From contig CALFOZ010000218.1 of the NCBI GenBank assembly GCA_937919205.1, positions 1-35,152 on the forward strand: a stretch of 35,152 bases of DNA. The letters are read 5' to 3'. Positions 1 through 35,152 of this stretch are shown one piece after another. This DNA comes from an uncultured Planctomycetia bacterium (lineage in GTDB: Bacteria > Planctomycetota > Phycisphaerae > Phycisphaerales > SM1A02). Under the pieces are notes generated by a model. The model saw only the letters and a program-made list of their open reading frames with translations, had not been told where the DNA came from and did not search any database. Position 1 is the first letter of the stretch. Every line of letters begins with the position of its first letter. A program made the position numbers and the translations under genes.

Positions 1-56
1 GGGGTCTCCTAAGAGTGAGGTTGAATTTTAATTCTGCAAGTAATGTGTGAGTTGAA

Positions 57-491
57 TTAGTGCGCGTGCGCGGCGTGGGTATCAACTGCCGTCGCGTGTC
101 CGTTCTTCTTCTTCCAATCTTCAATCGCGGCGCGGATGGAATCCTCCGCCAGCACGCTACAGTGAATTTTCACGGGCGGAAGGCTAAGTTCCTCCACAAT
201 TTCGGTGTTCTTAATGGTCAAAGCCTCATCCACGGTCTTGCCCTTGATCCACTCGGTGGCCAGGGAACTTGACGCGATGGCGGAACCGCAACCAAAGCAC
301 TTAAACTTGGCGTCCTGAATCACGCCGGCGTCGCTCACTTGAATGTGCAACTGCATCACGTCGCCGCATTCCGGCGCGCCAACAATGCCCACGCCAACAT
401 CTTTGCGGGCTTGCACTTCTTTGCTACTGCCAAATGAACCAACATTGTGCGGGTTCTGATAGTGCTCGATGACTTTATCGCTGTATGCCAT
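57..491 (-). CDS. iscU: Iron-sulfur cluster scaffold protein IscU
   Basis: IscU is the cytosolic scaffold on which IscS sulfur and iron are assembled into [2Fe-2S] clusters before transfer to target proteins. The 144-residue protein matches the usual length of about 128 plus a short tail. The ligand set is visible: C42 in PECGD with D44, C65 in KCFGCGSA, and H110-C111 in KIHCSVLAEDSI. Residues 104-108 are LPPVK, the sequence bound by the HscA chaperone in proteobacteria, although hscA and hscB are not in this window. The C-terminus is a histidine-rich tail (HATAVDTHAAHAH) that is not part of the standard fold. It lies 120 bp downstream of iscS on the same strand, with a repetitive spacer between them. 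No strong Shine-Dalgarno site is seen, only a purine-rich AAGAAAGAA upstream. Family identity is near certain. Confidence 0.96.
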   Translation of the reverse strand: MAYSDKVIEHYQNPHNVGSFGSSKEVQARKDVGVGIVGAPECGDVMQLHIQVSDAGVIQDAKFKCFGCGSAIASSSLATEWIKGKTVDEALTIKNTEIVEELSLPPVKIHCSVLAEDSIRAAIEDWKKKNGHATAVDTHAAHAH

Positions 492-611
492 GGTGTGTTC
501 TTTCTTAAATTGCTGTCAAACTTTATACAAGACTTTTCTATCAAACTTTTCAAGCCAAATTTTTTAAGCCAAACTTTTCTCAAACTTCGCGCCAAACTTT
601 CCATCATCAAC
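492..611 (-). repeat. Degenerate AAAGTTTGGC-type repeats in the iscS-iscU spacer
   Basis: The spacer between iscS and iscU holds six copies of a short AT-rich motif. On the sense (minus) strand it reads approximately AAAGTTTGgc. On the plus strand the CAAACTTT or CAAATTTT cores begin near 517, 542, 556, 570, 581 and 593, spaced mostly 11-14 bp apart. It is non-coding on either strand as far as I can tell. It could be a decayed minisatellite, a binding array or an RNA element in the iscSU mRNA; no function is shown. Confidence 0.6.
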
Positions 612-1850
612 TTAGTGGGTCTGCCACTGAATCTTACTAATGTCAACGCCCTCTTTGTACAGGTCGTACAACGGACTCATCTTTCGCAAATGCAACACCG
701 CTTTGGTGATGGATGCAATGGTGTAATCGATTTCCTTATCGGTGGTCCAGCGGCTCATGCTTAAACGCAGACTGCTGTGCGCAAGTTCATCGCCCACTCC
801 CAAACTTTTCAGAACATAACTTGGCTCAAGGCTGGCGCTGGTGCAAGCGGAACCGGATGAACACGCGATGTCCTTGATGCCCATGAGCAAACTTTCGCCC
901 TCGACAAAACCAAATGAAATGTTGGTGATGTTTGGAACGCGCTTGCTGGCGTTGCCGTTAACTTGCGTCACTTCAATCGCATTGGCAAGTTCAGTTTCTA
1001 GACGATTGCGGAACTTTAAAAGACGCTCGCCTTCGGCTTGCATTTCATGCTGGCACAATTCGCAGGCCTTGCCAAAGCCAGCAATTCCGCTGATATTCAG
1101 CGTGCCACTGCGCATTCCGCGCTCTTGGCCACCGCCGTCAAAGATGGCTTCCAGGCGCACACGCGGTTTGCGGCGGCGCACATACAACGCGCCCACGCCC
1201 TTGGGTCCATACATCTTGTGACCGCTCCAGGAAAGCAAATCAATATTGTCGCGCTCAACATCGGTTGGCATTTTTCCAACCCACTGCGTGCCGTCGCTAT
1301 GGAAAATAATTTCCTTGTCATGGCACAGTTTGCCAATGGCTGGAATTTCATTGATGGTTCCAATTTCATTGTTGGCCCACATGATTGAAACCAAAATAGT
1401 GTCGGGGCGAATTTCTTTGGCGACCATATCAACGGTGATCACGCCGTCGGCGGGCGGCTGCAAATAAGTGACATCAAAGCCTTCCTTCTGAAGACGCTTG
1501 CATGGATCAAGCACGGCCTTGTGTTCGTGAAGCGCGGTGATAATGTGACCGCGGCCAGTTTGACCTTCTGGCTTTTTGGCGTACATGTTGGCGGCGCCCT
1601 TGATGGCCAAGTTGTTGCTTTCGGTGGCGCCACTTGTGAAAATAATTTCCTTGGCGTTGGCGCCAATCAACGCGGCGGATTGCTCGCGCGCTTTCTCAAC
1701 GGCTTCCTCGGCTTCCCAACCAAAGGCGTGGTTGCGGCTACCGGAATTTCCGTAGGCCTCGGTGAGATAGGGAAGCATCACTTCCACCACGCGGGGATCG
1801 CATCGAGTGGTGGCGGCGTTGTCTAAATACAGTGGTCGAGTTTTGTTCAT
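612..1850 (-). CDS. iscS: Cysteine desulfurase IscS
   Basis: IscS is a PLP-dependent desulfurase that converts cysteine to alanine, leaving a persulfide on the enzyme for Fe-S assembly and tRNA thiolation. At 412 residues it matches the family length of about 404. Visible landmarks are the PLP lysine K212 in SWSGHKMYGPKG, H110 in ALHEHKAVLD (stacks on PLP), D186 and Q189 in HSDGTQWVGKMP, and the persulfide cysteine C336 in ACSSGSACTSASLEPSYV. That last loop is the long group I (IscS/NifS) form rather than the SufS form. The C-terminus resembles the E. coli IscS segment that docks IscU. It is first in an iscS-iscU pair with no iscR beside it. The start is the ATG at 1850, and no clear Shine-Dalgarno site is seen. 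Confidence 0.96.
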   Translation of the reverse strand: MNKTRPLYLDNAATTRCDPRVVEVMLPYLTEAYGNSGSRNHAFGWEAEEAVEKAREQSAALIGANAKEIIFTSGATESNNLAIKGAANMYAKKPEGQTGRGHIITALHEHKAVLDPCKRLQKEGFDVTYLQPPADGVITVDMVAKEIRPDTILVSIMWANNEIGTINEIPAIGKLCHDKEIIFHSDGTQWVGKMPTDVERDNIDLLSWSGHKMYGPKGVGALYVRRRKPRVRLEAIFDGGGQERGMRSGTLNISGIAGFGKACELCQHEMQAEGERLLKFRNRLETELANAIEVTQVNGNASKRVPNITNISFGFVEGESLLMGIKDIACSSGSACTSASLEPSYVLKSLGVGDELAHSSLRLSMSRWTTDKEIDYTIASITKAVLHLRKMSPLYDLYKEGVDISKIQWQTH

Positions 1851-2078
1851 GGTGCTTGTTTGTATCGAAGGTAAATGAAATTCGGATTTTCTATCTGAAA
1901 TTACGGCCCGTAAAGCAGGTTTTGTAGTGTAGGCAACTTTTGCTCTAAAGCCAATAGAAAAATAGAGTTTTTAAACGCGTACTCGTGCCTGTTCAAGTGA
2001 CATTTTCGCTGGAACAATTTCAAATACCCGCGCTAGCACGGCGCATAAGAAAGATTCAAAGGCGAGTACCTTCGCCAC

Positions 2079-2960
2079 ATGCAGATTGTTGAACATGCGC
2101 CATCATTGGCGCCGTTTCATGCGTGTGCGTTGGTGCCAACCATGGGCGCATTGCATGCGGGACACGCGTCGCTGATCAAGCGAGCGGCAAGCGATGGCCG
2201 GCCTGTTGTTGTGAGCTTGTTTGTAAATCCCACGCAGTTTGCCGCGGGCGAAGATTTTTCCAAGTACCCGCGCACGCTGGAAGCGGACCGCGCATTGTGC
2301 CAGGCGGCTGGCGCGGAGGCTATTTTTATTCCAAGCGTGACAGACATGTATCCGCATGGAGTGGATGCGGCCAACGCACAGGCGGCCGCGCTTAAGTTGC
2401 CGCTTGTTGCAACGCAACCACAACTGGAGGACGCGTGGCGCCCCACGCATTTCGCCGGCGTGTGCCAAGTGGTGGCGAAACTTTTTGACATGTGCCAACC
2501 TGCCGCCGCTTATTTTGGCGAGAAAGATTTTCAACAACTGCGCGTGATACAAGACATGGCGCGGCGCGAAGGCGCGCGCTGGAAAAACATTGTTGTGCAC
2601 GCCTGCCCCACAATTCGCGAAAGCGATGGCTTGGCTATGAGCAGTCGCAACCGATATTTACAGGCGAATCAGCGGGAAAATGCGCTGGGACTTTCGCGGG
2701 CGTTGGCCGCCGCGCAAGAATGCGCGCGCGCGGGCATGGACAGTGCCGCGGCGGAAAGTGAAATGCGCCGAGTGTTGGCGCAACACCAACTTGAAGTTGA
2801 ATACGCGGTCATTCGCGCGCCCGAGACGCTTTTGCCCATTGAGAAATTTCAACCGGAATTGAAGTCCGTCGCGCGCGCTCTGATTGCCGCGCGCCTTGAC
2901 GGCGTGCGGTTGATCGACAACGCAAGTTGCGCTGGCGCGATCAGCGATCGCGGCGGATGA
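2079..2960 (+). CDS. panC: Pantothenate synthetase PanC
   Basis: PanC joins pantoate and beta-alanine using ATP, through a pantoyl-adenylate, in the last step of pantothenate (CoA precursor) synthesis. The 293-residue protein has the nucleotidyltransferase signatures: PTMGALHAGH at 20-29 (HIGH-type motif), a pantoate-binding region FVNPTQFAAGEDFSKYPRT, FGEKDFQQL at 146-154, and MSSRNRYL at 187-194 (KMSKS-like loop). No panB or panD lies nearby. It is a lone rightward gene, divergent from iscS across 228 bp. Its last 20 bases overlap the end of the convergent polyprenyl synthase gene. No Shine-Dalgarno site sits directly before the ATG at 2079, but the conserved N-terminus leaves little room for another start. 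Confidence 0.96.
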   Translation: MQIVEHAPSLAPFHACALVPTMGALHAGHASLIKRAASDGRPVVVSLFVNPTQFAAGEDFSKYPRTLEADRALCQAAGAEAIFIPSVTDMYPHGVDAANAQAAALKLPLVATQPQLEDAWRPTHFAGVCQVVAKLFDMCQPAAAYFGEKDFQQLRVIQDMARREGARWKNIVVHACPTIRESDGLAMSSRNRYLQANQRENALGLSRALAAAQECARAGMDSAAAESEMRRVLAQHQLEVEYAVIRAPETLLPIEKFQPELKSVARALIAARLDGVRLIDNASCAGAISDRGG

Positions 2961-3948
2961 CTTCTAGTGCCAACTCTTGAAGCAACAATTTCACTTGCCC
3001 CTCTGGAAGAGGCGCGAGCGATTCTTGCGCGGCGCGTATCATATTTTCCGCAACCTCTTGCGCGGCCACAATCGATCCAGCCTTGTTCATGCGGCGAACC
3101 AGTTCAACGCCGTCGCGCGATTCAATCACATTGATCGCGTCAACGCGCGAAGAGCCAACGCAATCGCGCAAATACAAGATCAGCGGCAGGGTGGCCTTGC
3201 CCTTGAGCAAATCGCAACCCAATGTCTTGCCAACCACGCTTGCATCGCCGATGAAATCCAGAATGTCATCTTGAATTTGAAACGCCACGCCGGTGTGCTG
3301 GCCATACATGCCAAGCGCTTTTTGAATTTCCGCGCTGGCGCCTGACAATTGAGCGCCAAGTTGGCAACATGTGGCCACCAACGCCGCGGTCTTGCGCTTC
3401 ACAATTTCTAGATACGTGCTCTCGTCCAAGCACACATCCTCACGGCGGCTCAGTTGCAGCAACTCCCCTTCGCACAAGGTGTTTGTGGTGTGGCCAAAAG
3501 CCACATTGAGAGATGTGTCGCCAATCAGCGAGCACAAATGAAACGCGTTGGAGATAAGCCAATCGCCAAGCATCACGGCGGTCTCATTGCCGCGCAATGA
3601 ATTTATGGTGGCGCCACGGCGACGCGTGTCGGCCTCGTCAAGCACATCGTCATGCACCAACGTGGCCATGTGGATCATTTCAGAAACTGCCGCCGCCATT
3701 TTATGATTGCGCGTCAGCGCGGATTCGTCCTCGCGACCGGTTGCCGCCAAACCCGAAAGCAAGAGCAGCGTTGGACGCAACATTTTTCCGCGATAGCGCT
3801 CAACATGGCGCGCAAGTTCATTCACAGCTGGCAAATCGCTGCGTAATTGTCGGCGAAAAATTTCTTCCACTTCTTGAAGGGCTCCCGCCACAATTCCAGC
3901 GGCAGGAGCGCGGCGCCAAGCGGGCGCGAGTATTGCGAACGGATGCAT
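2941..3948 (-). CDS. Long-chain polyprenyl diphosphate synthase (octaprenyl/heptaprenyl type)
   Basis: This trans-isoprenyl diphosphate synthase extends FPP or GPP with IPP to a C30-C50 product, probably the side chain of the respiratory quinone. The 335-residue protein has GKMLRP at 54-59 (IPP binding), the first aspartate-rich motif DDVLDEADTRR starting at D100, GDWLISNAF at 128-136, KT at 186-187, and the second motif QDDILD with D227-D228. Small residues and no bulky aromatic just before the first motif (HMATLVHDD) fit a long product, but chain length cannot be fixed from sequence alone. It is the last gene of the leftward cluster, 63 bp after the methyltransferase. Its 3' end overlaps panC by 20 bp on the opposite strand. 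Confidence 0.92.
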   Translation of the reverse strand: MHPFAILAPAWRRAPAAGIVAGALQEVEEIFRRQLRSDLPAVNELARHVERYRGKMLRPTLLLLSGLAATGREDESALTRNHKMAAAVSEMIHMATLVHDDVLDEADTRRRGATINSLRGNETAVMLGDWLISNAFHLCSLIGDTSLNVAFGHTTNTLCEGELLQLSRREDVCLDESTYLEIVKRKTAALVATCCQLGAQLSGASAEIQKALGMYGQHTGVAFQIQDDILDFIGDASVVGKTLGCDLLKGKATLPLILYLRDCVGSSRVDAINVIESRDGVELVRRMNKAGSIVAAQEVAENMIRAAQESLAPLPEGQVKLLLQELALEVIRRDR

Positions 3949-4011
3949 GGGGATGACTTTAGGCTAAGTTGCCGTTCATTTCCTTTGTTGGATTCGTATT
4001 CTTTTGAAAGT

Positions 4012-4998
4012 TTATTTTTCAGCGGCGATGTAGGCAATCCAGCCGGCGCACGCCTCGCCTTGTGTGGCCTTGCGGAAAATTCCGTTGCCGCCGCCCGTGG
4101 CGTGGTCGGTGCCTTCCCAATACACGGTGCTTCGTGCAAAGCCCGCGTCGACGAGCAATTCCTGCAACTCGGCGATGGTCCACAAGCGCCAATCGTAGGT
4201 AAATGCCTTGCGAATCTGCGTGCTGTCTGGAAATTTGAAATGAATGTGATTCAGCACCTCGCCCGAAATTGGGTTGTACTTGGCGGTGTCCCATATGTAG
4301 GTGAAGCCGTCCAAATTGCGCTCCTCATTTTGCTCGGAGAAACTTTCGTAGCCCCCGTAGCAGTCCAAGAAAAACACGCCGTCTTTTTTCAGGCGCGTGC
4401 GCGCAAATTTAAAATAGCGCAACAGTTCGGCGCGCTTTTTAAATATGTAATACGAGAAATTGAACGCGGCCACCACGTCAACAGGTTCGCCCTTGTGTGA
4501 AAGCACATTGCCTTGCACGATGTGCAGGCGCTTATGCGCGCTCGGCGACAATTGTTGCTTGCGGCGCGCGGCACCCCATGCAAGCACGGATGGATCCAGG
4601 TCCACGCCATACGCGTGATTGCTTGGGCGTTGAATAACCCACGCGCTTGAAAGAATGTGCGTGCCACAAAAGTCCTCGCGAAATGTGGCGGGCAAGCGGT
4701 TGTTGATGGACTTGAAAACCTTGTCCATGAAATCAACCTCCTCCGTGGGAGTTTGCACCGACAATTCATATAGTTCATGGCGGTCACTGGTGGCCGCTGT
4801 GCGCCAACCATTTTTGCGCGCGGGTTTCGCGGCTGGCTTCTTCTTTAATTTTTGCAAGGCATTGACCGAAACTTTCGCCAAAGTTTTCGCGGCAAGATTG
4901 GCCGCAACTTTTGCCGCGCCCTTGCCTGGCGCCTTGGCGCGCAACAATGTGCTGGTGGAATTTTTAACGCGTGGGTGATTCATTTCTATAACGGACAT
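4012..4998 (-). CDS. Class I SAM-dependent methyltransferase with Lys/Ala-rich N-terminus
   Basis: The 328-residue protein has a Rossmann-type methyltransferase core. The glycine-rich loop is the DFCGTHILSSAW region at 109-120. The acidic ribose-binding stretch is GVDLDPSVLAWG at 131-142. A later strand reads DGVFFLDCYGG, and the C-terminal part is aromatic-rich. Substrate cannot be named; the core resembles uncharacterised methyltransferases of various bacteria. Residues about 20-62 form a low-complexity tail of alanine and lysine (AAKVAANLAAKTLAKV, KKKPAAKPARK) reminiscent of histone H1-like tails, which may bind nucleic acid. Two starts are possible: M1 (4998) or M6 (4983). It lies 12 bp after the VTT gene, so it is probably co-transcribed with icd and VTT. 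Confidence 0.82.
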   Translation of the reverse strand: MSVIEMNHPRVKNSTSTLLRAKAPGKGAAKVAANLAAKTLAKVSVNALQKLKKKPAAKPARKNGWRTAATSDRHELYELSVQTPTEEVDFMDKVFKSINNRLPATFREDFCGTHILSSAWVIQRPSNHAYGVDLDPSVLAWGAARRKQQLSPSAHKRLHIVQGNVLSHKGEPVDVVAAFNFSYYIFKKRAELLRYFKFARTRLKKDGVFFLDCYGGYESFSEQNEERNLDGFTYIWDTAKYNPISGEVLNHIHFKFPDSTQIRKAFTYDWRLWTIAELQELLVDAGFARSTVYWEGTDHATGGGNGIFRKATQGEACAGWIAYIAAEK

Positions 4999-5010
4999 GG
5001 GTGAAGCAAG

Positions 5011-5781
5011 TTAGCGAATTGCGTTGGTTTCGTCACGCAAGGCGCGGTCAAGCGCGGAGCGCGCAATCACACCAATCACCGCAAGCGTGACCATGAAAAT
5101 CACAATACCCACAATAACAGTCAAATATCCCTGACTTTGCGCTAGTGATTGAATGTCCGTGGCACCCGTGGCGGCGCCTGTTGCGGCCATGAAACACGCG
5201 AACAAGGTTCGCGGCGCGATGCCCACCGAGGATCCAATCACAAATTGCAACCAACGCGCGCCGCATGCCGCAAGCACCAAGTTGGTCACGGCGAATGGTC
5301 CGCTAGGTGAAAGGCGAATCAACGCAATGATGCCTGTGGCCTTGAATGCATTTTCCTCAAGAATAGTTTTGCGGATAATGCGCCAGCGTGTATGCGAATC
5401 GATCCATGTTGCGACATGGTTTGAGCACACCAACTTGCTCAGGGCGAACCCCAGCATACTGCCGCCTAGATATCCAACTACGCACGCGGCAAAACCAAGT
5501 TCCATGCCAAAGATCCAGCCGCCCACGATGGTGGCCGCGTAGGTTGGCAAGATGCCAAGACCGGTCAACACCGCGTAGCTTGCCGCAAATAGCGTTGCGG
5601 CTTTTAGGTTTTCGCCACCAAGCCATTCGTGCACCATATGAATGTTGGCCAGCAAATACAGGCCGCAGACTATGGGCAGAAAACTCCACACGATGAACAA
5701 AACAAAACCTCCGCGCATGCCGCTAGGAAGCGATTGAAAAAATGGCTTCCACGCCAAGGGCGGAGGTGATTGCGTTGTCAT
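5011..5781 (-). CDS. VTT-domain (TVP38/TMEM64, DedA-like) membrane protein
   Basis: This is a 256-residue inner-membrane protein with about five to six hydrophobic segments. The VTT/SNARE-associated core is recognisable: a glycine-rich stretch GGWIFGMELGFAACVVGYLG, then LIRLSPSGPFAVTNLVLAA, and a final GSSVGIAPRTLFACFM segment, the order seen in TVP38/TMEM64 and DedA proteins. Members are linked to lipid scrambling or membrane homeostasis; DedA relatives recycle undecaprenyl phosphate, but this branch is poorly characterised. It sits 15 bp after icd and 12 bp before the methyltransferase in the same direction. The polyprenyl synthase two genes on would fit a lipid-carrier link, but that is conjecture. 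Confidence 0.88.
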   Translation of the reverse strand: MTTQSPPPLAWKPFFQSLPSGMRGGFVLFIVWSFLPIVCGLYLLANIHMVHEWLGGENLKAATLFAASYAVLTGLGILPTYAATIVGGWIFGMELGFAACVVGYLGGSMLGFALSKLVCSNHVATWIDSHTRWRIIRKTILEENAFKATGIIALIRLSPSGPFAVTNLVLAACGARWLQFVIGSSVGIAPRTLFACFMAATGAATGATDIQSLAQSQGYLTVIVGIVIFMVTLAVIGVIARSALDRALRDETNAIR

Positions 5782-5796
5782 TGAATTGGTGGCGCT

Positions 5797-7191
5797 TTAC
5801 GCCGTAACCGCCACGCGCGCGTCCATGTGGCGAATGATTTCGTGGGCAAATTCAGAGCATTTCACCTTGCGCGCGCCTTCCATCAAGCGATGGAAATCGT
5901 ACGTGACGGTGCGCGCGGTGATGGCCGCGTCCATGCCCGCGATGATCATGTCAGCGGCCTCGCTCCAACCCATGTAGCGCAACATCATTTCGCCGGACAA
6001 AATCACGCTCCCTGGATTCACTTGATCAAGGTTGGCGTACTTCGGAGCGGTGCCGTGGGTGGCTTCAAAGATGGCGTGCCCAGTGATCTCATTGATGTTG
6101 GCGCCAGGCGCGATGCCGATACCACCCACTTGCGCGGCGAGCGCGTCGGACAAATAGTCGCCGTTCAAATTCATGGTGGCGATCACATCAAAATCTTTGG
6201 CGCGTGTGAGCACTTGTTGCAACGTGATGTCGGCGATGGAATCCTTGATGAGCAACTTGCTCTTCCACTTTCCGCCGCCATGCGTCGCCGCCAACTTCAT
6301 GGCCACATCAATCTCGGCGCGAATCTTGCCTTGTTGATCTGGCGTCATCATGTCGTAGCCCGGATCGATCATCTTGGCGTTGGCCTCGGTGGTCAGCGCG
6401 GCGTTGGCATCCTTGTTTCCAAAAATCCACGTCTCGCGCTCGCTCACAGTTTCATTGCGGAATTCCTTGGCCGCAAGCGCGTAGGCCCAATCCTTAAAGG
6501 CGCCTTCGGTGAACTTCATGATGTTGCCCTTATGCACAATTGTCAGGCTTTTTCGCTTCTCTTTCAGCGCGTACTTGATGGCACTGCGAACAAGTCGCTC
6601 GGTGCCGTGCTTGGAAATTGGCTTGATGCCAATGCCGCTGGTTTCTGGGAAACGGATTTTTTTAAACTGCTCTGGAAACGCCAATTTGAAAGCATCCATA
6701 AATTTCTTGGCGTCGGGCGAGCCTTCCTTAAATTCAATGCCGGCGTAAATGTCCTCGGTGTTCTCGCGGAAGATCACGGCGTTCACATCTTCTGGCTTCT
6801 TCACCGGACTTGGCACGCCCTTGAAATAGCGCACGGGTCGCAAACAAACATAGAGATCAAGTTTCTGACGCAGGGCCACATTCAGACTGCTGATGCCGCC
6901 ACCGATTGGAGTGGTGAGCGGACCCTTGATGCCAACAAGCATGTCGCGGAATGCGGTGAGAGTTTCTTCGGGCAACCATGATCCAGTTTTGTTGAAAGCT
7001 TTTTCGCCGGCGAGAACTTCGTGCCAGTGAATCTTGCGCTTGCCGTTGTAGGCTTTTTCAACCGCGGCGTCGAACACCATTTGACTGGCCTTCCAAATGT
7101 CGGGACCAGTTCCGTCACCCTCAATAAATGGAATGAATGGTTGATCTGGAACTTGAAGTCCGGCGGTGGTCATTTGAATTTTGCTTGGCAT
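5797..7191 (-). CDS. icd: NADP-dependent isocitrate dehydrogenase (long form)
   Basis: This TCA-cycle enzyme oxidises isocitrate to 2-oxoglutarate and CO2, making NADPH. It aligns well to E. coli Icd: [12 protein letters not shown], the substrate loop [13 protein letters not shown] (serine equivalent to phosphorylatable S113), [60 protein letters not shown], and the NADP-selecting residues HGTAPKY and YDFHRL. Between KEF and DSIAD there are 72 residues where E. coli has about 25, a 47-residue insertion like that of cyanobacterial Icd. An upstream ATG at 7203 would add MENP. GGAG at 7201-7198 sits 6 nt before the ATG at 7191, so I prefer 7191 (464 residues). It is 63 bp after the lipoprotein gene and 15 bp before VTT. 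Confidence 0.96.
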
Positions 7192-7197
7192 TGGGTT

Positions 7198-7201
7198 CTC
7201 C
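7198..7201 (-). promoter_or_regulatory. Shine-Dalgarno site that sets the icd start
   Basis: GGAG lies 6 nt upstream of the ATG at 7191 and overlaps the alternative upstream ATG at 7203, which itself has no such site. This favours the shorter Icd product. Confidence 0.6.
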
Positions 7202-7254
7202 ATTGAAATTAAAGATAAAGATTTCGCGGCGAGTGTTTTACATTACTCGATGAT

Positions 7255-8325
7255 TTACGGATCGGGTGGCGGCTCAAATGGCGGGGGTTCGGTCGGTTCT
7301 GGAATTGGCGCGGGTTCAACGACTGGTTCAACGGCCGGCTCCGTGACTGGAATTGGCGCGGGTTCAACGACTGGTTCAACGGCCGGCTCCGTAACTGGAG
7401 TTGGCGCGGGTTCAACGACTGGTTCAACCATCGGCTCCGTGACTGGAATTGGCGCGGGTTCAACGACTGGTTCAACGACTGGTTCAACGACCGGCTCCAT
7501 GACTGGAATTGGCGCGGGTTCAACGACTGGTTCAACGACCGGCTCCGTGACTGGAATTGGCGCGGGTTCAACGACTGGTTCAACAACCGGCTCCGTGGTT
7601 GGAGTTAGCGCAGGCTCAACCACTGGTTCAACAACTGGTTCAACAACTGGTTCAACCATCGGCTCCGTGACTGGAGTTGGCGCGGGCTCAACCACTGGCT
7701 CGACCACTGGCTCAACCACTGATTCAACTGGCAAATCTTGTTGTGTGACGGGCGGCTGAGTAACGACTGCCCGAGTGTCCTTTGGAATAGAAATTTCGGC
7801 CGGGCTATTTGCATCGCTCGCAGGAACCGGCACCACGGGAAATGGCGTTGAGCGCTCAGGCAACCTACTTGAATCAGTTGATGAATACTGGGTAATTTGA
7901 GCCTTTTTCTCTAGTGGCATTCCAGAGAGTCGCCGTTCCACTTCATCCAAATAATGCCTCGCTTGAAGCCAAAAATGCGCCGGAACAACAATTGAGCTTG
8001 TGGAAAATTCCACGGTCGGCGGAGTTTCGTCGGTGACCAACGCGCTAAATTTCCACTCGCATTCCTCGCGCCGAGGTGGCGATCCAGCAATCATCAAGTC
8101 GCGGCGCAGATCACGGCGAATTTCTATTCGACTTGCGGAGTCATCGCGCCAGACTTCATTGTCAACCACAATCCAATCGGAGTAGCGAGGATCCTCCGCC
8201 GCTTGCACCATGGCTTTCCAAACTTGATCACGGCTGTGTCCAGGAAATTCACGCTCCTTGGTTCCACACGCGCCAAGCACGGGTAGAAAAACAATACTCA
8301 GAATTAAAAATTGTAGGAGCTTCAT
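7255..8325 (-). CDS. Lipoprotein with C-terminal VVEP/APxP tandem-repeat tail
   Basis: I do not recognise a named family. The first 19 residues are a lipoprotein signal ending in the lipobox LGAC, so C20 should be acylated. Residues about 21-145 form a compact mixed domain with SRDQVWKAMVQAAEDPRYSDW and a charged RRDLRRDL stretch, which could be a small periplasmic module. Residues about 200-350 are a proline- and valine-rich repeat of VVEP units inside a 16-residue period (VVEPVVEPAPIPVTEP), ending in PPPFEPPPDP. Such acidic Pro-rich tails are usually extended and could span periplasm or bind envelope partners, as the EP/KP region of TonB does; that is analogy only. It starts 3 bp after the yebC stop, so it is probably coupled to it. 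Confidence 0.85.
   Translation of the reverse strand: MKLLQFLILSIVFLPVLGACGTKEREFPGHSRDQVWKAMVQAAEDPRYSDWIVVDNEVWRDDSASRIEIRRDLRRDLMIAGSPPRREECEWKFSALVTDETPPTVEFSTSSIVVPAHFWLQARHYLDEVERRLSGMPLEKKAQITQYSSTDSSRLPERSTPFPVVPVPASDANSPAEISIPKDTRAVVTQPPVTQQDLPVESVVEPVVEPVVEPAPTPVTEPMVEPVVEPVVEPVVEPALTPTTEPVVEPVVEPAPIPVTEPVVEPVVEPAPIPVMEPVVEPVVEPVVEPAPIPVTEPMVEPVVEPAPTPVTEPAVEPVVEPAPIPVTEPAVEPVVEPAPIPEPTEPPPFEPPPDP
7301..7732. repeat. Nested 48-bp / 12-bp minisatellite in the lipoprotein gene
   Basis: The unit core GGA(A/G)TTGGCGCG (plus strand) begins at 7301, 7349, 7397, 7445, 7505, 7553, 7601 (as GGAGTTAGCGCA) and 7673. The period is 48 bp except for steps of 60 and 72 bp, which are 48 plus one or two extra 12-bp units (ACGACTGGTTCA type, encoding VVEP read from the minus strand). 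All steps are multiples of 12, so the frame is kept. This is a two-level repeat that could vary by slippage or recombination. Confidence 0.93.
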
Positions 8326-8328
8326 GGA

Positions 8329-9063
8329 TTAGACATTCGTTTCATCGTACGACACATTTGTGTGCACGCGTTGCACATCATCATGATCCTCTAAAGCTTC
8401 AACCAATTTTTCAATTGTTTGAAATGTTGCTCCATCAACAGACACCGTGTTCTGAGGAACATATTCGATTCCGGCGCTCACCACAGCAATATTTGCCGCC
8501 GCAATCGCCTCGCGGACCGCGCCAAATGCGGCCGCGGTGGTGGTGATTTGCCAACCCTCGTCGCCACTTTCAACATCATCCGCACCCGCCGCAAGGGCTA
8601 TTTCCATAAGCGTGTCTTCACTTGTGGCGCCGCTGGCAATCAGCAAAATTCCCTGCTGAACAAAGCCAAACATGACGCTGTTGGGCACGCCAATTTTGCC
8701 TCCATTTTTATCAAAAATAGTGCGGATTTCTGGGGCGGTTCGATTGGTGTTGGCCACAAGGGCCTCAACCACAAAGGCGACGCCGGCGGGACCAAATCCC
8801 TCGTAACGGGTTGGCTCATAGCGCTCGCTTTCCAGCCCGCCCGCTCCCTTCTTCACGGCCTTCTCGATCGTGTCGCGGGGCATGTTGCCAGCCTTGGCGT
8901 CCAAGATGGCAAGACGCAACGCTGAGTTAAATTTTGGATCCACTCCACCGGTGCGAGCCGCCACAATCACGGCCCGGCTGAGCTTGCTCCAAATTTTTCC
9001 ACGCTTGGCGTCCACCGCGGCTTTACGATGCTTGATGTTTTTCCAAACACTATGACCAGCCAT
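8329..9063 (-). CDS. yebC: YebC/PmpR-family protein
   Basis: The 244-residue protein matches the YebC family over its full length. It opens with the diagnostic MAGHSVWKNIKHRKAAVDAKRGK-type start and continues with LSRAVIVAARTGG, NSALRLAILDAKAGNMPRDTIEKAVKKG, YEGFGPAGVAFVVEALVANTNRTAPEIR and an EYVPQNTVSV strand. The family has long been annotated as transcriptional regulators. More recent work assigns several members a role in translation, relieving ribosome stalling at proline-rich stretches, so the old regulator label should be treated with care. Its ATG overlaps the stop of the TPR gene by one base (TAATG), and the lipoprotein gene follows after 3 bp, so all three are probably translated from one message. 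Confidence 0.95.
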   Translation of the reverse strand: MAGHSVWKNIKHRKAAVDAKRGKIWSKLSRAVIVAARTGGVDPKFNSALRLAILDAKAGNMPRDTIEKAVKKGAGGLESERYEPTRYEGFGPAGVAFVVEALVANTNRTAPEIRTIFDKNGGKIGVPNSVMFGFVQQGILLIASGATSEDTLMEIALAAGADDVESGDEGWQITTTAAAFGAVREAIAAANIAVVSAGIEYVPQNTVSVDGATFQTIEKLVEALEDHDDVQRVHTNVSYDETNV

Positions 9064-12000
9064 TACTTTACTCCTGTGGTTGATGGCGCGGGTGATGGCG
9101 CGGCGAAATCCATTTCCACCAATTCGGGCACTTCGCCATTGGAGATGGACTTTAATTTTTTTACGGCACGAGCAAGTGCGGCGCCATCGTTGCGGTCATA
9201 AAACGCGTCCGCGTTCCATGCGCGTATTCCCCACTCGCGCTGTTGCACAGTCTCAAAGGCCTTGACCACTTTGGCGCGTAAAGATTTGTTCACATCAAGT
9301 TGCTCAATCACGCGCCACAATTCCACGGCCTTGTCCGTGGCGCCGGTTCGATACAAGGCGTCGGCGTAGTGGTCCATGGATTCGGCCGAGGCGCGATCAT
9401 TTGCCAACTCAATGGATTGTCGCAACAGTGAAATTGCGCCTGCATTTCCATTGAAATCCAGCAATTGACCTTGCCGATACGCCAACCACCCCGCCGTGTC
9501 CAATGTGCTTGGATCATTGGGCGCGGCGGCAAGAGCGCGCTTGACCAAATCAATCGTTGCCAAATCAATTTGATTGTGCTCCATGCGTAGCCACGCCAAA
9601 TTATTCATGGCGCCAGAGAGAGTGTGATCAAGATCAAGGGCGGATTGAAAACTTTCGCGCGCGGCGGCGGATTCGCCGGCTATCAAAAACGCGTTTCCCA
9701 ACTCAACCAAGTCTTCGGCGTCGCTGGTGACGCGTGGATCCCTGATGCGAAATTGATGGAGCTCACGCTCCTGCGCAAGCCGCTCGATTGCCCGTTGTGT
9801 GCTCCCCTTGGAAATAATGCAGGCTAATTCGGCGCGAAAAAGTTGCGCTTGATCTTTGCCCTTGTTCAACGCGCCCACATCGCGAAGCAATGATTCGGCG
9901 CGCATCAACATGCCTTCATCAGCCAGCATTTGCGCGGCTTCGATTGTGGATGTCACCGTCCACGGGCGCGCATATTTTTTACTCAGGGCGCTGGCATCCT
10001 CAAGGCCCGCATCCAACATGGCGTAGGCAAGGTCCATGGGTTGAATCGACTGATCGTTGAGCAAGGGTTTGGCCAGCGCCGAAACCAGCGCCAGTCGATC
10101 AGGGATATTTTTTGGCAATTGATATGCAAAATAAACCGCGCTTTTACGCTGTATTTTTGACATTCTTGCGCTGGTGGACAAGCCACGAATTTCTTGCGCG
10201 GCGATCATTGGATCAAATGTAAGCGAGAATTCGATCCGCTCCAATTGGGATCGACCCGTGGATTTTTTCACGTGATCCGCCGCGCTCATCATCGCGCTCC
10301 AAGCCTCGGATTTTTTTCCAACTGCGATCAAACTTCGAACGCATCCGCGCGTCAGCGAGTCGGAATCTGGATCGGCGGCGGACTGCCTCTTGAGTATTTC
10401 AATCACCTCAGGCAACCTATCTTGTTGAGACTTGCAGGATAGATTCGCTTCCGCCAGTTCCGCCACTTGGGGATGAGATTGCGACAAGGTCTCCAGAAAT
10501 TTTTCTGTTTCAGGCAATCGCCCGGCACCCAAAGCCGCGGAGACCAACGCTTGCCCTACTTCCACATCCTGTGGATCCTCCAAGAACAGCAAGCGCAGTG
10601 ATTCCAGCGCGACATCCGATTGCCCACGGCGATTGGCCTGCAATGTCTTCTCACGAAAATATTCGCGCTGTACTTGCGTTGCCTTGGCGGATTTGACAAT
10701 CTCCAACGCATCCTCATCCGGAGCGATTGAACGATCGGGCACCGCCACTTGCAAATACTTTCGCGCCGGCAAGCGATCCGCGGGAGCGGCGGTCATGGCG
10801 CGCTCCAGCGAATTACGCATTTCAAGGGCGTTTTCGCGCTGTTTTTCATAGGTCTTCGAAGTGCTTTGATCCAACGCCAACGCGAAGTCAATGGCGGCGC
10901 GCGCCATCCAGGCTTGGGCGCTTTTTGTATTTAAAGCGATGGCTTTTTCCGCGTACTCACTGGCTTTGGCGGTTTCGGCGCATTCAAGAAACGCCATGGC
11001 CAAGGCCGCGCACTCGTCGCATGATTGTAGGTCGCACAATTTTTCTAGACGATCCACTTGTATTAGGTCCTGCTCAATCGCCAACGCCTTCAACGCCACA
11101 ATACGCGACGCGCTTGCCAAAGCGTCCGCCTTCAACGCCACAATACGCGACGCGCTTGCCAAAGCGTCGCGCGAATCCATGAAGGGCGCGATCGTTTGTA
11201 GCGCCAACAAGGAATCGCATCCAACCAGGTTAAAGCATGCGCCAAGCAAAGCGCGGGCACGCGAATGGGTTGGCAGTTTGTCGGCAGGGTATTGTTGAAT
11301 ATCCATACGAAATTGCTTGGCGCCTACCGGCAGATTGCGCAACGCCATGGCCCAACGCATGGCGGACATTGGATTTGTTTCAACCTGCTTCAACGCCATA
11401 TCAAGCACAACAGCGACGCCTTGGTTGCGAGCGAGCAATTGCACGGCCTCACTCATGGCGATGGGATCTTGGCACACCTGCGTGTCCGATGACAGCATCA
11501 CTTCGGCGGTATGAACATCGCCAAGCGCCAGCATGGATCTGGAGTACATCACGTCTTGCGCGGCGGCTTCTTGCTTAAAATCCGCTTGCAATGGCTGAGA
11601 TAATCCATTGTGTAGCAACCAACGCACCGCCAACGGCGCTCCCGCCCTGCCTGGAGAATCCGCTTGAGCCATGGTGGTTTTAATCAACTGCCACGCGGCG
11701 TCTGATTTGCCAGCGCAACTCAGGGCCCAAACCACTGGTGGCAAACTTGTGGGTTCGCAAGCATTGGATTGTGCGAGAGACTTGGAAAATGATTCCGCGG
11801 CATCGCTCCACATGCCACTGCTCGCTTGGCACTCACCGGCGAGTCGCAGGAACTCCTTGGATTGTCTTTGCGGAAGTTTTTCTTGATTGGTTGAGGCGTC
11901 AAATAGTTTTTCAAACTGAACAGCCTCTTCAAAGCAACTCGCGGCGGCGCGTGCGTATCCCAGTTCGCGCAAGGCAAGACCCAAGCCCGCCACGGTGGCA

Positions 12001-12599
12001 ATCTGCATTTTCAACCGCTCGTTGGATGGCTCTACCGTGAGCCAAAGTCTTCGCGCCAAAAATAATTTCTCCGCGGCCTGCAAAAACTTTTTGCCCGCCA
12101 ACTGATCCAGTCCACTGGCCACCACCGCCTCGGAGTCGTTGGGTTCCAAAGCCAGCACTTGAATCCACGCGCTCAGCGCGGTTTCCCGCCGCCCCGCTCC
12201 ATCCAATATGCGCCCAATTTCCCGCCAAGCCAGCGTATTTTTAGGGTCGGTTCGCACCAATTGCAAAAGTAATTTGATCGCTTGCTCATGCTCGCGCTGG
12301 CGCATGTGCGTGCGGGCCTTGATCAACCACTCCGGATCTGGATCCATTGAAGATGGCACTGCGCGATCAGTGGCCTTGGGTGGAGATAGTGCAAGTTCAC
12401 TTTCATCAAGTGTTCGCAAGGATGTCGACGCGTCGGGACTTGGTCTGATCGACAAGTACGCCGGTGGCGCGAATAATTTTTGAGTGCCCGCGTTGACCTG
12501 CGACGACTGAACGTTCACCAACTGGGATGGCGCTGACATACTCCGCGCCTCGCCAGCGCAACATGCGAACACGATCCAAGTCCACATCAAACCGTTCAT
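9063..12599 (-). CDS. Large secreted or periplasmic TPR-repeat protein
   Basis: This is a 1178-residue protein with a probable signal peptide: hydrophobic LMWTWIVFACCA, with cleavage likely near GEARS. The rest is largely helical repeats. Clear TPRs occur near the N-terminus (HEQAIKLLLQLVRTDPKNTLA, ETALSAWIQVLALEPNDSEAV) and near the C-terminus (AARESFQSALDLDHTLSGAM, ATIDLVKRALAAAPNDPST, ATDKAVELWRVI); the middle is more degenerate. No catalytic domain is seen, so it is likely a scaffold for envelope proteins. A perfect 42-bp tandem duplication lies mid-gene. It starts 8 bp after the HhH-GPD-like gene and its stop overlaps the yebC start by one base. The start could lie a few codons further in, at M5; ATG 12599 is the longest. 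Confidence 0.85.
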   Translation of the reverse strand: MNGLMWTWIVFACCAGEARSMSAPSQLVNVQSSQVNAGTQKLFAPPAYLSIRPSPDASTSLRTLDESELALSPPKATDRAVPSSMDPDPEWLIKARTHMRQREHEQAIKLLLQLVRTDPKNTLAWREIGRILDGAGRRETALSAWIQVLALEPNDSEAVVASGLDQLAGKKFLQAAEKLFLARRLWLTVEPSNERLKMQIATVAGLGLALRELGYARAAASCFEEAVQFEKLFDASTNQEKLPQRQSKEFLRLAGECQASSGMWSDAAESFSKSLAQSNACEPTSLPPVVWALSCAGKSDAAWQLIKTTMAQADSPGRAGAPLAVRWLLHNGLSQPLQADFKQEAAAQDVMYSRSMLALGDVHTAEVMLSSDTQVCQDPIAMSEAVQLLARNQGVAVVLDMALKQVETNPMSAMRWAMALRNLPVGAKQFRMDIQQYPADKLPTHSRARALLGACFNLVGCDSLLALQTIAPFMDSRDALASASRIVALKADALASASRIVALKALAIEQDLIQVDRLEKLCDLQSCDECAALAMAFLECAETAKASEYAEKAIALNTKSAQAWMARAAIDFALALDQSTSKTYEKQRENALEMRNSLERAMTAAPADRLPARKYLQVAVPDRSIAPDEDALEIVKSAKATQVQREYFREKTLQANRRGQSDVALESLRLLFLEDPQDVEVGQALVSAALGAGRLPETEKFLETLSQSHPQVAELAEANLSCKSQQDRLPEVIEILKRQSAADPDSDSLTRGCVRSLIAVGKKSEAWSAMMSAADHVKKSTGRSQLERIEFSLTFDPMIAAQEIRGLSTSARMSKIQRKSAVYFAYQLPKNIPDRLALVSALAKPLLNDQSIQPMDLAYAMLDAGLEDASALSKKYARPWTVTSTIEAAQMLADEGMLMRAESLLRDVGALNKGKDQAQLFRAELACIISKGSTQRAIERLAQERELHQFRIRDPRVTSDAEDLVELGNAFLIAGESAAARESFQSALDLDHTLSGAMNNLAWLRMEHNQIDLATIDLVKRALAAAPNDPSTLDTAGWLAYRQGQLLDFNGNAGAISLLRQSIELANDRASAESMDHYADALYRTGATDKAVELWRVIEQLDVNKSLRAKVVKAFETVQQREWGIRAWNADAFYDRNDGAALARAVKKLKSISNGEVPELVEMDFAAPSPAPSTTGVK
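11085..11168. repeat. Perfect 42-bp tandem duplication inside the TPR gene
   Basis: Positions 11085-11126 and 11127-11168 are identical over all 42 bases and directly adjacent. The duplication adds 14 residues in frame (DALASASRIVALKA occurs twice in a row). The absence of any mismatch suggests a recent event or an active slippage site. Confidence 0.95.
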
Positions 12600-12607
12600 T
12601 CATCCAC

Positions 12608-13285
12608 TCACTTGCGCGAAGCGCGCTTGGATGGCGAAGCGCTTGGCTTGCGCGCCGAGCGCCCCACTCGGGCTGGGCGCCCCGACACCAAATAGCGGTC
12701 GACCGCTTTGCGAATGGCAACGTGGGTGGACACCGCGTCCTCGGCTCGAACATGCCGCAACATCAGTTGCGAAATGTCCGCCGCTGATCCCGCGGATGTG
12801 AGAATGTCGGACTCCACCAATAGGCGAATGGTGGTTCGATCCATAGGCACCGCGTGAATATTCAACCCCAGCAAACACACGCGCGCGGCCACAAACGAGG
12901 GAATTCCATCTAGATTTTCAATATAGCTCTTGGCGTCGCGCTTGGAGATTGTGGTGAGATGCTCAAGGCTCACCTTATGTTGACGCTTAAAAATATCATG
13001 CAGGGCCCGGCGCAACAATACGCAACGATCGTGCGCCTCTGGATAGCGCACCCCGATGGTCACCACCATCTCCTTCACAAGCGACACCCGCAGATCATTG
13101 AAGTCGACCATGTCATGGCGAATGCGCGACATGGCATGGGCGGTCTGGTCGCGCGATGCGTCGGTGAGAAGAAAACTTTCAATCAGCAACTCAATCAAGT
13201 CCGTTGGTGGCGCGGGATCCTTCTCGGTATTGGTGCGGACAAATTGTGCGAACTTGGTTGTGTAGAGCTCTGGCTTGGCTGTCAT
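12608..13285 (-). CDS. HhH-GPD-like (endonuclease III-related) protein, apparently without the catalytic lysine
   Basis: The 225-residue protein resembles the HhH-GPD fold of base-excision DNA glycosylases. The clearest part is LDGIPSFVAARVCLLGLNIHAVPMDRTTIRLLVE (125-158), which lines up with the EndoIII hairpin and catalytic region LPGVGRKTANVV...AVDTHIFRV. The aspartate is kept (D149), but the position of the EndoIII catalytic lysine holds F131. There is no C-terminal four-cysteine Fe-S cluster; instead the tail from about 203 is basic (RPARVGRSARKPSASPSKRASRK type). This would suit a monofunctional or non-catalytic DNA-binding member. A good Shine-Dalgarno (GAGGA) precedes ATG 13285. It sits between rbfA (130 bp away) and the TPR gene (8 bp). 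Fold assignment is moderately confident; activity is unknown. Confidence 0.6.
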   Translation of the reverse strand: MTAKPELYTTKFAQFVRTNTEKDPAPPTDLIELLIESFLLTDASRDQTAHAMSRIRHDMVDFNDLRVSLVKEMVVTIGVRYPEAHDRCVLLRRALHDIFKRQHKVSLEHLTTISKRDAKSYIENLDGIPSFVAARVCLLGLNIHAVPMDRTTIRLLVESDILTSAGSAADISQLMLRHVRAEDAVSTHVAIRKAVDRYLVSGRPARVGRSARKPSASPSKRASRK

Positions 13286-13415
13286 AGTTCCTCTAATTTT
13301 TATTGAAAGTGCGAAAGTGAAAGTGAACGCAAGTTGAATTGTGATTTAGTTTGGGGATGAATGTGTTGTATGTGTAGGGATGAATTTAATTTGGATTTCA
13401 ATGCGCGCCTTGGTG

Positions 13416-13838
13416 TCAATCTTGTGTGGGTTCTTCTGGCGCGCAATCACTGGCTGGCATGTGCCCACGTGATTGACTGGCCGCCTGCATGGCGGCGTCT
13501 AGTGCGGCTTGTTTTTTAAGCGAGTCATCAAGTACAAATTCCAAGCGTGGAAGACGGCGAATTTCGATTTTTTTGAACATGCCCGCCTTCAAACGCCCAC
13601 TGGCGTGGCGCAGGGCGGCGAGAGCCAACATGCCGCGCTCGCCAGGCAGAACCGAAATATGAAATCGGACTGTGGATCGATCCGGTGTCATGACCGCGTC
13701 AAGCACGGTGATCAAACATCCTTCAACGCGCGGATCGGCCATGCCCTCGGCGATGGCCGACTGCATGGCGCGGCGAAGCGCCGATGACAATCGCCCGGCG
13801 GCTCGTTCATCCGATGGCTCGTGATCGTTGTGGTTCAT
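13416..13838 (-). CDS. rbfA: Ribosome-binding factor A
   Basis: RbfA is a single KH-domain factor that helps mature the 3' and 5' ends of 16S rRNA and acts on late 30S precursors. The core is visible: an N-terminal helix RRAMQSAIAEG, then DPRVEGCLITVLDAVMTPDRSTVRFHISVL, then a helix ALRHASGRLKAGMFKK and the closing strand IRRLPRLEFVLDDSLKK. A longer reading frame starts at 13883, but the ATG at 13838 overlaps the infB stop as ATGA, so I take 13838 (140 residues). The acidic C-terminal tail after about residue 115 is not conserved. It completes the nusA-infB-rbfA order found widely in bacteria. Confidence 0.93.
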   Translation of the reverse strand: MNHNDHEPSDERAAGRLSSALRRAMQSAIAEGMADPRVEGCLITVLDAVMTPDRSTVRFHISVLPGERGMLALAALRHASGRLKAGMFKKIEIRRLPRLEFVLDDSLKKQAALDAAMQAASQSRGHMPASDCAPEEPTQD

Positions 13839-16696
13839 CGTGTGGCCGGCATTGATCGAGTCACAGTTGAAGTTCGGTAACACTCAAGCACGTCGCCTGT
13901 CTTGATGTCGTTGTAGCCAACAATCTTCATGCCGCACTCCATGCCGGCGCGAACTTCCTTGGCGTCGTCTTTAATGCGCTTGAGTTGCTCAAGTCGGCGG
14001 TCCTTCTCAATCACAATGCCATCGCGCGTGACGCGGATTTGCGCGTTGCGCTCCACCACGCCATCGGTGACATAGCAACCCGCGATCATGCCGACCTTGG
14101 AAATCTTGAACACCTCGCGCACTTCGGCGTGGCCTAGAACTTCCAATTTAATTTCCGGCGTCAACAAGCCGCTGGCGGCTTGCGTGACATCGTCCACCAA
14201 CTCATAAATGACTTCATACAGCCTAATTTCAACGTTTTTACGTTCCGCCAACGCGCGCGCCTTGCTACTGCTGGTGACATTAAATCCAAGAATAATGGAG
14301 CCCGTGGCCTCGGCCAAAGAGACATCGCTTTCATTGATGCCGCCCACCGCGGAGTGGCGAACATTGACCGCGACCTCGTCGGTCTTGATCTTGCCCAGAA
14401 CGGTGCGCAGGGTTTCCATGCTTCCTTGCACATCGGCCTTCACAAGCAGACCAAGCTCCTTCACTTGCTCCTTGCCCATGTGCTCAAAGATGTTGTCAAG
14501 CGTGATCTTTGGCGCCGCAAGTTCGCGCTCGCGCTCAATACGACGGCGCTCATGCGCGGCGTCCTCGGCGTCGGGCAAACTTTTCACGCAGAAGAATTTA
14601 TCGCCCGCGTCCGGCATCATGTCAATGCCGCTGATGGCGACCGGCGTGCTTGGTCCCGCTGAATCAACGCGCTGACCCTTGTCGTTGACAAGATCGCGCA
14701 CGCGACCAAAGGCGCGGCCAATCACAACGAAGTCACTGCGATTTAAAGTTCCCTCTTGCACGATCAAGCGCGCGACGGCGCCGCGGCCTTCTACAAGTTG
14801 CGCCTCAAGCACGGTGCCTTGCGCCAATCCCTTGTAGTCCGCCTTCAAACCAAGCAATTCCGCCTGATAATCCAGCACATCCAGCAACTCTTGAATGCCC
14901 GTGTTCTTGGTCGCGCTGGTCTTGATGACTTCAGTTGAACCGCCCCACTCCACGGGATTCAATCCGTGCTCGGCGAGCTGTCCATTGATGCGCTGGATAT
15001 TTTTCTCCGTGGCTTCTGGTTTGTCAATCTTATTCAGCGCCACAACAATCGGAACGCCCGCGGCCTTGGCGTGGTTGATGCTCTCAACGCTTTGCGGCAT
15101 GACGCCGTCGTCCGCGGCAATGACCAGCACCACAATGTCGGTCACCTTGGCGCCGCGCGCGCGCATGTTGGTGAAAGCCTCGTGGCCCGGCGTGTCAATA
15201 AATGTGATGACGCGATCTTCATCGCCGGCCTTGACCGGAGTTTGAAACGCGCTCGTTGCCTGCGTGATTCCGCCGGCCTCGCCCGCGGCGACATTGGCGT
15301 TGCGAATGCGGTCAAGCAAACTTGTCTTGCCGTGATCGACGTGACCCATGATGGTGACCACGGGACTGCGCGGACGCTCGTCACTACGGACGCGCTCTTT
15401 GAAACCCGCCTCGATAATGTCGGCGGCACTGCGGGCCTCCTCAATCACCAACTCAATGTCAAACTCCAGCATGGTTTCAAGCGCTTGATCGGATGTGATC
15501 ACGCTGTTGATTGTGGCTGTTGTGCCCTTCATAAAGAGCTTTTTAAGAATGTCGCCAGCCTTCACGCCCGTGACGGAGGAGAGCTCCTTGATGTTGATGG
15601 GCTCGGAAATTTTCACCACGCCAGTGACTGGACCTAATTGACGGGCGGGCTGAAGCGTGGATTTTTTATTTGATGTGACCGTGCGGTTCTTGCGGAAGAA
15701 ACCCGTGGACGACATGCGATCTTCGCGCTCCTTGATGTCCTGCTTGCTACGCTCGCTGGCTGGCGATTCACCGCCAGGTCGACCACGAGTATCGTTGGCG
15801 CTCACGCGACGCTTGTTTCGATCGGGCGCGCGCGCGGACGCGCCGGCTGGTCCGCCGCTCGCTGGAGCGCCAGTGCCTCCACTGACTCCAGCGCCACCAC
15901 CACCAAATCGTGGACCAGGACGATTGAGACCTTGACCAGCGCCAGGAATAAATCGTGGCCGCGGCGCGGGTAGCACATCGGGTGTCTCAACGCGAATCAC
16001 GCGCGGACCAGAAAGATTGGTCTTGATTGGTTGCTCCAACATTGGTCCAACAGGGCGCACATCCGTGGGACGCGTTGGAACATTGGCTTGCGCTGGCGGA
16101 CCAGGCCTAAGAAATGTTTTGGGTGGCGCAACTGGCGCAGAGGGTTTTTGCTCCGCGGGGCGAGGCGCCTCTGGCGGATGGGCTTTTTTCGTGGCGTGGA
16201 TTGATGGCGCAACGTGACCAGAAGCATCCGGGTTTTGATCGGCGCGATCCCCCGCCATTGATTGTGAAATTTCGGCTTTTTCAGCTGGTTTTTCAGTGAT
16301 TTCAACGGCGCTTGCATCAACAACAGCGGCGCTGGATTCTGCGGCAACTTTGGGCGCGGCCTTGCGCACAACCGGAGTGGGCTTTGGCGCAACTGGGCGA
16401 GCCGCCAATTTCTTGGCGCTCACTTTCTTGGTGGACGAGCCATCTTCATCAGTGGTTGCTTCGCTGGCTTTGCTCGCGTCGGCCTTGCTTGCAACAGTTT
16501 CTACCGGCGCCTCCTGCACAGCGACACCACCACCAAACCATTCACGAATGGTCAGCGCCAATCCCATTGAGATTGTGGATTGAGGCTGTTTGACATCTGA
16601 AATGCCCTCCGCTTCACAGCGAGCAATAATGTCCTTGGTTGCAACGCCAAGGTCTTTCGCCAACTGTGATACGCGGACTTTCGTGATTTTGGACAA
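13835..16696 (-). CDS. infB: Translation initiation factor IF-2
   Basis: IF-2 is the GTPase that brings fMet-tRNA to the 30S subunit and promotes 50S joining. At 953 residues it is a long form. An IF2_N module occupies 1-53 and a second 363-415. Between them is a disordered linker of Ala/Pro/Lys then Gly/Arg/Pro (about 60-330). The G domain has G1 GHVDHGKT at 451-458, G3 DTPGHE at 501-506, G4 NKID at 555-558 and G5 SAT at 594-596, followed by domains II-IV to the end. The start codon is TTG at 16696, not ATG, with AAGGA 6 nt upstream. The stop overlaps rbfA by 4 bp. The gene follows nusA by 67 bp. Confidence 0.97.
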
Positions 16697-16702
16697 TGTA
16701 TT

Positions 16703-16707
16703 TCCTT
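16703..16707 (-). promoter_or_regulatory. Shine-Dalgarno site for the TTG start of infB
   Basis: AAGGA lies 6 nt before the TTG at 16696, and the IF2_N domain begins immediately after. This supports a rare TTG initiation codon for infB. Confidence 0.7.
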
Positions 16708-16763
16708 TGTTGATTCAATTCAAATAAACGATTTCAAATAATATTCATGACTTCAACGCTGTA

Positions 16764-18077
16764 TCAATGTTTGCCACCGAGAATGTCGTCGGCCGCGGCT
16801 TCCGCGGATTGATCCACTTCAACCGCCGGCGCGGAGCCCAACAGCACATCCGCCGCCGCGCCTTCTTGCGCCGCCAATTGCTCCGCCGCGGTCTTCTCTT
16901 GCTCTTGTTGCTCGGCGACAATCTTGGCCTTGTCAATGCATGTGGTCACGATCAAGTCGGCCAACTCCGGTCCGATGCCTAAATTAGTCTCCAGAATTTC
17001 TGGACCAACTTCCTCCACATCAAACACGCTGATCAAACCAAGCGCGCCAAATTTATCCAGCATTTCATCGGTAATTCCTTCAATTGGACGAACCGTCTCC
17101 TCCAAAATGGCGAGGCCCTTTTGGAACTCGGGTGGCGTGAGAATGTCCACGTCCCAGCCCGTCAAGCGCGCGGCAAGGCGCACGTTTTGTCCACGTCGAC
17201 CAATCGCAAGACTCAGTTGATCGTCGCGCACAATAATGGTGGCGCGGCCAAGTTCAAAGCACAAAGTAACTTCCTCTACTTCGGCTGGCTTGAGCGCGTT
17301 TGAAATCAGAACCTGGCTGGATTCATTCCAGCGCACAATGTCAATCTTCTCGCCGCCGAGCTCGTCAACAATATTGCGAATGCGGCTACCACGAACACCA
17401 ACGCACGCGCCAACGGCATCCACTTTGCTGTCCACGCTTGACACTGCAAGCTTGGTGCGAAAGCCCGCCTCGCGGGACATGGCTTTGATGTCGATCACGC
17501 GCTCGGCAACCTCTGGAACTTCGGCCTCGAACAAACGACGAATGAAATCTGGATGCGCGCGGCTCAGAACAATCTTCACTTGATGGCCGGCGTCGCGCAC
17601 ATCAAGAATCAGACAGCGAACGCGGTCGCCTGGCTGAAATTGCTCGCCAGGAATTTGCTCACTGCGCGGCATGAAGCCTTCGGCACGGTCAATTTGCACA
17701 ACCAATGAACCGCCCTCGTACATTTGTGCGGTGCCTGTGACCAACTCGCCTTGGCGCTTGGAAAATTCCTCCAGCAGGCTGTTGCGCTCCTCTTCACGGA
17801 ACTTCTGAATCATCACTTGCTTGGCTGTTTGCGCAGGAATACGACCCAATGACGACAGTGGAATTTCCTCCTGCGCGCCCTCATCTAGATTGCGCCAAAT
17901 GCGCATGCCGCCATTGAGGCGATCGATCTCGCAACCAAACTCCTCAAGATTTTCGCTGTTGAAATGCTTGCGCGCGGCGCTGACCATGGCTTGCTCAAGA
18001 TCCATGAGCAAAATCTCACGGTCAATGTTGCGGTCGCGGGCGATGGAATCAAGAATGCGGAGTGTTTCACTATTCAT
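16764..18077 (-). CDS. nusA: Transcription elongation/termination factor NusA
   Basis: NusA binds RNA polymerase and nascent RNA to control pausing, termination and antitermination. The 437 residues contain the N-terminal polymerase-binding domain (1-108), an S1 domain (about 111-172), KH1 with GVRG at 227-230 and KH2 with GRRG at 293-296. A C-terminal extension (330-380) has helix-hairpin-helix-like character (GITDEMLDKFGALGLISVFDVEEV), ending in an Ala/Glu-rich acidic tail. It lacks the two long acidic repeats of E. coli NusA. It is the first gene of the leftward cluster. rimP and ylxR, its common neighbours, are absent. Upstream lies a candidate structured leader RNA with an intrinsic terminator ending 82 bp before the ATG, so nusA expression could depend on read-through. 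Confidence 0.96.
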   Translation of the reverse strand: MNSETLRILDSIARDRNIDREILLMDLEQAMVSAARKHFNSENLEEFGCEIDRLNGGMRIWRNLDEGAQEEIPLSSLGRIPAQTAKQVMIQKFREEERNSLLEEFSKRQGELVTGTAQMYEGGSLVVQIDRAEGFMPRSEQIPGEQFQPGDRVRCLILDVRDAGHQVKIVLSRAHPDFIRRLFEAEVPEVAERVIDIKAMSREAGFRTKLAVSSVDSKVDAVGACVGVRGSRIRNIVDELGGEKIDIVRWNESSQVLISNALKPAEVEEVTLCFELGRATIIVRDDQLSLAIGRRGQNVRLAARLTGWDVDILTPPEFQKGLAILEETVRPIEGITDEMLDKFGALGLISVFDVEEVGPEILETNLGIGPELADLIVTTCIDKAKIVAEQQEQEKTAAEQLAAQEGAAADVLLGSAPAVEVDQSAEAAADDILGGKH

Positions 18078-18122
18078 TTGGATGTCTCTTCTGTTTTTGA
18101 GTTACGAAAATTGGATTATGAG

Positions 18123-18146
18123 TTACGCAGTGACGCAGTGACGCAA
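18123..18146. repeat. Three 8-bp tandem units between the terminator and nusA
   Basis: TTACGCAG, TGACGCAG and TGACGCAA follow each other directly. A GAGTTACG octamer also occurs twice close by (18099-18106 and 18120-18127). On the minus strand this gives TGCGTCAC repeats in the nusA 5' region. It is too short to assign a role. Confidence 0.6.
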
Positions 18147-18159
18147 AGTTGTCGCCGTT

Positions 18160-18205
18160 AAAAAAAACGCGGGTCACGCTCGGTACGGCACCGCGGCGTG
18201 ACCCG
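18160..18205 (-). terminator. Strong intrinsic terminator upstream of nusA
   Basis: On the minus strand a perfect 10-bp stem CGGGTCACGC/GCGTGACCCG (18205-18196 with 18079+100, that is 18179-18170) with an inner CGGT/ACCG pairing in the loop is followed by GCG and eight T residues (18167-18160). It would end leftward transcripts 82 bp before the nusA start. No leftward protein gene lies just upstream, so the terminated transcript must arise in the gene-free region. Confidence 0.88.
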
Positions 18206-18441
18206 TTCAATGACTGTCCATCGTGGACAATCAAGGCTTGCTCGGGGGGACCTTTACAACGCGGTCTCCGCGAATAAACCTTCAATCACGCTTGGCGACA
18301 CGCCAAGGCGACACCAACTTCCAAGATGGACGCTCAAGTGCGTCATCGCAGGAAGGTGGTCGACGAAACCATGTTGAGAAAATATGTAGTCATGGGATTC
18401 GATCGTGAAACGGACGGGTCCTATTCCAACAAGGAACGGGT
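18160..18441 (-). ncRNA. Candidate structured leader RNA or small RNA upstream of nusA
   Basis: This about 282-nt leftward transcript is predicted from a sigma70-type promoter at one end and an intrinsic terminator at the other. It has no convincing reading frame. On the plus strand the hairpins lie at 18309-18364 (long stem with inner pairing GATGGACGC/GCGTCATC at 18325-18347), 18291-18307 (CTTGGCG-aca-CGCCAAG), 18260-18272 (CGCGG-tct-CCGCG) and 18215-18229 (TGTCCA-tcg-TGGACA). The 5' terminal ACCCGUUC (18441-18434) is perfectly complementary to GAACGGGU (18208-18201), which shares five bases with the terminator's 5' arm. I do not see RNase P, tmRNA, SRP RNA or a familiar riboswitch core. 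It could be a nusA attenuator or an independent small RNA of 6S type. Confidence 0.6.
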
Positions 18442-18446
18442 GCGTG

Positions 18447-18475
18447 ATTGTACATGAAATCCGCTGAAATCTCAA
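18447..18475 (-). promoter_or_regulatory. Sigma70-type promoter facing nusA
   Basis: On the minus strand TTGAGA (18475-18470), a 17-bp spacer and TACAAT (18452-18447) make a good housekeeping promoter. A start at A18441 would place ACCCGUUC at the RNA 5' end. The spacing and both hexamers are read directly. Confidence 0.75.
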
Positions 18476-18545
18476 GTGACTGGGGCGAACTTGTGGTCTA
18501 GAAATGGGTTAAAGTCGCTCCTTATAGAGTGCTAGGCTCGTTCAT

Positions 18546-20507
18546 ATGAAAGTGAAGAACTTGAATTTGTGTTGGATGATGGCCATCGCCGCGGCTTTGT
18601 CGGTCACGTTTGCTCACGGACAAATTTCGGGGTCTCAGGCTCAAATTGGAATCACTGGCAAATTCAAGGCGGCCACGACCGAGACTTTTGGCGACTCGCG
18701 CGACGCGGTAAGCGCCACCAGCGAAATTCCAAGCGGCGCGGCGCGCCCTGGTGCGTTGGTGCCGGTTGCCATCCATGTAAAAGTGAAAAGTGGTTGGCAT
18801 ATGTGGCCCGTGGAATCCCAAGCGCGCTCCGTTGCGGATGCGGAGGTATTTGAGGGCGCGATTTTTTCCACGCTGGCGCTGCAAACGTCGCCATTGCAAA
18901 CCGCCACGCCACGCGAGTCCAAGTTGAAATTGGTCGGCGCGCAATGGCCGCAACCAGTTGGCGCCGCATTTGATTTTGGCGAAGGCAAGCAAACACTCGC
19001 CGTGTATGAAGGCCAGTTGCTGATCTTCGCCGCGATTCAAATAGGTGCGGATGTGAAAAATGGTCCGCTGCCAATGACACTGCTATTGAATTTTCAATCC
19101 TGCAACAACACAAGTTGTCTGGCGCCCGCCGAAATTGAAATTCCAATAACGCTGCAAGTGGATTCCGCCGCCGCCGCGGTGGCGCCCAGTGGAGAATTTC
19201 AAAAGTTTGATCCGGCAAAATTAATCAGCGATGCCACGGAAATTAAATTACAAAGTGGCGTGCAATTTGATTTTTTTGGCGCCTCATTCAGCGTTGATCC
19301 CCAAGGCGCGGGATTTTTTCTATTGCTGTTGGTGGCGTTTCTTGGGGGCATGTTGTTGAACTTCACCCCCTGCGTTTTGCCTATAATTCCGCTTAAAATC
19401 ATGTCGCTGAGCCAAAGCGCGGGCAATCGGGGCAAATGTTTTTCACTTGGCGTGGTGATGAGTTTGGGCGTGATTGGATTTTGGCTGGCGCTCGGCGCAT
19501 TGGTGGGTGGCGCAAGTGGCTTCAGCGCGGCCAACCAACTTTTTCAATATCCCGCGTTCACTATCGGTCTTGGAATTTTCATCGCCATCATGGCCGTGGG
19601 CATGGCTGGGTTCTTCAGCGTGGGTCTGCCAGCGTGGGTGTACGCGATTGAACCCAAGCACGATTCATTCATTGGAACATTTGTATTTGGAATTATGACG
19701 GCGGTGTTGTCAACTCCTTGCACTGCTCCATTGATGGGGGCGGCGGCGGGTTGGGCGGCTTCAAGTGGCAACACTTCCACGGTGCTGATTGTGTTTGGAA
19801 CCATCGGCGCGGGAATGGCAACTCCATATTTATTTTTAAGCGCGTTTCCAAACTTGGTCGCACGCATGCCACGCACTGGCCCCGCCAGCGAACTTGTGAA
19901 ACAAGTCATGGGCATCCTATTGCTAGCCGCGGCGATATTTTTTATTGGCGCGGGCGTAAATGGATTGCTGGAAACTCCCACGCGCACGCATTGGTGGTTG
20001 ATTGGCGCCACGGGCTCCGCATCTGGCTTGTGGTTGTTCTGGCGCACTTTGCAAATCACCAAAAAAGCGATATTTAGGCTTCTTTTTACAGCTATTTCAA
20101 TTGCCGTGATCGCCCTAAGCGTGGGCGTGAGCATGGCGTTGGGTGGCGCTGGAAAAACCGAGTGGATTCCATTTTCAAGCGAGGCGGTGGCCGCGGCAAA
20201 ATCAAAAAACAAAATCTTGGTTCTGGATTTCACCGCCGAATGGTGCCTGAATTGCAAAGCGCTTGAGAGCGCCGTGTTGGATTCGGTTGATGTGGCAACG
20301 GCTTTGGCGCAATCGGATGTGGCGGCCATCAAGGTGGACATCACAAGCCGCAAAAGCAATGGCTGGAATTTACTTCACGACTATGATCGCGTGAGCATTC
20401 CATTGCTGGTTGTGCAAGACGCCAAAGGAAAAGTAATTTTAAAGAGCGACGCATACACGCGCGCGCAAGTTGTTGAAGCAATTCAAAGCGCGCGCGCGGC
20501 CAAGTAG
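18546..20507 (+). CDS. dsbD: Thiol:disulfide interchange protein DsbD
   Basis: DsbD carries reducing power from cytoplasmic thioredoxin across the inner membrane to periplasmic thiol proteins. The 653 residues show all three parts. After a signal peptide (to about 25) comes an N-terminal periplasmic domain with a C186/C191 pair (SCNNTSC). The membrane domain (about 255-530) has the two key cysteines C276 in NFTPCVLPIIPLK and C392 in LSTPCTAPLMG. The C-terminal thioredoxin domain has CLNC at 567-570 in AEWCLNCKALE. The complete set of six cysteines suggests a working enzyme. It stands alone, divergent from nusA and convergent with the O-antigen ligase gene (22 bp between stops). Confidence 0.95.
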   Translation: MKVKNLNLCWMMAIAAALSVTFAHGQISGSQAQIGITGKFKAATTETFGDSRDAVSATSEIPSGAARPGALVPVAIHVKVKSGWHMWPVESQARSVADAEVFEGAIFSTLALQTSPLQTATPRESKLKLVGAQWPQPVGAAFDFGEGKQTLAVYEGQLLIFAAIQIGADVKNGPLPMTLLLNFQSCNNTSCLAPAEIEIPITLQVDSAAAAVAPSGEFQKFDPAKLISDATEIKLQSGVQFDFFGASFSVDPQGAGFFLLLLVAFLGGMLLNFTPCVLPIIPLKIMSLSQSAGNRGKCFSLGVVMSLGVIGFWLALGALVGGASGFSAANQLFQYPAFTIGLGIFIAIMAVGMAGFFSVGLPAWVYAIEPKHDSFIGTFVFGIMTAVLSTPCTAPLMGAAAGWAASSGNTSTVLIVFGTIGAGMATPYLFLSAFPNLVARMPRTGPASELVKQVMGILLLAAAIFFIGAGVNGLLETPTRTHWWLIGATGSASGLWLFWRTLQITKKAIFRLLFTAISIAVIALSVGVSMALGGAGKTEWIPFSSEAVAAAKSKNKILVLDFTAEWCLNCKALESAVLDSVDVATALAQSDVAAIKVDITSRKSNGWNLLHDYDRVSIPLLVVQDAKGKVILKSDAYTRAQVVEAIQSARAAK

Positions 20508-20529
20508 AACGCAACTCTGTTCGGAAAAA

Positions 20530-22755
20530 TTATTTCTCCGGCCAAGGCGGCCAAGTCGCCGCCAATTCTTCGGCTTCATGACGATCGGCTGGCCGTAATT
20601 TTAAAAGCACATCAAAGCGCATTGAGTCATCCGATTCAATGGCGCGCCTTGCATACTCGCCGGTCCAAGGTTTGGATAATTTTGCGGACCAACGCGCCGC
20701 GCGCAACCACGCTCCCGCGCAACGCGGATCCAGTTCCGTGACATCAAGCGCCCGGTTCATGGCGCAAGCGGCGTCAACTTCCGCGTGCGTTTGCGTGGCA
20801 AGGGACTCGCTTAATAATGAGGCAATTTGCCTTTGTTCAAAGGTATTTTGGTCCATTTCCTGACTGACAACAATGGCCTGTTGAAGCACATCTTGAGCTT
20901 GCTCTGCAGTTGCGCAAAGCGCCGAAGCGCGCATCAATTGATTTACGGCGGCAAGCTTGGAACTGTCAAACGCGCCAAGTCCGTTCTTTGAATCACGCAA
21001 GGCGCGCGCGCACTCCATTCGGGCTTGCGCTCCGGGCTCGCCCTTTGCCAACACAGCGGCGTCAACAAGTTTTTGCGCCGCAAGTTCCACGCGCGTTTCT
21101 TCTTGTGAGGCGATGTTGGCGAACCTGAAACATGCGAGCGAAAATAAAATCGCGGCCACGGCGGTGAACCATTGCACGCCGCCCTCAAACCAACGGCGCG
21201 GCGCAGGCGTGCATCGGGGCACGCTTGCCGCCAATAAGGCGCAACCCCAAATCATAGATCCCGGATTCCACAAAGTCATTTCAATTTGTCCATCAATCCA
21301 AAGGGTCAAAGCGGCCGCCCCTAAAATAGCTGGGGCCGCGCAAGTCCAACGCGTGATGTTTGCGCACATCCACCATGCAAAAGTTCCTGCCGCCACCACG
21401 CCAATCAAGCGCGCCAGAAGCGAAAAAAGATCAAGCGAGTTGGCCTCAAAGCGAATGGCCAACGAAGCGGCCAGAATCACCGCAAGCGTTGCAACTTGGC
21501 GCGGAAATTGAATATCACCCTCGGCGGAGTTCTCATTGCGTTGATTGCTGGCTTGAACCGCGATAAAAATAAGCGTAATTACAGCCAAAATCATTGGAAT
21601 TCCAGCGATTCCGATTTGCGCCAACCAGTCAAAGAACACCGAGTGCGCGCTTTGCACGGCGTCCACCGCGTCGACTGGTCGAAACCTAAGAAAGGCGTCT
21701 TGAAATCCATCGATGCCACTGCCCGTCCAAGGTTGGTTCAGAAAAATGCGCCATGCGCCAGAGATGTAGTGACTGCGAAACAACAAACTTCTCTCTTGGC
21801 CAAATGCCTGCGAAGCAAAAAGCGCGCGCAGTGGTCCGGCGAAACAACACAGCAGTACCAAGGCGACTGCGCCCATCGCCAATGTGTTGGGCGCAACGCG
21901 AACTCGCAACGTGATCACAAGAAACGCAAGCCCAAGCAACATGGCGACAATCGCTCCCTTGGAACCATTGGCAAGCGGAATTACTGCGCACAACAACGCT
22001 GTAACGAAAGCGATGATTCGATTGCGACCTGCCAGGCGCGCGCCAATGGCAACGCACGCCACGGTGATGGATGCGAAGAGCCCCGCGAAGATATTCGCCA
22101 TGCCAAACCAACCCGACATTTCCCTCTGCGAAAGTCGCCGCGTATAGGCGGCGGCTTGCGGACCATCGGCGTCCCAGCCATGGTCTGCGAAATAAGCGGT
22201 GTCGCGTCCCGATGAATGGAAAAATTCCAACAACGCCGGTTGCTCCACAAACCACTGCCACGCGCCGCGCATCCACCACGCTCCCGCCACAGCAATCAAG
22301 CAGGTCACCAGCACAATCCAGCCTATTTTTGCAGTGTTTTTGGGTGATCGAGCCATTGACAGCGCCGCCGCGGCCGCAACAAATCCTGCGATCCATGTGG
22401 CGCCCCGCCACGGCGTTCCCGCCGCGCCAACGCCGTGTATTTGAAAAATAGAAACGCAAGCCGCTCCCGCCACGAGCAACAAAACCAATGCCCACAGAGA
22501 TGCGCACTCGGCAAAAATAAATGCGGCGCTTATTGAAATCACCGCGTCGATGTACAAACTTCCCGCGGGCCCAAGACCGGCGAATGGCGCGGGATCAAAT
22601 ACTGGATCAACATCAAATCGAAGCACTGGCGCCCACGTCACCAATGTTCGCAAAGCAATGGCGCCACCAAGTATCGCCGCGAACATCGCCAGTGTCGGAC
22701 GTTTCGTTGACGCAAGTTTGCTTCCATCATGACTCGCATGAGGAAGAAATGTCAT
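20530..22755 (-). CDS. O-antigen ligase / Wzy-type polymerase family protein with long C-terminal region
   Basis: This polytopic inner-membrane protein has about ten to twelve segments in the first 520 residues. The Wzy_C core is visible: NGSKGAIVAMLLGLAFL, a periplasmic loop with RSHYISGAWRIFLNQPWTGSGIDGFQDAFLRF, and SAHSVFFDWLAQIGIAG with the histidine expected for glycan ligases. Members join an undecaprenyl-linked glycan to lipid A core, polymerise repeat units or glycosylate proteins; sequence does not separate these. The last 150 or so residues are soluble and helical. The frame is open to 22890, but the ATG at 22755 overlaps the stop of the WecA-like gene as ATGA, so I take that start (741 residues). 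Coupling to a lipid-linked sugar transferase fits the role. Confidence 0.83.
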   Translation of the reverse strand: MTFLPHASHDGSKLASTKRPTLAMFAAILGGAIALRTLVTWAPVLRFDVDPVFDPAPFAGLGPAGSLYIDAVISISAAFIFAECASLWALVLLLVAGAACVSIFQIHGVGAAGTPWRGATWIAGFVAAAAALSMARSPKNTAKIGWIVLVTCLIAVAGAWWMRGAWQWFVEQPALLEFFHSSGRDTAYFADHGWDADGPQAAAYTRRLSQREMSGWFGMANIFAGLFASITVACVAIGARLAGRNRIIAFVTALLCAVIPLANGSKGAIVAMLLGLAFLVITLRVRVAPNTLAMGAVALVLLCCFAGPLRALFASQAFGQERSLLFRSHYISGAWRIFLNQPWTGSGIDGFQDAFLRFRPVDAVDAVQSAHSVFFDWLAQIGIAGIPMILAVITLIFIAVQASNQRNENSAEGDIQFPRQVATLAVILAASLAIRFEANSLDLFSLLARLIGVVAAGTFAWWMCANITRWTCAAPAILGAAALTLWIDGQIEMTLWNPGSMIWGCALLAASVPRCTPAPRRWFEGGVQWFTAVAAILFSLACFRFANIASQEETRVELAAQKLVDAAVLAKGEPGAQARMECARALRDSKNGLGAFDSSKLAAVNQLMRASALCATAEQAQDVLQQAIVVSQEMDQNTFEQRQIASLLSESLATQTHAEVDAACAMNRALDVTELDPRCAGAWLRAARWSAKLSKPWTGEYARRAIESDDSMRFDVLLKLRPADRHEAEELAATWPPWPEK

Positions 22756-23888
22756 CGACGAAAAATTCCTTCCATGAAGCCAAGCAACAACAGCGCGGCG
22801 ATGGTTTGTAGCACAACAAACACGGCGGGCAACGGAGTGAGGTTGCCAATGAGAATGCCGCCCACTCCAATGATGGCCGCCAACGCCCAAATAATCACCA
22901 CCGCGCCGCGCTTGGTGAAGCCTCGCTCCACAAGTCGGTGCGATAAATGACGCTGATCACCAACCCACGGACTGTGCCCAATTCGAAGGCGAATCATGCT
23001 GGTGGCGATCATGTCGTACAGCGGAATGGCCAAGATAATCAGCGGCGCAAGAATGCCCCACCAATGTGTTCCAAGTTCATAATCAACCTCCGCGGGATTC
23101 ACAAACGTAGTTCGAATGGCAAGCACCGCCAGTAAAAATCCCAGCGGTTGACTTCCGCCATCGCCTAGAAAAATTTTGGCGCCACCTTTTGGAAAGAAAT
23201 TAAAAAGCAGAAATCCAGCGAGTGTTCCAGCTAAAAGCGAGAACATGCTGGCAATGAACCATTGTTGCACCATGAACGCGGCGATGGTGAACAACAGCGA
23301 AGCGATCATGCCCACGCCCGCGGCGAGTCCATCCATGTTGTCCAGAAAATTCATGGCGTTGATCATGGTCACAATCCACATCACGCCAAGGAACACGCTC
23401 AAAGCCTTGCCTTCGGGTCCATAGTGGTCAAGCAATGTGAGCAAACGAATATCAAATGCCCACACAACGGCAATGGCTGGAATAAATTGCAGTACAAGCT
23501 TGGTTGCGGCTTTCAGTGGCTTGCGATCGTCCCACATTCCCACCAACATCAGCCACACCGCGCCCGCCAAAATGGAAATGGTTGGCACAAAGTTCTCATT
23601 AATGCGCGCTTGGAAAAAATCCAAGCCATATTGCCTTGTGGGATCCACGGCCGGAGGCTTGCGCAAACTGATATAGAGCAGACCCAACAACGCGGGCAAG
23701 ACAAACGAACTCACCACCGCAACACCGCCCACATTGGGCACCATTCGCAATTCCTTCACATGACCGTCGGCACCTTCGGAGTCAAGCGCCTTGAATCTAG
23801 TTCCATAAGAAATGGCGATGGACGTGAAAATAATGGAGAGCATCCAACCGATAAAAAAAAACGTGGGGGTGAGCAATTGCAACTGCAT
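22752..23888 (-). CDS. Polyprenyl-phosphate sugar-1-phosphate transferase (WecA/TagO/MraY family)
   Basis: This is an inner-membrane enzyme of 378 residues with about ten to eleven segments. It moves a HexNAc-1-phosphate from a UDP-sugar to undecaprenyl phosphate to begin a cell-surface glycan. Family motifs are in order: D120-D121 in GMWDDRKPL, NFLDNMDGLAAG at 180-191, FLGDGGSQPLGF at 240-251 and the cytoplasmic DQRHLSHRLV at 311-320, which matches the HLHHRL-type motif of WecA rather than the MraY variant. The sugar cannot be told. Its start is only 25 bp from the divergent LOG gene. Its stop overlaps the O-antigen ligase start by 4 bp, so the two are co-translated. Confidence 0.92.
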   Translation of the reverse strand: MQLQLLTPTFFFIGWMLSIIFTSIAISYGTRFKALDSEGADGHVKELRMVPNVGGVAVVSSFVLPALLGLLYISLRKPPAVDPTRQYGLDFFQARINENFVPTISILAGAVWLMLVGMWDDRKPLKAATKLVLQFIPAIAVVWAFDIRLLTLLDHYGPEGKALSVFLGVMWIVTMINAMNFLDNMDGLAAGVGMIASLLFTIAAFMVQQWFIASMFSLLAGTLAGFLLFNFFPKGGAKIFLGDGGSQPLGFLLAVLAIRTTFVNPAEVDYELGTHWWGILAPLIILAIPLYDMIATSMIRLRIGHSPWVGDQRHLSHRLVERGFTKRGAVVIIWALAAIIGVGGILIGNLTPLPAVFVVLQTIAALLLLGFMEGIFRR

Positions 23889-23913
23889 ATGAGTAATCTA
23901 GCCAAAGATCGCC

Positions 23914-24501
23914 ATGAGAAATATCACCGTGTATTGTTCAAGCAGTGTCAGCCTGGATATAAAATTCATGGACGCCGCGCGCCTGCTTGGCCAGGAAATG
24001 GCCCGGCGCAATTTGGCGCTGGTCTATGGCGGCGGAAGCATTGGTTTAATGGGGGAAATTGCGCGAACCATGAAGAGCGCGGGCGGCAAAGTGGTGGGCG
24101 TGATCACAAAAAGATTGCTGGACCTGGAGCAAGGCTACGACCAATGCGATGAGCTGATTGTGGTGGACACCATGGCTCAGCGCAAAACATTAATGGCGCA
24201 ACGTGGCGACGCGTTCATCGCGCTCCCTGGTGGACTTGGAACATTTGAGGAGTTGTTCGAAGTGCTGGTGCAACGGCAAGTGGGCGAGCATCGCAAGCCG
24301 ATTGGCTTGGTGAATTTGGATGGCTACTACAACCCGCTCGTAGGCTTGATCGATCACGGCATTGAGCACAAATTTATCAAACCCGCGGTGCATCATCTAT
24401 TACATGTGCATGCGGACCCCATCAATGTTTTGGATGGAGTGCTGAGCGCCGAACCATTTGAAATTGATCCAGATCGATTTCTTCCCATGGGTAGCGGATG
24501 A
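23914..24501 (+). CDS. LOG-family protein (nucleotide 5'-monophosphate phosphoribohydrolase)
   Basis: The 195-residue protein carries the Lonely Guy signatures: GGGSIGLMG at 39-47, R90-K91 in MAQRKTLM and PGGLGTFEE at 105-113. LOG enzymes cleave the N-glycosidic bond of AMP or cytokinin nucleotides to release the base. The bacterial role is usually purine salvage, or unknown, and the old lysine decarboxylase label is a mistake. It begins the rightward unit LOG-lpxI-tlyA-like. Only 25 bp separate it from the divergent WecA-like start, so its promoter must lie within that coding region. Its stop overlaps the lpxI ATG as ATGA. Confidence 0.93.
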   Translation: MRNITVYCSSSVSLDIKFMDAARLLGQEMARRNLALVYGGGSIGLMGEIARTMKSAGGKVVGVITKRLLDLEQGYDQCDELIVVDTMAQRKTLMAQRGDAFIALPGGLGTFEELFEVLVQRQVGEHRKPIGLVNLDGYYNPLVGLIDHGIEHKFIKPAVHHLLHVHADPINVLDGVLSAEPFEIDPDRFLPMGSG

Positions 24502-25403
24502 ATTCAACGCGCTCTAGTTTGCAACCCTTGCGGACAGACTTGCGGACAAACTTGCCGACAGACTTACCGACGCACTTGCCGCCGCTGGGTTTGATCGCGG
24601 GCAATGGCCAACTGCCGTTGCTGGTGGCGCGCGGAGCCAAGGCCGCGGGCAGGCGCGTGGTGGCTGTTGGCTTGCGCGATCAATTTGACGCGGCGTTGCC
24701 CGCGCTGTGCGATGAATTTTCTCAAGCGGGTTGGTTGCGCATGGGCAAGTGGATTCGCCTACTTCGCCGCGCCGGCGTGCATGAAGCCGTCATGGTGGGC
24801 GGCGTTTCCAAGCGGCGCATGCACGATCCATTGAAGTTGCTTCGGCAAATTCCAGATTTGCGCGCGCTCTGGCTGTGGTACCGTCGTCTGCGTCACGATC
24901 GCAGAAATGCCGCTGTTCTTGCGGCCGTTGCCGATGAATTGGCCAACTCAGGAGTTACCTTGATGGATTCAACAACCTACATTCAAGAACATCTCGCAAC
25001 ACTTGGTGTCATGGGTACCGTCACGCCAAGTGCCGCACAGCAAGCGGACATTGCGTTTGGTTGGCCGATTATTTCTCAGGTGTGTGAACTGGATGTTGGG
25101 CAATCCATTGCCGTGCGCGACCGAGACACAATCGCCGTTGAAGCCGTGGAGGGAACCGACGCCATGATTGATCGCGCCAGCACGCTGTGTCGCTCGCGCG
25201 GTTGGACGCTGTTGAAAACTTCCAGCGGCAACCATGATCGCCGCGCCGATGTGCCCACGGTTGGCGTTGCTACGATTGAGCGATTGGCCAAAGCGGGCGG
25301 AACATGTTTGGCCCTTGGCGTGGGCCGCGTCATTTTAATTGAGAAGCCACTTGTGATTGCCGCCGCCAACAAACTTGGCGTGGCGGTGGTTGGCGTGGCC
25401 TGA
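24498..25403 (+). CDS. lpxI: UDP-2,3-diacylglucosamine pyrophosphatase LpxI
   Basis: LpxI cleaves UDP-2,3-diacylglucosamine to lipid X and UMP in lipid A synthesis, replacing LpxH in many bacteria. Recognisable segments are LGLIAGNGQLPLLVA (30-44), VMVGGVSKRRMHDPLKL, LGVMGTVTPS, GQSIAVRDRDTIAVEAVEGTDAMIDRA and a final GRVILIEKPLVIAAANKLGVAVVGV. At 301 residues it is 20-30 longer than usual. The extra part is the N-terminus, where residues about 10-29 (LRTDLRTNLPTDLPTHLPPL) are encoded by a 12-bp tandem repeat ahead of the conserved core. The ATG overlaps the LOG stop by 4 bp, which supports this start. It implies a lipid A-containing outer membrane. Confidence 0.94.
   Translation: MNSTRSSLQPLRTDLRTNLPTDLPTHLPPLGLIAGNGQLPLLVARGAKAAGRRVVAVGLRDQFDAALPALCDEFSQAGWLRMGKWIRLLRRAGVHEAVMVGGVSKRRMHDPLKLLRQIPDLRALWLWYRRLRHDRRNAAVLAAVADELANSGVTLMDSTTYIQEHLATLGVMGTVTPSAAQQADIAFGWPIISQVCELDVGQSIAVRDRDTIAVEAVEGTDAMIDRASTLCRSRGWTLLKTSSGNHDRRADVPTVGVATIERLAKAGGTCLALGVGRVILIEKPLVIAAANKLGVAVVGVA
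24527..24586. repeat. Five 12-bp tandem units at the 5' end of lpxI
   Basis: CTTGCGGACAGA, CTTGCGGACAAA, CTTGCCGACAGA, CTTACCGACGCA and CTTGCCGCCGCT follow without gaps at 24527, 24539, 24551, 24563 and 24575. They encode L(R/P)T(D/N/H)-type tetrapeptides, keep frame and sit outside the conserved enzyme core. Confidence 0.92.
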
Positions 25404-25431
25404 ACGCGCGCGCACATGAAAGCACGCGCCA

Positions 25432-26100
25432 ATGCATGACGACGAAAAAATGCCGCGCGGCGCTGATGAACACAAGATCAAAAAAGAGATCGCCCCCGCT
25501 TCCACTCCGGCGCAACCCACGCTGGCTTCGCGCGCTGGCTTGAAATTGCAACACGCGCTGGACACGTTTTGCGTGCCTGTGAAAGACTCAATATGCGCGG
25601 ATTTTGGCTGTAATATTGGTGGTTTTACAGATGTGCTGTTGCGCGCCGGCGCGCGCCAAGTGATCAGCATTGACACGGGCTACGGAACGCTGGCATGGCG
25701 ACTGCGCAATGACGCGCGCGTGGTTGTGCGCGAGCGCACCAACGCCTTGTACGCCGACGTAGTGCCAGGCGGAGTGGACATTGTGGTGATGGATTTGGCG
25801 TGGACGCAACAAAAACTTTCGGTGCCCGTGGCGTTGAAGTGGTTGCGCGGCGGCGGAAAAATAATTTCGTTGGTGAAGCCGCATTATGAAGTGGAAGGCG
25901 CGGAAAAAGAGTGGTTGAAAAATGGTTTTCTGGCGCACGAACATGTGCCCGTGGTTGTGGCGCGCGTGCGCCAGGCCATGCAAAATCTTGGCGCAAAAGT
26001 TCTTGCGGACACCGCTTCCCCCATCACTGGCGGCAAAAGTTCCCGCCGCGCCGGCTCGCCTGGCAACATGGAATGGCTCATGTTGCTTGAAGCCTTGTGA
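25432..26100 (+). CDS. TlyA-like FtsJ-fold rRNA 2'-O-methyltransferase lacking the S4 domain
   Basis: The 222-residue protein is closest to the catalytic half of TlyA/hemolysin A methyltransferases, which modify ribose 2'-OH groups of rRNA. SRAGLKLQHALD (33-44) and ADFGCNIGGFTDVLLRAGA (56-74) match TlyA, as do SIDTGYGTLAWRLRND and VVVRERTNA. A K-D-K-E tetrad can be placed at K38, D121, K149 and E214. The usual N-terminal S4 RNA-binding domain is replaced by about 30 charged, low-complexity residues, so RNA recognition must differ. The hemolysin name sometimes used is not supported. It follows lpxI by 28 bp and is probably last in that operon. Confidence 0.85.
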   Translation: MHDDEKMPRGADEHKIKKEIAPASTPAQPTLASRAGLKLQHALDTFCVPVKDSICADFGCNIGGFTDVLLRAGARQVISIDTGYGTLAWRLRNDARVVVRERTNALYADVVPGGVDIVVMDLAWTQQKLSVPVALKWLRGGGKIISLVKPHYEVEGAEKEWLKNGFLAHEHVPVVVARVRQAMQNLGAKVLADTASPITGGKSSRRAGSPGNMEWLMLLEAL

Positions 26101-26198
26101 TCCATTTGCCACGGCGCACATTGGCCAGCGCGGGGGCAAAATCACCGCGCGCACCTCAGGCGCAACGATGCTTGGGCGGTCAAGAGTGGCGTGGTCTT

Positions 26199-26232
26199 TT
26201 TTAGCATGAATTCGCGGTAATTCAAGCTAAAA
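26199..26232. promoter_or_regulatory. 34-bp near-perfect palindrome between the TlyA-like gene and gyrA
   Basis: TTTTAGC-A-TGAATT (26199-26212), loop CGCGGT, AATTCA-A-GCTAAAA (26219-26232) pairs at 13 of 14 positions with one A-A mismatch. A second small hairpin CCTTA-agaaa-TAAGG follows at 26236-26250. There is no good T-run after the stem on the plus strand, so it is not a classic terminator. It may be an operator for gyrA or an end-of-operon structure for the upstream gene. Confidence 0.55.
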
Positions 26233-26303
26233 TTTCCTTAAGAAATAAGGCGCCATCATGCTCGTGCAGGGGCAATTTCGACTAGAATAAATGCTTGAAT
26301 TGC

Positions 26304-26339
26304 GTCCCTAAATTCGTGCCTAAATTTGTCCCTTTCTGT
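26304..26339. repeat. 12-bp direct repeats upstream of gyrA
   Basis: GTCCCTAAATTC (26304), GTGCCTAAATTT (26316) and the partial GTCCCTTTCTGT (26328) are adjacent 12-bp units 60-90 bp before the gyrA ATG. A TAGAAT hexamer at 26283-26288 could be a -10 element, but no matching -35 is seen. Confidence 0.6.
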
Positions 26340-26395
26340 GCCCCAAAAGATGTCGTGAACGATGTCGCATTTGATATTGCAAAGATGCCACAACC

Positions 26396-29023
26396 ATGAG
26401 TGAACCTGCTCCAACCACACCCGCGCCAATTGATCACGTTGTTGAAATGCCCATTGAGCAGGAGTTGCACACCAGCTATCTGACATACGCCATGAGCACC
26501 ATCATGGACCGCGCACTGCCCGATGTGCGCGATGGTTTGAAGCCAAGTCAGCGCCGCATTTTGGTGGCTATGCATGACTTAAATCTCACGCCAGGGCGCA
26601 AGCACATCAAGTGCGCGAAGATTTGCGGCGACACCAGCGGCAACTATCACCCGCACGGCGAGAGCGTGATTTATCCAACGCTTGTGAATTTGGGGCAAGT
26701 GTGGAAGACACGCTACTTGTTGATTGACAAGCAAGGAAACTTTGGATCCATCGAGGGCGATCCGCCAGCCGCCATGCGTTACACCGAAGCGCGCATGACC
26801 GCGCCGGCAACCGCGATGCTGGAAGATTTGGACAAGGAAACAGTTGATTTCAAGGCGAATTACGACGAGCGCTTGCAAGAGCCAACCGTTCTACCAGCGC
26901 GATTTCCAAACTTGCTTGTCAATGGCAGTTCGGGCATCGCCGTGGGCATGGCTAGCAGTATGCCGCCGCACAATCTTAGCGAGGCCTGCGACGCCATTGT
27001 GAAGATGATCGACAATCCAAACATTAGTTTGGAAGAACTTATGCGCGTTTTGCCTGGGCCAGATTTTCCCACTGGCGGAATCCTGATCGGTCGCCGTGGA
27101 ATTGTGGAGGCTTACACCTCTGGCCGCGGCAAAGTCACTCTGCGTGGGCGCGTGCATGTTGCCAAGGAAGGCGGCCGCGACGCCATCATCATCGATGAGA
27201 TTCCATATCAAGTTGTGCAATCCAATTTGATCGAGAAGATTGTCATTGCCAGCCGCGAGGGTCGTATTCCTGATATCGCCGATGTGCGCAATCACTCCGG
27301 CCGCGACGCACAAACGCGCGTTGTGGTGGTGCTGAAAAAAGGCGCGGACCCCGCGATCGTCGAGAAGCAACTTTACGAATACACACCACTGCAAAGCACC
27401 TTCTCCATTATCAACATCGCGCTGGTCAACCACCAACCGCGAACTCTTGGCGTGCGCCAAATTATTCAATGCCACATTGACCACCGAAAAGAAGTCATTC
27501 GCCGCAGAACTGGCTTCCTTTTACGCCAAGCCAAACAGCAAGCGCATCGCCTTGAGGGCTTGATTTACGCGGTGTGCGATATCGACGAGGTGATCCGCAT
27601 CATCCGCGAAAGCCGTGAACGCGAAGAGGCAATTCTTAGCCTTATGCAACACGCGTTCCGAATCACTCCGGACCATCGCTACGCCCCGCTTATTCCCAAG
27701 CGCGTCGCCGAGGCTTCGCGTATTGGCGACGGCGCTCTGCTGACACGCGTGCAGGCCGATGCCATTGGCGCCATGCGGCTCATTCAACTGGTTGGTCTTG
27801 AAGTTGAAAAACTCGCGGCGGAATTTACCAAGGTGCTTGAGGATATTGATGGCCTGGAATCTATTTTGGCGGACGAAAAGCGCGTGCTTGACATTGTGCG
27901 CGAAGACGTACTTGAGCTGAAGGAGAAGTTTGGCGACGAGCGGCGCACCGCGATTGAACAGGGCGAGGCCGAGGACTTTGAAATGGCCGACCTGATTCCA
28001 GAGCACGAAGTGGTGGTCACCATTTCGCACGCGGGTTGGGTGAAGAGATTGCCCGCCGACGCCTACAGAACACAAGGCCGCGGCGGCGTTGGCGTGCGCG
28101 GAAGCGACGCCAAGGATGGCGACTTCATTGAGCAAATTTTCACCGGCTCCAGCCACGACGATCTTTTGTGCTTCACCACAACTGGTCGTGTTTTCCGCAT
28201 GAAAACATGGCAAATTCCAGAGATGTCGCGCACCTCCAAGGGCCGCGCCATTCAGAATTTGATCGAGTTGCGCGACGGCGAAACCGTGCAGACATTCCTG
28301 TCCGTGTCCAACTTTGAAACGCGCGAGGACTTTCTGTTCTTTGTCACACGCGAAGGCCGCGTGAAGCGCACCGCGTTGCAAGAATTCCGCAACGTGAACA
28401 AAAGTGGAATCATCGCGCTGAAATTGAACGACAACGATCACTTGGTGAATGTGCTTTTAACCAGCGGCACAAATGATGTCCTGCTGGCTACGGCGCAAGG
28501 ACTTGCCATTCGCTTTGATGAAAATGACGCGCGCGTCATGGGCCGCGCCACCGCCGGCGTGACTGGTATGAACTTGCGCGATGACGACTACATTGTTGGC
28601 GCGGTCCGCTGTGACCCGAACATGGATTTATTAACCGCCACCGTGAATGGTTTTGGCAAGCGCACCGCGCTCACCGAATACATGGTGCAACAAGAAGATG
28701 GATCCATGCGTTGTCAAAACCGCGGCGGCAAGGGTCGCTACGACATCAAGACCGAGGGCCGCAACGGCCTTGTGGTTTCGGTGCGAGCGGTCACCGAAAC
28801 CGATCAACTGATGTTGCTTTCCAAAGAGGGCATGGTGGTGCGCATTCCAGCCACGGCCATTAGCCAAATTGGCCGAAACACCATGGGTGTGCGCATTATG
28901 CGCTTAGGCGAAGCTGATTCTCTGATGGGCGTTGCGTTGGTGGCCGAAGTGGATGAATCCATCGCGGCCAGCGACATTCCACCACCGGAGGCGTTGCCAG
29001 AAACCCCTCCAGCCGCCGAATAA
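26396..29023 (+). CDS. gyrA: DNA gyrase subunit A
   Basis: GyrA is the breakage-reunion subunit that introduces negative supercoils with GyrB. At 875 residues it matches the family. The winged-helix core has MDRALPDVRDGLKPSQRRIL and the catalytic tyrosine Y129 in AAMRYTEARM. The quinolone region reads HPHGESVIYPTLV: S90 (E. coli S83) is kept, D82 becomes E89 and D87 becomes P94. The C-terminal beta-pinwheel follows, with a gyrase box variant QGRGGVG at 560-566, where E. coli has QRRGGKG. The box favours GyrA over ParC but is degraded. gyrB is not in the window. It begins the rightward unit with STAS, ExbD-like and TonB-like genes, 41 bp before the STAS gene. Confidence 0.95.
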   Translation: MSEPAPTTPAPIDHVVEMPIEQELHTSYLTYAMSTIMDRALPDVRDGLKPSQRRILVAMHDLNLTPGRKHIKCAKICGDTSGNYHPHGESVIYPTLVNLGQVWKTRYLLIDKQGNFGSIEGDPPAAMRYTEARMTAPATAMLEDLDKETVDFKANYDERLQEPTVLPARFPNLLVNGSSGIAVGMASSMPPHNLSEACDAIVKMIDNPNISLEELMRVLPGPDFPTGGILIGRRGIVEAYTSGRGKVTLRGRVHVAKEGGRDAIIIDEIPYQVVQSNLIEKIVIASREGRIPDIADVRNHSGRDAQTRVVVVLKKGADPAIVEKQLYEYTPLQSTFSIINIALVNHQPRTLGVRQIIQCHIDHRKEVIRRRTGFLLRQAKQQAHRLEGLIYAVCDIDEVIRIIRESREREEAILSLMQHAFRITPDHRYAPLIPKRVAEASRIGDGALLTRVQADAIGAMRLIQLVGLEVEKLAAEFTKVLEDIDGLESILADEKRVLDIVREDVLELKEKFGDERRTAIEQGEAEDFEMADLIPEHEVVVTISHAGWVKRLPADAYRTQGRGGVGVRGSDAKDGDFIEQIFTGSSHDDLLCFTTTGRVFRMKTWQIPEMSRTSKGRAIQNLIELRDGETVQTFLSVSNFETREDFLFFVTREGRVKRTALQEFRNVNKSGIIALKLNDNDHLVNVLLTSGTNDVLLATAQGLAIRFDENDARVMGRATAGVTGMNLRDDDYIVGAVRCDPNMDLLTATVNGFGKRTALTEYMVQQEDGSMRCQNRGGKGRYDIKTEGRNGLVVSVRAVTETDQLMLLSKEGMVVRIPATAISQIGRNTMGVRIMRLGEADSLMGVALVAEVDESIAASDIPPPEALPETPPAAE

Positions 29024-29064
29024 ACCCTCGCGGAAACAAAACCGAACTTGGCTACTATTCACCC

Positions 29065-29409
29065 ATGTCAATTACAGAATGGTCAGAAGAAGTGTTGTTG
29101 GTTGATCTCTTTCCCGAGCCATTGCTCTCGGAAGATTTGCAACAACTGTTGCTTGCCATCGATGGCCCGGGCGCCACGGCCAAGCATGTGATTCTTGACT
29201 TTCAACAAGTCAACGGACTCACCTCCAGCAACATCGCCGCCATGCTTCGCCTACGCAAACGCGTGCTACAACAAAAGCGCCGCCTGTTTATTTGCGCGGT
29301 GAGCGACCGCGTGTGGAGTATCTTCATGACCGCGGGCTTGGACGATGTGTTTGAAACTTCCGCCGAAGTGTCCACCGCCTTGGCCAGTGTGCAATTGGGA
29401 ATTGAATAA
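29065..29409 (+). CDS. Stand-alone STAS-domain protein (anti-sigma factor antagonist-like)
   Basis: The 114-residue protein is a single STAS domain like SpoIIAA/RsbV. The central strand and helix read ILDFQQVNGLTSSNIAAMLRLRKRV (43-67). S55 occupies the place of the serine phosphorylated in SpoIIAA, so phospho-switching is possible. No anti-sigma kinase or phosphatase lies in the window. It sits 3 bp before the ExbD-like gene, so its partner may be an envelope energy-transducing system instead. The DNA-level link is clear; the role is not. Confidence 0.8.
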   Translation: MSITEWSEEVLLVDLFPEPLLSEDLQQLLLAIDGPGATAKHVILDFQQVNGLTSSNIAAMLRLRKRVLQQKRRLFICAVSDRVWSIFMTAGLDDVFETSAEVSTALASVQLGIE

Positions 29410-29412
29410 GCC

Positions 29413-29838
29413 ATGCGCCGCATTCGCCGTGATCCACCGGAGGCCCGCATTGAGCTCAATCCACTGATTGATCTCATGACATTCTTGTTGACGTTCTTCA
29501 TTTACGCAGTGGTGATGATGGTGCGCGTGGATTTGGTTCCGATGGATTTAAAGCAATTTGCCAGCGGAAAGCCCGCAAAACCAGCTACGGCCGCCACAAT
29601 CAGCGTTCTGCGCACTGGCAAAATTTATTTCAACAAGGAAGAAGTTGAAATGAAAGATGTTGAAGTGAAGGTGCGCGAGGCCAAGACAGCCGACCCAAAG
29701 ACCGTTGTGTATTTGGCCATTGAAGATGGCCAAGGCGTGACCGACCGCGCGCCCCTCTTGCAAGAGTTGTGGGATCGACTGCAAGACGAGGGAGTGAACA
29801 TTCAACTGGTTGGTGGCGCCAAAGCCAGCACAAAGTAA
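29413..29838 (+). CDS. ExbD/TolR-family protein
   Basis: The 141-residue protein has the ExbD/TolR layout: a short basic cytoplasmic start, one membrane helix (about 16-40) and a periplasmic domain. The helix begins ELNPLIDLMTFLLTFF, with D20 at the place of the proton-carrying aspartate. The periplasmic part has the usual strand pattern TISVLRTGKIYFNKEEV and VVYLAIEDGQGV. ExbD normally works with ExbB around TonB; no ExbB/MotA-like gene is seen here, so the stator partner must be elsewhere or the system is unusual. Its stop overlaps the TonB-like start as TAATG. Confidence 0.85.
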   Translation: MRRIRRDPPEARIELNPLIDLMTFLLTFFIYAVVMMVRVDLVPMDLKQFASGKPAKPATAATISVLRTGKIYFNKEEVEMKDVEVKVREAKTADPKTVVYLAIEDGQGVTDRAPLLQELWDRLQDEGVNIQLVGGAKASTK

Positions 29839-31394
29839 TGGCTGTAGCCGCCACGAGCCCAGCGTCTCGGGACACAATCTACGCCGAAATTCGGCTCAAC
29901 CAACAACTTCGCCGGCTTGAGCAGGAAAGAATTGTCAGTTGGCCGCTTGCCATTGGATTTATAGTTGGCATTGTTGTGGTGCTCGCTGGCGCTCCTGCCA
30001 TGTTGATCGTTGGCAGTTACATGGATAAATATTCCAACGAAAATAAATCGCGCCAAGCATCATTCAGCGTTGAAAAAGAAATGGAGAAGCCCAAGCAAAT
30101 GACTCCCGAAGAGGAGGAGCAATTGCTCAAGCTTGGTATTGATGATGGCACCGAGAAGTCCACCATGACTTGGATTGGATACAAGGAGTATCAAGAGCAA
30201 TTTGCTAAAAAAAGCGAGGTTGAGCAAGCCGCGTTCAAAGAAAACGATGCTGGTGGTCAGCCCGCGCAAGCGCAACCCAACCAACAAGCGTCGCCGCCAA
30301 CGCAGGCGCAACAGCAAGCGCAGGCGCAACAACAAGCGCAGGCGCAACAGCAAACACCTCCACCAACTCCGCAAACTCCACCCGCGCAGAAACCCGCAAC
30401 GCCAACTGTTGTCGCGCAAGCGGAACCCCCGCCAACTCCAACAGCGCCCGCTCCAACTGAAACCGCGCCACCAGTGCAAGCGCCGGATACAACGCAAGCC
30501 GTCGCGCCGCCACCCATGCCGGTTTCACTGGCGCTTCCAGAAACTCCAAAGGTTGCAAATCCAGCAGAAGTTGTTCCGCTTGCCGATGAACGAAAAATTG
30601 AAACAAAAGTATTGCCTATAGATAAAGTTGGCGACTCCAAAGATGACAAGGTTCCGCCAGAGCCGCTGAAGATGCCACCGCCGGACTCCAAGCCAACCGA
30701 TCAAAAACCGAATGATTTAAAGCCAAATGAGGCAAAACCCACCGACGCCAAACCAATCGATGAGAAGCAACCGGACAAGCCCGCGGATGTAAAACCTACG
30801 GATGAAAAACCACTTGAGGCGACAAAGCCGCAAGTGAAACCGCCGGACACGAAGCCGCCAGAAAAAACTGCGGAGGCTAAACCTGCGCAACCAACCACTG
30901 CGCAACAACCAACAGTCGCCACGCCTGCGCCATCACCAGCATCGCCTCCGCAACAACAAGCCGCGGCAAGTCCGCCCGCAAATCCAAGTCAGCAAACTCC
31001 CGCAACCCAAGCAGGCACCGCGCCGGGCAAACCAACGGATGGCGAAAAGTCCGACCGCGAGTCGGATGCCACCAGCATTGTTGATGTTCCGCAAGCAAAA
31101 TGGAAAAACGGTCGCCCTTTGGCTGGCAAAGGTTTGAACGTTCGCACGCAACGGCCAGTCTTTGACGAGCTCACCAGTATTACAACCGGTGGCTCCAACC
31201 CGATTATTGAGATTGAATTTGACAAGGAAGGCGTGCCAAAACTATGCACAATTCTGCTGAGTTCTGGCTCACAATTGATCGATCAACCGATTATTGATTG
31301 CCTGTATCGCTGGCGCGCCTCGGGCAGTCAATTGACCAACTTGCCCGAAGGCAAGACGCTGAAATATCGCATTCGCATGTTGCTGAATAAATAA
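29838..31394 (+). CDS. TonB-like energy transducer with Pro/Lys/Gln-rich spacer
   Basis: This is a 518-residue protein. A cytoplasmic segment of about 34 residues precedes one membrane helix (35-61). A long periplasmic spacer follows, first rich in Gln/Ala (QAQAQQ repeats near 155-173), then Pro/Thr, then KPTD/EKP-like Lys-Pro repeats, as in TonB. The last 100 residues form a TonB_C-like domain: NPIIEIEFDKEGVPKLCTILLSSGSQLIDQPIIDCLYRWRASG, resembling the family pattern of a strand, an SSG turn, a helix and a WR segment. The open frame reaches back to 29769, but the ATG at 29838 overlaps the ExbD stop (TAATG), so I use that. The spacer is about 350 residues, longer than most TonB proteins. Confidence 0.78.
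   Translation: MAVAATSPASRDTIYAEIRLNQQLRRLEQERIVSWPLAIGFIVGIVVVLAGAPAMLIVGSYMDKYSNENKSRQASFSVEKEMEKPKQMTPEEEEQLLKLGIDDGTEKSTMTWIGYKEYQEQFAKKSEVEQAAFKENDAGGQPAQAQPNQQASPPTQAQQQAQAQQQAQAQQQTPPPTPQTPPAQKPATPTVVAQAEPPPTPTAPAPTETAPPVQAPDTTQAVAPPPMPVSLALPETPKVANPAEVVPLADERKIETKVLPIDKVGDSKDDKVPPEPLKMPPPDSKPTDQKPNDLKPNEAKPTDAKPIDEKQPDKPADVKPTDEKPLEATKPQVKPPDTKPPEKTAEAKPAQPTTAQQPTVATPAPSPASPPQQQAAASPPANPSQQTPATQAGTAPGKPTDGEKSDRESDATSIVDVPQAKWKNGRPLAGKGLNVRTQRPVFDELTSITTGGSNPIIEIEFDKEGVPKLCTILLSSGSQLIDQPIIDCLYRWRASGSQLTNLPEGKTLKYRIRMLLNK
30302..30355. repeat. Three 18-bp tandem units in the TonB-like spacer
   Basis: GCAGGCGCAACAGCAAGC, GCAGGCGCAACAACAAGC and GCAGGCGCAACAGCAAAC are adjacent at 30302, 30320 and 30338. 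They encode Gln/Ala hexapeptides in frame. Confidence 0.9.
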
Positions 31395-31501
31395 GCGCAT
31401 ACACATCCCGTTCAAGATGTAAAAGCATATTGTTGCGCCGAAGTTATTTAAAACGCGATCGCACAATACATTCCGCCCTCAAGCCAATCCAATGCCGAGC
31501 A

Positions 31502-32299
31502 TTATTCCTTGGCCACGCCAAGATTGCGCAGACGCTCTAGCAACATGCGATCGGTCAAGTCGTAGAACAATGGCGTGATGGTGATGCACCGCTGAGCGAG
31601 AGCCTCCACATCACTGCCTTCGGCGGTGTGATAAAATTCCATTCCGTTTCCAACCGACCAGTAGTACACCTGTCCATCCGGCGCGACGCGTTTTTCATAG
31701 CCATCAATTCCAGCGGAGGTGTTCATGGGAACAAGTTTTATTTTTGGCATGGGCGCGTCGGCGGATTCAGTGTGCGGAACATTGATGCTGATCACGCGGT
31801 GCGCGTGCGGCAAGCCCGGCTTCAAAACATGATCAATGGCGTAGCGCGCGATGGCGGCGGCGCGCGGCAAATTGGTTTTGCTTCGATCACCAATATGCAG
31901 GCTGACGGCGATGGCGGGCACGCCCAGGAACGCGGCCTCCACGGCGGCCGCAATGGTGCCTGAATAAATCACGTTTATGCCCACATTTGCGCCAAAATTC
32001 ATGCCACTCACCACCACATCGGGCTGTGAATTGGCGCCATATTTTTCCTTCCACAAGGCGCGCAAACCAAGCTTCACGCAATCGGCTGGCGTGCCAACCA
32101 CCGCGGTTCCGTTGGCGCCGTTGAGCAAAGAGCGGTTGCGCGTCATCAATGGCGTATGAAAAGTAATGCCGTGGCTTTCCGCACTTTGACCGCTGGCGGG
32201 CGCCACCACCATCACTTCGCCCAGCGATTGTATGGCTGTGTGCAATGCGGAAATTCCTGGCGCGTCTAAGCCGTCATCATTTGTTAAAAGTATTTTCAT
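31502..32299 (-). CDS. surE: 5'/3'-nucleotidase SurE
   Basis: SurE is a metal-dependent nucleotidase that acts on nucleoside monophosphates and short polyphosphates and is linked to stationary-phase survival. At 265 residues the family features are all present: TNDDG at 6-10, APASGQSAESHG with S39, VGTPADCVKLG at 68-78, VSGMNFGANVG at 97-107 (metal ligand N101) and YSGTIAAAVEAAFLGVPAIAVS. It follows the GT2 gene by 12 bp in the same direction. The 107 bp between its end and the TonB-like stop hold no clear terminator. Confidence 0.96.
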   Translation of the reverse strand: MKILLTNDDGLDAPGISALHTAIQSLGEVMVVAPASGQSAESHGITFHTPLMTRNRSLLNGANGTAVVGTPADCVKLGLRALWKEKYGANSQPDVVVSGMNFGANVGINVIYSGTIAAAVEAAFLGVPAIAVSLHIGDRSKTNLPRAAAIARYAIDHVLKPGLPHAHRVISINVPHTESADAPMPKIKLVPMNTSAGIDGYEKRVAPDGQVYYWSVGNGMEFYHTAEGSDVEALAQRCITITPLFYDLTDRMLLERLRNLGVAKE

Positions 32300-32311
32300 T
32301 GATTCACCAAT

Positions 32312-33535
32312 TTACCATGTGCGAGGTTCAAGAATGTATTCACGACCACCCCAACGAACCGGGGTGCGATTGATCAAATCTTCAGCGGCTCCAAAGAAAC
32401 AGCGCGCAATTAAAAATCCACCAAGCGGGTGAAAGAACGCGGCCAACATTGGCGCGGCGCACAATTTGTGAATCCAAGCGGCGGAAACTAAGAATGAAAG
32501 TGTGCCCAAGAGTCCGGTCCACATCACGGCGGAGGCAAGTGGCTCAAGCGATCCCCCGCCCCACTGTCCACTCCAACCAGCGCCGGCGATCAACGCCGCC
32601 AAACTTCCAATCGGCAACAGCGCGGCGCCCACGCCAACAATCACGCCACTGCGACGCAACCGCGAAGGAACACGCTCCGAGCCTTCTATATAAATACGCT
32701 TCCAACCCTGCAGAAATTCGCTTAATTTCTCGTACATTTCCACCATCAGCATGCCGTCGGCCACGGCCAGGCCACCGCGACCACCGCTATCTTTTATGCG
32801 CCGTGAAAACGCGATGTCCTCTAGCAAATCGTCTTTCACCGCGGCGTGTCCGCCCATCTTGTCGTAGGCCGCGCGCTCAAACAATAAAAATTGCCCATTG
32901 GCGAACACGCGCGGATTCTTGGCGCGATTCACTTGCGCCACAGGAAACATGCGCATGAGTTCCATGGCGGCCACAGGTTGAACCACGGCCTCAAACCAAT
33001 GGCGAATACGCGGCGTGCTCATCAGCGATAGCAACTGCAATCCGCGCTCGTGCAACATGCCCATGGACGCGCGAATAAGTTGCGCGGAAAATTCAACATC
33101 CGCGTCGGTGAACAACACATACGCGCCTTTGGCAAGTTCGGCGCCAACTCGTCCCGCGTTGCATTTGCCCGCCCAATCTTTTGGACAAGACTCATTGTCG
33201 ATTAATTTTAGGCGCGGGTCGCGCGCGGCAATGGGCTCTAAGTTGGCGCGCGTGGCGTCGGTGCATCGATCAAGCACAACAATCACTTCAATGTTGGCAT
33301 AGTCGCTACGCAAAATACTTTCTATGCATCCTGGCGCGTGTTTTTGCTCGTTGTGCGCTGGAATTACCACGCTCACCAAGGGTTCGCCCACAGGTAACGC
33401 AAACGCCAAACCTTGCTTTATCCGCGGAATTCTAGGCAAATCCCGCGCAACTCGAATAGCCACGGTGATCCACCAGAAGGCGCAACCACCCGCCAACACC
33501 AGCAGGACCCAAAGAATCAAAACGCGAAAATCCAT
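32312..33535 (-). CDS. Membrane-bound GT2-family glycosyltransferase
   Basis: The 407-residue protein has an N-terminal membrane helix (5-29), a GT-A domain and three hydrophobic segments near the C-terminus (about 297-365). GT2 motifs are present: VSVVIPAHNEQ at 54-64, VVLDRCTDAT, the metal-binding FTDADVEF with D144-A-D146, the acceptor-side LLEDIAFSRRI (E239-D240), and QGWKRIYIEGS at 276-286 in place of Q/RxxRW. The architecture resembles carotenoid- or hopanoid-associated glycosyltransferases (CrtQ, HpnB) that act on lipid acceptors at the membrane; the acceptor is not determined. surE follows 12 bp downstream. The divergent permease gene starts about 96 bp away. Confidence 0.85.
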   Translation of the reverse strand: MDFRVLILWVLLVLAGGCAFWWITVAIRVARDLPRIPRIKQGLAFALPVGEPLVSVVIPAHNEQKHAPGCIESILRSDYANIEVIVVLDRCTDATRANLEPIAARDPRLKLIDNESCPKDWAGKCNAGRVGAELAKGAYVLFTDADVEFSAQLIRASMGMLHERGLQLLSLMSTPRIRHWFEAVVQPVAAMELMRMFPVAQVNRAKNPRVFANGQFLLFERAAYDKMGGHAAVKDDLLEDIAFSRRIKDSGGRGGLAVADGMLMVEMYEKLSEFLQGWKRIYIEGSERVPSRLRRSGVIVGVGAALLPIGSLAALIAGAGWSGQWGGGSLEPLASAVMWTGLLGTLSFLVSAAWIHKLCAAPMLAAFFHPLGGFLIARCFFGAAEDLINRTPVRWGGREYILEPRTW

Positions 33536-33631
33536 TCACAAAGAGTAGTCGAAGTTGTCGCATCCGCACCACCAGAATTTCAGGCAAATCGCAAGCCTAA
33601 TCAACCTGCAACACCTTACTATCTCGCTCGC

Positions 33632-35152
33632 GTGTATCCAGTCCAACTTGCCAATCGATATCTCACCAGCCGCATCATTCCGCTGATCGCGGTCGCGGCT
33701 GTTGCATTGTGCGTGGCACTGGTGGTGATTGTTGTCAGCGTCATGAGCGGATTTCTTGACATGCTACGCGCCAGTGGTCGCACGCTGATGGGCGATGTTG
33801 TGATTACGAATCCTATTCGCGGAATTCCTTGGTACGGGCAACTGATTGAGACCATTGAACAACTTCCACAGGCGCAAGCCGCCACTCCGTTGATTGATAC
33901 GTATGGACTGGTGCGCATGCCGTATCCCGAGGGCAGTGAAAAGGAAGTCGTGACCACGAACGTGTGGGGAATTGATCCGAGCAGTTTCAATCGCGTCACC
34001 GATTTTTCCAACGCCCTGTACTGGAAACCGCCCACTTCGCCGCAGGCCGCCGAAGCCATGCTTCCCGACGATCCACGCTTGAAACTGAGCGACAAAATTC
34101 TCAATGATGGTTTGAATGTAATCAAGAGCGACACCGGCGAGCCCGGACTTGTGCTGGGCATACATGTCTCTATTGTCAATGAACGCAGGCGCGATGGCAG
34201 TTATATCCCGCGCTATTCACAGTGGTTCATGCCGCTTCAATCCGTCACCCTGACGTTGGTTCCCATTAGCACCAAGGGAACCATCGCGGAGCCGCGCGAG
34301 CGCGTGTTTCCGGTGGTGAATGAATTTAAAAGCGGCGTGTACCAAATAGATAAAAACCGCGTGATGATTTCACTTGATGAGGCTCAGAAATTATTGCGCT
34401 TGGACGCAGGCACGTTGTACGACATGCAAGCTCCGCCCAACGCCGACGGAACTTTGCCAGTGCTTGGAACAAGCCCCGCGAAAGTGCACAAAGTGTTGGT
34501 GCGCGCCAAGCCTGGCGTGACTCCAGAAGAACTGAAAGCCGCGGTGATTGGCGCCTATGAAAAATTCGCGGTTGATGTGGAATTCGATCCATCCAAAGTG
34601 GTCAAGGCCCCGCGCATAGGAAACCTGAGCATTCTGACGTGGGAGCAACAACTGCGCGACTTGATTGCTCCTGTGGAAAAAGAACGGGAAATGATGCGTA
34701 TTTTGTTCTCGATTGTGTATCTGGTGTGCGCCGGATTGGTGCTGAGCATCTTCTGGGCCATTGTGCAAGAGAAGACCCGCGATGTTGGAATTTTGCGCTC
34801 GGTGGGCGCGAGCCGATTTGGAATTTTATGGATCTTCCTGCAATACGGCTTGGTCATTGGCGCCATTGGCGGACTCTGTGGAGTTGGCCTTGGCTGGCTG
34901 GTGATTCACAATATTAATTTTATTCACGAGACCATTGGCCAAGACGCGCCCGCCTGGAGTTACGTGGCTAGTTTTATAATTGCCGCGATTAGTTTTGCCA
35001 TGAGCGTGCGCGGCCTGACAACTGGCGTGTTGTTGAGCACGTTGTTGTGGTTGGTGCTTGGCATCACGATCACACTTGTTGGAATTGGGTTGACACTGCA
35101 CCGCGGCACCTTGATTTGGGATCCAAGCGTCTACTACTTCGCAACCATTCCC
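33632..35152 (+). CDS. LolC/LolE-family ABC transporter permease, 3' end outside the window
   Basis: The frame stays open from the GTG at 33632 to the right edge (507 codons, no stop). It begins YPVQLANRYLTSRIIPLIAV, typical of LolC/E, then a first membrane helix (ALCVALVVIVVSVMSG). A large periplasmic domain of about 330 residues follows, then a second helix and the FtsX/MacB cytoplasmic loop EKTRDVGILRSVGASRFGILWIFL. LolCDE extracts lipoproteins from the inner membrane for delivery to the outer membrane. Before the closing DPSVYYFATIP motif there are about 55 residues with two extra hydrophobic segments (around 443-460 and 466-488) not expected in LolC/E. GTG is preferred because the first conserved residues follow directly; no Shine-Dalgarno site is obvious. 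Its ATPase partner (LolD) is not in view. Confidence 0.88.
   Translation, partial: MYPVQLANRYLTSRIIPLIAVAAVALCVALVVIVVSVMSGFLDMLRASGRTLMGDVVITNPIRGIPWYGQLIETIEQLPQAQAATPLIDTYGLVRMPYPEGSEKEVVTTNVWGIDPSSFNRVTDFSNALYWKPPTSPQAAEAMLPDDPRLKLSDKILNDGLNVIKSDTGEPGLVLGIHVSIVNERRRDGSYIPRYSQWFMPLQSVTLTLVPISTKGTIAEPRERVFPVVNEFKSGVYQIDKNRVMISLDEAQKLLRLDAGTLYDMQAPPNADGTLPVLGTSPAKVHKVLVRAKPGVTPEELKAAVIGAYEKFAVDVEFDPSKVVKAPRIGNLSILTWEQQLRDLIAPVEKEREMMRILFSIVYLVCAGLVLSIFWAIVQEKTRDVGILRSVGASRFGILWIFLQYGLVIGAIGGLCGVGLGWLVIHNINFIHETIGQDAPAWSYVASFIIAAISFAMSVRGLTTGVLLSTLLWLVLGITITLVGIGLTLHRGTLIWDPSVYYFATIP

Follow-up and report, generated by a model that had tools for sequence, protein, structure and literature searches.

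Within the window, by which the whole analysed stretch of 35,152 nucleotides from an uncultured Planctomycetia bacterium is meant, the genes for NusA, IF2 and RbfA follow one another on the minus strand and are preceded by a long RNA leader, the features of which are collected in Table 1. This RNA is the cis-acting 5' leader of the nusA-infB-rbfA mRNA in Phycisphaerales (Planctomycetota), and its divergent neighbour encodes a DsbD-like thiol-disulfide protein. Judged from the sequence the leader would be driven by the sigma70-type promoter TTGAGA-17-TACAAT that the original prediction had placed there. The TTGA core of this promoter is invariant across the 12 aligned leaders of the genus, and matches to such a promoter occur once in 1.7 kb, i.e. 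with no excess over chance (0.8 +/- 0.9 in shuffles). A search of the bacterium's own genome (a 2.49-Mb draft) found no further copy of the leader, 15 of the 16 matches being short and due to chance. The window encodes RbfA, while a search for RimP (PF02576) was negative in all 41 relatives taken from the genus, family and order and positive in 10 of 14 control genomes. Elsewhere in the window a putative lipoprotein, recognised by eye at 7255-8325 on the minus strand, carries a long tail of TEPVVEPVVEPAP-type repeats.

Table 1. Positions of the nusA leader features and of the downstream genes in the window
Feature	Position	Strand	Basis and remarks
Promoter TTGAGA-17-TACAAT	18447..18475	-	Sequence; TTGA core kept in the genus
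5' hairpin of the leader (contains ACCCGUUC)	18420..18440	-	Computed fold; outside the RNAalifold consensus
P0 5' strand, CCGUCCG, pairing with the terminator flank	18411..18417	-	Pairing in the alignment, fold probabilities
P1, stem around the uORF1 start	18364..18401	-	9 pairs, all formed (100%); a two-sided change in one
uORF1, 16 codons	18343..18393	-	Alternative ATG at 18372; stop TGA overlaps the uORF2 ATG; stop column kept in 13/13 genus leaders
P2, hairpin with the uORF1 stop and uORF2 start	18320..18354	-	Two-sided changes in 3/4 outer pairs; 4/5 inner pairs invariant
uORF2, 30 codons, MTHLSVHLGSWCRLGVSPSVIEGLFAETAL	18254..18346	-	Start codon within P2; frame and stop kept in 13/13 genus leaders
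P3, covarying hairpin within uORF2	18284..18315	-	Two-sided changes in 4/11 pairs
Degenerate mini-ORF counterpart, GGAG-N6-TTG-TAA	18254..18269	-	TTG directly followed by the stop
P4, hairpin pairing the Shine-Dalgarno (SD) sequence, start-stop in the loop	18246..18269	-	97.6% paired; two-sided change in 1/6 pairs
P5, hairpin	18212..18232	-	Two-sided changes in 3/6 pairs
P0 3' strand	18203..18209	-	Shares 2-3 bases with the start of the terminator 5' arm; one pair C.A in the window
Intrinsic terminator	18160..18205	-	10-bp stem with GGGYC...GRCCC base, inner hairpin, T8
Spacer, terminator to nusA start	18078..18159	-	Sequence
nusA	16764..18077	-	PF08529, PF13184, PF00575
infB (IF2)	13835..16696	-	TTG start listed; PF11987, PF00009, PF04760
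rbfA	13416..13883	-	PF02033

Comparison with relatives relied upon leaders, that is the stretches upstream of nusA, cut from part of the genomes in which NusA was detected (14 of 16 in the genus, 112 of 121 drawn from the family, 118 of 121 from the order, 81 of 81 from the class and 58 of 59 from the phylum). Outside the genus the family provided 106 NusA-positive genomes, 103 of which gave 104 leaders, G099, G124 and G130 being left out, and outside the family 51 leaders of the order were used, from 82 NusA-positive genomes. The class outside the order contributed 18 leaders from 68 genomes and other classes 26 from 54, these class and phylum leaders coming mostly from the loci with the best NusA matches. 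The first leader set is without L045, the start of which lies at a contig edge and the genome of which enters the genus alignment as L012, and without the partial L051; the second is without L162, L185, L198 and L204. For counts across the order, the 260 leaders having 400 nt or more upstream were dereplicated into 127 clusters with one representative each. The genome sets behind these 260 overlapped prior to clustering, and a named set of 76 overlaps both the family and the order. At the DNA level a search for relatives matched 46 of 61 genomes at E <= 1, the matches beyond the genus being short and chance-like.

The leader is a real and conserved structured RNA, undescribed in the literature searched. 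Its computed fold reaches -116 kcal/mol against -86 +/- 4.8 for shuffles (z -6.3), with 0 of 200 shuffles as good. Rfam has no gathering-level match in the window, a permissive search with the leader returned one chance match (E 1.1, on the opposite strand), and the loci of 20 relatives gave a single chance match. An RNAalifold consensus of the 14 leaders in the genus alignment has 59 pairs, counted as eight helices, and 97.3% of its cells are paired, a figure that leans towards the consensus because the structure was derived from the same alignment. Covariation of the stems in relatives had been named beforehand as the observation on which the idea of a structured RNA could fall; two-sided changes are found in 17 of the 59 pairs and in 70 cells, against 12.6 pairs and 26.6 cells in shuffled alignments and 3-5 pairs and 3-13 cells in slid ones. 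Many of these changes fall between one and the same set of six sequences and the remaining eight, and so reflect fewer events than cells. The arms of the 5' hairpin also change together, by eye, in L047, L048 and L050. With this fold, the covarying stems and the lack of an Rfam match, the hairpin-packed and undescribed RNA of the original prediction is upheld.

At its end the leader runs into an intrinsic terminator, the ten-pair stem (18205-18196 with 18179-18170) and eight T residues (18167-18160) of which lie 82 nt upstream of nusA, just as had been predicted; in the window the base of the stem is GGGUCACGC/GCGUGACCC, of the GGGc...gCCC kind. Under a lenient U-tract rule every one of the 13 genus leaders has a terminator-like hairpin near nusA, as do 68 of the 103 leaders from the rest of the family, 41 of 51 from the order, 13 of 18 from the class and 10 of 26 from the phylum; a stricter U-tract scan retains 7 of the 13 genus leaders, the U-tract being too broken in the other 6. 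Of the 127 clusters 95 have such a hairpin near nusA and 32 lack a clear terminator; far-upstream stretches give 7 of 118 and shuffles 6-12. The spacer that leads on to nusA holds CGACAAC or GACAACC units in many relatives (CGACAAC in 41 of 127 clusters, 3.0 in shuffles), and these could enhance translation as a CA-rich element or serve as a site for a protein. In the window this spacer has an 8-bp direct repeat at 18121-18144, GCGTCACT twice and then GCGTAACT, which is shorter in L012 and was not seen in the other aligned genus leaders.

Pairing of the upstream RNA with the terminator was at the heart of the original prediction, in which the RNA 5' end (ACCCGUUC, 18441-18434) is complementary to 18208-18201, over part of the terminator 5' arm, and a second copy, GACCCGU at 18420-18414, can pair with the same place. 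The sequence match of the 5' end is there, and so is the GACCCGU copy, but as a general switch the 5'-end pairing was rejected: it has zero two-sided changes in the genus alignment, of its eight pairs one is disrupted in 8 and another in 6 of the 14 sequences, and it competes for the site only in the window and in L042, at probabilities of 0.45-0.73 and 0.01-0.61 in the unfinished transcript, so that it is retained as a local substitute in these two. The second copy fared better, since it overlaps the conserved pairing P0 (18417-18411 with 18209-18203), which has at least 6 of its 7 base pairs, G-U allowed, in 14 of 14 genus sequences. The strands of P0 are CCGUCCG and YGGACGG in most of these, and CCGUUCA with UGAACGG or UGAGCGG in L050 and L052. 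Taken alone its covariation amounts to one pair (C-G to U-A) in two cells, which is reached by 106 of 500 shuffles, and the window is the sole genus sequence that is mismatched at that pair.

How P0 and the terminator would share the RNA was addressed by fold computation, with the unfinished transcript represented by sequences cut before the terminator 3' arm at alignment columns 297, 303 and 310. In this unfinished form 12 of the 14 genus sequences prefer P0, at a probability of at least 0.88; with the finished terminator present it has 0-0.72 and the terminator 0.87-0.99. According to these models P0 would form first and later be partly displaced by the terminator. When the uORF region described below is held unpaired P0 drops to 0-0.46 in the finished RNA (terminator 0.88-1.0), and in the unfinished transcript it persists in 12 of 14 sequences (0.69-1.0). 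Occupancy of the uORFs would, as modelled, favour the terminator in the finished RNA only, and this is a weak hint, and the sole computed one, on the direction of control. Since the terminator wins at equilibrium with or without masking, and P0 survives masking in the unfinished RNA, any switch must be a kinetic one. Of the attenuator layout first proposed, the terminator stands, together with a candidate alternative helix in the form of P0, but strict mutual exclusion of the two is not supported, as they share 2-3 bp and by the fold computation can coexist.

Beyond the genus, terminator pairing was followed in 69 of the 92 clusters that carry a two-codon mini-ORF (see below), namely those with a clear downstream terminator. 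A scan of pairing in short windows has peaks at -176 and -152 (t -4.0 and -3.3), and pointed to P0. Complementarity to the terminator flank lies above the 95% level of shuffles in 10, 9, 8 and 15 of the 69 clusters in the windows from -220 to -40, with 3.4 expected; outside this range 6 clusters exceed it between -280 and -220 and 5 between -40 and -10, and the numbers still further upstream are 4 of 67 and 2 of 68. Helices made of Watson-Crick pairs only reach 7 bp in the 5' leader of 16 of the 69 clusters, against 6-10% expected, and in the uORF2 region of 15 of the 69. This equal richness of the uORF2 region means that the P0 5' strand is not at one fixed place in the wider set. A direct pairing of the mini-ORF or of its SD sequence with the terminator arm was also considered and finds no clear support, being not above the control segment (z -2.9 against -2.7 over the 69 clusters).

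The leader is not simply the non-coding stretch that it had been taken for. Two small open reading frames, uORF1 and uORF2, overlap in an ATGA, with uORF2 beginning ATGACG, the frame and stop of both are kept in 13 of 13 genus leaders, and a mini-ORF site found across the order lies at the end of uORF2. As far as the alignment goes the two frames rank with the best-conserved parts of the leader, and their translation, or the frame as such, may matter. A conserved leader peptide was rejected as an explanation, the codon scores of the genus uORFs being no better than those of column shuffles (z 0.17 and 0.65), and so no selection on the peptides is seen there; the substitutions in uORF2 are spread near-evenly over the three codon positions (211, 210 and 227). 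The same test over 14 leader clusters with at least three members puts most small ORFs at z near 0 and an apparent tail of the upstream coding sequence at 8.4 (synonymous to non-synonymous 71/8). The outliers are a uORF in the L070 cluster (2.5; 1 of 300 shuffles) and, close to the end of the upstream gene, a short segment in the L114 cluster (4.1). A separate codon test of the genus gave at most 1.8, for a long frame containing uORF2 in the five more distant members.

Close to the uORF2 stop a pattern of the form GGAGG...ATG NNN TGA was first spotted by eye in the family leaders, and it is this two-codon mini-ORF, an SD sequence (an SD-like core of at least 4 bases being required for the count), a start, one sense codon and a stop, that is the most conspicuous element across the order. 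It is present in 92 of the 127 leader clusters and missing in 35. Within the family, genus included, 75 of 117 leaders and 41 of 51 clusters have it, where 100 shuffles give a mean of 3.85 and a maximum of 8, and the controls give 2 of 117 for reverse complements and 3 of 112 for far-upstream stretches. Further out it is found in 43 of 51 leaders of the order outside the family, 61 of 76 in the named set, 7 of 18 in the class outside the order and 0 of 26 in other classes, with far-upstream controls of 2/49, 1/72, 0/17 and 3/26 respectively. As the other classes of Planctomycetota have terminator-like hairpins in 10 of 26 leaders and the mini-ORF in 0 of 26, the terminator and the mini-ORF may have separate histories.

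The length of the unit stands out when other lengths are counted in the same way, with SD-start-k codons-stop being found in 10, 92, 18, 5, 5, 5, 4 and 7 of the 127 clusters as k rises from 0 to 7, and in 6-21 where k lies between 8 and 15, against shuffles of 6.9 for k = 1 (at most 12 in 40 shuffles) and 3.8-6.5 for other k. In the region from -400 to -40 somewhat more than in shuffles is also seen for k = 2, 8, 13 and 14 (18, 21, 18 and 15 against 4-7; for the last three 4.9, 4.9 and 3.9). The triplet after the single codon is TGA in 65 (4.9 shuffled), TAG in 16 (1.3) and TAA in 12 (1.1), the triplet before it is ATG in 74 (1.6) and GTG in 15 (2.6), less clearly TTG in 9 (3.0) and CTG in 4 (1.7), and the middle codon itself is of 33 kinds among the 92 clusters (ACC 19, GCC 11). 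This grammar of start, one codon and stop fits translation better than it fits a plain RNA motif. The pattern GGAG-N5-10-ATG-NNN-TGA occurs at 17, 25, 32, 35 and 119 places in five whole genomes, the reversed pattern at 5-46; the motif alone is not specific, and its frequency before nusA is. In L334 and L212 an SD-ATGACCTGA unit lies upstream of nusA twice, 81 nt apart.

The reading frame of the mini-ORF is also open for a long way upstream, over a median of 48 codons against 30 and 28.5 in the other two frames (Wilcoxon p 2.7e-5 and 6.3e-6), and at least 25 codons are open in 88% against 64% and 66%. The mini-ORF frame holds an ATG or GTG ORF in 85% (51% and 38% for the other two), and in 46 of 92 clusters it has a start that overlaps the stop of another frame (23 and 3 for the other two). 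Because of this openness ribosomes on uORF2 would often finish at the same stop as those on the mini-ORF. The window itself departs from the one-codon pattern, there being no sense codon between its TTG and TAA, and in the genus the one-codon pattern is seen in 1 of 13 leaders, that of L044 only. An SD-like stretch, the surrounding P4 hairpin and the stop are retained by the genus at the degenerate site, and the focal genus would then be a derived case in which an ancestral mini-ORF has decayed to this counterpart.

From the features compared we infer, with moderate confidence, that the leader is a translation-responsive transcription attenuator of NusA, IF2 and RbfA. Ribosomes on uORF1 and uORF2, or initiating and terminating on the mini-ORF, would occupy the middle of the leader and so weaken P0, whereupon the terminator would form and transcription would end before nusA. 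When initiation is poor, or ribosomes are in short supply, the domain would fold and P0 would hold the base of the terminator 5' arm, so that the polymerase would read through and more NusA, IF2 and RbfA would be made. As the single sense codon differs among lineages the mini-ORF probably does not sense one particular amino acid, and would instead report upon initiation, termination or recycling generally, which would be a natural feedback for an operon encoding IF2. In the genus, with its 1 of 13 matches to the mini-ORF, a ribosome at that site would have to come from uORF2. That the start-one codon-stop unit is a general sensor of initiation, with the cycling of ribosomes deciding whether the polymerase passes and IF2 feeding back on its own operon via the step it catalyses, is put forward much more tentatively.

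The reader of the leader could also be a protein. An attenuator resembling the rimP-leader, upon which most simply NusA would act by strengthening termination, and for which the uORFs would keep the leader clear or be incidental, is conceivable though on the whole unlikely. The operon and the GGGc...gCCC terminator base are as in the rimP-leader, for which NusA has been proposed as the reader, and E. coli NusA represses its own operon (both according to PMC2965389); further, GGCCACG is found at the ends of 47 of 127 leaders against 5.3 in shuffles. But a NusA reader leaves the start-one codon-stop grammar, the SD sequence and the openness of the frame unexplained, and the rimP-leader model RF01770 is above its cut-off in 0 of 41 relatives.

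Rather improbable, in our view, is a purely post-transcriptional role of the mini-ORF, in which the terminator is constitutive and a ribosome parked at the strong SD sequence serves to protect or deliver the mRNA. A GGAG core does stand 5-10 nt before the mini-ORF start in 76 of 92 clusters, and among minigenes that of axe-txe raises downstream expression in cis, with protection of the mRNA suggested, and that of LEE1 affects ler (PMC8708949). Against this, the mini-ORF lies far from nusA (quartiles 179, 203 and 243 nt) and in 69 of 92 clusters a clear terminator separates the two; a direct coupling of the mini-ORF to nusA is therefore unlikely.

Control by cold shock, with RNA chaperones opening the hairpins of the leader in the cold so that the polymerase can pass, in the manner of CspA proteins on the operon of E. 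coli, would give the mini-ORF no reason and is very improbable here, even though transcripts of the E. coli operon increase under cold stress and CspA proteins are cited as antiterminators (both in PMC6511841). A stand-alone small RNA of the 6S kind that merely ends before nusA, which the original prediction had kept as its alternative, has its own promoter, its own terminator and a strong fold to its credit, but is hardly credible with no Rfam match, a place before nusA in the leaders examined, and overlapping ORFs and an SD-start-stop grammar typical of an mRNA leader.

Overall, were the translation-responsive attenuator to operate as proposed, a conserved ORF of two codons ahead of a core operon for transcription and translation would represent an extreme form of leader control, and one that is easily tested. 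IF2, NusA and RbfA would be tuned jointly by measuring initiation and not one amino acid, and a minimal ORF would act as a regulator throughout most of a bacterial order. The leader also points to a possible way of controlling a nusA operon in the absence of rimP.

Classical attenuation of the trp and his type is mediated by the ribosome and uses a leader-peptide ORF, a terminator and an alternative helix. The present leader shares with it the succession of leader ORFs and then a terminator with a candidate alternative helix, and differs in that there is no run of a single codon, no conservation of a peptide in the genus and a middle codon of 33 kinds. Autoregulation of a translation factor through the step which that factor performs is established for infC, with its rare start codon, and for prfB, with its in-frame stop. 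What the nusA leader would have in common with these is the tuning of a factor via its own step, here for an IF2 operon and by means of a leader mini-ORF and a terminator.

Feedback of NusA on its operon in E. coli is known (PMC2965389; also cited in PMC6511841), and the rimP-leader (RF01770; Naville and Gautheret 2010, PMC2965389), with its GGGc...gCCC terminator base and NusA as the proposed reader, is a comparison from the same operon. Both are leaders of an operon with nusA and infB, both have a terminator shortly before the first gene and an unusual, conserved GGG...CCC stem base, and a NusA feedback is plausible in both. In contrast to the rimP-leader, the one described here occurs where rimP was not found (0 of 41 relatives), is long and multi-helical, and has uORFs and, over most of the order, a two-codon mini-ORF; RF01770 at or above 47 bits was found in none of the 41 relatives and not in the window, and among the weak matches listed none lies at a nusA leader.

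In the openly licensed PMC papers that were searched no description of this leader, or of a minigene before nusA, was found, the nearest being CDS115, a candidate small coding sequence of E. coli that is co-conserved with rimP and proposed as a leader of rimP-nusA. It was detected with a transposon reporter (PIRT-Seq) and was not confirmed by western blot (PMC12350097). The likeness, a small ORF as the proposed rimP-nusA leader, is one of description and not of compared sequence, and the mini-ORF grammar sets the two apart, the 630 nt before E. coli rimP being without an ATG/GTG/TTG-NNN-stop. Given this E. coli candidate, a translated leader on the nusA operon may predate the Phycisphaerales clade.

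Two-codon leader minigenes as such are known from LEE1 ler of EHEC and from axe-txe (PMC8708949), and like the mini-ORF they consist of an SD sequence, a start, one sense codon and a stop within a leader and presumably act in cis. Unlike them the Phycisphaerales mini-ORF lies far from its gene, mostly before a terminator, and in the window has a degenerate form. Whereas the LEE1 and axe-txe minigenes are, as presented in PMC8708949, single cases tied to translation or stability, the mini-ORF before nusA recurs over most of an order.
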